Positions 1 to 64,000 of a stretch of 64,000 nt of DNA are shown one piece after another. The notes below the pieces were generated by a model that ran no database searches, was not told the origin of the DNA, and was given only the letters and a program-made list of their open reading frames with translations. The stretch is from Solidesulfovibrio carbinoliphilus subsp. oakridgensis (GTDB lineage: Bacteria; Desulfobacterota; Desulfovibrionia; Desulfovibrionales; Desulfovibrionaceae): NCBI RefSeq assembly GCF_000177215.2, contig NZ_CM001368.1, forward strand, positions 2,356,001-2,420,000, given 5' to 3'. Made by a program: the position numbers and the translations under genes. Within the stretch, counting starts at the first letter, position 1. Each line of letters starts with the position of its first letter.

Positions 1-2370
1 CCGCCGGCGGCGGGAGAATTCCGCCGCCCCGCCCTTGAACTGGAAGCTGACGTAATTCTCCTGGGGCCGGTCGCCGACGAGGGCCTCGACCGTGCAGAAA
101 TGGAACCCGAACCGCGAACTCAGGCACAGGTAGTTGCGCGAGACCATGAAGTAGTTGCGCTCGGCAAAAGACGAGTGCGAGGCCGCCTCCAGGTGCGGAT
201 TGGTCGAGGCCTGGGCGATGATCGACATGAGCCCCCGGCCGTCCACCGGCGGCGGCCCCTGCCAGGGGATGGCGACGATGCCGTCCCAGAGGGCCCCGAC
301 CGGGATGGAGCAGATCTCTTCGAGTTGCACGTACTTGCCCGGCACGTCGTGGGTGAAGCCGTCGTCGAGGTTGATAAACCACCACTTCATGGCCGTGCCC
401 TTGTACTTGAGCTGCTTGGCCGCCCGCTTGGAGAAGTGGAAGTCCTGGCCGAAGGCGAACATCTCGGTCACGGACTTCTCGTGGCAAAAGCGGGTGATGT
501 CGTGGAGCGTGCGGCAGTTTTCCGGGGCGAACTCCGGTATGTTGGGGTCGAGGAGATAAAGCGGCGTGATGCGATCCATGACCCGGCGCAGGATGGCGTG
601 CATCGGGGTCTGGCGTTCCGGGGCCGGGGCCTGCCGGGCGGCCGCCTCGGCCAGGAGCTCCTGGAGGCGGCCCGGGTAGACGGCCCGGCCGTCGGCGTCC
701 ACCGTGACCTCGGCGCCCGGGGCGAGCAGGCTGGCCGCCCCGGCCAGGCCCATGAGCGCCGGCACCCGGAACTCCCGGGCCACGTTGGCCAGATGGCCGG
801 CCGCACCGCCCTTTTCCGTGACAATGGCCGCGGCCATGTGGATGACCGAGGCGAAGCGCGGCGGCGCCTCGATGCCGACCAGGACCCCGCCCCGGGGAAA
901 CCGCAGCAGGTCGGCCTCCCGCCGGACCACGAACACCGGGCCGCTGCCCACGCCCGGGCTGGCCGTGACCCCGCCGGCGGCGAGCGGCACGCCGGAGGCC
1001 CGGCGGTCGGCGGCGGCCGCCTCGGACGCCGGCAACTGGGCCAGTTCCCGGCACTGGAGGAACTGGACCCTGCCCGAGGCGTCGATGGCCCACTCCACGT
1101 CCACCGGACCGTCGTACATGGCCTCCAGCGCCACGGCCGCCCGGCCGAGCTCCAGGGCCTGCCCGTCGCTGATGCTCGGCTCGAAGGCCCTCTCCGTCAG
1201 TGTGTCCATGCGGCACACACCCTCGCCAGGCCCGCAGACGTAGATCTCGTCCTTCGCCCGGATATGGCGCTCGACCAGGGTCGGCGGCTCGCCCCGGCGG
1301 ACCACGAACTCGTCCGTGGCCACGGACCCGTCCACCACCGATTTGGGCAGGCCGAACGCGCTGTGGATGTGCACGGCGTCGTCGCGGATATCGAGCGGAT
1401 TTCGCGAATAGATGACCCCGCCGGCCACGGCGTCCACCATGGCCATGACCCCGACGCACATGGCCACGTCCTCGTCGGGGATACCGCGGTTGAGCCGGTA
1501 GGTCATGGCCTGCGGGCTGTATTTGCTGGCCAGGATCTCCTTGTAGGACTCCAGGATGTCGTCCGGGCCAACGTTCAATTTGGAGGAAAACTGGCCGGCG
1601 AAGGTCTGGCCCTCCTCGTCCTCGCCCAGGGCCGAACTGCGAAGCGACACCGGCACCGGCCGGCCGAAATGGGCGCAAAGCTCCCGGTAGGCCCCGAGGA
1701 TGGCGGCGGCCACGTCGTCCGGCACCCGGGCATTGGTGATCTCGTGGCGGATCTGGGAACTGAGGATAAGCAGGTTGCGCTGGTCGTCGGGACCGGCCGA
1801 CTGGAGCAGGCGGTAGATCTCGTCTTTCAGGTCGTTTTCCTCGATCACCCGGCGGTAGGCCCGGGCCGTGACCGCGAATCCGGGCGGCACGGGGAGCCCG
1901 GTGCGGCGCACGATCTCGCCAAGGCCCGCCATCTTGCCGCCCACCTGGTCGGCCTGGGCCCGGCCGGCTTTTTCCAGGGGGATGACCAGCTCCGTGGCCG
2001 TCTCCCCGGGCGCGGCCTGGCTTTGCAGACTCTCGCCGATGCCCTGCTGGATATCCTTGATGCGGGGATACAGGGCCGCGTACTTGCCCGGCGCGATGGC
2101 ATTCAAGTGCTCCACGATCTTGTAGACATTGACCGAGGCGGCCGTGGAGTGGGCCTTGATAAAGGCCATGCCGAAGGCCCGGCGGCCGTGCAGCGCCTCC
2201 TCCATCTCGGACATGATCTCCAGGGCCTTCTTGTTGGCCGTCAGGAGCAGCTTGAAGTGGTGGTACCGCTTCTTGAATTCGGTCTGGATCTGCTCCTCGG
2301 TCAGGCCGTCCACTTTTTCCGGCTCCCGGCCGAAAAGCCCGGTCAGCGCGCGCTTGACTTTGTCGAACAC
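1..2370 (-). CDS. PEP-synthase-like (PPDK family) dikinase, C-terminus cut by window edge
   Basis: Reads leftward and runs off the left edge; about 790 residues are visible. The GTG start at 2370 has GGAGG four bases upstream and begins MFDKVKRALTGLF. A helical N-terminal region of about 160 residues is followed by a PPDK_N-type ATP-binding domain (RSSALGEDEEGQTFAGQ near residue 240). Next is a swivelling phosphohistidine domain (GGAAGHLANVAREF, His about 526). Known relatives relay phosphate from ATP through this histidine to pyruvate. Residues beyond about 560 (for example NYFMVSRNYLCLSSRF) do not look like the PEP-binding barrel of PpsA. I therefore infer a dikinase-like phosphotransferase with an uncertain acceptor, not PpsA itself. 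Confidence 0.8.
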   Translation of the reverse strand, partial: MFDKVKRALTGLFGREPEKVDGLTEEQIQTEFKKRYHHFKLLLTANKKALEIMSEMEEALHGRRAFGMAFIKAHSTAASVNVYKIVEHLNAIAPGKYAALYPRIKDIQQGIGESLQSQAAPGETATELVIPLEKAGRAQADQVGGKMAGLGEIVRRTGLPVPPGFAVTARAYRRVIEENDLKDEIYRLLQSAGPDDQRNLLILSSQIRHEITNARVPDDVAAAILGAYRELCAHFGRPVPVSLRSSALGEDEEGQTFAGQFSSKLNVGPDDILESYKEILASKYSPQAMTYRLNRGIPDEDVAMCVGVMAMVDAVAGGVIYSRNPLDIRDDAVHIHSAFGLPKSVVDGSVATDEFVVRRGEPPTLVERHIRAKDEIYVCGPGEGVCRMDTLTERAFEPSISDGQALELGRAAVALEAMYDGPVDVEWAIDASGRVQFLQCRELAQLPASEAAAADRRASGVPLAAGGVTASPGVGSGPVFVVRREADLLRFPRGGVLVGIEAPPRFASVIHMAAAIVTEKGGAAGHLANVAREFRVPALMGLAGAASLLAPGAEVTVDADGRAVYPGRLQELLAEAAARQAPAPERQTPMHAILRRVMDRITPLYLLDPNIPEFAPENCRTLHDITRFCHEKSVTEMFAFGQDFHFSKRAAKQLKYKGTAMKWWFINLDDGFTHDVPGKYVQLEEICSIPVGALWDGIVAIPWQGPPPVDGRGLMSIIAQASTNPHLEAASHSSFAERNYFMVSRNYLCLSSRFGFHFCTVEALVGDRPQENYVSFQFKGGAAEFSRRRR

Positions 2371-2426
2371 GTTGCCTCCGCGTCGCCGGTCGGCCGGCAG
2401 GGTTTCGCCTGGCAGTTTCCTTTGGT

Positions 2427-2445
2427 TTGTACCGATTCGATACAA
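2427..2445. promoter_or_regulatory. Imperfect palindrome upstream of the dikinase gene
   Basis: TTGTA and TACAA arms flank a nine-base centre 57 bases before the GTG start of the leftward dikinase gene. It could be an operator. No regulator can be assigned from sequence alone. Confidence 0.35.
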
Positions 2446-2498
2446 GGAAGGCAACGCGGGCGGGCGGCGGCCCGGATCGGCCGCACACTGTTCTTTAC

Positions 2499-2523
2499 AG
2501 CTTACTGTAATTTACAGTAAGCT
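2499..2523. promoter_or_regulatory. Perfect 25-base palindrome, probable PadR operator
   Basis: Two 12-base arms, AGCTTACTGTAA and its exact complement, flank a single T. The site is AT-rich in a GC-rich region and lies 25 bases before the PadR start codon, between the divergent dikinase and padR-chrA units. Autoregulation by the adjacent PadR protein is the simplest inference. Confidence 0.75.
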
Positions 2524-2548
2524 GCGAGAAACAGCTCGGGAGGAGCCC

Positions 2549-2905
2549 ATGCCGCCGGAAAAGATCAAAGGATACCGCCATCTGCCCGCCTTTCTCCTGC
2601 TCGCCCTGGCCCACGGTCCCGGACACGGGGCCGCCGTCCACGCCCGGATGCAGGCCCTGCTGCCGCTTCGGGGCGTGGATTCGGGCGCGGTCTATCGGAC
2701 GCTCGGCAGCCTGGAGGCCGACGGCCAGATCGTCGGGGAGTGGGACACGGCCGGCCCCGGCCCGGCCCGAAAGACCTACCGGCTGACCCCGGCCGGCTGG
2801 GACCGGCTCGATTTCTGGCGCGAGGACATCGCATACCGGGTCCGGCTCCTGGACATCTTTCTGGAAACCGCCCGCACCGTCCAGGCCGGCCGGCCGAAGG
2901 AGTAG
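2549..2905 (+). CDS. PadR-family transcriptional regulator
   Basis: A 118-residue protein made only of the PadR winged-helix domain. Features are HGPGHGAAVHARM at the recognition region, GAVYRTLGSLEADGQI typical of the PadR wing, and a short C-terminal helix for dimerisation. The ATG at 2549 follows GGGAGGAG at good spacing; a longer in-frame upstream extension has no supporting ribosome site. It ends two bases before the chromate transporter gene, so the two are very probably one operon. The perfect palindrome just upstream is the likely target. PadR proteins usually repress and respond to small ligands; the ligand here is unknown. Confidence 0.88.
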   Translation: MPPEKIKGYRHLPAFLLLALAHGPGHGAAVHARMQALLPLRGVDSGAVYRTLGSLEADGQIVGEWDTAGPGPARKTYRLTPAGWDRLDFWREDIAYRVRLLDIFLETARTVQAGRPKE

Positions 2906-2907
2906 CC

Positions 2908-4068
2908 ATGGAGCAAGACACCCCAAGCCTCGGCGCCCTCTTCGGCGTCTTTTTCCGCCTCGGCGTCACCGGCTTCGGCGGGCCGGCCATGATCGCGGTC
3001 ATCCGCGACCTGTCCGTCAACCGCCACCGCTGGGTGAGCGAGGAAGGCTTCCGCGACGGGCTGGTCCTGGCCCAGTCCATCCCCGGGGCCACGGCCATGC
3101 AGGTGGCGGCCTACATCGGCCTCGTCCGCCGGGGCGTGGCCGGAGCCCTGGCCGCCTACCTGGGCCTTGGCCTGCCGGCCTTTTTCCTGATGCTCGGCCT
3201 GTCCGCCTTCTACGCCAGGACCCAGTCCATCGCCTGGATGGTGTCGCTCATGCACGGCCTGTCCGTGGCCGTGGTGGCCCTCATCGGCTTCGCCGCCTGG
3301 ACCTTTGCCCGGGTGTCCTGCCGGGAGGTCCGGGGGGCGGCCGTGGCCGGGGCCTCGGCCGTGGCCCTCGGCCTTGGCGTCAATCCGTTCCTGGTCATTG
3401 TGGGCGCGGCCGCGGCCGGCATGGCCCTGTACCGCGACCGCCAACCGGACGCCGCGCCCGTGCCGCCCGGCAACGCGCTTCGCCGGGGACTGGCCCAGTC
3501 CCTGCCGCTTTTCACCGCCCTGTGCCTGGTCATGGCCGCCACCTGGCTCTACAATCCGGGCCTCTTCGATCTGGCCCGGCTCATGCTCGGCATCAACTGC
3601 GTGTCGTTTTCCGGGGGATTCGCCGCCCTGCCGCTCATGTACCACCAGATCGTGGACGTGGCCGGCCAGATGCCGGGGCGGATGTTCATGGACGGCATCG
3701 CCCTCGGGCAGATCACCCCCGGGCCCATCAGCATCACGTCCACCTTTCTCGGCTACATGCTTTTCGGCCCGGTCGGCGCGGTGGTGGCCACCATCGCCAT
3801 GTTCGCGCCGTCGTTTCTCATTCTCCTGACCGTGGCCCCGTCGTTTGCCGCCCTCAAGGGCTCCAGGCGTTTTTTCCGGGCCTCCCTCGGCATCGCGGCC
3901 AGCTTCGTCGGCCTTCTCGCCTATGTGACCTGGAAATTCTCCCTGGAAGCGACCTGGGGACCGGCCGCCGTGGCCCTTTTGGCCGTGTCCCTTCTGGCGC
4001 TGTGGCGGCGCATCGACATCCTCTACGTGGTCGGGTTCGCGGCCCTCTATTCGCTGCTGTTGCTCTGA
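2908..4068 (+). CDS. chrA: Chromate transporter (CHR family), two-domain form
   Basis: A 386-residue integral membrane protein with the duplicated CHR architecture. The N-terminal half carries FRLGVTGFGGPAM and QSIPGATAMQVAAYIG. The C-terminal half carries the matching SFSGGFAALPLMYHQ and LGQITPGPISITSTFLGY. Family members export chromate by a proton-linked mechanism, although sulfate-related anions are also discussed as substrates, which matters in a sulfate reducer. The gene starts two bases after padR. Its last 22 bases overlap the convergent GGDEF gene. Substrate specificity is inferred from family only. Confidence 0.88.
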   Translation: MEQDTPSLGALFGVFFRLGVTGFGGPAMIAVIRDLSVNRHRWVSEEGFRDGLVLAQSIPGATAMQVAAYIGLVRRGVAGALAAYLGLGLPAFFLMLGLSAFYARTQSIAWMVSLMHGLSVAVVALIGFAAWTFARVSCREVRGAAVAGASAVALGLGVNPFLVIVGAAAAGMALYRDRQPDAAPVPPGNALRRGLAQSLPLFTALCLVMAATWLYNPGLFDLARLMLGINCVSFSGGFAALPLMYHQIVDVAGQMPGRMFMDGIALGQITPGPISITSTFLGYMLFGPVGAVVATIAMFAPSFLILLTVAPSFAALKGSRRFFRASLGIAASFVGLLAYVTWKFSLEATWGPAAVALLAVSLLALWRRIDILYVVGFAALYSLLLL

Positions 4069-5093
4069 AAGGCCGCCGGCGCCGCTCCGGTCCGCCGCCA
4101 GCCGTCGCCGCCGCCGGCCTTCTTGGCGGCGTACATGGCCGCGTCGGCCAGGCGCAAGAGAAGGCCGCCCCGGCCGGCGTCCTCCGGGAAAAGGGCCAGG
4201 CCCACGCTGGCCCCGAGCTGGCAGATGTGGCCGAGGACCGTGAACGGCTCGCGCATGGCCGCGACCATCTTCCCGGCAATGGCCTCGGCATTGGCCGGGT
4301 CGCCGACGCCCGGCGTCAGGGCCACGAACTCGTCGCCCCCGATCCGGGCCACGGTGTCGCTGCGGCGCACGCAGGCCACGAGCCGGCGGGCCGCCTCGGC
4401 CAGCACCTTGTCCCCCGCCTCGTGGCCGTAGTCGTCGTTGACACCCTTGAACCGGTCGAGGTCGATGAAATAGACCGCCACCCGCTCCCCCTGGCGCTCG
4501 GCCAGGGACAGGGTCTGGCGCAGCCGGTCCATGTAGAGTGCCCGGTTCGGGAGCCCCGTCAGGCCGTCGTGGAGCGACATGCGGGTGATGAGCTCCTCGG
4601 CCCGCCGACGCTCGGTGATGTCGTTTATGATGCCGTCGTAGGCGACAAGGGCCCCGGAGGCGTCGCGGTGGACGACCGGGGTGTTGCGCACGTAGCGGAT
4701 GGAGCCGTCCTTGTGGATGATCCGGTGTTCGAAGGGCGCGGCCTCGCCGCACAGGACCTTTTCGGCATGGGCCAGCACGGCCCCGCGGTCCTCGTCCGGC
4801 ACCATGGTCAGCCACAGCAGGGGGTTTTCCGCGTATTCCCCGGCCGTGTAGCCGGTCACGGCCACGCAGTTCGGGCCGTGGCTGGTGGCCACCGGCACGC
4901 CGTCCCGCACCGTCACCGTGTAGACGTAGTCCGTGACCGATTCCAGCAGCCGGCGGTAGCGTTCCTCGCTCTGGCGCAAGGCCTGCTCGGTCTCCAGGCA
5001 CTCCCGGTGCTGCTCCTCGAGCTCGGCCACGCGACGGCTCAAAACCGCCAATTCGGCGGCAAGCTTCTTCCGGCTGCGGGAGTCGGCGTCCAT
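4047..5093 (-). CDS. PAS-GGDEF diguanylate cyclase
   Basis: A 348-residue soluble signalling protein. A short N-terminal coiled coil (AELAVLSRRVAELEEQHREC) leads into a PAS domain ending in the PAC segment (YDGIINDITERRRAEE). A GGDEF domain follows with an intact active motif RIGGDEF. An RRSD inhibitory I-site lies five residues before it, so it should make cyclic di-GMP and be product-inhibited. The ATG at 5093 follows GAGAGG at eight bases; an in-frame GTG at 5102 is too close to that site. There is no membrane segment, so the PAS domain probably senses an internal signal. Confidence 0.9.
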   Translation of the reverse strand: MDADSRSRKKLAAELAVLSRRVAELEEQHRECLETEQALRQSEERYRRLLESVTDYVYTVTVRDGVPVATSHGPNCVAVTGYTAGEYAENPLLWLTMVPDEDRGAVLAHAEKVLCGEAAPFEHRIIHKDGSIRYVRNTPVVHRDASGALVAYDGIINDITERRRAEELITRMSLHDGLTGLPNRALYMDRLRQTLSLAERQGERVAVYFIDLDRFKGVNDDYGHEAGDKVLAEAARRLVACVRRSDTVARIGGDEFVALTPGVGDPANAEAIAGKMVAAMREPFTVLGHICQLGASVGLALFPEDAGRGGLLLRLADAAMYAAKKAGGGDGWRRTGAAPAAFQSNSSE

Positions 5094-5216
5094 GGAGTCC
5101 ACCTCTCGCCGCCACCGTAGCCCAAAGGAAGGCGCTTGTCATGACTTCCCCCGCTTGCCAAGGCAAAATCCAAAGGGTACCAGTGGGCTGGACGCACAGA
5201 CGCCCCGGAGCGAACC

Positions 5217-5978
5217 ATGACGGTCGGAACCGAATACGCCGACGACCTCAAGCACGAACTGATGACGGAAATGGCGGACAATTTCTTCTCCCGCCGCCGC
5301 CGCCTCGACGAACGCCTGGAAGCCTACGCCGGGCTGCGGGAAAAAGTGGAACGCCAGGGCCGCCTCGCCCTGGCCCGGTGGCGCGCCTTCCGGGAGCTGC
5401 TCCTCGGCGGCGCCGAGGCCGATCGGTTCCTCGCCCGCCTCGGCTTCGATCCCGCCAGCCTGGCCGCCTTCCCGACCACCGCCTTCCAGCCGCGCCACCG
5501 CCGGCCCCTGGCCCTGACCGCCGCCGGCCGCTACCGCAAAGCCGTGGCCGCAGCCTACGAAACCCTGCGCCAGGAACTCGAAAACTACAACGAGGGCACC
5601 TTCGTCCCCGATCCCCGCGACCCCCGGCGCATGGCCCGGGTGCCCGGCTTCGACCACCTCCGGGAAACCGGCCGCGAACTCAACGACGAAATCGCCGCCG
5701 TCAACTCCTGCCAGTGCCCCTCGGACATGCTCCAGTTCGCCAAATCCCTCGACCCCGTGCGCCAACAGCAGGAACGCGCCTGCGGCGGCATCGGCGATGC
5801 CTGCCGCCTCGACGAGGCCCTGGCCTACCACCCCCTCGACCTCGACCACCCCGGCGTGCCCGTCCTCCCCACCCCCCCGCCCCTCGACACCATCGAGGAC
5901 GAGCTGGAAGGACTGGCCGACCGGCTCTACGCCGCCGACCCGGCACGAGCCAAGGCCGCATTGGCCGCCGGGAAGTAA
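5217..5978 (+). CDS. Conserved-looking protein of unknown function
   Basis: A 253-residue soluble protein I do not recognise. It starts at ATG 5217 with CGGAG upstream. The N-terminal third is helical and rich in Arg/Glu (RRRRLDERLEAYAGLREKVE). The middle contains SCQCPSDMLQFAKSLDP and ACGGIGDACRLDE, with four cysteines that could bind metal or form disulfides. A proline-rich stretch (VPVLPTPPPLDT) precedes a short acidic helix. There is no signal peptide or membrane segment. It stands alone between the cyclase gene and a repeat. Codon use matches its neighbours, so it is very likely expressed. Confidence 0.7.
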   Translation: MTVGTEYADDLKHELMTEMADNFFSRRRRLDERLEAYAGLREKVERQGRLALARWRAFRELLLGGAEADRFLARLGFDPASLAAFPTTAFQPRHRRPLALTAAGRYRKAVAAAYETLRQELENYNEGTFVPDPRDPRRMARVPGFDHLRETGRELNDEIAAVNSCQCPSDMLQFAKSLDPVRQQQERACGGIGDACRLDEALAYHPLDLDHPGVPVLPTPPPLDTIEDELEGLADRLYAADPARAKAALAAGK

Positions 5979-5987
5979 GGCGGACAT

Positions 5988-6042
5988 GAAGATGCCTCCG
6001 GCGGCCGGGGGGGATCATCCCCCCCGGCCCCCCCGAACGGGG
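5988..6042 (+). repeat. GCCTCCGGCGG palindromic intergenic repeat, copy 1
   Basis: Begins GATGCCTCCGGCGGCCGG and continues as a G7-GATCAT-C7 hairpin followed by CCGG and a C-run. It lies ten bases after the preceding stop codon, so it may act as a transcription terminator. Confidence 0.8.
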
Positions 6043-6057
6043 CGTGCGGAAACGGGT

Positions 6058-6328
6058 AATCCTTGAAGGGACGCAGGTGGGCGGAGCTTTTCTTTAAACG
6101 TCTGGAACGTAAAATTCCATCAGACTCGCCCCGTCCCCGGGGCGACGGGCCTGGGTGGCCGGAATCGGGTTGGCGTGCTGGCCGGCTTTGCGGCCAGTGT
6201 CGCCAACCCGATTCCGGCCACCCGTCACACCCCCGACCACGACCACCCCGCCACCCGCTTCCCCAACCCCCGCCCACCCGTTCGGGGGGTCCGGGGGGCG
6301 TGACGCCCCCCGGCCGCCGGAGGCATGC
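6058..6328 (+). repeat. Composite structured repeat, copy 1 (contains 71-nt hairpin)
   Basis: About 270 bases that recur at 17925-18242 and, in shortened form, at 22023-22232. The order is a conserved leader (AATCCTTGAAG), a CGCCCCG/CGGGGCG hairpin, and a 71-nt hairpin at 6153-6223 with 23-bp outer and 7-bp inner stems. A C-rich stretch then leads to an inverted GCCTCCGGCGG repeat. It sits between convergent genes. No open frame with gene-like features is present. The whole 376-base gap 5979-6354 consists of this and the preceding repeat. Confidence 0.85.
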
Positions 6329-6354
6329 CTTTCGCTTCCTCCGCCTTCCCGCTC

Positions 6355-7368
6355 CTACTCGACGGCCACCAGGAACGAGCGCCAGCAGCCGGCGCAGCCC
6401 GGGGGCGGGGTGTCGGTGTCGTGCTGGTAGCGGAACTCGCGGTAACCGGGGTCGTTCCAGACGGCGGACAAGGGGGTGGCGTGCAGGTTGCCGCGAATGT
6501 CGCGGGGGAAGGGGACATCCCGGCCGTGGAAGCGGTAGCTGGCCGGGGGCGGGATGGGCACGTTTCGGAGAGCGCAGGGGCTGACCGCGCCATCGGCCGC
6601 GAGAAAGAGGCTTGCGCCCGGCGTGTCCGGGCAGTGGAAGCGCGAGACGCCGCCGTGAACCAGCCGGCAGTCCAGGGCGATGCCGTAGGTGGCGGCCTCG
6701 GCCCTGACGCGGCGCAGATGGTCGGCCAGCCGGTCGTAGGCGTCCTGGTCGTCTGGCACCAGGGTGTCGGCTTCGGTTTCCGGCCGGGTGGCGTAGGAGA
6801 GCGGACGCAGCGAGGCGGCGCGCACGCCGATGCGGTCGAGGAATTCCGGCAGCCGGTCCAGTTCGGCGGCAAGGCCGGAGCGGGTCAGGGTATAGCGGAC
6901 CGCGATTTCGGGACGTCCGGTCTGGTGCACGGCGCAGACGGTGCGCAGCCGGTCCATGGCGGCCAGGGCGGCAAAAAGGCTTGCCCCGCGCCGGCGGAAA
7001 TTGGTTTCCTCGGACAGGCCGGCCAGGGGGAAGACGACCCGGTCGATGCCGTCCCGGACGAGGGCGCCCGCCTGCTCGTCCCCCAGGCGCGCCCCGTCGG
7101 TGACCACAACCACCCGGGCTCCGGTCTTGGCGGCCAGGGCCAGCATGGGCAGGATGTCCGGGTTGGCCAGCGGGTCCCCCCAGCCGTGGAAGCGGATTTC
7201 GGCCACGTGCCGGACGGCGGCCAGGACCTGCTGCCACAGCGGCAGCGGCAGGTCGTGGTCCAGCCAGTGCTTCCGGTGGCCGGCCCGGATGGTGTAGCCG
7301 GTTTCGGCCCGGCTGCGCGAGGAGGCCTCGACGTGCAGGAGGTCGAGGACGAGCGGCGCGTGGATCAT
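6355..7368 (-). CDS. Radical-SAM-fold protein lacking the cluster cysteines, SPASM-like C-terminus
   Basis: A 337-residue protein with the radical SAM barrel layout: IRFHGWGDPLANPD matches the usual GGEP strand and VVVTDGARL the next strand. The expected CxxxCxxC after TSR is replaced exactly by Ser19-RAE-Thr23-GY-Thr26, so the catalytic 4Fe-4S cluster cannot form in the usual way. The C-terminal twitch/SPASM-like region keeps cysteines at 246, 265, 325 and 328 (FHCPDTPG, DGAVSPCALRN, GCAGCW). The start overlaps the MEMO gene stop by ATGA, so translation is coupled. I infer a pseudo-radical-SAM partner of the MEMO protein, possibly binding rather than catalytic. Confidence 0.78.
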   Translation of the reverse strand: MIHAPLVLDLLHVEASSRSRAETGYTIRAGHRKHWLDHDLPLPLWQQVLAAVRHVAEIRFHGWGDPLANPDILPMLALAAKTGARVVVVTDGARLGDEQAGALVRDGIDRVVFPLAGLSEETNFRRRGASLFAALAAMDRLRTVCAVHQTGRPEIAVRYTLTRSGLAAELDRLPEFLDRIGVRAASLRPLSYATRPETEADTLVPDDQDAYDRLADHLRRVRAEAATYGIALDCRLVHGGVSRFHCPDTPGASLFLAADGAVSPCALRNVPIPPPASYRFHGRDVPFPRDIRGNLHATPLSAVWNDPGYREFRYQHDTDTPPPGCAGCWRSFLVAVE

Positions 7369-8588
7369 CGGGGCGAAAAGACGGCTCCGGCGAAGCTGAC
7401 CGCCGAGCGTGTCTCGGCCTCGCGCATGACATCGTGGGCCAGGAGCGCCATGGTCGCGGGAGGCAGGATCTCGGCCAGGGTGGCCAGGGCGGTGAAGCCG
7501 CAGACGTTGTAGACGTCCTTGACCCGGGCGGACTCTTCCCAGATGGCGTCGGCGTCGCCCCGGGCCAGGGCGTCGAGCAGGGCCGTGTCGTGGGCCAGGG
7601 CCGCTTCTTCCAGCGCCTCGGCCGGCTCGGCGTGGCCGAACTTGGGGCCGATGTGAAAGAGGTCCACGCCGGCGACCACCAGCGTGTCAGGATCGGCGGC
7701 CATCTCGCGCAGGGCGGAGAGGAACGGGCCGGCCGCCTCGCGAAAGGCCTGGCGGGAGTGCCTGGGCAGGGCGCCGAGCGGCGAACCGCACAGGATCGGC
7801 ACCAGGGTGAAGGGCGCGTCGCCAAGGACGTGGCGCAAAAAGACGGCCTGGAATTCCACCGAATGCTCGGACCGGTGGGGCAGGTCGGCCGGGTCCACGG
7901 TGGCCTGGCCGGCCCGGCGCAGGGCGGCCACGGCCGGGCCGTCGGCCGGGACCTCGCCCAAGGGCGTGGCAAAGACCTTGTCCGTCAGGCAGTAGAGGCC
8001 CTTTATGACCTGGTGGCCGACGCCGAGGACCACCACCCGTTTGGGGGGCGTGCGGCCGTCTAGGGCGGCGCGCAGGGCCCCGTAGGCCGCGCCGTACCCG
8101 GCCTTGCCGGCCTCGGGGTCGATGTGCGGGGCGATGACGGCCACGACCGGCCCGGCGGCCGGACGGGCCGAAGCGGCCTCCAGCATGGCGTCGAGGTAGG
8201 GGACGAGGAGCGCCGGGGCGTCGGGATAGGCCTGGCCGGCGAACACGGCCGGGCGCACGGGCCTGGCGGCGAAATCGGCCGCGGCCTCGGCTTTCCGGGA
8301 CTGGTAGCACGGGGTGTCGAGGAGGCCGGCGGCGTCGAGTTCGGACAGGACCGACAGGATGTCGTCGCGGCTGACCCGGCGGCCTTCCTGCAGGGCCGTT
8401 ATCTCCTTTTCCAGGTCGGCCAGGGAATGCCGGCCGTCCATGAGGGCCAGGACCGGCAGGAGCCCGGCCGGAATGCCCGTGCCGTAGGGCACCAGTTCCA
8501 GTCGGTCGCGGACGAGGACCATGTTGCGGCCCTCGTGGTCAAAGGGAATGAATTCGAGGTCGTGTCTGGCGCGGGGGTATTCCATCAA
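7365..8588 (-). CDS. PqqD-like domain fused to MEMO-family protein (AmmeMemoRadiSam B type)
   Basis: A 407-residue protein. Residues 1-105 resemble a PqqD-like peptide-binding (RRE) winged fold (LVLALMDGRHSLADLEKEI then ILSVLSELDAAGLL). Residues about 110-407 are a MEMO domain with likely metal or active-site residues H155 (APHIDPEAGK), H192 (GVGHQ), EHSVEFQ 241-247, H312 (VDLFHIG) and C363 (VCGF). MEMO proteins are related to extradiol dioxygenases and are often encoded with AMMECR1 and a radical SAM protein; AMMECR1 is not visible here. The gene is the first of a two-gene unit with the cysteine-less radical SAM protein. Its substrate is unknown. Confidence 0.82.
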   Translation of the reverse strand: MMEYPRARHDLEFIPFDHEGRNMVLVRDRLELVPYGTGIPAGLLPVLALMDGRHSLADLEKEITALQEGRRVSRDDILSVLSELDAAGLLDTPCYQSRKAEAAADFAARPVRPAVFAGQAYPDAPALLVPYLDAMLEAASARPAAGPVVAVIAPHIDPEAGKAGYGAAYGALRAALDGRTPPKRVVVLGVGHQVIKGLYCLTDKVFATPLGEVPADGPAVAALRRAGQATVDPADLPHRSEHSVEFQAVFLRHVLGDAPFTLVPILCGSPLGALPRHSRQAFREAAGPFLSALREMAADPDTLVVAGVDLFHIGPKFGHAEPAEALEEAALAHDTALLDALARGDADAIWEESARVKDVYNVCGFTALATLAEILPPATMALLAHDVMREAETRSAVSFAGAVFSPR

Positions 8589-8912
8589 GCATATCCTCGT
8601 GGCTTTCCCCCACGGTAGCCCAGGCGGCGGCCCTTGGCAACGCCGGCGGCCCCGGGCCCGGGAACGGCCATCTTTCCGGACCGCCTTGATTTCCGTGGGC
8701 GATACGGCTACCTCAAGCCCCGACCGCCACGTGTCCGGTCCATCCTTTGTCCGCTAACGGGAATCCCATGCGCTTTGCAAAAGCCCTGTTCCTCTGCCAT
8801 GTTGCGGACCCGAGCCCGGTCCTTGCGCGGCCACGCTGTCAGGCCGTGGCCGTACTGTCGGCCCTGACCGGGATTGGCCCGCTTCCCGGCACAACAAGCC
8901 CGGAGATCCCCG
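8589..8912. other. 324-base divergent intergenic region, no gene found
   Basis: Separates the leftward MEMO gene from the rightward DUF2079 gene. I see one hairpin (8828-8852, arms CGGCCACG/CGTGGCCG, nine-base loop) and no strong sigma-70 promoter. Short open frames here lack a ribosome-binding site and family resemblance. Confidence 0.5.
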
Positions 8913-11087
8913 ATGCCCGCCCTTAACGATCCCGTCCTTTTGCCGACCGGCTCCGGCCGGGGATTCGGCGGCGGCGTCTTTCTCGGCCTTTTCGGCGTGC
9001 TGTCGCTCATGGCCTGCCTCAAGTACCTGGCCCTGCACTCCACGGTCTTCGACCTCGGGGTCTTTCTTTCCAACATCTATTCGCTGCACAACGACGGCCA
9101 GTGGTGGCGGGCCTTTCTCGGCCACGCCCAGCCGCTTTTGCCGGTCTACGCGCAGGTCTACCGGCTGGTGCCGGACCAGGCCGCGCCCCTGGTCCTCCTG
9201 ACGGGCCAGGCCTTTGTCCTGGCCCTGCCGGCCCTGTGGGCGGCCAGGCGCTACGGCATGCTGGCCGCCCTGGCCTATGCCCTCTATTTTCCGGTCTGGA
9301 CCAACGCCCTTTTCGACTTCCACCTGGACCACCTGCTCATTCCGCTCCTTTTCGGCTTCCTGGCGGCGGCCACGTCCGGCCGGTACCGGCTGGCCGTGGC
9401 CCTGGGGCTGCTGCCGGCCCTGGTCAAGGAGCCCTACGCCCTGACCACGGCCTTTTGCGGCCTGTACCTGCTGGTGGCGGCCCGGCAGTCCCGGGCCGGC
9501 TGGGGACTTATCCTCTTTGGGGGCCTCTATTTCTTCGTCGCCACCGCCTGGCTGGTCCCCTTCTGCACGGCCGAGGGCGGCTTCGGGGCCCCGAGCGGCG
9601 CCTACGCCTGGCTCGGCAGCGGCCCGGGCGCGGCCGTCCTCACCCTGCTCACCCATCCCCTGGACGCCTTGGCCGTGGTCTTCGGCGTGCCGGGAAAATG
9701 GAAATACCTGGCCTTTCTTTTCGGGGCCCTGCTCTTTTTCCCGATATTCAGGCCAAAGCTCCTGCTCCCGGCCCTGCCGGCCCTGGCCCTGGCCCTCTTT
9801 TCGACCCAGCCGAGCGCCTACGGCTGGGCCAACCACTACACGGCCGGCGCGGCCGGGGCCCTTTTCTTCGCCTTTTGCGAAGTGCTCGGCCCGGTGCGCA
9901 TCCTGGCCCGGCAGTCCGGCAACGGCGTGCGCCGCTTCGGGCTGCTCATCTTCCTGGCCCTGGCCGGCGGCCATGTGCTTTTGGCCCCTTCCCCGGTGTC
10001 CCGGCTTTTCTGGACCACCGACAACTTCGCCTTTTCCATCGACGCCTACGAGCCGACGGCCCGGGATGCCGGCATCCTGGGCGAGATCCTGCGCTCCGTG
10101 CCGCGCGATCCGGCCCTGCCGGTCGTCTCCCAGAACACGCTCAACTGGGGGGCCCTGGCCGAACGCCGCGACTTCAACAGCTTTCCCCTGGGCGTTTTCG
10201 ACGCCCATCCCGTGCGCGACCTGACCGGCGCCACCTGGAAGGATTTCTGGGCCTTCATCCGGACCGGCCAGACGCTGGACCTGCCGGTGCGGACCTGGCA
10301 GGCCGGCTACGTGCTGCTCGACCTGACCCGGCCCTGGTTCGTGCTCGACCGGGGCTGCGACTTTCAAAACGGCGCCTGCCGCGACGCGGAGGTGGCCCGG
10401 GAGTTCACCGCCCTCGTGGCCCGGGCCCGCCAGGAACTGGAGACGGTCTACGACCGGGACGGCTTCCTGATCCTGCGCCGGCCGCAAGCCGCTGTGCCAG
10501 CCCAACCCCCGGCGGAGACCCCGACCGCCCCGCCGGCCAAGGCCCCGTCGACTTCGCCCCCGGCCGGCGACACGCCCCAGGCCCCGACCGCGCCGGGCCA
10601 GGACGCCGCGGCGTCGGCGGTCCAGGCGCCGGCCGCGCCGCCGGCCCCCAATGCCGGTGGGGACATCGAGGTCGAGGTCCTCGACCGCTTCCCGGGCCAG
10701 CGTCACGGCACGAAACCCATGCCCATGGTCGCGCCGCCAAGCGTCGGGCAACCGGGGCAGCCGGGGCAGCCGGCGGGCGCCGGCCCGGCCGTGGCGCCGG
10801 AAACCGCGCCCCAGGAAAACGAGGCCCCGGCCCGCCCGGCATCCCAGAGCCGCCGCAGCCGCCGGCACCGGCCGCCGGCCGAGCAGTCGGCGCCCCCGGC
10901 CGCCCCGGTGCCGGACGCGGCCGTCCCCGGGTCCGAAACCACCATCGCCCCCGCCGGCGACGCCGCCCCGGCCCCGGAAACACAACCCCGGCCCTCCCGC
11001 CGCAGCCGGCGGCACAGGGCCCCGGCCCCGGTCTCCCCGCCGGGCCCCGCGGAACCGGCTGCCGGCGACCAGACGCCGTCGCCCTAG
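8913..11087 (+). CDS. DUF2079 integral membrane protein with long disordered tail
   Basis: A 724-residue protein whose ATG at 8913 follows CGGAG at seven bases. Residues about 15-400 hold ten or more hydrophobic segments. They include the DUF2079 hallmark FDLGVFLSNIYSLHN, a WTNALFDFHLDHLLIPLLF stretch, and VKEPYALTTAF. Family members are distant relatives of membrane glycosyltransferases, with no settled function. A soluble domain of about 130 residues follows. The last about 200 residues are Pro/Ala-rich and low in complexity, with two copies of SRRSRRHR. The tail is unusual for this family and may be a periplasmic or cytoplasmic linker that binds anionic partners. Confidence 0.75.
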   Translation: MPALNDPVLLPTGSGRGFGGGVFLGLFGVLSLMACLKYLALHSTVFDLGVFLSNIYSLHNDGQWWRAFLGHAQPLLPVYAQVYRLVPDQAAPLVLLTGQAFVLALPALWAARRYGMLAALAYALYFPVWTNALFDFHLDHLLIPLLFGFLAAATSGRYRLAVALGLLPALVKEPYALTTAFCGLYLLVAARQSRAGWGLILFGGLYFFVATAWLVPFCTAEGGFGAPSGAYAWLGSGPGAAVLTLLTHPLDALAVVFGVPGKWKYLAFLFGALLFFPIFRPKLLLPALPALALALFSTQPSAYGWANHYTAGAAGALFFAFCEVLGPVRILARQSGNGVRRFGLLIFLALAGGHVLLAPSPVSRLFWTTDNFAFSIDAYEPTARDAGILGEILRSVPRDPALPVVSQNTLNWGALAERRDFNSFPLGVFDAHPVRDLTGATWKDFWAFIRTGQTLDLPVRTWQAGYVLLDLTRPWFVLDRGCDFQNGACRDAEVAREFTALVARARQELETVYDRDGFLILRRPQAAVPAQPPAETPTAPPAKAPSTSPPAGDTPQAPTAPGQDAAASAVQAPAAPPAPNAGGDIEVEVLDRFPGQRHGTKPMPMVAPPSVGQPGQPGQPAGAGPAVAPETAPQENEAPARPASQSRRSRRHRPPAEQSAPPAAPVPDAAVPGSETTIAPAGDAAPAPETQPRPSRRSRRHRAPAPVSPPGPAEPAAGDQTPSP

Positions 11088-11093
11088 GGCCGC

Positions 11094-11130
11094 GTTCTCA
11101 GAATTCGGGCATACGAATTTTGAGAAGAAC
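11094..11130 (+). repeat. TTCTC/GAGAA palindromic element, copy A
   Basis: GTTCTCAGAATTC and GAATTTTGAGAAGAAC face each other across GGGCATAC, six bases after the DUF2079 stop. A near-identical element lies at 39124-39159, six bases after another stop. It may be a terminator or a regulatory palindrome; an AT-rich tail follows to 11154. Confidence 0.7.
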
Positions 11131-11149
11131 CTATTAAAACAACTATTAT
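11120..11149 (+). promoter_or_regulatory. Probable sigma-70 promoter for aroC
   Basis: TTGAGA, an 18-base spacer and TATTAT. It overlaps the right arm of the palindrome and would give a leader of about 68 bases. Confidence 0.5.
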
Positions 11150-11223
11150 TTAAAGGGCAGCGGCCCTCGTCCCCGAAACCGCGCGCACCACACACCAAGG
11201 CCGGGCAGCGGCCGGGAGGCACC

Positions 11224-12276
11224 ATGAGCGGCAACACCTTCGGCACGATCTTCCGGCTGACCACCTACGGCGAGTCCCACGGTCCGGCCCTCGGCGGGGT
11301 CGTGGACGGCTGTCCGCCGGGCGTCCCCGTCAGCGAGGAAATCCTCCAGCGCGACCTCGACCGCCGCCGCCCCGGCGCTGGCGGACTGACCGGCACGGCC
11401 CGCAAGGAGCCGGACGCGGTGCGCCTCCTGTCCGGCGTCTTCGAGGGCGAGACGACCGGCACGCCCATCGGCTTTGTCATCGAAAACACCGACCAGCGGT
11501 CCCGGGACTACGAGGCGGCCAAGACGCTCTTGCGGCCCGGCCATGCCGACGGCACCTACCTGGCCAAGTACGGCCGGCGCGACTACCGGGGCGGCGGCCG
11601 GGCCTCGGCCCGGGAGACGGCGGCCCGGGTGGCCGGCGGGGCCGTGGCCGGGGCCCTGCTCGCCCGGGCCGGCATCCGGGTTGTGGCCTACACCGTGGAA
11701 CTCGGCGGCATCCCGGCCCTGCCCGTGGACGTGGCCGGCGCGGCCGACCGGCCGTTTTGCGCCCCGGACCCGGACGTGATCCCGCTCTGGGAGGCCCGGG
11801 CCAGGGAGGCCATGGCCACGGGCGACAGCCTCGGCGGCATCGTCGAGGTCGTGGCCACGGGCGTGCCGGCCGGGCTTGGCGAGCCGGTTTTCGACAAGCT
11901 CGACGCCCGCCTGGCCTATGCGCTCATGGGCGTCGGCGCGGTCAAGGGCGTGGAGATCGGCAACGGGTTCGCGGCCGCGCGCCTCCTTGGCTCGCAAAAT
12001 AACGACCCCATCGTCCACCCGCCCGTGTCCAACAACGCCGGCGGCATCCTCGGCGGCATCGCCAGCGGCCAGCCGGTAGTGGCCCGGGCGGCGGTCAAGC
12101 CCATCCCGTCCATCGCCGTGCCCCAGCGGACCATGGACATCGACGGCGAGCCGGCCGAAATCGTGGTCGGCGGCCGCCACGACCGCAGCGCCATCCCGCG
12201 CGTGGTGCCGGTGCTGCGGGCCATGGTCCTGCTCGTGCTGGCCGACCTGTGGCTGGCGCAAAAGACCGTGGCCTAG
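11224..12276 (+). CDS. aroC: Chorismate synthase
   Basis: A 350-residue cytoplasmic enzyme that converts 5-enolpyruvylshikimate-3-phosphate to chorismate with reduced FMN, the last step of the shikimate pathway. Family signatures are present in order: GESHGPALGGVVDGCPPG at the start, RPGHADGTYLAKYGRRDYRGGGRASARET split over the substrate loop, and GRHDRSAIPRVVPV near the end. The ATG at 11224 follows GGGAGG at five bases. Length is normal for the family. The gene stands alone, with no other shikimate gene nearby. Confidence 0.97.
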   Translation: MSGNTFGTIFRLTTYGESHGPALGGVVDGCPPGVPVSEEILQRDLDRRRPGAGGLTGTARKEPDAVRLLSGVFEGETTGTPIGFVIENTDQRSRDYEAAKTLLRPGHADGTYLAKYGRRDYRGGGRASARETAARVAGGAVAGALLARAGIRVVAYTVELGGIPALPVDVAGAADRPFCAPDPDVIPLWEARAREAMATGDSLGGIVEVVATGVPAGLGEPVFDKLDARLAYALMGVGAVKGVEIGNGFAAARLLGSQNNDPIVHPPVSNNAGGILGGIASGQPVVARAAVKPIPSIAVPQRTMDIDGEPAEIVVGGRHDRSAIPRVVPVLRAMVLLVLADLWLAQKTVA

Positions 12277-12920
12277 CGTCACGGCCATCGAAATCGCATC
12301 GGATTTTCATGGACAAGCATTTACTATTATTATCTTTTATTGGAGATGCCGGCATACTTTTCCAGGGTCGCGGCACGAGAAATCCGGCGCGGCCCGGTCG
12401 GCCGGAAAGCGCCCGCTACGGCCGACGCCGGCGTCTCGCCCTGCCGGGCGGCCGCACGGCGGGTGCGGCCGGCGCATGGGCCGATCCCGGCGCCTGGCTT
12501 TTTTTTCAATGAAAAGTTTACCCTGCGGCAATATTTGACAAATTCGCCACTGGCCCTGTTTCTTTTTGACCCGCCAGACCATTTCCCTGCCCCAATTCTC
12601 CACATTTCCTCTATCACCCTAAAATTAATAAATATTTTATACAGAAAACAGAATACCGCCCTGCCCCGTTCCGGGCGAACGCGCTGTTTTGTCTTGAGTT
12701 CTTCGGCTTTTTTTCGTACATTGCGACTAAGTCTTGATTTTAACACAATTTATTTGATGGTGCGATCCTTGCTGTTGCGACACTATCTTTTCAGGCGTCC
12801 CCCACGCACCAAAGACGTTTGCTCCTGGGCTATGGGCGGCCGGGGTTCCGCGCGGCCGCACCCACGCCGAGGTTCTTCAGGAAGACGAGAGCGCGCTGCC
12901 GAATAACGAAGGAGGCGAAT
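12277..12920. other. 644-base AT-richer noncoding region
   Basis: Composition drops sharply relative to the neighbours, with runs such as CTAAAATTAATAAATATTTTATAC. An AT-rich segment at 12318-12342 and a terminator at 12471-12507 lie on the aroC side. Possible promoter elements lie nearer the next gene (for example TTGCGA, 17 bases, CACAAT near 12720). Open frames on both strands lack ribosome sites and family resemblance. The region may hold a long 5' leader, a small RNA or acquired DNA. Confidence 0.5.
12471..12507 (+). terminator. Rho-independent-like terminator after aroC
   Basis: GGCGC pairs with GCGCC, and GGG with CCC inside the loop. The stem is followed within four bases by eight T residues. 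Confidence 0.6.
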
Positions 12921-13154
12921 ATGGATGTACCCAGCAAGAGCAACAAAGCATGGCAGGACATCGTGACCGGTAAAAAGACGTATCAGCTCAAGTTTCTTGC
13001 CGCCAAGATCCTGCTTGGCCGTCTGACCCGGGCGGTCAAGGAAGATTCCTCGGCCGAAAATATAAGCGCCAGCGTGGATCAGCTCTATGCGATCTTTGCC
13101 AACAACGTAAATATGCCAAGTGTTCAGGACGATCTGAAAACTATTTTCGGCTAG
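12921..13154 (+). CDS. Small protein of unknown function, partner of the FIST-like gene
   Basis: A 77-residue protein starting at ATG 12921 with GGAGG five bases upstream. It is mostly helical (KFLAAKILLGRLTRAV) with no signal peptide, cysteine motif or membrane segment. It ends nine bases before the next gene, which has its own AGGAGG, so the two form a unit. The gene is closely spaced to its partner, has a strong ribosome site and is preceded by the AT-rich region. I do not recognise a family. A regulatory or adaptor role for the larger protein is only a guess. Confidence 0.72.
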   Translation: MDVPSKSNKAWQDIVTGKKTYQLKFLAAKILLGRLTRAVKEDSSAENISASVDQLYAIFANNVNMPSVQDDLKTIFG

Positions 13155-13163
13155 GAGGTCAAT

Positions 13164-14165
13164 ATGCGACAGACCATTTCCACCGTGGCGGATGTCAAGC
13201 AGATGATCGAGGCGGGGCGCACGCTCCTCCTGGCCGGCGACGAGGATGCCCTGAGCCAGCTGCCCAAGGGCGACTGGATCGCCGGCACGATTCCCTATTT
13301 CATCTCCAGCGACCAGGGCGGCATGGTCAGTCGCGACATGATCTGCACCACGGACATCACCGATCTGGTCGCCTCCATCGATATCGTGGCCTACGACCAA
13401 AACAGCCTGGCCCGGGTCTACGCCGAAGGCCCCAAGCACGGCTTCAGCTTCATCATCATTCCCGCCTTCAGCAAGACGCACCGGTCCTTCGCCTTGAATG
13501 CCCCCAACTACAAGGATTTCGGCGTCCGGCCGCTGATCGGCTGGGTGGCCGGCGTCCACCTCGGCGATCTCGGCAAGAAATCGCCCAAGGTCATCAACGG
13601 CCGCACCGGCGACACCCTGGAAGAAGGCGCCCTGGTCCTCCAGGCCATGCTGCCCGAGGGCAAGGTGGCCGAAATCGGCATCATCAACCTGTTCGAGCAG
13701 GGCGACGGCGACATCCTGACCTTCACCTCCGACGACTTTGCGGCGAAAGACGTCATGGTCAACGGCGAAAAGCGCAACCTGGCCGCCTACATCGTGAAAA
13801 ACAAGCTCGACACCAAGCTGCCGCTGGTGGCCGACTACTACGGGGCCCTGGTCAACATCAGCGTCCAGGACGTGGACGAGGTCGAGGGCCAGGTGAAATT
13901 CTACGCCCCGGTCTTCACCGGCATCCGCTACAAGCACGCCAAGCCCGTGGCCGACTACGTCAAGGTGTTCAACGACCGCCTAAGCAAGGAATGCGCCGTC
14001 GATTCCAACCGGGTGGCCTTCTCCTGCAACTGCATCCTCAACTATCTGTATTCCGAGCTCGAAGGCAAAAAGACCGACCCCTTCACCGGGCCGGTCACGT
14101 TTGGCGAAATCGCCTACCAGTTGCTCAACCAGACCCTGGTGTACCTCGAGATCATGGACGTCTAA
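13164..14165 (+). CDS. FIST-domain-like protein
   Basis: A 333-residue soluble protein with no signal peptide. The C-terminus (FSCNCILNYLYSELEG, then GPVTFGEIAYQLLNQTLVYL) resembles the end of FIST_C domains. In those, a Cys-containing strand is followed by a GEI motif and a conserved NQT. The N-terminal half (GDWIAGTIPYFISSDQGGMV) could be the matching FIST_N half. FIST proteins are signal-sensing modules thought to bind small ligands such as amino acids. The ATG at 13164 follows AGGAGG. It sits directly behind the 77-residue gene, with a strong terminator downstream. The assignment rests on motif resemblance and is moderate. Confidence 0.6.
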   Translation: MRQTISTVADVKQMIEAGRTLLLAGDEDALSQLPKGDWIAGTIPYFISSDQGGMVSRDMICTTDITDLVASIDIVAYDQNSLARVYAEGPKHGFSFIIIPAFSKTHRSFALNAPNYKDFGVRPLIGWVAGVHLGDLGKKSPKVINGRTGDTLEEGALVLQAMLPEGKVAEIGIINLFEQGDGDILTFTSDDFAAKDVMVNGEKRNLAAYIVKNKLDTKLPLVADYYGALVNISVQDVDEVEGQVKFYAPVFTGIRYKHAKPVADYVKVFNDRLSKECAVDSNRVAFSCNCILNYLYSELEGKKTDPFTGPVTFGEIAYQLLNQTLVYLEIMDV

Positions 14166-14320
14166 ACAGCGCCTCCAAACCGGCGGCCGTGCCGCCGTTG
14201 TACTGCCTTGATGCCTGGAAAGAGCGACGCGCCAGGGGCCGCCGCCGCCCACCGGAAGGCGGACCGACGTTTCCGCGGCGTCGGGGCGGCCCGTCGGGCC
14301 CGCGACAATCCCCGAGGAGT

Positions 14321-14370
14321 GGGGGGCTGGCGGACCGATCCACGGATCGGGCCGCCGGCCCCCCTTTTTT
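14321..14370 (+). terminator. Strong rho-independent terminator
   Basis: A long stem pairs GGGGG, GGCGG and CCGATC with GGATCGG, CCGCC and CCCCC around a CAC loop. Six T residues follow immediately. It ends the FIST-like unit about 155 bases after the stop codon. Confidence 0.9.
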
Positions 14371-14601
14371 CGCGCGGCCTGCGCCGCTGCTTCCGGCCCA
14401 CCGCCGCCTTGCCACCGTCCCCGAAACGGCGTAGAAAGGCTTCCGTCAGAGTACCATCCGCCCTGTGACGCGAACGCGCGCAATCGTCGTCCGCTCGCGC
14501 CAAATCTCCATGGAGTCGTAACCCGGGCTGGCTAGGAACTGGGATGTCCGACGGCCCCGCCCGTCCCGACGCGCCCAGACGCCGTCCATCGAGGTGATGA
14601 C
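14371..14601 (+). promoter_or_regulatory. Leader region of olsF with a possible promoter
   Basis: TTGCCA at 14409, a 17-base spacer and TAGAAA at 14432 form a moderate sigma-70 match on the + strand. GAGGTGAT lies just before the olsF start. Nothing else is evident. Confidence 0.4.
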
Positions 14602-16464
14602 ATGGATACACCCGTACGTTCCCGGATTTTCGCCCTTTCCCCCTCCTTTGGGGGGGCCTTTGTCCGCCGGGCCGTGGCCCTGGCCGAACCGGCCCTTGGC
14701 CGCCTCCTGTCGCTTGCCCCCATCGAGGACCTCTACCAGCGGGTGCCCGCCGGAGCCACCGGCGGCGCGTTCGTCGACGCGGTCCTCTCGGCCATGGACG
14801 TGCCGGTCCGGGTCGCAGCCGAGGAGCTCGAGCGCATTCCCAAAACCGGGCCCGTGGTGGTGGTCTCCAACCACCCCTTCGGCGGCCTCGAAGGCCTGGT
14901 CCTGGCCAGGATGCTCCTGGCTGTGCGCCCGGACGCCCGGATCATGGCCAACTTTCTCCTCTCCCGCATCCCGGAGCTGCGCGAGCTCTTCGTCTTCGTC
15001 GATCCCTTTGGCGGCAATTCGGCCACCGGCACCAACATCCGGCCCCTCAAGGAATGCCTGCAGGTCCTGCGCGCCGGCGGCCTGCTCGCCGTCTTCCCGG
15101 CCGGGGCGGTGGCCCACCCGCGCCTGGAAAACGGCCGCCTGGCCGTCACCGACCCGGCCTGGAGCACGACTGTCGCCCGGCTCGTGCGCAAGACCGAAGC
15201 CACAGTCGTGCCCGTCCATTTCAGCGGCCGCAACAGCCGCCTCTTCCAGGTCCTCGGCCTCGCGCACCCGCTTTTGCGCACCGCCATGCTCCCCCGGGAA
15301 TTCGCCAACAAGTGCGGCGCCACCGTCGAGGCCCGGATCGGCACACCCATCAGCTTCGGCCGCCTGGCCCGGCTTTCGAGCTGCGAAGCCGAAATCGACG
15401 AGTGCATCACCCGCTACCTGCGGCTTCGGACCTTTCTCCTGCGCAACCGGCCCGATCGGCCCAAACGCCGGCCCCCGCTTTTTCCCCAGAAAAGCCCGGC
15501 CCGGCAGGAAGCCCTCATCGCGCCCATAAGCCCCGAACTCCTGGCCGACGAAATCGCGCGCCTGCCGGTCGGCGCGGTGCTGCACCAAAGCGGCGAATTC
15601 GCGGTCATCGAAGCTCGGGCCGCCGACATGCCGCTCACCCTGCGCGAAATCGGACGCCTGCGCGAACTGACCTTCCGCCGGGTCGGCGAAGGCACGGGCA
15701 AGGCCTGCGACCTCGACGAATTCGACCCGTTCTACCGGCACCTCTTTCTCTGGAACGCCGAAAAACGCGAGGTGGCCGGCGCCTACCGCATCGGCCGCAC
15801 CGACGAACTGCTGGCCGCCAAGGGGCCCCAGGGCCTCTACACCAGCACCCTCTTTGTCCTCAAAGCCGCCTTTTTCTCCCAGATCAGCCCGGCCCTCGAA
15901 ATGGGCCGGTCGTTCGTGCGGCCCGAATACCAGAAAAGCTACTCCCCGCTCCTCCTCCTCTGGAAGGGACTGGCCCAGATGGTCGTACGCGAGCCCCGCT
16001 ACCGCATCCTTTTCGGGCCGGTCAGCATCACCAGCGACTACAAGCACGCCTCGCGCCGGCTCATGGCCAGCTACTTCGAAGGCAACGTCACCAACCCCGG
16101 CCTGGCCCGGCTCGTACGTCCCAAGACTCCGCTTCGCGGCCAGACCTGGCTGGCCCGGGCCGCCCGGACCCTGGTCGCGGACCTCGACGATCTCCTCGCG
16201 CTCATCGACGACATCGAAGCCGACCGCAAAGGCATCCCCGTGCTCCTGCGCCAATACCTGAAACTCGGCGGCAAGATCCTGGCCTTCAATGTGGACAAGG
16301 GCTTCGCCGACTGCCTCGACGGCTTGATCGTCGTCGATCTCCTCAAAGCCGACCGCCGCCAACTCGAACGCTACATGGGCAAGGCCGGACTGGCCGCCTT
16401 CACCGCCTACCACGAAGCCGGCAATGCGGCCGACATGGCCGACGACGGCGAGCGTTGCGCCTAG
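14602..16464 (+). CDS. olsF: Bifunctional ornithine lipid synthase (acyltransferase + GNAT fusion)
   Basis: A 620-residue protein with two acyltransferase domains. The N-terminal half (about 1-290) is a PlsC-like lysophospholipid acyltransferase with SNHPFGGLEG and FPAGAVAHPR. The C-terminal half (about 310-610) is an OlsB-like GNAT (LRELTFRRVGEGTG, DLDEFDPFYRHLFLWN, EMGRSFVRPEYQKSYSPLLLLWKGL). This order matches OlsF, which makes ornithine lipids from ornithine and acyl-ACP at the membrane. The catalytic motif is HxxxxxE rather than the HxxxxD of classical PlsC; related hemolysin-like proteins carry HPFGGLD, so this is a mild variant. ATG 14602 follows GAGGTGAT. Confidence 0.85.
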   Translation: MDTPVRSRIFALSPSFGGAFVRRAVALAEPALGRLLSLAPIEDLYQRVPAGATGGAFVDAVLSAMDVPVRVAAEELERIPKTGPVVVVSNHPFGGLEGLVLARMLLAVRPDARIMANFLLSRIPELRELFVFVDPFGGNSATGTNIRPLKECLQVLRAGGLLAVFPAGAVAHPRLENGRLAVTDPAWSTTVARLVRKTEATVVPVHFSGRNSRLFQVLGLAHPLLRTAMLPREFANKCGATVEARIGTPISFGRLARLSSCEAEIDECITRYLRLRTFLLRNRPDRPKRRPPLFPQKSPARQEALIAPISPELLADEIARLPVGAVLHQSGEFAVIEARAADMPLTLREIGRLRELTFRRVGEGTGKACDLDEFDPFYRHLFLWNAEKREVAGAYRIGRTDELLAAKGPQGLYTSTLFVLKAAFFSQISPALEMGRSFVRPEYQKSYSPLLLLWKGLAQMVVREPRYRILFGPVSITSDYKHASRRLMASYFEGNVTNPGLARLVRPKTPLRGQTWLARAARTLVADLDDLLALIDDIEADRKGIPVLLRQYLKLGGKILAFNVDKGFADCLDGLIVVDLLKADRRQLERYMGKAGLAAFTAYHEAGNAADMADDGERCA

Positions 16465-16490
16465 GCGGGAGGTGATGCGGGGGGGGAAAG

Positions 16491-16528
16491 AGGAAGAGGC
16501 CTCCGGCGGCCGGGGGGGATCATCCCGG
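16491..16528 (+). repeat. GCCTCCGGCGG repeat copy, left half (split by IS)
   Basis: AAGAGGCCTCCGGCGGCCGG and G7-GATCATCCC are present, then the repeat stops at the IS left end. The rest resumes at 17830 as a C-run, GGACCCCCCGAACGGGG. The insertion split an intact repeat. Confidence 0.8.
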
Positions 16529-17829
16529 TATGAACCGGGTACATGATTGACAGAACGGACCGGGTACATGGTTGACACTTTTGGGCAGAGGAGGAAGCTC
16601 CAATGCCCTGGAAAAAGGTCAATCCGATGGAAGAACGCGCCCGGTTCATTGTGGAGTTGTCGCAGCGACGGGAATCATTTGCAGCCTTGTGCCGCAAGTA
16701 TGGGATCAGTCGCGAAACGGGTTACAAGTGGCTGCGCCGCTATCAGGCAGGGGAAGGGCTTGGGGAACGAAGCCGCGTTGCCCGGCATTGCCCGCACAAA
16801 ACACCTGATGCAGTCGTCACGTTATTACTCGCATTGCGACAGGAGAATCCCTACTGGGGTCCCAAAAAGCTCGTCAGGCTTCTGCAAGATGTGCACGGCA
16901 TAGAGTACCCACCGGCCAAAAGTACAGCCGGCGACATTTTGAAACGGCACGGATTGATCACCGCCACAAAAGCAAAGCGCCGTCAGTCAGGAGGCCGGTT
17001 GCGGCGAGAGGATCTCCGGCAGCCCAAACAGGCAAATGATGTTTGGAGTGCGGATTACAAGGGCTGGTTTCGCCTGGAGGACAGGAGCATTTGCCATCCT
17101 TTGACAATCAGTGACATCTTTAGCCGCTATGTCTTAGGGTGTTACGTCTTTCCTACGCAGACGCTTGAACGAACAAAAGAGGCGATGCGGCGGGTGTTTA
17201 TGCGATACGGCCTGCCACGCGCCATCCGCGTGGACAATGGGACTCCGTTTGGTTCGACCGGGATCGCAGGTTTGACCGGCTTAAGCGTCTGGTGGCTCCA
17301 GCTGGGTATTGTCGTGGACTTCATCGCGCCTGGAAAGCCCGAGCAAAATGGCTGCCACGAAAGAATGCATCGGACCTTGAAACTGGAAGCCACTATCCCG
17401 CCTTCGGCGAATCTGCGGGAGCAACAAGAACGATTGGAGTCCTGGCGGGAGCGATTTAATAGCCATCGTCCCCATGAAGCACTTGATCAGGCCACGCCGG
17501 CTTCAATCTACCGGCCTTCGTCCCGGCGGCTGCCTCGAAACGAACCATGCTTTGAGTATCCCTCCTCTTTCGAAAGTCGGACGGTTCGCCGGGATGGGAT
17601 GTTCAACTGGGAAGGCAGGCAGATTTTTCTCGGCGAGGCATTTGCGAAATGTCGCATCGGCCTGACCAGAAATTATGATGATCGTTGGCTGGTTTATCTT
17701 GGAGAGCACCTGCTCGGCGGGTTTTGCCCCAAAGACCCCAAACGGGTGGTTCCGGTTCGATCCCTGATCAGCTAAAAAGTGTCAGGGATGTACCCGGTCC
17801 AAACTGTCAACGATGTTCCCGGTTGCACA
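16529..17829 (+). mobile_element. IS481-family insertion sequence
   Basis: About 1.3 kb. The left end reads TATGAACCGGGTACATGATT. The right end, on the other strand, reads TGTGCAACCGGGAACATCGT. Both continue with GACCGGGTACAT and TGACACTTTT, so the terminal inverted repeats extend about 55 bases with several mismatches. One transposase gene fills the interior. A target duplication cannot be read because the insertion lies in a C-run. Composition is lower in GC than the host genes, consistent with recent arrival. Confidence 0.88.
16603..17775 (+). CDS. IS481-family transposase
   Basis: A 390-residue DDE transposase. The N-terminus (MPWKKVNPMEERARFIVEL) and a helix-turn-helix (SFAALCRKYGISRETGYKW) should bind the terminal repeats. 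The rve-type catalytic core shows the three acidic residues in WSADYKGWF, RVDNGTPFG and NGCHERMHRTL. The C-terminal region (FNWEGRQIFLGEAF) is typical of longer IS481 members. The frame is intact, so the element may be active. Codon usage has more AT at third positions than the flanking genes. Confidence 0.95.
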   Translation: MPWKKVNPMEERARFIVELSQRRESFAALCRKYGISRETGYKWLRRYQAGEGLGERSRVARHCPHKTPDAVVTLLLALRQENPYWGPKKLVRLLQDVHGIEYPPAKSTAGDILKRHGLITATKAKRRQSGGRLRREDLRQPKQANDVWSADYKGWFRLEDRSICHPLTISDIFSRYVLGCYVFPTQTLERTKEAMRRVFMRYGLPRAIRVDNGTPFGSTGIAGLTGLSVWWLQLGIVVDFIAPGKPEQNGCHERMHRTLKLEATIPPSANLREQQERLESWRERFNSHRPHEALDQATPASIYRPSSRRLPRNEPCFEYPSSFESRTVRRDGMFNWEGRQIFLGEAFAKCRIGLTRNYDDRWLVYLGEHLLGGFCPKDPKRVVPVRSLIS

Positions 17830-17924
17830 CCCCCCCGGACCCCCCGAACGGGGCGCGCGGCGGCTGTCGCCGCGGGGTTCGCTGAAGAGCTTCCATGCAG
17901 CTTAAAAAGGTGTCCAAGCCTTGC

Positions 17925-18242
17925 AATCCTTGAAGCGATTCAGGTGGGCGGCGCTTTTCTTTAAAAATCCTGTACGTAAAATTCCTTCAAACTCGCCCCG
18001 TCCCCGGGGCGACGGGCCTGTGTGGCCGGAATCGGGTTGGCGTGCTGGCTGGCTTTGCAGCCAGTGTCGCCAACCCGATTCCGGCCACACCGACGCACAC
18101 CCGCCCAAGACCACCAGCCCACCCACCTACCCATCCCCCGCCCACCCCGTTCGGGGGGTCCGGGGGGCGTGACGCCCCCCGGCGGGTCCAGGGCAGCGCC
18201 CTGGCGGGGTCTGGGGCAGCGCCCCAGCCGCCGGAGGCATTG
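17925..18242 (+). repeat. Composite structured repeat, copy 2
   Basis: Same order as the copy at 6058: AATCCTTGAAG leader, GGTGGGCGG, TTTTCTTTAAA, GTAAAATTCC, CGCCCCG hairpin, 71-nt hairpin at 18020-18090, C-rich stretch, and inverted GCCTCCGGCGG repeat. The last part is extended by two extra small hairpins (CCAGGGCAGCGCCCTGG and CTGGGGCAGCGCCCCAG). Stem substitutions relative to copy 1 are compensated. It fills most of the gap between the IS and the NifA-like gene. Confidence 0.85.
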
Positions 18243-18312
18243 ACGGCGCGGCGGCAAACCTGAAACAAGGGCACGACCGTGACGCGCGGTTTTACGAGGA
18301 GAGACGACTGCC

Positions 18313-19788
18313 ATGGATGCTGTGAGTTTTGCCGTATTGCGCCGGGCTTTGGCCTGCCTGGATCTGGCTGCGGACCCAGGCCGGGGCCTGGACGCGCTTT
18401 TGGGGCGTCTTTTTGACGTGTTGGCCGGGCTGCCGGGCTTTGGCAGCGCCGCCGTGGTCCTGGCCGACGCCGAGGAACGGCCGGCCATCCGGGCCCAGCG
18501 CGGCGCGCCGGACATGGGCCTGGTGCTGACGGCCACCCTCGACCGGGGGGAACAGGCCCGGCGGGCGCGGGTGCTCAGGCGCGGGGCCGGGCCGGTTGTG
18601 GCCGACGAGGCCGGCGAGGTGTCGGCCGGGCGCGATGAGGCGGCCATGCTGGCCGCGCCGGTCCTGGCCGGCGAGTCGGTCGTGGGCTGGTTTTTCGCCG
18701 ACGGCCTGCTTGGCGGGGGAGCGTCCCTGGCCGACGACCTGCGGCTGGCGGTCCTGGTGGCGGACATCATCGGCCGGATGGCGTCCATCGCCGCCGCGAA
18801 GGCCGCCGGGAGCCTGGACATGGCCCGCGAGGTGGCGTTTTTGCGGTCCAAGGTGTCCCTGCGCTACCGCCATGTCTTTTCCGACGGCGCCAGCCCGGCC
18901 CTTTCGGCCCTTCGGGGCGAAGCCGACCGGGCCGCCCTGTCCGACGCGCCGCTGTTGCTCCTGGGCGAGCCCGGTTCCGGGCGCGCCACCCTGGCCCGGA
19001 TCATCCACGAACTTTCCAGCCGGGCCACGCGGCCGTTTTCCACCCTCGACCTGTCGACCGAGGCCCGCCCGGCCGAGCGGCTGTTCGGCACGTCCCGGTC
19101 CCTGGCCTCGGGCGGCCGCCCGGGCGGCCTGGAAGAGGCCGACGGCGGCACCCTGCTCCTGGAGGAGGCCCACCGGCTGCCGCCGGACGTGTGCGAACGG
19201 CTGGCCCAATTCCTGCGGACCGGGACCTTCACCCGGGTGGGCGGCAGCCGGGAACGCGGCAGCGCCACCCGGCTGGTGTTCAAGGCCCCGCTCCAGGGGA
19301 TCAGCCCGGAACTGACGGCCACGGTCCCGCTGGCCACCATCGAGGTGCCGAGCCTGCGGGAGCGGCGCGAGGACATTGCGGCCCTGCTCGACCACCTGCT
19401 GACCATGGAGGCCAGCCGGGGCGGCCGTCGCCTGACCCTCACCTCCAAGGCCCTGCGCGCCCTGGAAGGGTACGACTGGCCGGGCAACATCCGGGAGATG
19501 GAAGGCATGGTGGCGCGGCTGGCCGTCACCGCGCCCGAGGACCGCATCGACATCGCGGACATCCCGTCGGAGATCCTGGCCGAGGGCGAACGGCCGCCGG
19601 TTTTGCCCGAGGACGCGGCCGAGCTGCGCGACATGGAGCGCCAGCAGGTCCTAAGCGCCCTGGAGCGCCACGGCTGGGTCCAGTCCCGGGCCGCCCGGGA
19701 ACTCGGCCTGACCCTGCGCCAGATCGGCTACCGCATCCGCAAGTACGGCCTGGTCCGGGACGACGACGAGACCGAGAGCGCTCTCTAG
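18313..19788 (+). CDS. NifA-like regulator with degenerate sigma-54 activator domain
   Basis: A 491-residue regulator. Residues about 10-165 form a GAF-like sensor. Residues 185-425 form an AAA+ domain with Walker A GEPGSGRA (218-225, the usual Lys is Arg224) and Walker B GGTLLLEEA. WPGNIREMEG and PSLRERREDI are typical of this family. The GAFTGA loop that contacts sigma-54 is absent: the segment reads FGTSRSLASGGRPGG. The C-terminal Fis-type HTH (GWVQSRAARELGLTLRQIGY) closely resembles NifA. I infer a DNA-binding regulator that may not activate sigma-54 polymerase. Its targets are unknown; no nif genes are visible. Confidence 0.8.
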   Translation: MDAVSFAVLRRALACLDLAADPGRGLDALLGRLFDVLAGLPGFGSAAVVLADAEERPAIRAQRGAPDMGLVLTATLDRGEQARRARVLRRGAGPVVADEAGEVSAGRDEAAMLAAPVLAGESVVGWFFADGLLGGGASLADDLRLAVLVADIIGRMASIAAAKAAGSLDMAREVAFLRSKVSLRYRHVFSDGASPALSALRGEADRAALSDAPLLLLGEPGSGRATLARIIHELSSRATRPFSTLDLSTEARPAERLFGTSRSLASGGRPGGLEEADGGTLLLEEAHRLPPDVCERLAQFLRTGTFTRVGGSRERGSATRLVFKAPLQGISPELTATVPLATIEVPSLRERREDIAALLDHLLTMEASRGGRRLTLTSKALRALEGYDWPGNIREMEGMVARLAVTAPEDRIDIADIPSEILAEGERPPVLPEDAAELRDMERQQVLSALERHGWVQSRAARELGLTLRQIGYRIRKYGLVRDDDETESAL

Positions 19789-19830
19789 GAGCGGCGGGCC
19801 GGACGCTTTTCTCCAAAACCACCGCGCCCC

Positions 19831-19859
19831 TTGCCCGGTCACGGTCTTTTGCGTACAAG
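19831..19859 (+). promoter_or_regulatory. Probable sigma-70 promoter for the small membrane protein
   Basis: TTGCCC, a 17-base spacer and TACAAG lie 22 bases before the start codon, giving a short leader that includes GGGAGGG. Confidence 0.5.
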
Positions 19860-19881
19860 CCCCGGCCTGGGAGGGCAGACC

Positions 19882-20118
19882 ATGTCGCCACGCCTCAAGG
19901 ATCTCGTTGACGTGCTCCTGAAGCTCGCCCTCGTCGCGGGCCTCATCGTGTTCCTGTATTTCTACGCCACCGGCCGGGCCGTCGGACGCTACCTCTATAT
20001 CGCCAACGGCGAATTGGAGTACGTGATGGACACGGCCACCGGCGTCATCTACCAGGGCGGCTATTCCATGAACCACATAACGGGCCAGGAATCCTCGGGC
20101 GGCAAGCCCAGGAAATAG
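19882..20118 (+). CDS. Small single-pass membrane protein of unknown function
   Basis: A 78-residue protein starting at ATG 19882 with GGGAGGG six bases upstream. One hydrophobic helix (LLKLALVAGLIVFLYFYAT) near residue 12 is followed by a polar C-terminal part. That part contains NGELEYVMDTATGVIYQGG, a pattern resembling short periplasmic segments of unknown small proteins. It has its own promoter and terminator-like palindrome, so it looks monocistronic. No family is recognised. Confidence 0.7.
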   Translation: MSPRLKDLVDVLLKLALVAGLIVFLYFYATGRAVGRYLYIANGELEYVMDTATGVIYQGGYSMNHITGQESSGGKPRK

Positions 20119-20130
20119 CCTGGCCAGCTA

Positions 20131-20163
20131 TGCCATTAATAATATAAGCTATTATTAGCATTG
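20131..20163 (+). terminator. AT-rich palindrome after the small membrane protein gene
   Basis: TAATAATA and TATTATTA pair across TAAGC, extended by GC-containing ends. It starts 12 bases after the stop codon. It lacks a separate T-run, but the T-rich 3' arm could serve; its role as a terminator is inferred. Confidence 0.5.
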
Positions 20164-20194
20164 GCGATTGTCCCCCGGGACGGCCCCATGGTAA

Positions 20195-20237
20195 GGTGGC
20201 TTCCGCCTGGCGCGACTGTCGCCTGGCGGAAGCCACC
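20195..20237 (+). other. Long two-part hairpin upstream of the TiaS-like gene
   Basis: GGTGGCTTCCGCC pairs with GGCGGAAGCCACC. Inside a T-T mismatch, GGCG pairs with CGCC around a seven-base loop. The hairpin lies 165 bases before the next start codon and is followed by CTGTTTTTTCC. It could be a terminator or a leader RNA element. A perfect TATAAT lies at 20287-20292 without a good -35 box. Confidence 0.55.
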
Positions 20238-20401
20238 GGGAAGTTCCGCCTGTTTTTTCCATTCCCCTTCCCTCTGGCCTGCGGAATATAATAGCGCCGG
20301 CCCCGATCGGTCCGGACGACGGCCGAAACGGCCGGGCGCGTCTGCCTGAACGCCTCGCAAACGGCGTGGCCGGCCACCGCCGCCCGCCACGCGGAGGGGT
20401 C

Positions 20402-21145
20402 ATGACCCGACCTGACGATACGTGCGTCCTCTACCTCGGCTTTGACGACACCGACACCACAACCTCGGCCAAGGGCACGGGCCGGTGCATCCGCGATTTC
20501 TGCGCCGGACTGCCGGACACCTACCGCCTGCGCTGCGTCCTGCGCCACCAGTTGCCGAAGCTCCCGGACATCCCCTTCACCAGCAACAACAGCTCGGCCT
20601 GCGCCGTCTTCGACGTGGACGACCCGGACCTCGGCCGGCCGCTCTTTGACGCGGCCGCCGCCTACCTCGCGGCCAACACACCCGAAGGGAGCGATCCGGG
20701 CGTCTGCCTGTCGGCCCGGGCCACGGTCAGCGACGCACTGGTGGCCTTCGCCCTGGACTGCAACGGCGGCAAGGTCACCCAGCAGGCGGCCATGGACGCC
20801 GCATCCGGCGTGCTCCTGGCCGGGGTCGGCGGCACCAACGACGGCCTCATCGGCGCGGCCGCGGCCGTGGGCCTGACCCGCCACGGCTGGTGCGGCCGGT
20901 TCATCGAACTCGGCGCCATGCGCAAACTCCCGTTCACCGTGCCCGTGGCCGAACTGTGGCGCCTCGGCATCCAGGTGGTCTCCGTGGACCGCGATCCCCT
21001 GACCCCCCTCGGCCACGACATGGTAGCCACGGGCGGCTGGCTGCGGCCGTCGCTGTGGGCCGGCCAGCCCGTGCTCCAGGTCCGGGCCGACGGCGCCGGC
21101 CGCTGGGTCGCGGCCCTGGGCAAACGGAAGGACAAGGCGGCGTAG
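20402..21145 (+). CDS. TiaS N-terminal-domain-like protein
   Basis: A 247-residue cytoplasmic protein. The N-terminal motif LGFDDTDTTTSAKGTG matches the DDTDS nucleotide-binding loop of TiaS, the archaeal enzyme that attaches agmatine to tRNA-Ile. The NNSSACAVFDVDD region and a glycine-rich GVLLAGVGGTNDGLIGAAAA follow. The tRNA-binding and zinc-ribbon parts of TiaS are missing, so a tRNA role is unlikely. Bacteria with such stand-alone domains have no assigned reaction that I know of. ATG 20402 follows GGAGGGG. The gene is single, followed by a GCCTCC-type repeat. Confidence 0.68.
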   Translation: MTRPDDTCVLYLGFDDTDTTTSAKGTGRCIRDFCAGLPDTYRLRCVLRHQLPKLPDIPFTSNNSSACAVFDVDDPDLGRPLFDAAAAYLAANTPEGSDPGVCLSARATVSDALVAFALDCNGGKVTQQAAMDAASGVLLAGVGGTNDGLIGAAAAVGLTRHGWCGRFIELGAMRKLPFTVPVAELWRLGIQVVSVDRDPLTPLGHDMVATGGWLRPSLWAGQPVLQVRADGAGRWVAALGKRKDKAA

Positions 21146-21157
21146 GGGAAAAGAGGA

Positions 21158-21212
21158 AGATGCCTCCGGCGGCCGGGAGGGGGTGACACCCTCCCGGACC
21201 CTCCCCGATAGG
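21158..21212 (+). repeat. GCCTCCGGCGG palindromic intergenic repeat
   Basis: GATGCCTCCGGCGGCCGGGAG, then GGGTG-ACA-CCCTCCC and GGACCCTCCCC. It lies 13 bases after the TiaS-like stop codon. Confidence 0.8.
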
Positions 21213-21258
21213 GGGCGGACCGATCGCTCCCGGAAGTTCGTTCCGTACGGCCCGTGCC

Positions 21259-21612
21259 TCAGGAAGGCGTCGCTTCGCGGTAGCGGGCCACAAAGGCGAG
21301 CAGGGACTTGGCCTGGCGCTCCATGTAGCCGGCCCAGGCGTCGAGCACTTCCCGCCCCTCGGCCGTGATGGCGTAGACCCGCTTGGCCGGCCCCGTGCCC
21401 GTGGCGTTCCACTGCGACGACACCAACCCCTCCTCCTCCATCTGCCGCAGATGCCGGTAGATCATCCCCGGCGGCGCGTCCCCCTTCAAAAAGCCGTACT
21501 CGCCGATGTGCTGCAACAGCTCATACCCGTGCGACTCGCCGCCTAAAAGGGCCATCAGGATGGACGGCTGCATGTAGCGGTCCGGCTTGCCCGGCCCTAT
21601 TTTTTCCGACAT
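21259..21612 (-). CDS. PadR-family transcriptional regulator
   Basis: A 117-residue single-domain PadR protein. The winged-helix carries ILMALLGGESHGYELLQHI and PGMIYRHLRQMEEEGLVSS, followed by the beta wing (GPAKRVYAITAEGREVL) and a C-terminal dimerisation helix. It reads away from the small gene at 21699, with a 21-base palindrome placed exactly between the -35 and -10 boxes of that gene's promoter. The simplest reading is that it represses the small gene and itself. The inducing ligand is unknown. GGAGGAGT lies upstream of the start. Confidence 0.88.
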   Translation of the reverse strand: MSEKIGPGKPDRYMQPSILMALLGGESHGYELLQHIGEYGFLKGDAPPGMIYRHLRQMEEEGLVSSQWNATGTGPAKRVYAITAEGREVLDAWAGYMERQAKSLLAFVARYREATPS

Positions 21613-21625
21613 CGGCCACTCCTCC

Positions 21626-21654
21626 TTGACATAGGTGCTCTAAGCACATATGTT
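21626..21654 (+). promoter_or_regulatory. Sigma-70 promoter with a palindromic operator in the spacer
   Basis: TTGACA (21626), a 17-base spacer and TATGTT (21649). The spacer and its edges form the palindrome ATAGGTGCTCTAAGCACATAT (21631-21651, GTGCT/AGCAC arms). Occupancy by a repressor would block polymerase. The divergent padR start at 21612 makes PadR the candidate. Confidence 0.75.
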
Positions 21655-21698
21655 CCATTTAACCAAGACAGGCAACCCGCTCACCATGGAGGTGGAAC

Positions 21699-21908
21699 AT
21701 GTCCAAGATTTTCGCGCGCGAGCGCCGCAAGATCGAAAAAGGCGAGAAGAAGCCCCGTTTCCGCGTGGTGGCCGCCACGGGCGACATCAAGTTTTTTGCC
21801 GAGCACATCCGCAAGCGGGAACTCGACGCCATCGCCCAGTCCATTGGCGCCGAAGTCATCTACCTGCCCACCGACCCGGCCGGCGTCGGCGGTGAAAAAG
21901 AAGTTTAA
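21699..21908 (+). CDS. Small PadR-controlled protein of unknown function
   Basis: A 69-residue soluble basic protein. The ATG at 21699 follows GGAGGTGGAAC. The N-terminal third is highly charged (RERRKIEKGEKKPRFR). The rest could form a small alpha/beta fold (VVAATGDIKFFAEHIRKREL, IGAEVIYLPTD). There are no cysteines, signal peptide or membrane helix. It has a near-consensus promoter with an embedded palindrome and a divergent PadR gene, so its expression is probably tightly controlled. No family is recognised. Confidence 0.7.
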   Translation: MSKIFARERRKIEKGEKKPRFRVVAATGDIKFFAEHIRKRELDAIAQSIGAEVIYLPTDPAGVGGEKEV

Positions 21909-21917
21909 GAGCGAGAG

Positions 21918-21972
21918 GAAGATGCCTCCGGCGGCCGGGAGGGGCTAAGCCCCTCCCGGACCCTCCCTTCCT
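21918..21972 (+). repeat. GCCTCCGGCGG palindromic intergenic repeat
   Basis: GATGCCTCCGGCGGCCGGGAG, then GGGGC-TAA-GCCCC and TCCCGGACCCTCCC. It lies ten bases after the stop of the small gene. Confidence 0.8.
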
Positions 21973-22022
21973 GGGGCCACGATGGCCAGACTGCAGCGTC
22001 AGCCTGGACATATTACTTCTTC

Positions 22023-22232
22023 ACCTCGCCCCGTCCCCGGGGCGACGGGCCTGTGTGGGCGGAATCGGGTTGGCGTGCTGGCCGGCTTTGCGGCCTGCGT
22101 CGCCAACCCGATTCCGCCCACACGCCGCACACCCGGCCACGACCACTCCGCCATCCGCCTACCCAACCCCCGCCCACCCCGTTCGGGGGGTCCGGGGGGC
22201 GTGACGCCCCCCGGCCGCCGGAGGCCTCTTCG
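22023..22232 (+). repeat. Composite structured repeat, copy 3 (lacks the leader)
   Basis: CGCCCCG hairpin, 71-nt hairpin at 22053-22123, C-rich stretch and inverted GCCTCCGGCGG repeat, as in the other copies. Arm position 7 is changed from C to G, with the pairing G changed to C. The inner stem has one unpaired position. It sits between convergent genes and, with the preceding short repeat, fills the 345-base gap. Confidence 0.85.
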
Positions 22233-22253
22233 CCTCTCCCTCGTCCTTAGTCC

Positions 22254-23105
22254 TTAGTCCTTGTAAATGACCGTGCCGACGTGCTCGCCGTCCAGGGCCG
22301 CCAGGATGTGCTCCGGGTGGCGCAGGGCGTCGATGATCTGGAACTCCTTGATGCACTTGGCGTGCTTCAAGAACCGCAGCACCGGCCGCTCCACGATCAG
22401 GTCGTCGAGGTCCAGGGCGATCAGCTCGTCCACGGACAGACGGCCGTAGTATTCAAGCTTTTCCCCGTCCTTGGCTTTTTTGGGATCCCCGCTGTAGAGG
22501 CCCTTTTCGTCCTTGAGATAGATGAGCGATTTGCCGCCGATGTTTTCCGCCAGCAGAAACGCGCCGCAGTCGGTGCGGTGCGGCGGGATGAGGCCTTCCT
22601 CGGCCGGATGCTCGAAGAATCCGTAGGGCGGGATGCCCGGGGTGATGGGCAGGTAGCCGAGCTGGCAGAACATGGTCAGTTGTTCCAGGTGGTCGCCGTG
22701 GCCGATGCGCACGCCGCCGTGCTTGGCCAGGAGCACGGACAGGATCTCGGCGTTCTGGGAGGCCACCTTGTCGCCGAGCTTGGACAGCACGCCCGTGGGC
22801 ATGCCGAGTTCGAGCCCGATGTTGTAGATGTGCCGGGCCCGGGTGCCGCCGCCGGTCATGAGGATGATCTTGTGCTTTTCCTTGGCCGCCAGCAGCACGT
22901 CGATGATCGGGAGCAGGGCCTTGGCCCCCCGGTCCATGATGGACTGGCCGCCGATTTTGAGCACGTTGACGTCCGGGTGCATGCGAAAGACTTCGCCACG
23001 GTTCATGCCGGACAGAAGTGTCCGGCTGACCAGGGATTCGCCCATGAGCGGCGATTCGATGTGCAGCCGCCCGCCTTCCTGTCCTTCCTTCACGAGTTTG
23101 CCCAT
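22254..23105 (-). CDS. Molybdenum-storage-protein-like member of the amino acid kinase family
   Basis: A 283-residue protein with the UMP-kinase-like fold. NVLKIGGQSIMDRGAKALLP, MTGGGTRARHIYNIGLELGM, IPPHRTDCGAFLLAEN and LDGEHVGTVI match the MosA/MosB subunits of the molybdenum storage protein. That protein packs polyoxomolybdate clusters using ATP. Azotobacter uses an alpha/beta pair; only one gene is visible here, so a homomeric cage or a partner elsewhere is possible. Many genomes label such proteins uridylate kinase. A sulfate reducer with molybdenum or tungsten enzymes would plausibly need metal storage. Confidence 0.75.
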   Translation of the reverse strand: MGKLVKEGQEGGRLHIESPLMGESLVSRTLLSGMNRGEVFRMHPDVNVLKIGGQSIMDRGAKALLPIIDVLLAAKEKHKIILMTGGGTRARHIYNIGLELGMPTGVLSKLGDKVASQNAEILSVLLAKHGGVRIGHGDHLEQLTMFCQLGYLPITPGIPPYGFFEHPAEEGLIPPHRTDCGAFLLAENIGGKSLIYLKDEKGLYSGDPKKAKDGEKLEYYGRLSVDELIALDLDDLIVERPVLRFLKHAKCIKEFQIIDALRHPEHILAALDGEHVGTVIYKD

Positions 23106-23149
23106 ACAGCCCCCAAATTAGGTTATTTTTACACTAGGTCCATGCAGGA

Positions 23150-23178
23150 GCTATATCCGCAGAGGGCATAGGAGGCAA
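23150..23178 (-). promoter_or_regulatory. Sigma-70 promoter of the molybdenum-storage-like gene
   Basis: On the minus strand, TTGCCT (23178-23173), a 17-base spacer and TATAGC (23155-23150). This gives a leader of about 37 bases before the ATG at 23105. Confidence 0.55.
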
Positions 23179-23197
23179 GGGCGGACACGGGCCACGG

Positions 23198-24172
23198 TCA
23201 TCCGCCGAGGGTCGCGGCGTAGAGCCGGGCCAGCATGGCGGCCGGGAGCCTCGTGTTCCACAGGCCCGCGGCCAGGGCCGCGCCGTAGGCCGCCGCAAAG
23301 ACCAGGCAGGCCCCGGCGGCGGTCAGCCACCAGGGGGCCGCGCGTCCGGCGAAGCGGAACCGGACCGCGCTTTCGGCTTTCGGACAGGCGATGACGCACG
23401 AGGCGCAGCCGGTGCAGGCCATGGGCCGGGGGCCGGTGGTCAGGGGCAGGTCCACCGGACAGGCCTGGCGGCACCGGCCGCAGCCCGAGCAACCGGCCGG
23501 GTCGCGGGAAAGCGAGGTCGGGCCGAGCCGGGCCACAAGGCCGAGGAGTGCCCCGTACGGACACAGCCACCGGCAAAACGATCCCCGAAAGACCAGCCCG
23601 AGCCCGGCCAGCCCGGCCAGCACCAGGACGGCCACCAGCCCGGGACTGGTGAAAAAGAGCAGCATCCGGGCGTCGGCCGTGATGTTGTACGACGACTTCA
23701 AAAAGCCTTCGAGGGCCGCCGCGTCCATGCCGCCAAAGACGGTGAAGAGGAAAAAGGCCAGCAGCAGGTATTTGGGCAGGCCGAGGACGGCGTCGAGCCG
23801 GGGCGGCACGGACCGGGCCACGCGCCAACGCTGGCCAAGCCGGCCCAGGCGCGTGGCCACGAACCCGACCGGGCAGACGTGGCCGCAAAAGGCCTTGCGA
23901 AAGAGAAGTCCCATGGCCAGGGCGGCCAGAAAAATGGCCAGCCCGGCCGGATGGACCGGGTCCCAGGCGAAGGTGGAAAGGGCGTGGCGCAGGCCGAGGA
24001 GCGCGCTAATGGGCAGAAAGCCCTCCACCCCGGCCGGGCGGGCCGTTTCCGGGCCAAGGCCGGCGGCGAACCGGCAATAGAGGAAAAAGCGCCAGCCGAT
24101 CCAGAGCGTGGCCAGGAAAAAGAAGGTCTGGGGCAGGCGGGACAGGGTCTTTCGGGACAAGCGGTACGACAT
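23198..24172 (-). CDS. NapH/YccM-like membrane polyferredoxin
   Basis: A 324-residue membrane protein with about five hydrophobic segments. Two membrane-associated cysteine motifs (FCGHVCPVGF and FCRWLCPYGALLG) typical of NapH/NosR-type proteins are present. So are two 4Fe-4S ferredoxin motifs, CSGCGRCRQACP and CTGCASCVIACP. Such proteins pass electrons from the quinone pool to periplasmic or membrane reductases. The ATG at 24172 follows GAAGG; a longer reading upstream has no ribosome site. No reductase is encoded next to it, so its partner is unknown. Confidence 0.85.
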   Translation of the reverse strand: MSYRLSRKTLSRLPQTFFFLATLWIGWRFFLYCRFAAGLGPETARPAGVEGFLPISALLGLRHALSTFAWDPVHPAGLAIFLAALAMGLLFRKAFCGHVCPVGFVATRLGRLGQRWRVARSVPPRLDAVLGLPKYLLLAFFLFTVFGGMDAAALEGFLKSSYNITADARMLLFFTSPGLVAVLVLAGLAGLGLVFRGSFCRWLCPYGALLGLVARLGPTSLSRDPAGCSGCGRCRQACPVDLPLTTGPRPMACTGCASCVIACPKAESAVRFRFAGRAAPWWLTAAGACLVFAAAYGAALAAGLWNTRLPAAMLARLYAATLGG

Positions 24173-24313
24173 GGGAAAAAACCTTCGCAAGGGGTTTCGG
24201 GAGAGACGCGGCCCCCGGAGGGGGACGCCGTGGCCGCGTCCCGGCGCGGGGCCGGGCATGCGTCATGCGTTTTGGAATACGGCGGGGAGGGCCGGCTGTC
24301 TGTCGCCTGGGCG

Positions 24314-24700
24314 TCAGTTGGCCGTGTGTTCCGGCAGAATCTCGCGCAGGGTGCGCCACAGGTCGTCGGCGGTGAAGGGTTTGGTCAGGTACGAACTGAC
24401 CTTGGCCGCGTCGGCCTCGGCGATATTGTCGGCCAGGGCCTCGGCCGTGACCATGACGAACGGAATTCCGGCCAAGGAACAACTGCCCCGCACGCACCGG
24501 AGCAAGTCGATGCCTTTCATGCGCGGCATGTTCCAGTCGGAAATGATGCAGTCCACGGACCCGGCGGCCAGCACTTCGAGGGCTTGCCGGCCGTCGGCCG
24601 CCTCGAGCACCTCGACGCCGCCGCTTCCAAGCATCTTGCGGATGATGCCGCGCATGACCTTGGAGTCGTCCACAACGAGAACCTTCAGTCGCTTCTCCAT
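24314..24700 (-). CDS. CheY-like single-domain response regulator
   Basis: A 128-residue receiver domain without output domain. VLVVDDSKVMRGIIRKML provides the acidic pocket, Asp55 in IISDWNMP is the phosphoacceptor, and Thr85 (MVTAEA) and Lys107 (LTKPF) complete the active set. MRGIIRKML is close to CheY. It may interact with a flagellar motor or act in a phosphorelay; no kinase is adjacent. ATG 24700 has a weak GGCGGAA upstream. Confidence 0.9.
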   Translation of the reverse strand: MEKRLKVLVVDDSKVMRGIIRKMLGSGGVEVLEAADGRQALEVLAAGSVDCIISDWNMPRMKGIDLLRCVRGSCSLAGIPFVMVTAEALADNIAEADAAKVSSYLTKPFTADDLWRTLREILPEHTAN

Positions 24701-24731
24701 TTCCGCCGTCGCATGGCCAGGGTTGTTCGCG

Positions 24732-24754
24732 GCAAGGCCGCTCTCGGGCCTTGC
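24732..24754. other. GCAAGGCC/GGCCTTGC hairpin
   Basis: Perfect eight-base arms around GCTCTCG in the gap between the response regulator start and the DUF2156 terminator. It could belong to the regulator's leader on the minus strand. Confidence 0.4.
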
Positions 24755-24770
24755 TTCGGTTCTTTTGCAG

Positions 24771-24799
24771 AAAAAGGCAAGCAATGCTTTGCCCTTTTT
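24771..24799 (-). terminator. Rho-independent terminator of the MATE-DUF2156 operon
   Basis: On the minus strand, AAAAAGGGCAA pairs with TTGCCTTTTT around AGCATTGC and ends in a T-run. It lies about 115 bases beyond the DUF2156 stop. Confidence 0.7.
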
Positions 24800-24912
24800 A
24801 CGGCTGGCCGCCCCCCCCGAACGGGCCGCGCCGCAGCCCTGTCGCAGGGGACGGCCTCCCATGGCCGACCCTGCCGCTTCGGTGCCGCGTCGGTGTCGCG
24901 TCACGCCCGCCC

Positions 24913-25797
24913 TCAGGCGGCGGGCGCTACGGACACCGTGCATTTCTTTAAAAAATCGACTGGATTGTACGACAGTTTGGCCTTCCTGAGCCCCTCGTCG
25001 CCCAGGTCCTGTTCCCTGTTGACCAGGGCGTAGCCGGCTCCGGAGTCGGCCAGGAACATCTGGTTGATGGCCTGATAGACGCCCTTGAACCCGGGCCGGC
25101 CCTTTTCGAAATGGATGACCAGCATCTCCGGGGTCAACGCCTCGGCCACGGTGTAGGCGATCATCTCGCCGTCCACCCGGATGGCCCCGCCGAGCAAGCC
25201 CGGCATGCGGTCCCAGTTCTGGAGCACCCGGACGATGGCCGTGTTTTCGGCCAAAAGCGCACCGGAATCCTCGGGGTCGCGCCAGGAAAACCACTGGCGC
25301 TGGAGCTCCAGGGTGTCTTCCACGCAGTCCGGGGTCAGGGCCTTGTACTCGAAGTCGTAGGCCCGCAGGAATTGGCTGAGCAGGTTTTTTTTCTTGTGGA
25401 AGCGGTTACCGCGCAAATCGACCAGCTCCGGCACACTGTAGACGTAGTCGTAGTGGTCGCGGGCCTCCTCGGTCGTGACCCTGTCCGGCATGGCGGCGCT
25501 TAAAATCTGGCACAGCTTCTCCGGCACCCGGATGAAATCGAGCCCCTCGGACAGGCACGGACAGGCGCTCCAATCGACGTCGGCCCAGGGACCGACCGGG
25601 GCCCAGAAGACCTCGTAGGGCTTGGTCTGCAGGATCCAGACATGGCTTTCGCCAAAACGCCAGGACAGGCCATACTCTTCCGCCCAGCCCCACAGGTTGC
25701 CGAAGCTGTAGTCGGAAACCTTCTGGGGACACCGGGCCAGCCGGTCGAGATAATCTTCCCGGCGGGCCAGCGATATTTCCTCGAAACCGTCTCGCAT
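24913..25797 (-). CDS. DUF2156 (phosphatidylglycerol lysyltransferase C-terminal-like) protein
   Basis: A 294-residue soluble protein with a double GNAT-like fold. Early motifs are YLDRLARCPQKVSDYSFGNLWGW. HYDYVYSVPELVDLRGNRFHKKKN is found in DUF2156 proteins. The C-terminus (LVNREQDLGDEGLRKAKLSYNPV) is the family's most recognisable block. Related domains in MprF transfer aminoacyl groups from tRNA to lipids, but this stand-alone form has no assigned reaction. It starts one base after the MATE gene stop, so the two are co-translated. Confidence 0.85.
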   Translation of the reverse strand: MRDGFEEISLARREDYLDRLARCPQKVSDYSFGNLWGWAEEYGLSWRFGESHVWILQTKPYEVFWAPVGPWADVDWSACPCLSEGLDFIRVPEKLCQILSAAMPDRVTTEEARDHYDYVYSVPELVDLRGNRFHKKKNLLSQFLRAYDFEYKALTPDCVEDTLELQRQWFSWRDPEDSGALLAENTAIVRVLQNWDRMPGLLGGAIRVDGEMIAYTVAEALTPEMLVIHFEKGRPGFKGVYQAINQMFLADSGAGYALVNREQDLGDEGLRKAKLSYNPVDFLKKCTVSVAPAA

Positions 25798-25798
25798 C

Positions 25799-27181
25799 TC
25801 ACTTCCTTGGTTTGCTGCCGCCCATGCCGAACCGGGCCCAGTCGGCGAACTGGTAGACGCCGAGGCACACCAGCGCCTGGACGGCCTGGGAGACGAACAT
25901 GGAAACCCAAACGCCCTCGGCCCGGCCCAGAAGCGTATGCCCCAGGTAGACGGCCAACGGCAACCGCACGAGCCAGATCGAGGTCCCGGTGACGAACATC
26001 GTGTAGAGGGTCGCCCCGGCTCCGGTCATGGCGCCGATAAGGATAAGACCGCTGACCGTAAAGGGAATAGCCAGAACATTATAACGAAGATAGGAGACCG
26101 CCTGGGCCTGGACCTCGGGCTGGGGAGACAGCAGCGCCGCCGCCTGGGGCAGAAACGGCCACAGGAGCACCCCCATGACGGTCACGGCGGCCGTGCCGGC
26201 CACAACGATGCGGTAGCCCACCCGCTTGGCCAACTCCGGCCGGCCGGCCCCGAGCAGGTTGCCGACCAGGATGGAGGCCGTGAAATTGAAGGCCATGGGC
26301 GGCAGGAAAAGAAGCGACTCCACCCGCATGCCGGCCGACATGCCGGCCAGGGCGTCGACGCTGCCGACCGGCAGGGACCCGGTAATGGCGAAAAGGACCA
26401 GGTAGCCCGTGTGCCAGACCACCTGCATGAGCCCCGACGGCCAGGCGACCTTGAAGAGATAGCGGCTGCCGCACCGGATCCACCGCCAGGGCGGAAATTC
26501 CCCGGTCCGCAGCATGCCGGCCCGGATGAGGGCTCCGAGATTGAAAAGCATCCCCACCGTGACCGAGAGAAAGGTGCTCCAGGCCACGCCGGCATAGCCC
26601 AGGTGCGGCAGGCCGAAATACCCGAGGCCCAGGCCGAAGTTGCCGAAGGCGTTCAGCGCCGCGGCCAGCCCCCAGGCGTAAAGCGGCACCATGACCAACC
26701 GCTTGGCCCGGAACAACGCGTTGGCGATGACGAAAAACGACTGGATGGGCAACAGCCACAAAAAGACCGTCAGGAAATAGCGGGCTGTCGGCAGCATGGG
26801 GGCCGGCACCTGGAGCAGGCGCAAAAACAGCTCGCGTCCGGCCAGGCCGACGAGCAAAATGGCGGCCGAGGCGGCCAGGCCAAGGAGCAGGCACAGCCAG
26901 ACGTAGCGGTTGGCCCGGGGCAAGCGCCCGGCCCCCTCGGACTGGCTGACCGCGGCCACGGCCCCGTTGGCCACGGCCATGGACAGGACCTGGAAAAAAA
27001 ACATGGCCTGGGTCAGGACGCCGATGGTGGCCTGGGTCTCCCGATCGATGCGGCCGCCGACGTAGACGTCCACGAAACCGATCAGGAAATTGAGAAACAT
27101 CATAAGGATCTGGGGCCAGGCGAGCCCCCAGATATCCCGGAATCCGACCCCGGCGGCCATGAGGCCGGCGCGTTTTTCCAT
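25799..27181 (-). CDS. MATE-family multidrug/cation efflux transporter
   Basis: A 460-residue inner-membrane protein with about 12 hydrophobic segments in two similar halves. It has family-typical ALNAFGNFGLGLGYFGLPHLG and LPPMAFNFTASILVGNLLGAG segments. MATE proteins export organic cations or lipophilic compounds in exchange for sodium or protons. GGAGG sits four bases before the ATG at 27181. It leads an operon with a DUF2156 protein and diverges from the ModE-like regulator across 145 bases, which makes that regulator a candidate controller. Confidence 0.92.
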   Translation of the reverse strand: MEKRAGLMAAGVGFRDIWGLAWPQILMMFLNFLIGFVDVYVGGRIDRETQATIGVLTQAMFFFQVLSMAVANGAVAAVSQSEGAGRLPRANRYVWLCLLLGLAASAAILLVGLAGRELFLRLLQVPAPMLPTARYFLTVFLWLLPIQSFFVIANALFRAKRLVMVPLYAWGLAAALNAFGNFGLGLGYFGLPHLGYAGVAWSTFLSVTVGMLFNLGALIRAGMLRTGEFPPWRWIRCGSRYLFKVAWPSGLMQVVWHTGYLVLFAITGSLPVGSVDALAGMSAGMRVESLLFLPPMAFNFTASILVGNLLGAGRPELAKRVGYRIVVAGTAAVTVMGVLLWPFLPQAAALLSPQPEVQAQAVSYLRYNVLAIPFTVSGLILIGAMTGAGATLYTMFVTGTSIWLVRLPLAVYLGHTLLGRAEGVWVSMFVSQAVQALVCLGVYQFADWARFGMGGSKPRK

Positions 27182-27326
27182 CCTCCCTCCACAAGCGGCA
27201 ACGGAAGCGACAGGCGATACGGGACCCCGAACCCGGGGTCAACTCCCCCTTGGCAGGTCCGGCCCGCTAAGGATAAGACAGGCCGAGCCGAAAACCAGAG
27301 ACGTGGGAACGGCACCGGGAGGGATG

Positions 27327-27713
27327 ATGCGTGAAATAAGGGCCGTGCAGCGGCTGCACCTGTGGCTGGAAACCAAGGACGGCATGCTGCTTGGCCTCGG
27401 CCGGATCCAGCTTTTGGAGCTGGTGGAGGAACTCGGGTCCCTCAACAAGGCCGCCGCGGCCATGGGCATGTCCTACCGGGCCGCCTGGGGCCGCATGAAG
27501 CAGACCGAGACCGTGATCGGCGAACCCCTGGTCGAGCGGTCGGGCCCCAAGAAGGGCTTTCGCCTGACGCCGCTTGGCCACGAGGTCGTGCGCACGTTCC
27601 GGACCTGGCACCACGATGTGGAGAATTTCGCCGTGGCCCGGGCCCGGGAGATTTTTCCCTGGACCACGGAACCCTATGTCGAGGAAGGCCCGAAATCCGG
27701 CAAGTCATCCTGA
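27327..27713 (+). CDS. ModE-like winged-helix regulator (DNA-binding domain only)
   Basis: A 128-residue protein with the LysR/ModE-type N-terminal HTH: LLGLGRIQLLELVEELGSLN, KAAAAMGMSYRAAWGRMKQTE, then the wing PLVERSGPKKGFRLTPLGHE. The C-terminal molybdate-binding (MOP) domains of full ModE are absent, so it cannot sense molybdate in the classical way. Two ATG codons are adjacent; the second at 27327 has better spacing from GGGAGG. It diverges from the MATE gene and is about 4 kb from the molybdenum-storage-like gene. Confidence 0.82.
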   Translation: MREIRAVQRLHLWLETKDGMLLGLGRIQLLELVEELGSLNKAAAAMGMSYRAAWGRMKQTETVIGEPLVERSGPKKGFRLTPLGHEVVRTFRTWHHDVENFAVARAREIFPWTTEPYVEEGPKSGKSS

Positions 27714-27743
27714 GGGTGCCTCCCGTCAGGGCAGGAATGGGCG

Positions 27744-27803
27744 GGAAGATGCCTCCGGCGGCGGGGAGGGGGTCACCCCCTCCCGGACCCTCCCGAAAGG
27801 GGG
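27744..27803 (+). repeat. GCCTCCGGCGG palindromic intergenic repeat
   Basis: GAAGATGCCTCCGGCGGCG, then GGGAGGGGG-TCA-CCCCCTCCC and GGACCCTCCC. It lies between the convergent ModE-like and purN genes, directly before the purN stop. Confidence 0.8.
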
Positions 27804-27806
27804 GTT

Positions 27807-28483
<677 letters not shown>

Positions 28484-28487
<4 letters not shown>

Positions 28488-30028
28488 GCCGTGCCCGTTG
28501 CGGCGCCGGCGGCCTTGTCGGCCCTGGCGTCGGCGATGATGGCCTCGGCCAGGGCCGGGACGGTGTAGGCCGCGGCCATGACGTCGGCCGAAAGGCCGTA
28601 CTCGGCCAGGGTCTTGGCCGTGATCGGGCCGATCACGGCGGTCTTGACCGTGCCGGCGGCTTGCAGGGCGGCCGGCGGGATCTTGGCGAAGAAGTTTTTG
28701 ACCGTGGACGAGCTCGTGAAGGTCACGTAGCGGATCTCGCCGGCCCGGATGGCCTCGAGGATCTCCTGGGGGTCCTGGTCCACGGGCCGGGTGTCGTAGA
28801 CCGGCAGCACGGACACGTCGGCTCCGGCCTCGGCCAGCTTTTCCGGCAGCACGTCCCGGGCCTCGCGGGCCCGGGGGATGAGCACCCGGCGGTCGGCGAT
28901 GCCAAGGGCCAGCAGCCCCTCGACCACGGATTCGGCCACGAACCGCTCGGGCAGGAAATCGGCCTTGAGGCCCTTGCTTGCCAGGGCCTCGGCCGTGGCC
29001 GGTCCGATGGCCGCGATGCGGATGCCGGCAAAGGCCCGGGCGTCGAGGCCGAGAGCGTCGACTTCCGCGAAAAAGCATTTGACGCCGTTGACCGACGTGA
29101 AAATCACCCAGTCGTAGTCGTAGAGCCGGCTGGCCGCCTGGCGGACCGGGGTCGTATCGGCCAGCGGGGCGATTTCGATGGCCGGAAATTCGTAGCAGCA
29201 GGCCCCTTCCTCGGCCAGGAGGCGCACCAGGTCGCTGGCCTGCTCGCGGCTCCGGGTCACCACCACGCCCTGGCCGAGAAGCGGCCGGTGTTCGTACCAG
29301 GACAGGGTCTCGTGCAGGGAAACCACGCCGCCGACGATGAAAAGGGACGGCGGGGCAAAGCCGTGCCGGGCCGCTGCCTCGGGCATGGTGGCCACCGTGG
29401 CCACCAGGCTCTTGTGGCGGCAGGTCGTACCCCAGCGCACCAGCGCCGCCGGCGTGTCGCCGGACATGCCGGCCCGCATCAGGTTTTCGGTGATGTGGGG
29501 CAGGTTTTTCACCCCCATGAAAAAGACCAGGGTGGACCCGGACTGGGCGAAGGCCTCCCAGTTGAGCGAGCTTTCGGCCTTGGTCGGGTCCTCGTGGCCG
29601 GTAATAAACGACACGGACGAGCAAAACGACCGGTGGGTGATGGGGATGCCGGCATAGGCCGGCGCGGCCACGGCCGAGGTCACCCCGGGCACCACCTCGA
29701 ACGGGCAGCCGGCGGCCACCAGCTCTTCGGCCTCCTCGCCGCCCCGGCCGAAGACGTAGGGGTCCCCGCCCTTGAGGCGGGCCACCATCTTGCCGGCCTT
29801 GGCCATTTCCACGAGCAGGCCGTTGATCTTGTCCTGGGGCAGGGTGTGGTCGCCGCCCTTTTTGCCGACATAGAAGATTTCCGCATCCGGGCGGCAAAAA
29901 TCCAGAAAGGCCTTGTTGGCCAGATAATCGTAGACCACGACGTCGGCGCGCGACAGGATGTCCTTGGCGCGAAGGGTGAGAAGACCCGGGTCGCCGGGAC
30001 CGGCTCCGAGGAGATAGACTTTGGACAT
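28484..30028 (-). CDS. cobA-hemD: Uroporphyrinogen-III C-methyltransferase / uroporphyrinogen-III synthase fusion
   Basis: A 514-residue bifunctional enzyme. Residues 1-245 are a SUMT methyltransferase (YLLGAGPGDPGLLTLRA, KGGDPYVFGRGGEEAEEL, GHEDPTKAESSLNW). Residues about 255-505 are a HemD domain (VVVTRSREQASDLVRLL, WVIFTSVNGVKCFF, RYVTFTSSSTVKNFF, VIGPITAKTLAEYGL). Together they form uroporphyrinogen III from hydroxymethylbilane and methylate it to precorrin-2. Precorrin-2 leads to siroheme, cobalamin and, in sulfate reducers, heme by the alternative route. ATG 30028 has AAAGG upstream. It is followed by purN in one transcript. Confidence 0.95.
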
Positions 30029-30095
30029 GGATGGGCCTTTGGCTGGTTGGCGGTGGCGTAAAAAAAGCGGCATACCGGGGAATGCCCGGTCTTTC

Positions 30096-30114
30096 AAGGG
30101 CCGAGGCGGCCCTT
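30096..30114 (-). terminator. Hairpin after the lipoprotein gene
   Basis: AAGGGCC/GGCCCTT arms around GAGGC, followed on the minus strand by GAAAGACCGGGC. It is a plausible terminator for the leftward lipoprotein gene, but lacks a T-run. Confidence 0.4.
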
Positions 30115-30151
30115 GGGGCCGGAAACGGCGACGGGGTCCGGCGCCGGCCGG

Positions 30152-30508
30152 CTAGGGCCCGTCGTGCCAGTCCTTGCCGGCCCCGCACAGGCAGATGCCC
30201 GCGGCCAGGTCGAGCACGCAGTCGCTGGCCAGACGGCCCTCGGCATTGACCAACATGGCCGCCCGGCCCTGGTCCGGCACCATGCCGTTGTCGAAAAGGT
30301 AGCGGACGACCACCCGCTTGGCACCGTCGGGAAGCGGGGTCACGGCCTCGACCCGGACCTCGTAGAGGCCAAGCGTGTGGCATTTCTGCCAAGCCGAGGC
30401 GAAAAGCGCCAGATAGCGGGCCTCGCCGCCGCCCGTGGACCGGGAACAGCCGGCGCCGGCCCCAAGGACGGCGGCCAGGCACAGGGCGGCCAGAATCGGT
30501 GTTCGCAT
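30152..30508 (-). CDS. Small putative lipoprotein
   Basis: A 118-residue protein with a lipoprotein signal: MRTPILAALCLAAVLGAGAGC, with Cys21 as the lipidated residue. The mature part has one mixed alpha/beta domain (YEVRVEAVTPLPDGAKRVVV, RYLFDNGMVPDQGRAAMLVN) and two more cysteine pairs (SDCVLD, GICLCGAG). No family is recognised. The ATG at 30508 follows GGAG. It reads away from another small exported protein at 30642, sharing a 133-base divergent region. Confidence 0.7.
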   Translation of the reverse strand: MRTPILAALCLAAVLGAGAGCSRSTGGGEARYLALFASAWQKCHTLGLYEVRVEAVTPLPDGAKRVVVRYLFDNGMVPDQGRAAMLVNAEGRLASDCVLDLAAGICLCGAGKDWHDGP

Positions 30509-30585
30509 GGAAGCTCCTGCGGCAATTTTCGAGGAAAAATACATGGATTCCCGAAAACGGCAACCCCATATCCCGGGGCCGGGCT

Positions 30586-30615
30586 TTGACTTCGGCCCGG
30601 GATCGTTGCTACACG
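30586..30615 (+). promoter_or_regulatory. Possible sigma-70 promoter for the small secreted protein
   Basis: TTGACT, an 18-base spacer and TACACG, ending 27 bases before the GTG start. Confidence 0.45.
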
Positions 30616-30641
30616 AAAGCCGCCCGCCAAGGAGGACCGCC

Positions 30642-31010
30642 GTGCCGTCGCCACTGGCCGCGCGCCTGTGCATTCTGTTGCTTTTGGCCCTGGCCGCCAC
30701 CCGGCCCGCCCTGGCCCAGGAGGATTTCCGGGCCGTTTTGGCCGACAACGCCGGCCTGATGCCGGGCGCGGAATTCAAAAAAATCTTCCGGTTCCCCAAG
30801 GCCACGGTGGTGACGTTCGAAACCGGCGAGCCGCCGGCCAAGGTTTCGGCCTTTTATAAAAAGGACATGGCCGGCCGGGGCTGGACCGTGGAAGTGGACG
30901 ACGTCAACGACCAGGCCTCGTTTCTCCTTTTAACCAAAAACGGCCGGCGCTGCATCGTGGAGGCCCAGCGGGGACTCCCGGGCCGGACCGGATTCAGCGT
31001 CAGCCTCTAG
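30642..31010 (+). CDS. Small secreted protein of unknown function
   Basis: A 122-residue protein with a Sec signal peptide (LCILLLLALAATRPALA, cleavage before QEDF). The mature 95 residues contain FPKATVVTFETGEPPAKVSAFY, then KKDMAGRGWTVEVDD and a final RCIVEAQRG. This pattern resembles periplasmic proteins with a strand-helix-strand FYKxxM-GW segment, but no reaction is known. The GTG at 30642 follows AGGAGG at six bases; the in-frame ATG codons further upstream lack a ribosome site. Confidence 0.7.
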   Translation: MPSPLAARLCILLLLALAATRPALAQEDFRAVLADNAGLMPGAEFKKIFRFPKATVVTFETGEPPAKVSAFYKKDMAGRGWTVEVDDVNDQASFLLLTKNGRRCIVEAQRGLPGRTGFSVSL

Positions 31011-31048
31011 CCGGCCCGCCCGCCGGCCGGGACCGGCCTTTGCCCCCC

Positions 31049-34000
31049 ATGCCAACGCCAACGCCTCCAGGCCCGCCCGACAAGGCCCCGATCGGGACGC
31101 CGATCCGGGGAAAAACCCGCCGCCTCCCCCGCCTCGTCGCGCTGGCGGCCGTGGCCGCCGTGCTGGCGGTCGGGGTCCTGCCCTTTGCCGCCCGCCAGAT
31201 GATCGGCCCCGAACGCCTCAAGACCATCACCGAGCAGGCCCTGACCGACGCGCTCGGCCGGCGGGTGACGGTTTCCGGCGACGTGTCCATCCTGTTCGCC
31301 CCCTGGTTCGGGCTGGCCATGGGCCCGGTGGCCGTGGCCGAGCGGCCGGGGGCCGGCGACGGGCCCATGTTGACGGCCGGCCGCCTGGAAATGACCATCC
31401 GGGTGCTGCCGCTTTTGGCCCGGGTGGTTTCCCCGGGCTCGGTGCGGGTGCGCGACCTCGGCCTGCACCTGCGCCGGGACGCCTCGGGCCGGACCAACTG
31501 GGACGACCTGACCGCGCCGCATAGCGCAGCCGCCGCCTCGGCCCCGGACTGGGAAGTGGCCCCGGAACCCCGCGACATCCTCATCGAGAACGCTTCCGTC
31601 GACTACCGCGACGCGGTCACCGGCCGGGTCCTGGCCGTGACCGACGCGCGCCTCAAGACCGGGCTCGGCCAGCCCTTCGACTTTTCCCTGGCCTTCCGGG
31701 CCGCCGGGCTCCTTCCGGACACGTCGCTCGAGTGCCACGCCCGGGGCAAGGCCACTTTCGACCCGGGTTCCGGCCGGCTGGCCTTCTCGAAGACCGTGGT
31801 GGAATCGGCCCTGACCATCCTTGGGCCCCTGGCCCCGGGCGGGGCCACGCCCGCCCGCCTCGTGTCGCGCCTGACCGCCGACTACGATCCGGCCGCCGGC
31901 ACCCTGTCCCTGGCCGGCCTCGACGTCCGGCTGCCGGGCGGCCGGATCACCGGCTCGGCCGAGGCCACGGGCCTCGGCCAGTCCCCCAAGGTCCGGGCCG
32001 CCCTCGCCCTGGACCTGGACATGGCCGGCAAGTGGCGGGAGCTGCTCGGCCTTTCCCCGGCCGCGGGGCCGGGCAACCTGGTCGCGGCCCCGGCCGGGGC
32101 CCCGGAGAAGACGGTCGGCCCCGTGCCGACCGAGGGCCTGTCCATCGGGCCGGCGGCCGCCGTGCCGGCCGGGCACGAGCTGGCGTCCCTGGCCCTGACG
32201 GCCGAGGCCGACGCCTCGGGCCTGCGCCTGGAGGACCTGACCCTTCGCCTGCCCCGCGGCCGGGTCGCGGCCACAGGCTCCTTTTCGGCCGGCGACGCCC
32301 CGGTCCTCGAGGCGGCCATCGCGGCCGAGGACGTGGATTTCGACGCCCTGCCCCGGCCGGCCGGCAGGCCAGCCTGGCCCTGGCCCGCCCCCTGGCTCAC
32401 GTCCCTGGCCGGGGCGGCCGACCTCGACGCCCGTCTCGACCTGCGCCGCTGCCGGCTGGCCGGCCAGGCCGTGGCCGACGCCCACGCCACGCTCCGGGGC
32501 CACGAGGGCCTTTTTCGCCTCTACCCGGTGTCGGTCGTCCTGCCGGGCGGACTCGTCTCCCTGGACGCCCGGCTCGACGCCGGGCCCGAGCCCGGTCCCG
32601 GCCCGCTGGCGGACTCCCTGGCCGCCAGGCCCGCCGACAGCCTGGGCCTCGACGTCCGGGCCGTGATCGAACCGGCCCGGGGTGCGGGCGAACCCGCCAG
32701 CCCGCCCAGCCGGGCCCGGCTCCTTGGCCGCCTGCACGCCGACCAGGCCCAGGGCACGCTCCTCGTGCAGGCCCCGGACCCGGCCCGGGCCGCCGCCGTC
32801 CTTGGCCTCTCCGGCCCGGGCCTGCCGGCCGTCCCCCTGGAGGCCAAGGGGGCCTTCCACGTCACCCCGGGCGCGGGCAGCCTCGTGGCCAAGGCCGCCG
32901 TGACCGGGCTCGAGGCCAAGGTGGGAACCACGGCCCTTCGCGGCCAGATCGGCTACGACGCGGCCACGGCCGGGCTGGTCACCTTCGACTGCGCCACCGA
33001 CACCGTGGACCTCGACCGGCTGGGGGCCGTGACGGCCGGAGCCGGGGCGGCGGCCGGCGGCGGAACGCCCTTTCGGGCCGAGGGCAAGGTCCGGGCCGAA
33101 CGGGTGCTCCTGCGGGGCCTGGAGGCCAAGAACGTGGCCCTGGCCCTGGCGCTCGGCGCCGGCAAGGCCGAGGGGACGGTCACGGGCGCGGAACTTTTCG
33201 GCGGCAGGCTGACCGGCAGGATCGAAGCCGACCCGACCGGCCGCCTCGTCGCCGCCCTGCAACTGGCCGGGGCCGAGGCCGCCCGGCTTTCGGCCCAGTT
33301 TCCCGGCAACGGTCCCGGCCTCGCCGGCCCGGTCACGGCCAAGGCGACCCTCGAAGCCCCGGGGGACGGCAAGGGCCGGCCCGGCCCCGTCACGGCCACG
33401 GTCGAAGCCGAAGCCGCCCAGCTCGTCCACGGAAACGGCGGACACGGCGGACACGGCGGAAACGGCGGCAAACGCCAGGTCCTGGCCTCCCCCAAACTGG
33501 TCCTGGCCGTGAAGGGCCGGGAAGGGGGCGACGGCGGGGACGCCTTTGACGGCGACGCCAGCCTGGCCCTGACCCTCGGCGCGGGATTCGGGCTTCGCGA
33601 CATAAAGCTCACGGCCGCCGGCCCCCTGGCTCTCGACAAGGCCGGCAGGCTCAGGGAGCCCGGCCCGGCCAAGGTCGAGGCCTCGGCCCTGTGGCGGGCG
33701 TCGGACGCGGGCCGGACGATCAAGCTCGGCCTGACCGGCCCGGTGAGCCCGGACGCGGCCGGCGGCTTTGCCACGGGCGACCTGCGCCTGGACGCGGGCG
33801 GCCTGCCGGCCACGGTCAGACTGTCGCGCAAGGCCGCAGACGGCGCGCCGGTGGCCTTTTCCCTGGAAACCGGCCCGCTTGCCCCCCGGCGCGTCCTGGC
33901 CGACTGGGGCGTGGCCCTGCCCCGGGACCTGCCGGCCGATCGCCTGGCCAAGGCCGCCCTGTCCGTGTCCGGCACGGCCACCGGCGAGGCGCTGGACGTC

Positions 34001-34939
34001 AAGCGGCTGGCCGTCACCCTCGACGGGGCCAGCCTGACCGGCAGCGGCACGGTGCCGGGCTTCGACCCCAGGCGCGGCAAGTGGGAGCTGGCCGTCGACC
34101 GGCTGGATTTTGACGCCTATTTCCCCCGCCCCCCGGCCTCGGGCACCCCGTCCCTGGTCGAGCGCCGCAAGCCCCTGGACTTGCAGCTCCTGCGCGAACT
34201 GGCCCTGGAGGCCAAAATCAACGTCGGCTGGCTCAAAAAGGGCAACGTGGTCTTTGACGCGGCCACGATTACGGCCAATGCCAGGGGCGGGCAGTTCACC
34301 TTCCGCCAGGAGTCGCCGCGCTTTTACGGCGGCCGGTTTTCCGTGGAGATGCGCGGCGACGCCAGGGACACGGCCGTAAAGACCCTGATCGAGCTCAAGC
34401 TCGAAAGCATCGAGATCGCCCGGTTCCTGTGGGACTGGGCCGAGGGCAACACCCTGGACTCGGGTTCCGGCACCTTCATCCTGGCCGCCCGGACCAGCGG
34501 CGGGAGCGAGGAGGAGCTGCGCGGCAACCTGGCCGGCAACGCCAGCCTGCAGATCACCCGGGGCAGCCTCAAGGTCCGCGAGCCGGCCGGCAGGCCCGGC
34601 GAAGAGCCGACCTACGACAAACTGCCCTTCGATGTCTTTTCCTCGTCCTGGTTGGCCCGGGGCGGGGTGGCCCACAGCGAAGACTTTCTCATCGAAAGCC
34701 CGCGCATGCGGGTGACGGGCAAGGGCTTCGTGGACCTGCGCGACGAGTCCATAAACCTCTCGCTCCTGGCCGCCCTGGCCGGCGGCGGCCAGCTGCCGGC
34801 CACCATCATCGGGCCCCTCGACGGGCCCAAGCTCTCCATCGACCGCAGCAAGCTGATCGGCGACATGGTCTACCGCGTGCTTCAGGGCATCGTCAGCATC
34901 CCCGGCAAGGCCGTCACCCGCATCCTGCAGCTCCGCTGA
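31049..34939 (+). CDS. AsmA-family protein
   Basis: A 1296-residue protein with one N-terminal membrane anchor ([18 protein letters not shown]) followed by a long periplasmic region. The AsmA N-terminal signature is present ([25 protein letters not shown]), and the AsmA C-terminal part follows about residue 1040 ([15 protein letters not shown] near the end). AsmA-like proteins form long beta-taco structures that help move lipids toward the outer membrane. A TTG nine bases earlier is an alternative start; neither has a clear ribosome site. Around residue 800 is a short Gly/His/Asn repeat. It is followed five bases later by a glycosyltransferase gene. Confidence 0.85.
33430..33475 (+). repeat. 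Nine-base tandem repeat inside the AsmA gene
   Basis: About four and a half copies of GGCGGACAC/GGCGGAAAC encode [13 protein letters not shown]. The unit length keeps the frame, so copy-number change would alter protein length without a frameshift. Confidence 0.75.
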
Positions 34940-34944
34940 CCGCC

Positions 34945-36684
34945 ATGGCCGCCCTGCCCCCTCCTTCCCCCTATGCCGCCACGGCCCTCCCCGGTCCGGG
35001 CGGGGCCCTTGCCGACGTCGGCCTGACGGTCGGCGGCCGGACCTGGCACCTGGCCGGCCGGGGCGGCGGCCAGGCGGAACGGGACCGGGCCCTTGCCGCC
35101 ATGGCCGCCGTGGCCGCCGTACCTGGGGGCGGGCTGCCGGTCTTTGTCGGGGCCGGGCTCGGGGCCGGCATCCGGGCCGTGCGCGAGATCTCCGCCGGCC
35201 CCATTTTCGTCTGCGACCGGGAGGCGGCCATCGACGCGGCCACCGGGCTTCGGGCCGCCCTGGCCGGGGACGCCGGCATCCATTTCTTCGACGACCCCGA
35301 TCCGGCCCGGGCGGCGGCAAGGGTGGCCGACGCCGCCCGCGCGGCCTCCTTCGCGGCCCTGGCCGTCATCGCCCACCCGGTCTACGCCCGGCTGGACCCG
35401 GGCTGGTACGGCGGGGTCACGGCCGGGCTTCGGGCCTACGCCGCCTTCCGCGACCGGGTGGCCTACCCGAAATTCGCCTCCCGCCAGGCCCCGGCCCGGG
35501 TGCTCCTCCTCTCCCGGCCCTATTTCCTCTACCGCGAGATCGAGGCCGCCCTCGCCCGCCTCGGCCTGCCCTGGCGCCGGGTGGCCACCGGCTCCGGCCA
35601 GACGGGCGAGGAGGGGGTGGTGGCCGCCATCCTGGCGGCTGTGGCCGAGTTTCAGCCGGACTTCGCGCTGACCGTCAACCACCTGGGCCTGGACCGCGAG
35701 GGCCGGCTGACCGACCTTTTCGCCAGCCTGGGCCTGCCCCTGGCCTCGTGGTTCGTGGACAGCCCCCGGCTCATTCTCCACGACTACGCGGCCCTGGCCT
35801 CGAAGCGCACCATGGTCTTTTCCTACGACGCCGACGCCCTGCCGGCCTTACAAGACCTCGGCTTCGTCCACACGGCCTGGCTGCCCCTGGCCACGGACCC
35901 GGACCGGTTCCGGCCCCTGGCCGGCGCCGCCGGCCCCCACCCCTGGCGGGCCCGGGCCTCGTTCGTCGGCGCGTCCATGGTGCCCCAGGCCGGGGAGGCC
36001 CTGGGGAAGCTCGCGCCCTATCCGCTCCTGGCCGCCCACCTGCCCGGGGCGGCGGCCGGATTCGCCGCCTCCCCGGAGAAAAGCGCCCGGGCCTTCCTGG
36101 CCGCCCACCCGGCCTGCGCCGGCCCCTTTGCCGCCCTGCCCACGGCCGAGGCCCGGCTCGACGCCGAACTGGCCCTGACCTGGGAGGCCACCCGGCGCTA
36201 CCGGCTGGCCTGTGTGCGCGGGCTTTTGCCCTTTTCGCCGCTGATCGCCGGGGACGCGGCCTGGGAAACGGCCCTGCCCGGGGCGGGGCGGGACTGGCGC
36301 CGGCTTCCCGAACTCCACTACTACGACGAGCTGCCCGGGTTTTATCCGCGCTCGGACGTCAATCTCAACTGCACGAGCCTGCAGATGAAGGGCGCGGTCA
36401 ACCAGCGGGTCTTCGACGTGCCGGCGGCCGGCGGGTTCGTCCTGACCGACGCCCGGGAGCAGCTGGCCGCGCTGTTCGAGCCGGGCCGGGAGATGGCCGT
36501 GTACGCCGATCCGGCCGAGATCCCGGACATGGTGCGCCACTACCTGGCCCATCCCGGCGCCCGGGCGCGCCTCGCCGAGGCCGGCCGGGCCCGGGTCCTG
36601 GCCGAACACACCTACGACCGGCGGCTGCTCCGGCTGGTCGCGGCCATGAAAAAGGCCTTCGGCTGCGTGCCGAAGGCCTGGTGA
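34945..36684 (+). CDS. CgeB-like glycosyltransferase (DUF3880/GT1-type)
   Basis: A 579-residue soluble protein. The middle region [20 protein letters not shown] and [20 protein letters not shown], then [19 protein letters not shown], is typical of DUF3880. The C-terminal region has a glycosyltransferase 1-like block: [40 protein letters not shown], and a terminal [14 protein letters not shown]. The first about 180 residues are a family extension. Such proteins probably add sugars to surface or flagellar structures. It starts five bases after the AsmA stop, so the two are probably co-expressed. Confidence 0.78.
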
Positions 36685-36711
36685 GGAGCGAAACCGGAAC
36701 GAAAGAGGGGG

Positions 36712-37161
36712 CTAGCGGGCCGGGGCCGCCTCGCCAAGCTCCCTGGCCTGGGGCGCGGCCAGCCCGGAGATGGGCGTCTCCGGCGGGGCCGGCTTTTGCG
36801 TAGCGGCCGCGCCCGGCGGGGGCGGCGGCGCTTCCTCGGTCACGCCGCGCAGATAGTCGGCGATGGGACCGTTTTGACGGTCCACCAGTTCGTTGTAGAT
36901 GACGGCGTACTTGAGATAGGCGTCCTGGTAGGCGGCAAAGGCCGCGTTGCCGGCCTCGCGCCCGCCCCCGGCCTTGCGCCACTTGTCATGGGCGGCGGTG
37001 GCGGCCTCCCAGGCGAGCTGGGCGTCCTGGCGCACCAGGTTGTCGGAAACATATTGCATGTTCCGTTCAAGGGTGTCGTATTTGCTGCAGCCCGCGCCAA
37101 GGGCCAGGAAAAGGCCCGTGACCAGGGCGGCCAGCGCCAGCCGGTGAGTATTCCAAAGCAT
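36712..37161 (-). CDS. Putative lipoprotein with helical domain
   Basis: A 149-residue protein with a lipoprotein signal (LAALVTGLFLALGAGC, lipobox cysteine at 25). The mature part is a helical stretch (LERNMQYVSDNLVRQDAQLAWEAATAAHD broken over about 50 residues). A proline-rich tail (PPPPPGAAATQKPAPPETP) follows. It is oriented against the CgeB-like gene, with only 27 bases between stops. No family is recognised; it may be a small envelope lipoprotein. Confidence 0.7.
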   Translation of the reverse strand: MLWNTHRLALAALVTGLFLALGAGCSKYDTLERNMQYVSDNLVRQDAQLAWEAATAAHDKWRKAGGGREAGNAAFAAYQDAYLKYAVIYNELVDRQNGPIADYLRGVTEEAPPPPPGAAATQKPAPPETPISGLAAPQARELGEAAPAR

Positions 37162-37304
37162 ACGGATGTCCCTGCGGCCGTCGCCGCCAAGGCTGGAAAC
37201 GACGGCACGTCCTTGGTGCAAAGTGAGCGTTACATGCCCTGTAACAGGATTTTCGTCAAACCAGGAACCCGGCCGGCGGATGCCCGCCGGAGAAGGTCCG
37301 CGCC

Positions 37305-38957
37305 ATGCCCGAACAACCGGAGATAACACCGTATCCGCCGCCGGCAAGGCTGCAGCGGGCCTCGCCGCTTTTGGCCTTCGGCCTCGAAGGGCCGTGGCTG
37401 GCCCGGCACCTGGCCGCCACCCTGGCCTCGGCCGCGGCCAAGGACCCGGTCCTGGCCGGGACAGCCCGGGCACTGGCGGCCTGGAACTTCGAGCGCGCCC
37501 CCCTGGACCCGGCCTTCGCGGCCCCGGGGCTCGCCGCCGCCCGGCAGGCCGGCGATGCGCCACGACGCCGGGCCCTGTGCGCCGCCCTGGCCAGGCGGCT
37601 GTCCGGTCCCGCCGGCGTCCCCGACGCCGGAGACTGGCCGGCCCTTCGCGACAGCCCGGACCCGGAGGCGGGGCTCGCCTTTTTGCGCCCCCGCCTGGCC
37701 GACCCGGCTGGCAGCCTTTTCTGGCCGGGCCGGGCCTTTGCCTTTGCCCTGACCCGGGGCCTGCCCGACCTGGGGCGGGAGGTGATCGAACGCCTCGGCC
37801 GGGAGCCGGACCCGGTTTCCGCCCTCGGGCCGCGCCTGGCCGCCGAGGCCGCCTTTGCCTGGGACGGCCCGGCGGCGGGACTGGCCGCCCTTCACGCCGT
37901 GGACGCCGTCCTCTTTCCCCGGTTCCACGGCCTGGCCCTGGCCCACGGCCTGGCCGAGACCGGCGAGCGGCAGGCCGCCGCAGCCGTCCTCGCCAGCCTG
38001 TGGCGGGCCGAGAACTGGCACCCCGGCCTGACGCTTCGCCTGGACGCCCTCACCCGGCCAAAGGCCCCGGCTTCCCTCGACGCCCTGCCCGGCCGGCTCT
38101 TCGTCTTTCTCTATTCGTTTAACCGGGCCGGGCTCCTGGCCGCGACGCTCGAAAGCCTGGCCGCCAGCCGGCTCGGCCCGGCCCGGATCGTGGTCCTCGA
38201 CAACGGCGGCACGGACGGCACGGCCGCCGTCTGCCGGGCCTTCGGGGAGCGGCTCGGCCCGGACCGGTTCGAGGCCCTGCGCCTGCCGGCCAACATCGGG
38301 GCCCCGGCCGCCCGCAACTGGCTGGCCGCCGTCTCGAACCTCGGCCCGGACGATCTGGCCGCCTACGTGGACGACGACGTGACCCTGCCGCCGGACTGGC
38401 TGGAACTCCTGGCCGGGGCCCTGCTCGCCGATCCCCTGGCCGACGTGGCCGGGGCCCGGATCGTCACGGCGACCGGCCCGGCCGCCGGGGTCGTCCAGGC
38501 GGCCGACGTCCGCCTCCTGCCGCCGGACGCGGCCAACACCGTCCGGCCCCTGGTCAACCACGGCAACGGCCCGGATTTCGGCCTCCTGGCCACCACCCGC
38601 CCCTGCCCATCGGTGTCGGGCTGCTGCCATCTCTTTCGCGGGAAGGCCCTGGCCGGCCCGGCCCCCTTTGACATCCGCTTCTCCCCGAGCCAGTTCGACG
38701 ACCTGGCCCGGGACCTCGGCGGGTTCCTGGCCGGCCGCCGGGCCGTCTACGTGGGAAGCCTGGCCGTCCGCCACCACCAGCACGCCGGTCCGGCCCAGGC
38801 CCGGAACCAGGCCGCCGTGGGCCAGCTCCTCGGGGCCCGGGCCAAGCTCGACGGCCTTTTTGGCCGCTCAGCCATGACAGTCGCGGCCAGCCGGGACGCG
38901 GATACGGCCTTTGCCGCCTGGGAGGAAACATGGCGGACCCTGCGGGACACCGTCTGA
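37305..38957 (+). CDS. Family 2 glycosyltransferase with N-terminal extension
   Basis: A 550-residue soluble protein. The first about 260 residues are an Ala/Arg-rich helical region that may be a repeat-type scaffold. Residues about 265-510 form a GT-A glycosyltransferase: LFVFLYSFNRAGLLAATLES, RIVVLDNGGTDGTA, NIGAPAARNW, and the metal-binding YVDDDVTLPPDW. Later CCHLFRGKA and a His-rich VRHHQHAGPAQ are consistent with a GT2 active site. Sugar and acceptor are unknown; its neighbours suggest surface glycan work. ATG 37305 is the first in frame. Confidence 0.8.
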   Translation: MPEQPEITPYPPPARLQRASPLLAFGLEGPWLARHLAATLASAAAKDPVLAGTARALAAWNFERAPLDPAFAAPGLAAARQAGDAPRRRALCAALARRLSGPAGVPDAGDWPALRDSPDPEAGLAFLRPRLADPAGSLFWPGRAFAFALTRGLPDLGREVIERLGREPDPVSALGPRLAAEAAFAWDGPAAGLAALHAVDAVLFPRFHGLALAHGLAETGERQAAAAVLASLWRAENWHPGLTLRLDALTRPKAPASLDALPGRLFVFLYSFNRAGLLAATLESLAASRLGPARIVVLDNGGTDGTAAVCRAFGERLGPDRFEALRLPANIGAPAARNWLAAVSNLGPDDLAAYVDDDVTLPPDWLELLAGALLADPLADVAGARIVTATGPAAGVVQAADVRLLPPDAANTVRPLVNHGNGPDFGLLATTRPCPSVSGCCHLFRGKALAGPAPFDIRFSPSQFDDLARDLGGFLAGRRAVYVGSLAVRHHQHAGPAQARNQAAVGQLLGARAKLDGLFGRSAMTVAASRDADTAFAAWEETWRTLRDTV

Positions 38958-38998
38958 GGCCGGCCCGGCTCCGGGCGGCGAAACCTCCCGGGCCGGCC
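38958..38998 (+). terminator. GC-rich hairpin after the glycosyltransferase
   Basis: GGCCGGCCCGG pairs exactly with CCGGGCCGGCC and begins at the base following the stop codon. There is no T-run, so termination strength is uncertain. Confidence 0.45.
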
Positions 38999-39123
38999 CT
39001 GCGCCAGCCGCCGGCGTGTTTCGAGACAATATAGTTACTATAGTATCTTTCTCCGTACAATCTGGTCCCCGGCCATGATCGCGCCTTGTGGGACGTTCGC
39101 TAAAAAGTAATTATTTAAAGATG

Positions 39124-39159
39124 TTATTCTCTGAATTCGTATGCGTGAATTTCGAGAAC
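39124..39159 (-). repeat. TTCTC/GAGAA palindromic element, copy B
   Basis: On the minus strand it reads GTTCTCGAAATTC, ACGCATAC, GAATTCAGAGAATAAC. It shares GTTCTC, AATTC, GCATACGAATT and GAGAA with the element at 11094. It starts six bases after the M23 peptidase stop, the same distance as copy A. Confidence 0.7.
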
Positions 39160-39165
39160 GCGACG

Positions 39166-40041
39166 CTAGTCGAGCATGTACTGGCGGGGATTGACCGGCG
39201 TGCCGCCGGCGTGGACCTCGTAGTGGAGATGGGCCCCGGTGGTGCGGCCGGAATTGCCGGACAGGCCGATGCGCTCCCCGCGCCTGACCTGCTGGCCGGG
39301 CCTGACCTCGGCCTTCTTGAGATGGGCGTAGACGGTTTCCAGCCCGAAATCGTGGCTTACCACCACCCGCAGGCCGTAGCCGTTCACGGTGTCGGCCTCG
39401 GTCACCCGCCCCGCTCCCGCCGCCACCACCGGGCTGCCCAGGGGCACCTTGATGTCCACGCCGTTGTGAAAGTCCCCGCCCCGGCCAAAGGGCGAGGACC
39501 GGCCGCCGAAACCCGAGGTGATGTAGCCCTTGGCCGGCCACAGGGACGGCTTGGCCAGAAATTCCAGCCGGCGCTCGAACAGGGACAGGGCCAGGGCCTG
39601 CTGGGCCACCTCCTCGGCGGCCATCCGGCCCTGCAAGGCTTCCAGGAACTCCAAGAGCCGGTGGGTGTGGGTGTCGCCGAGGACCAGGTCCGCGCCACGC
39701 CCGGCCAGGCCCCCCGGGCCGCCGCGCTCCCGGGGAGCGCCCAGCATGGCCGCAAGCTTGCCGTCAAAGGAGCCGATGCGGGCCGCCTCGCCCTCCAGCC
39801 GCAAGATCCGCTCGCGAAGCCGCAGGGCCGCCGCCTTCTGCCCGGCCAGCCGGCCAAGGGCCTGCTGCCGCCGGACGGACAGGGCGTCGTGCCCGGCCCG
39901 GTAGGGCCAAAGAAACAGGCAGCCAAGGGCCAGGGACAGGGTCAGGGCCGCCGGCAGGAGAAACATCCAGCGGCGGTAGGTGAAAATCCGGCGCACCCCC
40001 TGCTGGGTATGGACGAAAATGTCGAGCCTGCGTTCCAGCAT
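39166..40041 (-). CDS. M23-family (LytM-type) metallopeptidase, membrane-anchored
   Basis: A 291-residue protein with one N-terminal membrane segment (LLPAALTLSLALGCLFLWPY) and a periplasmic coiled coil (RLRERILRLEGEAARIGSFD). The peptidase domain shows zinc ligands in DFHNGVDIKVPLG and GAHLHYEVHAGG, plus HLKKAEVRPGQQVRRGERIG. Such enzymes cut peptidoglycan cross-bridges, and all ligands are intact, so it is likely active. The N-terminal IFVHTQQGVRRIFTYRRW is typical of Desulfovibrio M23 proteins. ATG 40041 is chosen because upstream sequence lacks coding character. Confidence 0.88.
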   Translation of the reverse strand: MLERRLDIFVHTQQGVRRIFTYRRWMFLLPAALTLSLALGCLFLWPYRAGHDALSVRRQQALGRLAGQKAAALRLRERILRLEGEAARIGSFDGKLAAMLGAPRERGGPGGLAGRGADLVLGDTHTHRLLEFLEALQGRMAAEEVAQQALALSLFERRLEFLAKPSLWPAKGYITSGFGGRSSPFGRGGDFHNGVDIKVPLGSPVVAAGAGRVTEADTVNGYGLRVVVSHDFGLETVYAHLKKAEVRPGQQVRRGERIGLSGNSGRTTGAHLHYEVHAGGTPVNPRQYMLD

Positions 40042-40175
40042 GGGGTGGGACGATGCCTCCGAACCGGCCGGTTGCGGCCGAAAGGATGGGAAAAGACACG
40101 GGCCTCGGCCAGGGAGGAAAATCCCCGGCCGACAGGCGGACGCGGCAGGGTGCGGCAAAGGGTTCCTGTCCGCTG

Positions 40176-40203
40176 GCTATAAGATGGCCCGCGGCCCTGT
40201 CAA
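40176..40203 (-). promoter_or_regulatory. Sigma-70 promoter of the M23 peptidase gene
   Basis: On the minus strand, TTGACA, a 16-base spacer and TATAGC. This predicts a leader of about 130 bases. Confidence 0.6.
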
Positions 40204-40310
40204 CCGTCCGGCCGGGACGCGTCGCCCCGTGTCCGTCGGGCCGATTTACAGGCTCCCGCCTGTGGTTTATCGTCGGGCAATCCCCCCACGTCCACCCGCC
40301 GGGAGCCCCC

Positions 40311-41222
40311 ATGGCCCAGACCGATATCCTTCTCGAAGCCGGAACGAACGAGCTTGAGATCATCGAATTCCTGATCGACGAGGGGCCCGAGCGCGGCCGG
40401 TCCGCCTTTGGGGTCAACGTGGCCAAGGTGCTGGAAGTCATCGAAAGTCCGGGCCTGGCTCCCCTGCCCGGCGCGCCCCATCCCTGCTTCATGGGCACCA
40501 TTCCCCTGCGCGGCCTGGTCCTGCCCGTGCTCGATCTGGCTGTGTGGCTGGGCCTGCCCCGGGTGCGGCAGAAAAACGAGGTCATCCTGGTCACCCGGTT
40601 CAACGATCGGACCACCGGTTTCCTGGCCACGGGCGTGACCCACATCCACCGGGTCCACTGGCGCGACGTGGAGCCGCCCCACCCGGCCCTGGCCCGGCTC
40701 CCCGGCAACTGCATCACCGGGCTCGTGCGCCTGGAGGACCACTTCCTCCAACTCCTCGACCTGGAAAAGATCATCTTCGAACTCGACGCCGACCTCGGCG
40801 GCGAGGCCATGCCCGCCCCCTCGGCCAAGCGGCGGCGGGCCCTGGTGGTCGAGGATTCCGGCATCATGCGTCACATGATCCGGGAGCGCCTGGCCGCCGC
40901 CAACTTCGAGGTGGCGCTGGCCGGCAACGGCCAGCAGGCGCTGGCCGCCCTTGGCGAACGGGACGCCCCCATGCCCGACATCGTGGTCTCCGACATCGAG
41001 ATGCCGCTCATGGACGGCTACACCCTGACCAGGGCGATCCGGGAGGATCCGAGGCTTGCGGCCCTGCCGGTCATCCTCTTCTCGTCGCTCATTACCGACG
41101 ACCTGCGCCACAAGGGCGAATCCGTCGGCGCGGACGGCCAGATTTCCAAGCCCCAGTTCGTCAACCTGGCCGCGCTCGCCATCTCGCTCATCGAGGCCCG
41201 GGCCAGGCGGGCCGGAGACTGA
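40311..41222 (+). CDS. cheV: CheV chemotaxis coupling protein
   Basis: A 303-residue cytoplasmic protein. Residues about 10-165 are a CheW-like adaptor (FGVNVAKVLEVIESPGLAPL, IPLRGLVLPVLDLAVWLG). Residues 180-303 are a receiver domain (ALVVEDSGIMRHMIRERL) with phosphoacceptor Asp in VVSDIEMPLMDGYTL and Lys in ISKPQF. CheV links chemoreceptors to CheA and dampens signalling when phosphorylated. ATG 40311 follows GGGAG. It precedes an ABC exporter and a cyclic-nucleotide sensor by 61 bases on the same strand, so a shared transcript is possible. Confidence 0.93.
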   Translation: MAQTDILLEAGTNELEIIEFLIDEGPERGRSAFGVNVAKVLEVIESPGLAPLPGAPHPCFMGTIPLRGLVLPVLDLAVWLGLPRVRQKNEVILVTRFNDRTTGFLATGVTHIHRVHWRDVEPPHPALARLPGNCITGLVRLEDHFLQLLDLEKIIFELDADLGGEAMPAPSAKRRRALVVEDSGIMRHMIRERLAAANFEVALAGNGQQALAALGERDAPMPDIVVSDIEMPLMDGYTLTRAIREDPRLAALPVILFSSLITDDLRHKGESVGADGQISKPQFVNLAALAISLIEARARRAGD

Positions 41223-41283
41223 CGGCACCCGCGCCGGGCAACCGGCGCCCCTGCGACACCACAGACCAAAGGCGGACCGGTCC

Positions 41284-43824
41284 ATGAAGCTTCGTCCCGA
41301 CATCCCGGATATCCTCTACAAGCGCTCCCTCTTCTCCTGGGTCTGGACCAGCAACCTGAAACTCCAGGGCCTGCTCCTTTGCATCATCGTGGTCCTGGTG
41401 GCGGTGCGCGTCCTGCCGCTCGAGATGCAAAAAAAGATCATCAACCAGGCCATCGGCTTGAAGCGCGTGGACCTGCTGCTCATGTACTGCGGCTACTACC
41501 TCGCCTGCGTGGTGGCCGCCTCGGGGCTCAAGCTCGCGGTCAACGCCCTGCAGAACTACATCGGCCAACAGTCCCTGACCGACCTCAGAAAGCAACTCTA
41601 CGCCCACATCCTGACCCTTCCCATGTCCTTTTTCCGCAAGGCCTCGCCCGGCATGGTCGTGTCCTCGCTCATCTCCGAGGTGGCCAACACCGGCGAGTTC
41701 GTGGGCCAGGCCATTGCCGTGCCCGTCACCAACCTGCTGACACTGCTCGCCTTCGCCGGCTACCTGTTCTACCTCAACCCGCTCATGGCCATCATCAGCA
41801 TGGCCCTTTACCCCATCGCCATCCTGGTCATCCCGGCCCTGCAAAAGCGGGCCAACGCCGCCAACAAGGAGCGCGTGGACACCGGCCGCCGGATGTCGAC
41901 GCTCATAAGCGAAACCATCTCCGGCATCCACGAGGTCCACGGCAACGCCAGCTTCCGCCTGGAAAACCGCCGGTTCGGGGCCATGTCCGACGCCCTGTTC
42001 CGGGTCCGGGTGGTCTGGAACCTGTATAAGTTCACCATCAAGGTCTCCAACAACTTCTTCCAGAACCTCGGCCCCTTCGTCCTCTTCCTGGTCGGCGGCT
42101 ACCTGGCCATAAACGGCCGCTTCGACCTCGGGGCCCTGGTCGCCTTCCTGTCGGCCAACGAGAAGCTCTACGACCCCTGGAAGGAGCTCATGGACTTCTA
42201 CCAGACCTGGCAGGACGCCTCGGTCAGCTACGGCCGGATCATGGAATACTTCCAGGGCGATCCGGAATTTCTGTCCGAGCCCGAGGAGCCCCGGCCGCCC
42301 GTGGCCCTGGACGGAACCGTGGCGGCCAAGGACCTGGTCCTCGAGGTGCCGGGCGGCATCCAGCTCTTAAAAGGCGTGTCGCTCGACATCAACCCCGGCG
42401 AACAGGTGGCCCTGGTCGGCTTTTCCGGCTCGGGCAAGTCGACCCTGGCCCTTTGCCTGTGCCAGATCCTCAAGTACACGGCCGGCACGGCCACGCTGTC
42501 GGGCCAGGACATCGCCGGCATGCCCAAGTCCGACATCGCGGACAATGTCGGCATCGTGTCCCAGCACCCGTTCATTTTCGAGGGCTCGATCAAGGACAAC
42601 CTGCTCTATTCGATCAACGCCCGGCGCGAGGCCCACGGCAGGCTCGGCGAGGACGGCCTGCCGAGCCTGGACGAGATCATCGCCGTGGTGCAGCAGGTCG
42701 GGCTTTTCGCGGATATCCTGCGGTTCGCCCTCAATTCGGTCTTCAAGGAAGGCAGGAAGGAGCACCTGGTGAAAAAGGTGGTGCGCGTGCGCGAGGCCTA
42801 CCACGCCGGCCACGGCGAGGCCCTGGCCGATTCGGTCGAGTTCTTCGACCCCACCCGCTACCTCTATTTCAGCTCCGTGGCCGAGAACCTGCTCTTCGGC
42901 ACCCCGTCCCGCGACGATCTGACCCCGGAAAACCTGACGCAAAACCCCTTTTTCGTGAACTTCCTCCACGAGGCCGGGCTCAAGATGCTGCTTATGCAGA
43001 CCGGGGCCGAGCTGACCAGCCGGACGGTCGACATCTTAAAGGACGTGCCCTCCCCGGACGCCACCTTCTTCGAGCAGACCCCGATCACGGTGGACGAATT
43101 CGACGCCTACCGCGAACTGGCCGGCCGGCTCGGCCGGGTGCGGCTGCACAAGCTGTCGGAAAACGACGAGCGCCTGCTGCTGGCCCTGGCCCTGCGCTTC
43201 ACGCCCGGCCGCCACGCCATCGTGACGCTCTCCCCCATCCTGGAGGGCCTGCTCCTCCAGGGCCGGGCCATGTTCGCCGAGCGGATCGAGACCGACCTGC
43301 CCGGCGCGGTCACCTTTTTCCGGCGCGACGACTACCTCTATTCCATGACCGTCATGGACAACATCCTGTTTGGCCGCGTCAAGACCAACAGCCAGAAGGT
43401 CCTGGACCAGATCCAGAAGACCATCGTCAGCCTGCTGATCGAGGAGGACATGCTGGAGCGGATCCTGGAAATCGGCCTGGATTTCCCGGTCGGGTCCATG
43501 GGCGACCGGCTGTCCGGCGGCCAGCGGCAAAAGGTGGCGCTGGCCCGGGCCTTTCTGAAGGAACCGCCCATCCTCATCCTGGACGAGGCCACGGCCGCCC
43601 TCGACAACGCCTCCCAGGCCCGCATCCAGAATCTGCTCGAATCCAAGTGGAAGGGACGGTCCACGGTCATCTCCGTGGTCCACCGGCTCGACATCATCAA
43701 GAATTTCGACAAGGTGGCCGTGATGAAGGCCGGGCGCATCGTCGAAGTCGGCTCCTATGCGGCGCTCATGGAAAAAAAGGGGATGCTCTATGACCTCGTC
43801 CACGGATCAGCGGCAAGGGCCTAA
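41284..43824 (+). CDS. ABC exporter with large insertion in the nucleotide-binding domain
   Basis: An 846-residue protein: about six membrane helices (residues 25-320) fused to a nucleotide-binding domain. Walker A GFSGSGKST is at 379-387, the Q-loop Gln at 427, signature LSGGQRQKVALARAF at 743, Walker B ILILDEAT at 763 and the switch His at 800. All are intact. The distance from Walker A to signature is about 365 residues instead of about 100. The insert holds three similar segments: FEGSIKDNLLYSIN (432), FSSVAENLLFGTP (529) and YSMTVMDNILFGRV (686). The gene overlaps the next by 35 bases. Substrate is unknown. Confidence 0.85.
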   Translation: MKLRPDIPDILYKRSLFSWVWTSNLKLQGLLLCIIVVLVAVRVLPLEMQKKIINQAIGLKRVDLLLMYCGYYLACVVAASGLKLAVNALQNYIGQQSLTDLRKQLYAHILTLPMSFFRKASPGMVVSSLISEVANTGEFVGQAIAVPVTNLLTLLAFAGYLFYLNPLMAIISMALYPIAILVIPALQKRANAANKERVDTGRRMSTLISETISGIHEVHGNASFRLENRRFGAMSDALFRVRVVWNLYKFTIKVSNNFFQNLGPFVLFLVGGYLAINGRFDLGALVAFLSANEKLYDPWKELMDFYQTWQDASVSYGRIMEYFQGDPEFLSEPEEPRPPVALDGTVAAKDLVLEVPGGIQLLKGVSLDINPGEQVALVGFSGSGKSTLALCLCQILKYTAGTATLSGQDIAGMPKSDIADNVGIVSQHPFIFEGSIKDNLLYSINARREAHGRLGEDGLPSLDEIIAVVQQVGLFADILRFALNSVFKEGRKEHLVKKVVRVREAYHAGHGEALADSVEFFDPTRYLYFSSVAENLLFGTPSRDDLTPENLTQNPFFVNFLHEAGLKMLLMQTGAELTSRTVDILKDVPSPDATFFEQTPITVDEFDAYRELAGRLGRVRLHKLSENDERLLLALALRFTPGRHAIVTLSPILEGLLLQGRAMFAERIETDLPGAVTFFRRDDYLYSMTVMDNILFGRVKTNSQKVLDQIQKTIVSLLIEEDMLERILEIGLDFPVGSMGDRLSGGQRQKVALARAFLKEPPILILDEATAALDNASQARIQNLLESKWKGRSTVISVVHRLDIIKNFDKVAVMKAGRIVEVGSYAALMEKKGMLYDLVHGSAARA

Positions 43825-44314
43825 GGCCTGCGGTTTCAACGACTATCTGGACATCCTGCGCGAACTGCCGGTCTTTAACGGCGTGCCCCTCGACGTCGTC
43901 AAGGTCCTGGCCTACCTGGCCGGCCGGGAGGGGTTCGGGGCGGGCGATGCCTTGTGCGAACAGGGCGAGCCCGTGGACCGGTGCTTCTACGTGCTGTGCG
44001 GCGAGGTGGAGGTGGCGCGCCAGGCCGAGGGCTGCGAAACCACGCTCATCCGGCGCGGCGAGGGCTATTTCTTCGGCGGGCTCGGGCTTCTGGCTTCGGC
44101 CAAGGCCCTTTACACCGTTCGGGCCGCGGCGGACGTCGAGTGCCTGACGCTTTCCAAGGAAAAGTTCCTGAAGACGGCCGAGCGGTTTCCGGAGATCCTG
44201 CCCAAGATCCTCGGCAACGTGGTGGACCACATCTTCCGCTGGGAAGCGGCGTTTCTGGCCACCCACGCCGGCGAGTGCGTCAAGACCGGGGAAATGGGCC
44301 TGAGCCTTTTCTAG
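43790..44314 (+). CDS. Cyclic-nucleotide-binding domain protein
   Basis: A 174-residue soluble protein with one cNMP-binding fold: LPVFNGVPLDVVKVLAYLAG, then EQGEPVDRCFYVLCGEVEV and GEGYFFGGLGLLASAKALYTV. The segment GEGYFFGGLGLL corresponds to the phosphate-binding cassette, but the usual GEIALL...R core is altered. The exact nucleotide is therefore uncertain, and it may bind another ligand. There is no DNA-binding domain. The ATG lies inside the ABC exporter gene (35-base overlap), so the two are translationally coupled and probably work as one unit. Confidence 0.82.
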   Translation: MTSSTDQRQGPKACGFNDYLDILRELPVFNGVPLDVVKVLAYLAGREGFGAGDALCEQGEPVDRCFYVLCGEVEVARQAEGCETTLIRRGEGYFFGGLGLLASAKALYTVRAAADVECLTLSKEKFLKTAERFPEILPKILGNVVDHIFRWEAAFLATHAGECVKTGEMGLSLF

Positions 44315-44317
44315 ACG

Positions 44318-44355
44318 GCCCCCTATTCGCTTCACGTTTTGAAGCGAATAGGGGC
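44318..44355. terminator. Bidirectional hairpin between convergent genes
   Basis: A 15-bp stem (CCCCTATTCGCTTCA with its complement) around CGTTT starts four bases after the stop of the cNMP gene. A further TTATTCGCTTCA copy follows at 44357-44368. It separates the exporter unit from the leftward methyltransferase gene. Confidence 0.75.
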
Positions 44356-44390
44356 GTTATTCGCTTCATCCGCCAGCGAGGCCGGCCGCT

Positions 44391-45239
44391 TCAGACCGGC
44401 TTTTCCGTCACGAAGACCACGGAATTGTAGCGCAAAAAGCCGGCCTTTTCCCCGGCCTTGTAGGCGGCTTCGTAGAGGGCGTGGGTGTCGCCGTCGATGA
44501 TGCCCGGCATCTCGGACGGCTTGTAAAAGGCCACGTGGACGCCGACCGTGGTCGGCTGGGCCCGGGCGGCGAGAAGGCCTGGCAGGTCGTCGCCGAAATC
44601 CGTGACCACCAGGGACCCGCCCTGGCGGACCGGGTCGCCGTGGTGGACCGGCGGGAGCAGGTCTTCCCGGTCGCCGTCCCGCAGCCGGACCCGGGTGGTG
44701 GTGGCGTGGCCCTCGTGCAGGGGCACGGTGAAGACGTGGCGGCCGCCCGGAGAAAGGACCCGCCAGACCTCGTCAAAGGCCCGCCAGGGATCGGCCACGT
44801 GCTCGAAGATGTCCTGGGTGACGACCAGGTCGAAGGCGGCGTCGGCGAAGCTCAGCCGCTCCAGGTCCTCGCAGCGCAGGCCGCTGGCCGCGCAGGACCC
44901 GGGCGCGGCCAGTTCGGGCACGTATTCCGAACAGACGTAGCCCGGCAGGCAGCGCAGGCGTTCGTGCAGCGGGCCGGCGGCCTGGGCCTCGAAGACCCGC
45001 CAGGAGGCCATGGCCGGCAGGGCCTCCGGCAGAAGCCGGCACCCGGGGCCGGCCGCCAGCCGGGAAAGGACCCGGGCCAGGTCGCGGGTCCGTCGGCTGG
45101 CCCGGCAGACCGCACATCTGGTCTCGCGCAGGCTGTGCCCGGGCCGGATCGGCGCGAACACGGCCTTCTCTCCACAGACCGAACACAGGCCGTCGCTCTC
45201 GAAAACATCCCATCCCTGACACTTGGCCATGGCTTCCAT
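44391..45239 (-). CDS. SAM-dependent methyltransferase with N-terminal zinc-ribbon-like region
   Basis: A 282-residue protein. The N-terminal region has two CxxC pairs (CSVCGEKAVF and TRCAVCRASRRTRD), likely zinc-binding. A class I methyltransferase domain follows: LSFADAAFDLVVTQDIFEHV is the SAM-binding post-motif region and WRVLSPGGRHVFTVPLHEG the typical strand. The VFTVPLHEGHATTTRV and Asp/His-rich RDGDREDLLPPVHHGDP segments suggest a sugar-nucleotide or glycan substrate; this is inference. ATG 45239 follows AGGAG. Confidence 0.82.
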   Translation of the reverse strand: MEAMAKCQGWDVFESDGLCSVCGEKAVFAPIRPGHSLRETRCAVCRASRRTRDLARVLSRLAAGPGCRLLPEALPAMASWRVFEAQAAGPLHERLRCLPGYVCSEYVPELAAPGSCAASGLRCEDLERLSFADAAFDLVVTQDIFEHVADPWRAFDEVWRVLSPGGRHVFTVPLHEGHATTTRVRLRDGDREDLLPPVHHGDPVRQGGSLVVTDFGDDLPGLLAARAQPTTVGVHVAFYKPSEMPGIIDGDTHALYEAAYKAGEKAGFLRYNSVVFVTEKPV

Positions 45240-45257
45240 GCGCGCTCCTACCCCCCA

Positions 45258-45315
45258 TTGGGGAGGGTCCGGGAGGGAATCATTCCCTCCCGGCGGGGTC
45301 CGGGGCAGAGCTCCG
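45258..45315 (-). repeat. GCCTCC-type palindromic repeat, diverged
   Basis: GGGAGGG-AATCATT-CCCTCCC hairpin, CCGGCGGGGTCCGGGGCAGAG and a shortened CTCCGG end. It lies between methyltransferase and proB, directly before the proB stop on this strand. Confidence 0.65.
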
Positions 45316-45318
45316 GTC

Positions 45319-46470
45319 TTAAATGGCCGCATCCAACAACAGATTGTCCCGGTGCACGGCCTCGGTGTAGGCGGCCTCGCCGAGGACCTGGGCGATGCGC
45401 GAACTTTTGAGGCCCATGATCTTGCGCAGGTCGGCCGCGCCGTAGTTGGAGAGCCCGACGCCGATGACCGCGCCGTCGACCGCAACCACCCGGACCATGG
45501 CCCCGACCGGGAAATCGCCGGCCACGTCCACGATGCCGGCCGGGAGCAGGCTCTTGCCGTGGTCGCGAAGGGCGGCCGCCGCGCCGTCGTCGACGACCAG
45601 CGTCCCTTGCGGCTCGTGGTGGTAGGCCAGCCAGAACTTGCGCCTGGGGATGGGCTTGCACCCGGAAAGGACGAACGTGCCGACCTCGTCGCCGGCAAAG
45701 GCCCGGGTGAGGGCGCCCGGCTCGCGCCCGGCCAGGATGAGCGTGGGCACGCCGAGCTGGGCCACGCGCCGGGCGGCCAGGAGCTTCGAGTGCATGCCGC
45801 CGGTGCCAAGGGTGGTCTTGGAGCCGCACATGGCGTCGAGGTCCCGCTCGCCGATGTCCTCGATGACGGCCATGGGCGCGGCGGCCGGGTCCTCGTCCGG
45901 GCTTGTGGCGAAAACGCCCCGGGCCGAGGTCAGGTTGACGAAGACCTCCGCCCCGATGGCCCCGACGAGCAGGCTGCCCAGGCAGTCGTTGTCCCCGTAG
46001 ACCAGCTCGGCAATGGCCACCGAGTCGTTTTCGTTGACCACGGGCACGGCCCCGAGGTCAAACAGCGTGGACAGGGTGTTTCGCAGGTTGAGGTAGCGCT
46101 CGCGGTTGTCGAGGTCGTCGCGGGTCAGGAGCACCTGGGCGGCAATGCGGCCGTGGCGGGCGAATTCCTGGTCGTAGGCGTGCATGAGCCGGCTTTGGCC
46201 GATGGCCGAGGCGGCCTGCCGGTGGGGAAGCGAGGTTCGGTCGTAGCGGTCGCCGAGGACTTCGCGGCCGGCGGCCACGGCGCCGCTCGAAACGAGCAGC
46301 ACCTGCCGGCCCGAGGCGGCGAGGGCGGCGATCTGGGCGGCCAGGCTGGCCACCACGGCGGCGTCGATGCCGTTGGCCCCGGCCAGGACCGCGCTGCCGA
46401 CCTTGATGACCACCCGTTTGGCCTGGGAAAGGACAACACGGCGCCTCTCGCGCCAATCGCACTGGGCCAT
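45319..46470 (-). CDS. proB: Glutamate 5-kinase
   Basis: A 383-residue cytoplasmic enzyme that phosphorylates glutamate, the first step of proline synthesis. The amino-acid-kinase domain (RVVIKVGSAVLAGANG, VLLVSSGAVAAGR, PVVNENDSVAIAEL, TTLGTGGMHSKLLAARR) is followed by a PUA domain (KSLLPAGIVDVAGDFPVGAM). AGGAGGG lies four bases before ATG 46470. It is a full-length member. No proA is adjacent, and a GCCTCC-type repeat follows the gene. Confidence 0.96.
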   Translation of the reverse strand: MAQCDWRERRRVVLSQAKRVVIKVGSAVLAGANGIDAAVVASLAAQIAALAASGRQVLLVSSGAVAAGREVLGDRYDRTSLPHRQAASAIGQSRLMHAYDQEFARHGRIAAQVLLTRDDLDNRERYLNLRNTLSTLFDLGAVPVVNENDSVAIAELVYGDNDCLGSLLVGAIGAEVFVNLTSARGVFATSPDEDPAAAPMAVIEDIGERDLDAMCGSKTTLGTGGMHSKLLAARRVAQLGVPTLILAGREPGALTRAFAGDEVGTFVLSGCKPIPRRKFWLAYHHEPQGTLVVDDGAAAALRDHGKSLLPAGIVDVAGDFPVGAMVRVVAVDGAVIGVGLSNYGAADLRKIMGLKSSRIAQVLGEAAYTEAVHRDNLLLDAAI

Positions 46471-46600
46471 ACGCCCTCCTGGACGAAATAAGGGGAGCAC
46501 GCTTCGGCGCCGCCTGGGGACGGGCCGGCGGCCGGCCTCGTGTCGCGTCCTTTAAGGCCGTGCGTGCCTGCTTTTAATGCAACATCCGCAGCACGCTGGT

Positions 46601-46632
46601 TTTTTCTTAAAAAATACCGACGTATTTTTTAT
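46601..46632 (-). terminator. AT-rich hairpin, copy 1
   Basis: AAAAAATAC and GTATTTTTT pair perfectly around CGAC. On the minus strand it lies 12 bases after the stop of the small gene at 46642 and is followed by AAGAAAAAACC. A closely similar element is at 59200-59233. Terminator function is inferred. Confidence 0.65.
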
Positions 46633-46641
46633 GGATGCGGC

Positions 46642-46878
46642 TCAGGCCGTCTCGTCGGCCACGGTGCCCCGGCGCTCTTCCGGCCGGCCGGCCGCGCCCT
46701 GTCCCGCCCCGTCCGCCGGCTCCGGCGGCGGGACACTTGTCACGCCGTGGCGGGCGGCAAAGGTCGCGTCGACCCCGGCCGCGTCGGCGGCCGCCACCCC
46801 GCGCGCCTTGGCCAGCCAGGGCGTGTATTCGGGGATGACCGGCAAAAGCGGCGGCATCGGTTCCGGACGTGCGGCCAT
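46642..46878 (-). CDS. Possible small protein of unknown function
   Basis: A 78-residue frame starting at ATG 46878 with CGGAG ten bases upstream. It encodes a short Pro-rich start (PPLLPVIPEYTPWL), then a possible helix (AKARGVAAADAAGVDATFAA) and a low-complexity tail. The AT-rich hairpin 12 bases after its stop, like the one following a certain gene at 59229, supports it being real. No family is recognised. Confidence 0.45.
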   Translation of the reverse strand: MAARPEPMPPLLPVIPEYTPWLAKARGVAAADAAGVDATFAARHGVTSVPPPEPADGAGQGAAGRPEERRGTVADETA

Positions 46879-47011
46879 GGCGGATGGCTCCGAAGCGGTT
46901 CTCGCGTTTTTTTCCTCATACGGCCAAGCCCGGCTCCTGGCAAGGCGGGCCACGGGCGTCTTTTCAAACCGCCCTCCCGCTGCTATGCCCCCGTGACGGG
47001 AGGGTTTTGCC

Positions 47012-47731
47012 GTGCGCATCAAAATGCTCGAGCTTCTCTCCGGGGCCGCCGAGGCCACGGGGACAGCTGTCATCATCGACGTCTTTCGGGCCTGCTCCGT
47101 GGCCTGCTACGCCTTTGCCGCCGGGGTGGAAAAGATCCTGCCGGTCGATACCGTGGAAGAGGCCCGGGCCTTGAAGGCCGCCCATCCGGAGTACGTGCTG
47201 GCTGGCGAACGCCACTGCCTGAAGCTTCCGGGCTTCGATTTCGGCAACTCCCCAAGCGAGGTCCGCCAGGCCGACCTCACCGGCAAGACCCTGGTCCACG
47301 CGACGTCCGCCGGCACGCGCGGCCTTTTCGCGGCCATGGACGTGGCCGACCGGGTGCTGACCTGCTCGTTTACCAACATGGCGGCCACGGCCGCGGCCCT
47401 GCGGGCCGCCGACCCGGCGGTCGTGTCCATCGTGGCCATGGGCAAGGCCGGCCTGTCCCACGCCCCGGAAGACAAGCTGTGCGCCATGTACCTGGCCAAC
47501 GTCCTGCAGGGCGTGCCCAACGCCTTCGAGACCATCCCGCGATTCCTGCGGACCGCAACCACGGCCGAGATCTTTTTCGGCGACACGGCCATCGTGCCGG
47601 AAGAGGACTTCGACCTGTGCCTTGCCCTCGACGCCTTCGACTTCTACCTGGAAGCCACCCGCCTGCCCGACGGCCGGCCGGCGTTGCTGCGGCATTTCCC
47701 CGAAAGCCCCGCCCCGGTTTCCGTGGCCTAA
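47012..47731 (+). CDS. comB: 2-phosphosulfolactate phosphatase
   Basis: A 239-residue cytoplasmic enzyme of the ComB family, which dephosphorylates 2-phosphosulfolactate on the route to coenzyme M in methanogens. Many bacteria carry it without a known CoM pathway, possibly in sulfolactate metabolism. Signatures are VIIDVFRACSVACYAFA, SPSEVRQADLTGKTLVHATS and AGTRGLFAAMDVADRVLTCS. The GTG at 47012 (MRIKM) follows GGGAGGG; an ATG four codons later is the alternative. It is not next to a comA or comC gene, so its role here is open. Confidence 0.88.
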   Translation: MRIKMLELLSGAAEATGTAVIIDVFRACSVACYAFAAGVEKILPVDTVEEARALKAAHPEYVLAGERHCLKLPGFDFGNSPSEVRQADLTGKTLVHATSAGTRGLFAAMDVADRVLTCSFTNMAATAAALRAADPAVVSIVAMGKAGLSHAPEDKLCAMYLANVLQGVPNAFETIPRFLRTATTAEIFFGDTAIVPEEDFDLCLALDAFDFYLEATRLPDGRPALLRHFPESPAPVSVA

Positions 47732-47825
47732 CCGACGAAGACGCCTCAAGTTTTTTGAGAGCCCGGCCGAAAGGACACGGACGCGGTCCCGCCGGACCGA
47801 CGCGGGCACGCTCCGAGGAGGCGGC

Positions 47826-48809
47826 ATGAAGGCAAAGGCCACAATGAACATGCGGGAAGAGACCTTTTTCGCGGTTTCCCCCCTGATGATCTTCCCCAAG
47901 GCCTTGGGGCGGTTTCGGGTCTACATCAAGCAGGCCGGAAACTTCGTGCTCTATGCCCCGGCCGGCGAGCAGTTCACCCCGCGCCACAGGCAAAAGCTCC
48001 ACGACGCCGGCGTGGAGGAGGTCTTCATCCGGGGCGAGGAGCGGCCGGACTACGACCGGTACATCGAGAAGAACCTGCCGTTCATCCTCGGCGACACGGC
48101 CATTCCGGTCCCCGAGCGGGCCAAGGTCCTCTACACGGCCACCGACGCCGTGGTCCGCGACGTGTTCGACAAAAGGCTCCCCAAGGGCCTCGGCAAGCGC
48201 GAATACGCCCGGGTGGCCGCCCTGGTGGAAAAGAGCCTGCACTTTCTGGCCATGGAAGAGTCGCTCAAGTGCATCGCCGCCCTGGCCTCCCACGACTACA
48301 CCGTGCATACCCACAACGTGCACGTCTTCGTCTATACCGCCGCCGTCCTGCAGGCCCTGAAGGCCGACGAATACACGCAGGTCCAGGCCGGCATCGGGGC
48401 CCTGCTCCACGACATCGGCAAGACCCGCATCCCGGGGGACATCCTGTCCAAGCCCGGCCCTTTGACCGCCGAGGAGCGCACGCTTATAAACACCCACCCG
48501 GCCAAGGGCGTGGCCCTGTGCCAGGAGGTGCCGCTGACCCAGACGGCCGCCGCCTGCATCCTCATGCACCACGAACGCATGGACGGGTCCGGCTACCCCG
48601 GCGAACTGCCCGGCGAGCTCATTCCCCTGCACGTGCGGGCCGTGGCCGTGGCCGACGTCTACGACGCCCTGACCACCACGCGGGCCTACGCCGACGCCAT
48701 GCCCCCGTTCCAGGCCCTTCGCCTCATGCGCGACGACATGGGGGAGCAGTTCGACATGGACGTGTTCAAGCGCCTGATCATGATCCTGAGCGACGCGAAC
48801 ATGGTTTAA
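47826..48809 (+). CDS. HD-GYP domain phosphodiesterase
   Basis: A 327-residue protein. The N-terminal about 120 residues resemble the DUF3391-type region of Desulfovibrio HD-GYP proteins (FRVYIKQAGNFVLYAPAGEQ, EEVFIRGEERPDY). The HD-GYP domain follows with ALLHDIGKTRIP, the HHERMDGSGYPG signature and VADVYDALTTTRAY. It most likely degrades cyclic di-GMP, opposing the GGDEF protein at 4047. GAGGAGG sits four bases before ATG 47826. A small zinc-ribbon gene follows 10 bases later, suggesting one unit. Confidence 0.92.
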   Translation: MKAKATMNMREETFFAVSPLMIFPKALGRFRVYIKQAGNFVLYAPAGEQFTPRHRQKLHDAGVEEVFIRGEERPDYDRYIEKNLPFILGDTAIPVPERAKVLYTATDAVVRDVFDKRLPKGLGKREYARVAALVEKSLHFLAMEESLKCIAALASHDYTVHTHNVHVFVYTAAVLQALKADEYTQVQAGIGALLHDIGKTRIPGDILSKPGPLTAEERTLINTHPAKGVALCQEVPLTQTAAACILMHHERMDGSGYPGELPGELIPLHVRAVAVADVYDALTTTRAYADAMPPFQALRLMRDDMGEQFDMDVFKRLIMILSDANMV

Positions 48810-48819
48810 AGGAGCACCC

Positions 48820-49029
48820 ATGGCTTTTTCCCGCATCCAGTTCCAGCCGACCACGGCCAAGGTGGCCTGCCCCGAGTGCGGCCAGGCCCTGACCTTCGAC
48901 CGCACCTGCCTGCGGATCATGCTGTCGTGCCACGGCTGCGGCCGGGAGTTCGACCCGGCCCGCTTCGCCGCAGAGCTCGACGACGACTTCGACGAAGCCT
49001 ACGCCAACGTGCCCTTAAACCGCATGTAG
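48820..49029 (+). CDS. Small zinc-ribbon-like protein
   Basis: A 69-residue protein with two CxxC pairs, ACPECGQAL and SCHGCGREFD, spaced about 20 residues apart. This fits a single zinc-ribbon fold. A third Cys sits in RTCLRIM between them, and an acidic C-terminus (ELDDDFDEAY) follows. Desulfovibrionaceae carry many such dual-CxxC small proteins of unknown function. ATG 48820 has AAGGAGC upstream. It follows the HD-GYP gene by ten bases and ends in a perfect 44-base terminator palindrome. Confidence 0.78.
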   Translation: MAFSRIQFQPTTAKVACPECGQALTFDRTCLRIMLSCHGCGREFDPARFAAELDDDFDEAYANVPLNRM

Positions 49030-49050
49030 GCGAAGAAAGGAAAGGCGAAC

Positions 49051-49094
49051 CGGGGGAGGGAACCCCTTTTTGCAAAAAGGGGTTCCCTCCCCCG
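49051..49094. terminator. Perfect 44-base palindrome terminator
   Basis: 22-base arms with no loop, holding GGGGGAGGGAACCCC and TTTTT on one side. It can form a long stem on either strand. A similar element lies at 56309-56351. Confidence 0.8.
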
Positions 49095-49193
49095 GACCCC
49101 CACCCTCCCCAAAAACGCTTAACGGGGTGCGACCGGGCTTTTTCACCCCCGCCTCCGAAAAAATGATGCTCCGGGCGCCATCGCCCCGCCCTC

Positions 49194-49243
49194 CCATCGG
49201 GGGGGTCCGGGGGGATCATCCCCCCCGGCCGCCGGAGGCATCT
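49194..49243 (-). repeat. GCCTCCGGCGG palindromic intergenic repeat
   Basis: Inverted copy: CGGGGGGGTCCGGGGGG, ATCAT, CCCCCCCGG and CCGCCGGAGGCATC. It directly precedes the ribosome site of the gene at 49267. Confidence 0.8.
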
Positions 49244-49266
49244 TAATAAATCACAGGAGATACACC

Positions 49267-49530
49267 ATGGCGGCAGGCGTTTGGGACGGGATCGACAAGG
49301 ACCGGGTGTCGCGGGGCCTGGTCACGGCCTTCATGAGCGACGAATATTTGGAGGCCTTGGCCGACATCAACAACGCCGAGACCGCGGCGGAGATCCAGGC
49401 CGCCCGGGTGAAGGTCAAGGACCTCATGACCCTGTGGCGGGAAGAAGTGCCGGAATTCGCCTTTGCCATCGACGCGCTCTACCTCTTTTCGGAAAAGGTC
49501 GAGCAGCAGCTCGGGGGCGACGCGGGCTGA
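49267..49530 (+). CDS. Small helical protein of unknown function
   Basis: An 87-residue soluble protein. The ATG follows AGGAGA at six bases. The sequence is mostly helical (YLEALADINNAETAAEIQAA, VKVKDLMTLWREEVPEFAF) with an acidic character. There is no signal peptide, metal motif or known domain. It is monocistronic in appearance, 64 bases ahead of the manganese riboswitch promoter. Codon use is like its neighbours. Confidence 0.7.
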   Translation: MAAGVWDGIDKDRVSRGLVTAFMSDEYLEALADINNAETAAEIQAARVKVKDLMTLWREEVPEFAFAIDALYLFSEKVEQQLGGDAG

Positions 49531-49594
49531 ACGGCCGGTTCGGGCCCCGACACCGTCCGGCGGCCCGGCGGCCCGAGGGGTTGCCCGGCGGCGC

Positions 49595-49623
49595 TTGACG
49601 CGGGCCGGACCTTGCCATATTGT
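49595..49623 (+). promoter_or_regulatory. Sigma-70 promoter of the riboswitch-controlled transporter
   Basis: TTGACG, a 17-base spacer and TATTGT. The predicted start of transcription is within a few bases of the riboswitch P1 stem. Confidence 0.75.
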
Positions 49624-49630
49624 CATTTTC

Positions 49631-49762
49631 CCAAAGGGGAGTAGCTGTTTCGGACAGGGTCAACATCCCTGCGGCGCATGCGCCGCCTGGCCCTGTCGTC
49701 GGTCCTCCGGAACCGATCGGCGAGACCTTTGGCATGCGCGCGCGTGCCAAGGTCTTTTTTTT
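49631..49762 (+). ncRNA. yybP-ykoY manganese riboswitch with overlapping terminator
   Basis: The aptamer spans 49631-49732. P1 pairs CCAAAGG with CCTTTGG. The L1 consensus GGGGAGTAGC and the 3' block CGGCGAGACCTTT are both present, with a long central arm containing GCGGCGCATGCGCCGC. The 3' P1 strand is shared with a terminator stem (AGACCTTTGGCA with TGCCAAGGTCT, 49723-49755) followed by eight T residues. The two structures exclude each other. This class binds Mn(II) and usually turns on metal exporters; the layout here predicts read-through when Mn is bound. Confidence 0.92.
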
Positions 49763-49791
49763 AGCCGGCCGCGCCAAACCGAGGAGACACC

Positions 49792-51018
49792 ATGCGAAAA
49801 GCGCTTTTCCCCATGTGGCTGGCCGTGGCCGCCGCCCTGCCCGGGCTCGTCTGCGGCATCTTGTCCATCCACCTGTCCCCGCCCCAGGCGGCCGCCGTGT
49901 CCGGCGCGGCCATCCTCGGGGCTTCGTTCCTGCTCCTTTGGGCCTGCGACGTGGCCCAGCACGACATTCCCCAAGCCCTGGCCCTGGCCGTGGTGGCCCT
50001 GATCGCCGTTTTGCCGGAATACGCCGTGGACATGTATTTCACCTGGATGGCCGGCCAGGAGCCCGAGTCCGACTACGTCCACTACGCCATCGCCAACATG
50101 ACCGGGGCCAACCGGATGCTGATCGGCCTGGCCTGGACCACGGTGGCGGCCATTGTCTGGTGGCGCCAGCGCACGGCCGTGGTCCTGGGGTTCCAGCGGC
50201 GCACCGAGGTCCTGTTCCTCGGCCTGGCCACGATCTACGCCATGACCATTCCGCTCTTCGGTTCGCTCACCTGGATGGACGGCGTGGTCCTCATCGGCCT
50301 CTACTGCGTCTACATCGTCATCGTCTCCCGCCGCGAGAGCGAGGAGCCGGAGCTTTCGGGCGTGGCCGCCTGGCTCGGCCAGCTGCCCCGGATCAAACGC
50401 CGGCTGACCACGGGCCTGCTCTTTCTTTTCGCCGCCGGGGTCATCGTGGCCAATGCCGAGGGGTTCAGCGAGGGGCTGGTGGCCACGGGCAAGATCCTTG
50501 GCATAAACGAGTTCCTGCTCGTGCAGTGGCTGGCCCCCATCGCCTCGGAGGCCCCGGAATTCATCGTGGCCATCATGTTCGCCCTGCGCGGCCAGGGCGG
50601 GCTGGCCCTTGGCAGCCTCATCTCGTCGAAGCTCAACCAGTGGACGCTCCTGGTCGGCATGATTCCGGCCGTCTACGGCATTTCGGCCGGCACCTTCGCC
50701 GTGCCCATGCCGCTTGACAGCCTGCAGATGCACGAGATCCTCCTGACCGCCGCCCAGTCGCTTCTGGCCGTGGGACTCCTGGCCGGCCTTCGCCTGTCGA
50801 TCCGGGGGGCGGTGCTCCTGTTCGTCCTTTTCATCGGCCAGTTCCTGGCCCCGGCCGTGCCCCAGGAGGTCTGGGCCCGCCTGCCCGGGAACCTGAACGG
50901 CACCCAGGTCCACTTCCTCTTCACCTTCCTCTACTGCGCCATCTTCCTGGTCATGCTGCCGCGCATCGTGCCGCAGCTGGCCGGCCTCGTCCGGCGGACC
51001 CCGAAAAAGGCCTCTTGA
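49792..51018 (+). CDS. Ca/Na-exchanger-superfamily transporter, probable Mn(II) exporter
   Basis: A 408-residue inner-membrane protein with about 11 hydrophobic segments. The two alpha repeats of the CaCA superfamily are visible: VLPEYAVDMYF with ANMTGANRML in the first half, and ASEAPEFIVAIMFALRGQGG with GSLISSKLNQW in the second. Their acidic residues coordinate the cation in known members. The riboswitch directly upstream suggests that the physiological substrate is manganese rather than calcium. This is inference from regulation. GAGGAG lies before ATG 49792. Confidence 0.88.
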   Translation: MRKALFPMWLAVAAALPGLVCGILSIHLSPPQAAAVSGAAILGASFLLLWACDVAQHDIPQALALAVVALIAVLPEYAVDMYFTWMAGQEPESDYVHYAIANMTGANRMLIGLAWTTVAAIVWWRQRTAVVLGFQRRTEVLFLGLATIYAMTIPLFGSLTWMDGVVLIGLYCVYIVIVSRRESEEPELSGVAAWLGQLPRIKRRLTTGLLFLFAAGVIVANAEGFSEGLVATGKILGINEFLLVQWLAPIASEAPEFIVAIMFALRGQGGLALGSLISSKLNQWTLLVGMIPAVYGISAGTFAVPMPLDSLQMHEILLTAAQSLLAVGLLAGLRLSIRGAVLLFVLFIGQFLAPAVPQEVWARLPGNLNGTQVHFLFTFLYCAIFLVMLPRIVPQLAGLVRRTPKKAS

Positions 51019-51099
51019 CGCGGCCTCCGGCCGATCCTATGTACCGCGCCCCGCCCCGAGGAGTCCCTCGGGGCGGGGAACGCCGCCGAAGGAGCGCCC

Positions 51100-51762
51100 A
51101 TGAGCCAGGGTTTCGAACTGCCGCTGTATCTGGATCTTTTCGCCGTCTTTTTGATGGCCGCCACCGGGGCCATCGAGGCCATCCGCCGGGAGTTCGACCT
51201 GGTGGGGCTGCTTGGCCTGGCCCTGGCCACGGGCGTCGGCGGGGCCCTCATCCGCGACGGCATCTTTCTTCAGGCCGGGGTGCCGGCCGTGGTCAGGAAC
51301 CAGGACTACCTCTTTGCCGTGGCCGCCGCGGCCCTGGCCTGCCTGGTCTTCGGCCGCCGGGCCGTGTTGTCGGAAAAATTCGTGGCCCTGGTCGACGCGG
51401 CGGCCCTTGGCGCCTATGCCGTGGTCGGCATGGAAAAGTCCCTGGCCTTTGGCCTGGACTTCGCCCCGGCCGTGCTGGTCGGCACGGTCAACGCCTGTGG
51501 CGGCGGGCTGTTGCGCGACGTGTTGACCCGCGAGGAGCCGCTGGTTTTCCGGCCGGGCCAGTTCTACGCCTTCGCGGCCCTGATCGGCTGCCTGGCCTAT
51601 CCGTTCCTGCGCCAGTCCCTGGGCTTTGCCCCCCTGAACGCCGCCCTGGCCACCATCGTCATCACCTTCGGCCTGCGCGTCCTGGCCATCACCCGCAACT
51701 GGCGCACCCGCCCGGTCTGCGAGACCGGCCTTTTCCGCCGTCGCCATCCCCCCGTCGCCTGA
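51100..51762 (+). CDS. UPF0126/TRIC-like membrane protein
   Basis: A 220-residue inner-membrane protein with seven hydrophobic helices. Duplicated glycine-rich motifs are GLALATGVGGALIRDGIF in the first half and LVGTVNACGGGLLRDVLT in the second. Bacterial homologues form trimeric potassium-permeable channels related to TRIC proteins. AAGGAG is six bases before ATG 51100. It lies 81 bases behind the Mn-linked transporter and might be read from the same promoter. The C-terminus is basic. Confidence 0.88.
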   Translation: MSQGFELPLYLDLFAVFLMAATGAIEAIRREFDLVGLLGLALATGVGGALIRDGIFLQAGVPAVVRNQDYLFAVAAAALACLVFGRRAVLSEKFVALVDAAALGAYAVVGMEKSLAFGLDFAPAVLVGTVNACGGGLLRDVLTREEPLVFRPGQFYAFAALIGCLAYPFLRQSLGFAPLNAALATIVITFGLRVLAITRNWRTRPVCETGLFRRRHPPVA

Positions 51763-51893
51763 CGCGCGGGCCATCGCCCGACGCCCCGGCCGTCCCTTGA
51801 CGCCGCCCGGCCAAAATCGTCTAAGAAGGAGAGGCCGGCCCTGGCGGCCACGGCGTCAACCCCGCCGGCCGGCGGGAAAGGGGGAGTCCTGCG

Positions 51894-52577
51894 GTGACAC
51901 GGCCCATTACCACGCTTTTCAGCGATGTCGGCGGCGTGCTTCTGACCAACGGCTGGGACCGGCGGTCGAGACGGCTCGCGGCCGAGACCTTCGACCTCGA
52001 TCCGGACGAGATGGACGAGCGCCACCACCTGACCTTCGACGCCTACGAGGAAGGCAAACTCAGCCTCGACGACTATCTGGACCGGACCGTGTTCCACGCC
52101 CCCCGGCCTTTCGACCGAAAGGCCTTTACGGACTTCATGTACGCCCAGTCGAGGCCGCTTCCCGCCATGCTCGAATACGTGCGCGGCTTAAAGGCCGCCC
52201 AGGGCATCAAGATCGTGGCCGTCAACAACGAGGGCCGCGAACTGAACGTCTACCGCATCCGGACCTTTGGCCTCGGCTGTTTCATGGACGCCTTCGTGTC
52301 CTCGTGCTTCGTCCACTTCCGAAAGCCCGACGCCGACATCTTCCGCATCGCCCTGGACATCGCCCAGGCCGCGCCCGAGGAATCGGCCTACATCGACGAC
52401 CGGGCCCTGTTCGTGGAAGTGGCCGCCACGCTTGGAATCCGGGGCGTGGTCCACCGGAGCGCCGAGGCCACGGCCAAGGAGCTGGCGGCCATGGGCGGCT
52501 TCGCCCCGTTCTGCTCCCCGTCCCCGGCCTGGGCCGGCCCGGTGCCCGGGGCCAAGGGACTTTCCTCTCCCGGCTAA
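51894..52577 (+). CDS. HAD-like hydrolase
   Basis: A 227-residue soluble protein of the HAD-IA type. The nucleophile motif is FSDVGGVLLTN (Asp11), where the +2 residue is Gly instead of Asp, as in other DxGGV members that may not be classical phosphatases. Motif II is IVAVNNEGRE, Lys in FRKPDADIF is motif III, and YIDDRALFVEVAA is motif IV. The GTG start follows GGGGAG. The C-terminal 25 residues are low in complexity. Substrate unknown. Confidence 0.82.
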   Translation: MTRPITTLFSDVGGVLLTNGWDRRSRRLAAETFDLDPDEMDERHHLTFDAYEEGKLSLDDYLDRTVFHAPRPFDRKAFTDFMYAQSRPLPAMLEYVRGLKAAQGIKIVAVNNEGRELNVYRIRTFGLGCFMDAFVSSCFVHFRKPDADIFRIALDIAQAAPEESAYIDDRALFVEVAATLGIRGVVHRSAEATAKELAAMGGFAPFCSPSPAWAGPVPGAKGLSSPG

Positions 52578-52616
52578 ACACGGTAGGAAGGCGGGGTGCA
52601 TACAGAGGAGACCGAG

Positions 52617-52994
52617 ATGACCAAGATCGCCATTCCTTCCCGAGACGGCCAGGTGGACCAGCACTTCGGCCACTGCGGCTATTTCACGATCCTCTCCGTC
52701 GGCGCGGACAACACCATTGCCGGGGAAGAGACCTTCGCCCCGCCGGCCGAGTGCGGCTGCCGCTCCAATCTGGTGGAAACGCTTCTCGGCATGGGCGTCA
52801 CCGTGCTCATCGCCGGCAACATGGGCCAGGGCGCGGCCGACAAGCTCAGCCGTTCCGGCATCACCGTCATTCGCGGCGCCGGCGGCCCGGTCCATGACGC
52901 GGCCGCCGCCTACCTGGCCGGCACGCTCACCGACAGCGCCGAACTGTGCCAGGCCCACGAGCACGGCCACGACTGCCTGCATCCGCTGACGTAG
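52617..52994 (+). CDS. NifX/NafY-family iron-molybdenum cofactor-binding-like protein
   Basis: A 125-residue soluble protein of the dinitrogenase iron-molybdenum cofactor (NifB/NifX) fold: KIAIPSRDGQVDQHFGHCGYF, ETLLGMGVTVLIAGNMGQGA, and a glycine-rich GAGGPVHDAAAAYLAG. It has CGHCG-like and CGC clusters early and a metal-rich tail (CQAHEHGHDCLHP) that could bind metal. Such stand-alone proteins occur widely outside nitrogenase. GAGGAG precedes ATG 52617. A perfect hairpin ends the gene 14 bases after its stop. Confidence 0.88.
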   Translation: MTKIAIPSRDGQVDQHFGHCGYFTILSVGADNTIAGEETFAPPAECGCRSNLVETLLGMGVTVLIAGNMGQGAADKLSRSGITVIRGAGGPVHDAAAAYLAGTLTDSAELCQAHEHGHDCLHPLT

Positions 52995-53007
52995 CACGCA
53001 GGGAAAA

Positions 53008-53053
53008 GCCTCGGGCGGCCGGGAGGGGATTTTCCACCCCGGCCGCCCGAGGC
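53008..53053 (+). terminator. GCCTCGGGCGG hairpin, repeat-family relative
   Basis: GCCTCGGGCGGCCGGG pairs with CCCGGCCGCCCGAGGC around AGGGGATTTTCCAC. It resembles the GCCTCCGGCGG repeats but is symmetrical, and lies between the convergent NifX-like and asnB genes. Confidence 0.7.
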
Positions 53054-53092
53054 ATCTCCCCCCTCCTCCGTTCCTCCGCTCCTCTCCCCGCT

Positions 53093-55012
53093 TTACAGAT
53101 ACCGGCGCAGCCACAGCTCCAGCATGACCAGGGCGAAGAGCCGCTTGCCATGGTCGGCCCGGCCGGTTTCGTGGGCGGCGAGCAGGGCTTCGACGGCTTC
53201 GGGGCGGGCGATGTCCTTCACAAGGCGGCCGCCGGAGAGGAGATCGCGGGCAAAGGCGCGAAGCGGCCCCCGGAACCAGCCGGCCAGGGGCAGGCCGAAG
53301 CCGCGCTTGGGCTGGTCGGCGATGCGGGGCGGGAGAAGGGGGGCGAAGGCCCGGCGCAGAAGATACTTGCCGGTTTTGCCGCGCAGCTTGCAGCGCACGG
53401 GCAGGCGGGCGGCGAAGGCGGCCAGCTCCACGTCGAGAAAGGGCGAGCGGCCCTCCAGGCCGTGGGCCATGGCCATGCGGTCGGCTTTGACGAGCAGATC
53501 GCCGGGCAGATAGATGCTCGAATCCGCGAAAAGGCCCCGGTCGAGCGGGTTGTCGGCCGTGGCCGCGGCAAAGGCGGCCTCGTAAAGGGCCACGGTGTCG
53601 CCCCGGACGGCATCCAGACGGGCGGCCCGGGCGAATTCCGGACGCAGGAGAGCGTCGCGGTCCCAGGGGGAGAAATAGGAGCCCCAGCGGGCGAGGCTCC
53701 CGGCCCGGGGCAGGCGGACGGCCTGGGCCAGGCGGGCGATGCCGGCCCGCCAGTCGGCTTCCACGGGCACATCGCCCTGGGCGGGAAGTTTGCCGGCCAG
53801 CCAGGGCACGAACCGCTGGGTCACGGCATGGGGCAGCCGGGCGTAGGCATCGGCCAGGGGATCGAGGAAGTAGCGCTGGTAGCCGGCGAACATCTCGTCC
53901 CCGCCGTCGCCGTTCAGGGCCACGGTCACGTGCTCCCGGGTCAGCCGGCACAGGTGCCAGGCGGCCAGAGCCGAGGGATCGGCAAAGGGCATGTCCGTGG
54001 CGGCCACCACGTCTTCCATGACGTCCCGGGCCGCGGCGAAGCCGAGGGTGAATTCCGTGTGCTCGGTGCCGAAGCGGTCGGCCACGGCCCGGGCCTTGGC
54101 CGTCTCGCTGAAGGCCTCTTCGGCGAAGCCGATGGAAAAGGTCCGCACCGGCCGGTCGGTCAGCCCGGCCATGACGGCGGTGACGATGCCGGAATCCACG
54201 CCGCCGGAAAGGTGGGCCCCGAGCGGCACGTCCGCGACCAGACGCAGGCGCACGGCCTCGGTGACCCGGACGCGCAGCTCCTCGGCCAGGGCGTCCACGG
54301 AGCCGGCGAGCTTGGGCAGATAGTCGAGCTGGAAATAACGGGCGGGGGGGCTGGCCCGGCCGTCGCGCCAGACGAGCGTGTGGCCGGCGGGCAGGCCCCT
54401 TATGCCGGCAAAACCGGTGGCCGGCTCGGGCACGTGCTGGAGGGTCAGGTAGTGGCCCACGGCGGCCGGATCGAGCCGGGCGGTCCGGCCGGGAAAGGCG
54501 AGGATGGCCTTGGGCTCGGAGCCGAAGACGAAGGCGCCGCCCTCCTCGGCGTAATAGAGGGGCTTTTTGCCGAACGGGTCCCGGGCCAGGAACAGCTCGC
54601 GCCGGTCGGCGTCCCAGAGGGCCAGGGCGAACATGCCGCGCAGCCGGGCCGCGCAGGCCGGGCCCAGCTCCTCGTAGAGGTGGACGATGACCTCGGTGTC
54701 GCTTCGGGTGGCGAAGACGTGGCCCGTGGCCTGCAACTCTTCGCGAAGGGCCTGGAAATTGTAGATCTCGCCGTTGAAAACCACGGCCAGGGAACGCGTC
54801 TCGTTGAAAAGCGGCTGGTCGCCGGTGGCCAGGTCAATGATGGCCAGCCGGCGATGGCCCAGGAAAGCCCCGCCGCCGCCGGCAAAGGCGTCGTGGTAAA
54901 ACCCTTCGCCGTCCGGTCCCCGGTGGGCCAGGGACCGGGTCATGGCGGCCAGGGTGGCGCCAAGCTCCCCGGCCCCGCCCCGAGGTGTCACGAACCCGCA
55001 GATGCCGCACAT
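53093..55012 (-). CDS. asnB: Asparagine synthase (glutamine-hydrolysing), copy 1
   Basis: A 639-residue two-domain enzyme. Cys2 of MCGICGF is the glutaminase nucleophile, with HRGPDGEGFY and VFNGEIYNFQALREEL. The synthase domain has AHLSGGVDSGIVTAVMA (PP-loop), GDGGDEMFAGYQRYF and RSPFLDVELAAFAARLP. It aminates aspartate or, in glycan clusters, another carboxylate such as a uronic acid. Here it sits beside glycosyltransferases and a second copy at 57270, which favours a glycan role. AAGGA is eight bases before the ATG. Confidence 0.9.
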   Translation of the reverse strand: MCGICGFVTPRGGAGELGATLAAMTRSLAHRGPDGEGFYHDAFAGGGGAFLGHRRLAIIDLATGDQPLFNETRSLAVVFNGEIYNFQALREELQATGHVFATRSDTEVIVHLYEELGPACAARLRGMFALALWDADRRELFLARDPFGKKPLYYAEEGGAFVFGSEPKAILAFPGRTARLDPAAVGHYLTLQHVPEPATGFAGIRGLPAGHTLVWRDGRASPPARYFQLDYLPKLAGSVDALAEELRVRVTEAVRLRLVADVPLGAHLSGGVDSGIVTAVMAGLTDRPVRTFSIGFAEEAFSETAKARAVADRFGTEHTEFTLGFAAARDVMEDVVAATDMPFADPSALAAWHLCRLTREHVTVALNGDGGDEMFAGYQRYFLDPLADAYARLPHAVTQRFVPWLAGKLPAQGDVPVEADWRAGIARLAQAVRLPRAGSLARWGSYFSPWDRDALLRPEFARAARLDAVRGDTVALYEAAFAAATADNPLDRGLFADSSIYLPGDLLVKADRMAMAHGLEGRSPFLDVELAAFAARLPVRCKLRGKTGKYLLRRAFAPLLPPRIADQPKRGFGLPLAGWFRGPLRAFARDLLSGGRLVKDIARPEAVEALLAAHETGRADHGKRLFALVMLELWLRRYL

Positions 55013-55040
55013 GTCAGTATTCCTTGGGGAGAGAGAAGAG

Positions 55041-55099
55041 GGGGATGCCTCCGGCGGCCGGGGGGCGGCATGGTTCCATGGCCCCCCGGACCCCCTGGA
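55041..55099 (-). repeat. GCCTCCGGCGG palindromic intergenic repeat
   Basis: GGGGATGCCTCCGGCGGCCGG, then GGGGC-GGCATGGTTCCATGGC-CCCCCGGACCCCC, with a small ATGG/CCAT hairpin within. It lies between the glycosyltransferase and asnB genes. Confidence 0.75.
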
Positions 55100-55162
55100 C
55101 TGATGAAGCAGTCCAGGCGCGAGGCTCTTTCCGAGGATGTCACTCTGTTGTTCCTTTTTCCT

Positions 55163-56308
55163 CTATGAGGAAAGAATAATTGGTTCTTTTCGGAAAAGGT
55201 CCAGGTAGGCCCCGGCCACCACGCGCCAGGAGTATTCCCGCACGACCTTGTCCCGGCCGGCCGCGCCGAGCCGCCAGCACAGGTTGCGGTCCCCGATCAG
55301 CCGGGTGAGGACGGAAGCCAGGGCGGCCGGATCGTCCGGGGGTACGAGAAAGCCGGTCCGGCCGTCCTCGACCAGCTCCTCGTTGCCGGCGATGCGGGTG
55401 GCGGCCACGGCCAGCCCGGCGGCCATGGCTTCGAGCACCGCGTTCGGCATGCCCTCGTCGCGGGAGGGAAAGACAAAGGCGTCGGCCTCGCGCAAAAGCT
55501 CCGGCATGTCCGCCCGGCCGACCCAGCCGGCGAACCGGACCCGGTCGCCAAGGCCAAGGCGCCTGGCCCGTTCGGCGAGTTCGCGACGAAGCGGCCCGTC
55601 GCCGACGATGGAAAGCTCGAAGCAGGCCGTTTCCGGCAGCCGGGCCAGGGCGTCCAGCAGCACGTCCAGGCCCTTTTGGCGGACCAGCCGGCCGACAAAG
55701 ACCAGCCGCACCGGCCCTTCCCGCGACAGCTCGGACGCCGGGGTGAAAAGAGCCGTATCCACGCCGTTGGGAATCATGGCGATGGGTGTTTGACCGGCGG
55801 AGGTGCGGGCCAGTGCGGCCAGCCCCCGGCTGTTGGCCACCACATGGGCGGCCTGGCGCCAGAGAAAGCGGATCAAAGGCCCGGTCAGCCGGTGGTAGCC
55901 GGCCAGATCGTAGGGCTGGAACCCGGGCACGTCGCCGCCCCGAAGCGATACGACATAGGGAACGCCCCGCAAAAGCTTCAGGACCCAGGCCGCCGGGCCG
56001 CAGGGGATGCCGAAAAAGGCCACACACACGTCCGGCCGAAACTCCCGGGCCAGGACCGGCAAGGCCACGGCCGCGCTCCCCATGAACGAAAGCATCTCCA
56101 GCGGCGAACAGTGGTCGGCGTGGCGACGCAGGGCCGGCAGGCGCCGGACCGCGTAGCCGTCCACCGCCTCCCGCCGGGGCAGGCCCTTAAAGGCGGCCGT
56201 GACCACCCGCACGGCCACGCCCAGGCCGGCCAGCTCCCGGGCCAGGTTGGCCGTGGCGTTCCCCGCCCCGCCGCCGAGCGGCGGGTATTCGTAATTCAAT
56301 AAAAGCAT
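55163..56308 (-). CDS. Family 4 glycosyltransferase
   Basis: A 381-residue GT-B enzyme. The N-terminus (NYEYPPLGGGAGNATANLAR) is typical of GT4 enzymes. Donor-side signatures are IPNGVDTALFTP, LVFVGRLVRQKGLDVLL, and FVFPSRDEGMPNAVLEAMAA with the EX7E motif. It transfers a sugar from a nucleotide donor at the cytoplasmic membrane, with unknown sugar. ATG 56308 is immediately next to a long hairpin (56309-56351) on the same strand, so the ribosome site is poor. The gene may be translated from a restart or read through. Confidence 0.88.
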   Translation of the reverse strand: MLLLNYEYPPLGGGAGNATANLARELAGLGVAVRVVTAAFKGLPRREAVDGYAVRRLPALRRHADHCSPLEMLSFMGSAAVALPVLAREFRPDVCVAFFGIPCGPAAWVLKLLRGVPYVVSLRGGDVPGFQPYDLAGYHRLTGPLIRFLWRQAAHVVANSRGLAALARTSAGQTPIAMIPNGVDTALFTPASELSREGPVRLVFVGRLVRQKGLDVLLDALARLPETACFELSIVGDGPLRRELAERARRLGLGDRVRFAGWVGRADMPELLREADAFVFPSRDEGMPNAVLEAMAAGLAVAATRIAGNEELVEDGRTGFLVPPDDPAALASVLTRLIGDRNLCWRLGAAGRDKVVREYSWRVVAGAYLDLFRKEPIILSS

Positions 56309-56351
56309 GCGAGAGGGGAACCCTTTTTGAAAAAAGGGGTTCCCCTCTCGC
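56309..56351. terminator. Long hairpin adjoining the glycosyltransferase start
   Basis: GCGAGAGGGGAACCC and GGGGTTCCCCTCTCGC form a stem with T5/A5 continuing it, nearly the same core as the 49051 palindrome. It directly abuts the ATG on the minus strand. Confidence 0.7.
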
Positions 56352-56413
56352 GCTCTCCCTTCCCAAAAACTTTCCATGGGTCGCTGTTGGTCCATCATTT
56401 GTTCGCCCACCCT

Positions 56414-57268
56414 TTACCCCGCCGGGGGGGTCCGGGGGGAATCATTCCCCCCGGTGGGGTCCGGGGCAAAGCCCCGGCCGCCGGAGGCATATATCACAGC
56501 CCGCGTCACGGCCAGCATCGCCGGGTCCCGGTCCTGGAAGTCGGGATGCAACCGGCCGGCTATGGCGGCGAAGGCTTCGGGGTCGCTGTCGGCTTCGAGG
56601 ACGCTGGCGTCGAAGCCGGCGGCGGCCAGGGCGGCGAGGTGGTCGTCGAGACGCCAGCGGGGCAGGTCGCCGGGATTCAAAAACCACTTCCAGGCGAATT
56701 TGGAGAAGAGGAGAAAATGGAAGGGATATTTGAAAAAGTGGTCCCGGTAGTCGACCCGGTGGAGCATGACGCCGCCCGGGGCCAGGAGCCGGCCGAGGTC
56801 GGCAAAGAGTGCCCCGGGGTCGGCCACGTGCTCGAGCACGGAATTGGAGACCACGAGGTCGATGGAACCGTCCGGCAGGCCGGCGAGGGTCCTGACCCGG
56901 TCCACGACGGAAAACCTGACCGTGGGGAAGCGGGGCACGAGCCCGCCCAGGTGCTTGGCGTCCAGGCCCACGTCAAAGGGGACGAAGGGTTCGTGGCAGA
57001 CCACCTTGGCCGCGCCCAGGGCGGCCAGGGCATAGCCCACGCCGTTGGCCGCGCCGCTGCCGATTTCGAGAATCCGCTGGCCGGCGACGGAAACCCCGAC
57101 CCGGGCCAGATCGGAAGCGTAGGCCTCGGCAATGGCCCAGGGATCGGTCAGGCCGGTATTGACCCGGTAATGGGGCAGGAACCGGCCCAGGGCATGCAGG
57201 CTGGCCTCACGGAAAAAAAAACGGCGGATGACCCGCAGGGCCACGTATTCGAGGGTATCGCGCTCCAC
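56414..57268 (-). CDS. SAM-dependent methyltransferase with repeat-encoded C-terminus
   Basis: A 284-residue class I methyltransferase: RILEIGSGAANGVGYALAAL binds SAM, GSIDLVVSNSVLEHVADPG is the next block, and PGGVMLHRVDYRDHFF is a later strand. The GTG at 57268 lies one base after the asnB2 stop, with GGAG upstream. The last about 20 residues (SGGRGFAPDPTGG, then NDSPRTPPAG) come from an inverted GCCTCCGGCGG repeat rather than from the domain. The natural stop was therefore probably lost. Cluster position suggests a glycan substrate. Confidence 0.85.
   Translation of the reverse strand: MERDTLEYVALRVIRRFFFREASLHALGRFLPHYRVNTGLTDPWAIAEAYASDLARVGVSVAGQRILEIGSGAANGVGYALAALGAAKVVCHEPFVPFDVGLDAKHLGGLVPRFPTVRFSVVDRVRTLAGLPDGSIDLVVSNSVLEHVADPGALFADLGRLLAPGGVMLHRVDYRDHFFKYPFHFLLFSKFAWKWFLNPGDLPRWRLDDHLAALAAAGFDASVLEADSDPEAFAAIAGRLHPDFQDRDPAMLAVTRAVIYASGGRGFAPDPTGGNDSPRTPPAG
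56421..56490 (-). repeat. GCCTCCGGCGG repeat overlapping a coding end
   Basis: GGGGGGTCCGGGGGGAATCATTCCCCCCGG, then GGGGTCCGGGG-CAAA-GCCCCGG and CCGCCGGAGGCAT. It includes the last 23 codons of the methyltransferase gene. Confidence 0.8.
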
Positions 57269-57269
57269 G

Positions 57270-59132
57270 TCAGACTCCGCCCCCGGCCATACGCCGCAGG
57301 ACCCACAGGTTCCAGAGAAACAGCCGGTGGTCCGCCGCGCCGGACCGGTGTTCCCGGATGCGGCTGTCGATGAAGGCCGTGGAAAGCCCGGTTTCGAGCG
57401 GCGACGGCGCGCCCATGGGGAGGGCGCCGTCGGCCAGCCAGCGGCCGACCGGCACACCGAAGCCCTGCTTGCGGCGGTAGATGATGTCGCGGGGCAGGAC
57501 GGCCTCCAGGGCCTTTTTGAGGATGTACTTGGTGGTGCCCCGGCGAAACTTCCAGGCGTGCGGCATGGTGCGCACGAAATCGACCAGTTCGATGTCGAGG
57601 AAGGGTGCCCGGACCTCCAGGGAGTGCATCATGCCGGCCCGGTCGGTTTTGACCAGGATGTCGTCCTGCAAGTAGAGCCGGGTGTAGAACTCCATGGTCT
57701 TGTCCACCAGGCTTCGCGACGGGCAGGCCTCGAAGACCCCGATGGCCTCGCTGTAGAGGTCCTCGGCATCGACTGTTTCCTCGAAAAGGCCGGCGATCTC
57801 GTCCGGCGCCAGCGGCCCGAGCCAGGTCGGGTTCCACAGGCGCGGGGGAAAGGACAGGCCGCGCAAAAACCGGTTCACCTTGAAGCTCGCGTGCATGTAG
57901 CCGTGGCCGACGGGCAGCCGGGCGGCCAGGAGGGTCAGGGCGCGGTGGAGCGGCTTCGGGGCCAGCCGGGCATAGCACTCGGCCGCCCGGATGGCCCGGA
58001 ACGGGTCGTAGCCGGCAAAAAGCTCGTCCGCGCCGTCGCCGCCAAGGGCGACGGTCACGTGTTTGCGGGTCTCCCGGCAAAGAAGGGCCGTTGGCACCAG
58101 GGACACGTCGCCCATGGGCTCGTCCAGCCGGCCGAGGATCTCGGGCATGAGGGAAAGGGCCGTCTCCAGGGAGAAACGGGCCTCGTGGTGGGTGACCCGG
58201 CAAAAGGCGGCGGCCCGGCGGGCCTTGGCCGACTCGTCGAAATCCGGGTCGTCGAAGCCGATGGAAAAGGCGGCGATGTCCGGGGCGTGCCGCACGGCCA
58301 GGGCGGTTATGGCCGAGGAATCGACCCCGCCGGAAAGAAAGACGCCAAGGGGCACGTCGGCCATGAGCCGCCGGGCCACGGCCGCGTCCAAAAGTTCGAG
58401 CAGCCGGCCGCCCCACTCCCGCTCCGGGTCGGCCGGCACCGCTTCCATGGGCTCGATGCAAAAGGACCACCACGTGCGGCGGACGACCGACAAGGTGCCG
58501 ACGTCCACCAGCAGGTTCTCCCCGCCGGGCAGCTTGGCCGTGCCGGCATAGAGGGCATTGGGTCCGGGGATGAACCCGTAGGCGAAATACTTGCGAAGGA
58601 CCGGCCGGGAGACGGAAAGGCCGGCCAGGGCGGGATGGGCGATGAGACTCGAAAGCTCCGAGGCAAAGGCGAAAAAGCCGGGCCGGGCGGCGTAGAAAAA
58701 AGGCTTCTTGCCGAACCGGTCCCGGGAGCAAAAAAGCTGTCCCCGGGCCTTGTCGTAGAGGGCAAAGGCCCACATGCCGTTTAAGTGTTCGGGCAGGGTC
58801 TCGCCCCACTCCCGCCAGCCGTGGAGCAGGACCTCGGTGTCGCTGTGGCCGGTGGCGAAGTGGTGGCCCTTGGCCGTCAGTTCCCGGCGAAGCGCGGCGT
58901 GGTTGTAGATCTCGCCGTTGTAGGTGACGGCCAGACTGCCGTCCGGCGTGGCCATGGGCTGGCGGCCGCCGGCCAGGTCGATGATGGCCAGCCGCCGGTG
59001 GGCCAGGAAGACCCCGGCCGGCGCATCGGCAAAGACGCCCTCCCCGTCCGGTCCGCGCCGGGCGAGCCGGCCGTTCATGGCGGCCAGGGCCGTGGCGTCG
59101 CCCGGACCGGCAAAGCCGCAGATGCCGCACAC
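57270..59132 (-). CDS. asnB: Asparagine synthase (glutamine-hydrolysing), copy 2
   Basis: A 620-residue enzyme. The start is GTG at 59132, chosen because the next codon gives the essential nucleophile Cys2 (CGICGFAGPGD). Other signatures: RRGPDGEGVF, TYNGEIYNHAALRREL, FLSGGVDSSAITALA, GGDGADELFAGYD and RAPFLDIELVDFVRTMP. It differs clearly from copy 1 throughout, so this is not a recent duplication. The methyltransferase gene follows after one base. It probably amidates a sugar acid in the local glycan, but true asparagine synthesis is not excluded. Confidence 0.9.
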   Translation of the reverse strand: MCGICGFAGPGDATALAAMNGRLARRGPDGEGVFADAPAGVFLAHRRLAIIDLAGGRQPMATPDGSLAVTYNGEIYNHAALRRELTAKGHHFATGHSDTEVLLHGWREWGETLPEHLNGMWAFALYDKARGQLFCSRDRFGKKPFFYAARPGFFAFASELSSLIAHPALAGLSVSRPVLRKYFAYGFIPGPNALYAGTAKLPGGENLLVDVGTLSVVRRTWWSFCIEPMEAVPADPEREWGGRLLELLDAAVARRLMADVPLGVFLSGGVDSSAITALAVRHAPDIAAFSIGFDDPDFDESAKARRAAAFCRVTHHEARFSLETALSLMPEILGRLDEPMGDVSLVPTALLCRETRKHVTVALGGDGADELFAGYDPFRAIRAAECYARLAPKPLHRALTLLAARLPVGHGYMHASFKVNRFLRGLSFPPRLWNPTWLGPLAPDEIAGLFEETVDAEDLYSEAIGVFEACPSRSLVDKTMEFYTRLYLQDDILVKTDRAGMMHSLEVRAPFLDIELVDFVRTMPHAWKFRRGTTKYILKKALEAVLPRDIIYRRKQGFGVPVGRWLADGALPMGAPSPLETGLSTAFIDSRIREHRSGAADHRLFLWNLWVLRRMAGGGV

Positions 59133-59199
59133 GGGATTAGCTCTGCCTCCTCGAAATCCGAGGGGGCGCATTCCGGGAACAACGCGTCCCGGGAGGCGT

Positions 59200-59233
59200 A
59201 TTTTTCTTAAAAAATAGCATCATATTTTTTAAG
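59200..59233 (-). terminator. AT-rich hairpin, copy 2
   Basis: CTTAAAAAATA pairs perfectly with TATTTTTTAAG around GCATCA. The right arm contains the stop codon of the glycosyltransferase gene (59229). TTTTTCTTAAAAAATA is shared with the 46601 element. It probably ends the upstream glycosyltransferase transcript. Confidence 0.7.
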
Positions 59234-60197
59234 GGCCACTCTTGGGCTCCTTGCAGTTGCGGGTGCAGTCCACGATGTAGGTCGGCTTGTCCTGGGACTC
59301 GTGGTAGGTGCGCATGAGGATCTCGGCAATGAGGCCCATGAAGATGGCCATGATGCCGATGAGGAGAAACATGACCACGGCCAGGGGCAGCGGCGTCTCG
59401 ATGAAGCTCTTGCCGAGGACGAACTTGCAATAGAGCATGAACACGAAAAAAAAGGCCGATACGAGGAGGCTCGCCAGGCCGAAGCCGCCGAAGAGGTACA
59501 TGGGCTTCTGGGCGTACTTGTCAAGGAACTTGACCGTCATGAGGTCCAGGATGACCTTGATGGTCCGTTCGATGCCGTACTTGGACTGGCCGTGGATGCG
59601 GGGGTGGTGGGTGACGCCGACCTCGGTCACCCGGGCGCCCTGCCAGGCGGCGTGGATGGGGATGAAGCGGTGCATCTCGCCGTAGAGCTTGACCCCCTTG
59701 ATGATGGCCCGGCGGTAGGCCTTGAGCGAACAGCCGTAGTCGTGCAGGCGGACCCCCGAGATGGCGGAAATGAGCCCGTTGGCCACCTTGCTCGGGAAGT
59801 TGCGCTTGATCGGGTTGTCCTTGCGGTCCTTGCGCCAGCCCGAGACCACGTCGAAACCCTCGTCGAGCTTGGCCAAGAGGCGCGGAATGTCGGCCGGGTC
59901 GTTTTGCAGGTCCCCGTCCATGGGGATGAGGATGTCGCCCCGGGCCAGGTCGATGCCGGCCATCATGGCCGCGGTCTGGCCGAAGTTGCGGCGCAGGTGG
60001 ACCACGCGCACCCGGTCGTTGCCGGCGGCCAGGGCGTCCAGGCGGGCCCTGGTGTCGTCGGTGGAGCCGTCGTTGACCAGGATGATCTCGAAGGGGTTGC
60101 CGAGGGACGGCAGGACGGCATCGAGCTTTTCGGCCAGCGGCCCGATGTTGTCCTGCTCGTTGTAAAGCGGAATGATGATGGAAAGCATATCCGGCAT
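59229..60197 (-). CDS. Dolichol-phosphate-mannose-synthase-like GT2 with membrane tail
   Basis: A 322-residue enzyme. The GT-A domain (residues 1-230) has IIIPLYNEQDNIGPL, LVNDGSTDDT and DGDLQNDPADIPRL. ISGVRLHDYGCSLKAYRR and PIHAAWQGARVTEVGVTHHPR match ArnC/DPM1-type enzymes that charge undecaprenyl phosphate with a sugar. Two C-terminal membrane helices (LFGGFGLASLLVSAFFFVF and VVMFLLIGIMAIFMGLIAE) follow. ATG 60197 follows GGGG. It likely supplies a lipid-linked sugar to the cluster's membrane transferases. Confidence 0.88.
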   Translation of the reverse strand: MPDMLSIIIPLYNEQDNIGPLAEKLDAVLPSLGNPFEIILVNDGSTDDTRARLDALAAGNDRVRVVHLRRNFGQTAAMMAGIDLARGDILIPMDGDLQNDPADIPRLLAKLDEGFDVVSGWRKDRKDNPIKRNFPSKVANGLISAISGVRLHDYGCSLKAYRRAIIKGVKLYGEMHRFIPIHAAWQGARVTEVGVTHHPRIHGQSKYGIERTIKVILDLMTVKFLDKYAQKPMYLFGGFGLASLLVSAFFFVFMLYCKFVLGKSFIETPLPLAVVMFLLIGIMAIFMGLIAEILMRTYHESQDKPTYIVDCTRNCKEPKSGP

Positions 60198-60246
60198 GGT
60201 CCCCGCCGTGTTGTATTCTGGGTACCCGGGCCAACGGCCCCGGGGG

Positions 60247-61911
60247 TCAGGGCAGGCCTTTCTCCCCGGCCGCGAGCAGGGGGCGCAGGTCGATGAGGCG
60301 CAGGCCGGGTTCAGGGCTGGTATAGGGGAATTTCTCCCCGTCGAGAAGGGCGAATTCGCCGGGTGCCTCGGCCAGCTCCCGGAGGCGGTCGTCAAGGGGC
60401 GCGAAAAGCGGTCCCTGCTTCATGGCGGCCGGGGTCAGGTCGGCCTCGCGCACCACCAGATGGGTCACGCCGTAGGCCCGGGCGAATTCGAGCACCGTTG
60501 CCGGGTCTTTGGCGTAATAGGCCTCGGCCTGATGGGCCAGCCTCGGGTAGAGCCTGGCCCAGTAGCCCTCGCTCCAGGGGTGGGCCAGCTCGAAGGAGGC
60601 CAGGACGTTTCGCCGGCCAAAGGTCAGGACGTTGTCCAGGAGTACCGGGTTGCCGGCCAGGAGGGCGTCCTTGGGCAGCGCGTCCACGGCCGCGTAGAGG
60701 GCCGCGTCGGCCTTGTAGTCGTAGAGCCCGTCGTCGGTCAGGCGCACGGCCCCGACCCCGACGGCCAGGAGGAGCAGGCAGACCCGGCCGCCGGCCCGGG
60801 AGAGGGGTCCGGCCAGGGCATGGCGCAAGACCACGGCCAGGCCCAGGGCGTAGAGCAGGTTTATGGTGTAGGTGATGTAGCGGTCCGGCACGAAAAGCTT
60901 GAGCGCCACGGCCCGGGCCAGGACGTAGAGCAGAAGCGACCCGGCCAGGAGCATGGCCGCCGGCCGCAGGCCGGGCAGATACCGGGGCCAGGGGGCGCGC
61001 CTGGCCCCGACGACCACGAACGGCAAAAGAACGGCAAGGCTCAGGATGCCGGCGACAAGGCCGATGTCGAGAAAAAGGCCGATGCTCTCGAACGGCCAAT
61101 AGACGAGATCGAAAAAGGGGTTCGCCAGGGGGTAGAGTTCCAGCCGGCCGGCGGTCGTGAATTCAGGCCCCACGGCCAGGGCCGCCCGGCCGACCAGCGG
61201 GCCGAAGCCCGAGGCGGAAAGCGCGTGGTTGAACGACCAGACCAGGCCGGCCGCCGCCAGCAGGACCAGGCCGTGCCAGGGGCGCACCGGAAACGGGGCG
61301 TCCGGCCGGTCGGTCAGGCGGGCGGCAACGGCGTCCAGGCAGGCGCAGCCGGCGCACAAAAAGGCGATGTAGGGGATGAAGACCGCCTCGGCCAGGAGGA
61401 CCACGGCCATGCCCCGGGCCGAGCGGCGCAGCCAGGCCAGGAGAAACAGGGCCAAAAGCGGGGCGGCAAATGACCGCGACAGGCCGCCGGAGATGTTTTT
61501 GAGAAAAAAAGGCAGCGTCCAGGCCATGGCCGCGCAGACAAAACCGAGGACCCGGCCTTCGAGCCGGGCGCCCAGGCCGAAAAAGGCCAGGGCCAGGGTG
61601 ACGAACAGGCCGCCGGTCAAAAGCTTGGAAAAAAGGATCGGTCCGACACCCAAACCCTTGGCGGCCGCGAAATAGAGGGCCTTGACCCCGGCCGGCACGT
61701 AGCCGGCGGCATAGTCGCCGAGGAGATCAGGCGGATAGAGGGCCGGGTCGAGCCAGCGGGCCATCCAGTAGAGCTGCTGGCGGACGTCGTCGTTGACGAC
61801 AAAGGGCGAGGCGAAGCCATGGCGGTGGGCCACGGCGAAAACGAGCACGGACAGGAAGCCGACCCACAGCCAGTCCGCCAGGCGGACCGGCCGGTCAGAT
61901 GGAACGGTCAT
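60247..61911 (-). CDS. Multi-pass membrane protein, possibly a lipid-sugar glycosyltransferase
   Basis: A 554-residue protein with about 11 hydrophobic helices. The ASPFVVNDDVRQQLYWM and DPALYPPDLLGDYAAGY stretch in the first periplasmic loop has acidic residues like those of GT-C enzymes. A soluble C-terminal domain of about 140 residues follows, starting near LYAAVDALPKDALLAGN. This layout suits a transferase that uses the lipid-linked sugar from the DPM-like enzyme next door. The start overlaps the upstream gene by 17 bases. No firm family is recognised. Confidence 0.7.
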   Translation of the reverse strand: MTVPSDRPVRLADWLWVGFLSVLVFAVAHRHGFASPFVVNDDVRQQLYWMARWLDPALYPPDLLGDYAAGYVPAGVKALYFAAAKGLGVGPILFSKLLTGGLFVTLALAFFGLGARLEGRVLGFVCAAMAWTLPFFLKNISGGLSRSFAAPLLALFLLAWLRRSARGMAVVLLAEAVFIPYIAFLCAGCACLDAVAARLTDRPDAPFPVRPWHGLVLLAAAGLVWSFNHALSASGFGPLVGRAALAVGPEFTTAGRLELYPLANPFFDLVYWPFESIGLFLDIGLVAGILSLAVLLPFVVVGARRAPWPRYLPGLRPAAMLLAGSLLLYVLARAVALKLFVPDRYITYTINLLYALGLAVVLRHALAGPLSRAGGRVCLLLLAVGVGAVRLTDDGLYDYKADAALYAAVDALPKDALLAGNPVLLDNVLTFGRRNVLASFELAHPWSEGYWARLYPRLAHQAEAYYAKDPATVLEFARAYGVTHLVVREADLTPAAMKQGPLFAPLDDRLRELAEAPGEFALLDGEKFPYTSPEPGLRLIDLRPLLAAGEKGLP

Positions 61912-63043
61912 AGAGGCGGAAAACCTTGTAGCGCTCGCCCCCGTAGTCGCGAAGGGTCTTGTTCCACTGCTCCAGGGATTCGGGAATGAGCGAGCAGTCG
62001 CAGTATTCCATGGTGGGATGGTTCTGGAGGAAATTGACCACGATGTTGAGGATGATGGCGTGGTGCAGGCGCTTCCATTGGTGGGTCTTGGCCACGCCCA
62101 TGATGATGGCCCGGCAGTGGGTCAGGGGCCGCACCCGGCAGTCGTAGAGGAGCTGGAGCTTTTGCCACCAGCCGAACTTGCCGTTGAACTTTTTGACCGA
62201 CCGGTTCATGTCCGGCGACACCACGGAAAAGGCCACGATGTCGTCGCCGTCGAGGATCATGCTTTCCAGATCCGGCCGCACCAGCGGCTGCAAGGTGACG
62301 AAGATGTCCCTGAACTGCCGGTCGGTCAGCGGAATATGGCCCCAGTTCTTGCTCCAGATGTCGTTGAAAAGCTCTTTGATCTGGGGGCCGCGCTTGGCGA
62401 AGTCCTTGCGCTCGATGGGCTGGATGGTGCAGCGCTGGCGCTTTAGGATGGCGTCGCGCATCCTGGCCAGCTTGTCGGCGTCGGCGGTGTCCCGGCCCGG
62501 CCCGCGGCTGATCCTGTACGCGTACCAGTCAAAGGTCTTGGCAAACCCCCAGGACAGGACCAGATCCTCGTAGTAGGGCGGATTGTGGGTCTGCATCATG
62601 GACGGCGGCGAATCGAAGCCTTCGACCAGGAGCCCGACCTCGTCGTAGATGGAAAAAGACAGGGGCCCGTGGAGCTTGACCTTGCCGAAGCCGCGCACCC
62701 AGGCGGCCGCGGCGTCGAACAGGGCATGGGCCGTCTCCGGGTTGTTCTCGGACTCGAAAAAGCCGAAAAACCCGGTCTCCGTGTCGTGGTATTGCTCGTA
62801 GAGGCCGTTAACATGGGCGGAAATCCGGCCGACCACCCGGCCGTTTCGCCGGGCCAGGAAATATTGGGCCTGGCCGAACTCGAAAAACGGACCTTTTTTC
62901 CGGTCCAGCACGTCGCGCTGCATGGAAAGAAGCGGCGGCACCCACAGGGGGTCGTCGCGGTAGATTTCCCACGGATAGCGGATGAAGGCGTCGAGGTCGG
63001 CCTCCCCGTCCACGGGGGCGACGGTCAGGGTCAAGTCTGTCAT
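61895..63043 (-). CDS. GNAT-like (YghO-type) N-acyltransferase family protein
   Basis: A 382-residue soluble protein. FVVPPLL-like PLWVPPLLSMQRDVLDRKKG, then FGQAQYFLARRNGRVVGRIS and GFFGFFESENNPETAHALFD, are typical of the YghO-type protein family. The C-terminal half contains the YDCRVRPLTHCRAIIMGV block. GNAT folds transfer acyl groups to amines; the true substrate is unknown, but cluster position suggests an amino sugar. It overlaps the membrane protein gene by 17 bases and follows the HlyD-like gene by 16 bases. Confidence 0.72.
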   Translation of the reverse strand: MTDLTLTVAPVDGEADLDAFIRYPWEIYRDDPLWVPPLLSMQRDVLDRKKGPFFEFGQAQYFLARRNGRVVGRISAHVNGLYEQYHDTETGFFGFFESENNPETAHALFDAAAAWVRGFGKVKLHGPLSFSIYDEVGLLVEGFDSPPSMMQTHNPPYYEDLVLSWGFAKTFDWYAYRISRGPGRDTADADKLARMRDAILKRQRCTIQPIERKDFAKRGPQIKELFNDIWSKNWGHIPLTDRQFRDIFVTLQPLVRPDLESMILDGDDIVAFSVVSPDMNRSVKKFNGKFGWWQKLQLLYDCRVRPLTHCRAIIMGVAKTHQWKRLHHAIILNIVVNFLQNHPTMEYCDCSLIPESLEQWNKTLRDYGGERYKVFRLYDRSI

Positions 63044-63059
63044 GCCGGGCGTCGCGGTC

Positions 63060-64000
63060 CTATTTTCCGGGCTGGATGGTGATCTGGCCCTTGAGGCCTT
63101 CCTTGAGCTCCAGGCCCGGGTTGGGGATGGTCAGCTCGACTTCGTAGTAGGACGGCTGCTGCAGGGTGGCCGCCATGGGCGCCCAGGGGATGCGCGACAC
63201 CGAGGCCGCGTATTTCTTACCCGGCAGGGAATCGAAGACGACCTCGGCCGCCTCCCCTTCCTTGAGCTTCTGGGCCTCGATCTCGTGGACCTGGGCCCGG
63301 ATGATCATGGGGTTGATGGAGCCGACCTGGAAGAGCTCGGACTCCTTGGCCAGCTTGACGCCGTTTCGCAGCTCCGGGTTCATCCACATGACGTAGCCGT
63401 CGGTCGGGGCCTTGACGATGCCGTCTTTGGGCACCTTGCCGACCCCGGCGCCCTTGCCGAACCGGTCCTCGGCCAGCTCCACCCGGTCGGACAGGAGTTC
63501 CCTGGCCAGGGACAGCTGTTCGCCGATGGAACTCTTTTCCTTGCGGAAGACTTCGATTTCCTTGGCGTTCATGGACAGGGACTGCTGGGAGGCCATGTTG
63601 CGCTGGCTCATGGCCTCGAGTTCGCGGCCCTTGGCCGACAGGCGGTCGATCTCCTTGTCGGCCGCGGCCATCTTGTACTCGAGCTCCTTGATGTTGGCCG
63701 GCGAGAGTCTGGTCTTCTCGTCCATGCGGGTCTCGAGGGGGATCTCGTAGGTGGCCAGGACGTCGCCGCGCTTGACTTTCTGCCCGATCTGGGCGGAAAG
63801 GGCCGTGATCTTGGCGTTATACGGCAAAAAGACCGAGAGCTTGACCGGACTGTAGAGCTTGCCGGAAAAGTTGATTTCCGTGGGGCGAAACGAGGCCGAT
63901 TCGGCGGCCTGCGTGGCCGGGGCAGTCTGGGCGGCCGGGGCCGCCGGAGCCTTGGCCTGGGCGCTTGCGCCACAGGCCCCGGCGAGCAAGCTCCCGGCGG
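63060..64000 (-). CDS. HlyD-type periplasmic adaptor lipoprotein, N-terminus beyond the window
   Basis: Partial; it reads leftward and its start lies right of the window. The visible part begins in a lipoprotein signal (SLLAGAC, lipidated Cys) and an Ala/Pro linker. A barrel/lipoyl half follows (INFSGKLYSPVKLSVFLPY, KVKRGDVLATYEI), then a long coiled coil (residues about 90-185, SAKGRELEAMSQRNMASQQS). The returning lipoyl half (APTDGYVMWM) and a beta-barrel domain (VQVGSIN-like FQVGSINPMIIRAQV) end it. Such adaptors join an inner-membrane pump to an outer-membrane channel. Confidence 0.85.
   Translation of the reverse strand, partial: AGSLLAGACGASAQAKAPAAPAAQTAPATQAAESASFRPTEINFSGKLYSPVKLSVFLPYNAKITALSAQIGQKVKRGDVLATYEIPLETRMDEKTRLSPANIKELEYKMAAADKEIDRLSAKGRELEAMSQRNMASQQSLSMNAKEIEVFRKEKSSIGEQLSLARELLSDRVELAEDRFGKGAGVGKVPKDGIVKAPTDGYVMWMNPELRNGVKLAKESELFQVGSINPMIIRAQVHEIEAQKLKEGEAAEVVFDSLPGKKYAASVSRIPWAPMAATLQQPSYYEVELTIPNPGLELKEGLKGQITIQPGK

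Follow-up and report, generated by a model that had tools for sequence, protein, structure and literature searches.

Genomes of the genus Solidesulfovibrio encode a protein of radical SAM fold which has lost the three cysteines of its CxxxCxxC cluster motif, keeps the four cysteines of a SPASM-like auxiliary site, is maintained under purifying selection and is encoded directly downstream of, and overlapping with, a gene for a MEMO-domain fusion protein. The pair lies in a stretch of 64,000 nucleotides of Solidesulfovibrio carbinoliphilus subsp. oakridgensis (NZ_CM001368.1, positions 2,356,001 to 2,420,000; hereafter the window), where the features listed in Table 1 are found. To judge from the residues that were replaced, the protein, which we refer to as pseudo-SAM, has almost certainly lost SAM cleavage, and we lean towards the view that, within a conserved two-gene unit, it serves the MEMO fusion as a partner without catalytic activity.

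Table 1 Features of the pseudo-SAM/MEMO fusion locus, in window coordinates.
Feature	Position	Strand	Residues or basis
Pseudo-radical-SAM/SPASM gene, 337 aa	6355..7368	(-)	Stop codon 6355-6357; translation and profiles
Degenerate cluster motif	7291..7314	(-)	S19 7312-7314, T23 7300-7302, T26 7291-7293; Cys in 52/52 aligned intact homologues
D65 of GWGDP	7174..7176	(-)	Glu in 52/52 intact and 77/78 further homologues (1 masked)
R158	6895..6897	(-)	Both pseudo clades; Ala in 52/52 intact homologues
SPASM-like auxiliary domain, residues 246-329	6382..6633	(-)	C246, C265, C325, C328; PF13186
ATGA overlap of fusion stop and pseudo-SAM start	7365..7368	(-)	Translational coupling
Putative PqqD-like/MEMO fusion gene, 406 aa	7365..8585	(-)	PF01875, TIGR04336
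MEMO domain	7380..8246	(-)	Metal-pocket residues H154, H191, D308, H311, C362
N-terminal domain, ~100 aa, possibly PqqD-like	8286..8585	(-)	Low-confidence beta-beta-beta-alpha-alpha-alpha order

The pseudo-SAM protein scores above the cut-offs of both the radical SAM profile PF04055 (31.8 bits, cut-off 29.5) and the SPASM profile PF13186 (34.7 bits, cut-off 21.5), in agreement with the first-pass annotation of this DNA, which had read it as a radical-SAM-fold protein with a SPASM-like region. Its predicted structure, in which confidence lies mainly in the barrel (residues 41–190), matches the folds of PqqE (the top match), SkfB and BlsE with TM-scores of 0.43–0.51. In the translation, Ser19, Thr23 and Thr26 sit at C-x3-C-x2-C spacing, and a profile alignment to BtrN places the three cysteines of the BtrN CxxxCxxC motif on these same residues, which bears out the reported replacement of the motif with exact spacing.

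The pseudo-SAM protein was found in 13 of 14 Solidesulfovibrio genomes, the other copies being 68–74% identical to that of the window. The exception, G002, is a genome that is 69% complete, in which a match to residues 1–226 of the MEMO fusion runs to the contig end, so that a pseudo-SAM neighbour would not be visible there. None of the 13 genus members carries CxxxCxxC, and all share the genomic context described below; a loss confined to a single strain, which the first-pass annotation had named as an outcome that would refute its reading, is thereby ruled out. All 13 proteins have Ser at position 19; at position 23 five have Thr, six Ile, one Ser and one Val, and at position 26 there are 12 with Thr and one with Cys. 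The full Ser/Thr/Thr set therefore occurs in only five of the 13 genomes and, being variable across the genus, is not a conserved ligand set: the idea that the set is conserved across a clade stands for the loss of the cysteines but not for the residues that took their place.

These counts also bear on whether the protein could still be a radical SAM enzyme whose cluster is held by other ligands. The fold, the SPASM domain and the GWG loop are all kept, which speaks for such an enzyme, but seven of the 13 proteins have Ile or Val at position 23, which rules out Ser/Thr as cluster ligands, and C246, C265, C325 and C328 are the only cysteines present in all 13; we consider this explanation very improbable. 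Retention of these four auxiliary-site cysteines, as first described for the window, thus extends to the whole set of genus copies. They are likewise present in all 15 degenerate proteins (the 13 of the genus and two of a second clade, see below) and in 52 of 52 aligned homologues with an intact motif, but of 78 further intact homologues only 64 show all four in the aligned columns, some of the rest falling short because the fetched stretch was short. As the model is of low confidence in the auxiliary region (pLDDT below 50 for residues 237–337), it is ligand conservation that points to a cluster at this site.

Comparison with other homologues shows that the loss of the motif is not a chance finding. 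Of 288 genomes of the taxonomic family that were searched by profile, 107 gave matches reaching E 1e-20. Apart from the degenerate proteins, we inspected 136 homologues, comprising a set of 29 from the family (17) and the order (12), after exclusion of three degenerate and two duplicate rows, 29 from a phylum sample of 395 genomes (matches at 1e-45 or better only) and 78 further family matches; G305, matching over the C-terminal half only, and matches weaker than 1e-20 lie outside this count. All three cluster cysteines are kept in 134 of the 136: CxxxCxxC is present in 29/29 proteins of the family and order set and in 29/29 of the phylum set, and in 76 of the 78 further homologues each of the three aligned columns holds Cys (a pattern-only count on 74 of the 78, made before the aligned-column count, had given 70 with the motif). 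The two remaining proteins are L235, which is cut by a contig edge, and L284, which is masked, in each case at the first cysteine, and both have the second and third. A single member of the genus, G011, encodes another homologue of the family that reaches E 1e-20 (L048:9299-10477, G011:C27), and in this one the three cluster cysteines and GWGEP are intact. Of 19 loci around intact homologues, seven have in common a gene for a membrane protein that lies no more than a few kb from that of the radical SAM protein (L045:5547-7328, L046:5982-7805, L050, L135, L170, L175 and L176). The membrane protein is PF03601 Cons_hypoth698 in the two loci that were checked, L045 and L175, and may give a clue to what the intact family does.

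A second degenerate clade was found in two genomes (G023 and G241) of one other genus. Neither protein has CxxxCxxC; Val, Ser and His stand at the three cysteine positions. In both genomes the gene lies directly behind dapF (L043:8516-10534, L133:8746-10689) and gene order is conserved.

We compared residues in an alignment of seven of the 13 genus sequences, the two second-clade sequences and 52 cysteine-intact homologues. All 52 intact homologues have Cys at positions 19, 23 and 26, Glu65 (within GWGEP) and Ala158. Both degenerate clades share Asp65, Ala68, Pro114, Arg158 and Thr162, each of which is found in 0/52 intact homologues, and also Val204, found in 2/51. These six rare shared residues compare with zero to two that 15 control pairs of intact sequences share with either clade. 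Among the 78 further homologues, 68 have Ala at position 158, six have Ser, one has Asn and one Gln, two show a gap, and none has Arg. The G-W-G-x-P loop that contains residue 65 is what we take to be the equivalent of the SAM-contacting GGE motif of the radical SAM fold.

The protein could be imagined to be a SAM-responsive regulator that still binds SAM, or some related nucleotide, but leaves it uncleaved, a reading with which the retained G-W-G-x-P loop and the conservative Glu-to-Asp change are compatible. Set against it are Arg158 and the new loop at the former cluster site, which would suggest a refilled pocket, and the absence of the cluster by which the methionine moiety of SAM is anchored, and we regard it as improbable.

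The gene is not decaying. None of the 13 genus copies has an internal stop, and dN/dS in the eight closest pairs is 0.14–0.22. The loop of residues 12–40, which carries the former cluster motif, has a mean pairwise identity of 0.845 compared with 0.745 for the whole protein, and a median pN of 0.098 compared with 0.199 for residues 41–190. Of 309 windows of the same length along the protein, 11 are as conserved, including the loop itself and those overlapping with it, the others lying near residues 102–141. The loop, more conserved than the protein average, is thus selected for something other than cluster binding, and this, with the residues shared by both degenerate clades, points to a rewiring of the site. 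A decaying pseudogene would explain the lost catalytic residues, but the low dN/dS and the conservation of the loop rule it out, and we give it next to no credence. Retention across the clade under purifying selection is thus supported.

Whether the two degenerate clades descend from one loss is less clear. They are joined in the tree with support of 99/95 and remain joined, with an SH-aLRT of 98, in a tree built without the motif columns (seven of the 13 genus sequences used). In leave-one-out trees each clade settles at no common place, and both are long branches, so that long-branch attraction is possible. The five shared residues that are absent from all 52 intact homologues favour one origin, and a single loss behind both clades is the explanation we favour, short of proof.

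The upstream gene encodes the second protein of the pair. For its start, ATG 8585 is to be preferred to TTG 8588, as relatives begin at the equivalent ATG. The protein scores 114.3 bits against PF01875 and 90.7 bits against TIGR04336 (cut-off 26), and its model superposes on human MEMO1 with a TM-score of 0.77–0.80, normalised by target length. The five metal-pocket residues, H154, H191, D308, H311 and C362, are invariant in 18 of 18 aligned MEMO fusions. In human MEMO1 the pocket consists of His49, His81, His192, Asp189 and Cys244 (PMC9477392). His49, His81, His192 and Asp189 align with H154, H191, H311 and D308 of the fusion; C362 lies beyond the end of the alignment, and its match to Cys244 is drawn from the order of the motifs. 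At the level of sequence, the MEMO metal pocket of the fusion is intact. The fusion thus has the same fold as human MEMO1 and the same pocket residues (His, His, Asp, His, Cys), but differs from it by the extra N-terminal domain and by the coupled pseudo-SAM gene.

The nature of the N-terminal domain is less certain than that of the MEMO domain, which profile, fold and pocket all confirm. The label PqqD-like, given to it at first pass, would fit the beta3-alpha3 element order of its model, which is that of the PqqD winged helix, although pLDDT is mostly 26–59. Five of 16 fusion N-terminal domains match PF05402 (PqqD), at best with E 3.5e-4; the domain of the window itself is without a PF05402 match and gives HTH_47 at 0.024 only. 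An hhalign comparison of the N-terminal domain with 11 PF05402 members reached a probability of 49.8% over 43 columns, a PF05402 search of 59 genomes gave 27 matches with none at a MEMO fusion, and a PDB profile search with the domain returned nothing better than E 0.13. We therefore treat the relationship to PqqD as suggestive only. One fusion, in G036 (L083:7491-9275), extends by about 190 residues at its C-terminus, where a match to shikimate kinase that barely passes the threshold (22.3 bits against 22.1) makes a three-part protein possible.

The two genes are tightly linked within the genus. The MEMO fusion lies directly upstream of pseudo-SAM with overlapping stop and start in 13 of 13 loci (in G007 the contig starts inside the fusion), the junction being ATGA in 11 and GTGATG in two, so that both the coupling noticed in the window and the conservation of the pairing hold in Solidesulfovibrio. 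At E 1e-60 the MEMO fusion was found in 22 of the 288 family genomes, namely in all 14 of the genus (G002 and G007 counted as fragments) and in eight others, each from a different genus. No pseudo-SAM homologue was detected in stretches of 9–17 kb around the eight non-genus fusions, which indicates that pseudo-SAM is dispensable for some of the fusions. The contig of G033 breaks off within the MEMO fusion, leaving the downstream side unseen, and the genome has no match to the pseudo-SAM family at 1e-20. Nor did these eight solo fusions share a conserved neighbour, the only groups common to their loci overlapping the MEMO gene itself. In the second degenerate clade, the MEMO fusion of G241 lies ~450 kb from the pseudo-SAM gene and G023 has no MEMO fusion match. 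As pairing is absent from that clade and was not found in the stretches around the fusions of the eight other genera, tight pairing is a feature of this genus.

This distribution would also fit a pseudo-SAM that acts on its own, as a sensor or an electron carrier with one cluster, the overlap with the MEMO gene reflecting co-expression and no shared complex: the second clade does not sit beside MEMO, and MEMO fusions occur without pseudo-SAM. Yet all 13 loci of the genus have retained the overlap even though no flanking open reading frame is conserved in all of them, and we find independence doubtful. The search for flanking frames covered those of at least 25 aa within 6 kb on either side at E 1e-6, several flanks being cut by contig ends, and the most widely shared occur in seven of 13 loci, all of one subclade. 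Within these bounds no conserved small peptide gene, for which the first-pass annotation had suggested a search, was found next door; a shorter or more divergent peptide could be missed by such a search.

Just downstream of the pseudo-SAM gene, at 6157–6219, lies a 63-base palindromic element (18-base arms with 27 bases between them) which recurs at 18024–18086 and 22057–22119. Its arm has six matches in the window with at most two mismatches, compared with 0.01 expected, and 17 genome-wide with at most one mismatch, mostly in pairs; the element is a REP-like dispersed repeat. Elsewhere in the window, at 16603–17775, an open frame reads like an integrase or transposase, a label taken from the reading frame itself.

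The first-pass annotation had compared the pair with the AmmeMemoRadiSam systems (TIGR04335, TIGR04336 and TIGR04337), which likewise combine a MEMO protein with one of radical SAM fold, and the MEMO domain of the window does pass TIGR04336. Descent from that system is, however, not supported by the profiles. Among the 23 NCBIfam matches of pseudo-SAM at E 1 or better TIGR04337 does not appear, and TIGR04317 leads. TIGR04317 (tungsten cofactor oxidoreductase radical SAM maturase) and TIGR04311 are the best named relatives of pseudo-SAM and of the homologues scanned, both matched below cut-off (for TIGR04317, 90.9 bits against 380), and the window protein differs from TIGR04317 in being without the cluster cysteines. 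Moreover, TIGR04337 proteins above cut-off occur in 12 of 14 genus genomes, a separate second TIGR04336 MEMO in 13 of 14 and AMMECR1 (TIGR04335) in 14 of 14. In the genome of the window, TIGR04337 is found above cut-off at C1:1761698 only and AMMECR1 at C1:1146885 only, and these two and the second MEMO map to three separate places beyond the window. A degenerate AmmeMemoRadiSam enzyme is thereby ruled out. What stands of the original proposal is that radical SAM chemistry was almost certainly lost and the fold probably reused, for which the clade-wide loss of the cluster site and the continued selection argue; the AmmeMemoRadiSam origin does not.

NCBIfam already names a pseudo-SAM/SPASM family, TIGR04347, which by its name is likewise of radical SAM/SPASM fold, so that proteins of this kind are known. 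The window protein scores 41.2 bits against it, far below the cut-off of 525 and no higher than four of five cysteine-intact homologues (42–61 bits), and therefore looks like an independent case. Among the titles and beginnings of abstracts listed from the open-access literature (in part the best 20 of 53 and 12 of 50), we found no paper on this pair. What is new here is this lineage, the coupling to MEMO and the coordinated changes of the site.

A further parallel is with PqqD and PqqE. PqqD docks on PqqE, and the present pair has a possible PqqD-like domain together with a radical SAM/SPASM-fold partner for which PqqE is the top fold match; it differs in that the domain is fused to MEMO, the partner is without cluster ligands and no peptide gene was found nearby in the flanks searched. 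Our preferred reading, with moderate confidence, is that pseudo-SAM, which has no ligands for the SAM-cleaving [4Fe-4S] cluster but keeps all four for a single auxiliary [4Fe-4S] cluster, presumably occupied, would dock on the MEMO fusion, possibly through the PqqD-like domain in the way that PqqD does on PqqE. Its barrel and auxiliary cluster would then position a substrate or supply electrons to the metal centre of MEMO, at which the reaction or the handling of metal would occur. A bolder version, in which we have low confidence, is a new two-protein metalloenzyme: a D65/R158 network would have refilled the SAM pocket, the PqqD-like domain would recruit a peptide or protein as substrate, and MEMO chemistry would have taken over from radical SAM chemistry on substrates of a similar kind. 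What the sequences show is the loss of the cluster ligands, the retention of the auxiliary ones, the selection and the pairing in the genus; that the two proteins form a complex, that the auxiliary cluster is occupied, which of the two carries out the chemistry and any peptide substrate are parts that we infer.

Proteins of radical SAM fold are normally assumed to be enzymes. A lineage in which the SAM cluster site has been lost and rewired while the auxiliary ligands and the fold stay under selection is a natural experiment on the auxiliary domain by itself. Structures of human MEMO1 have been solved with copper and with iron, and its activity is, to our knowledge, unsettled; a fixed partner for a MEMO protein with an intact pocket, as found in this genus, gives a handle on MEMO function.
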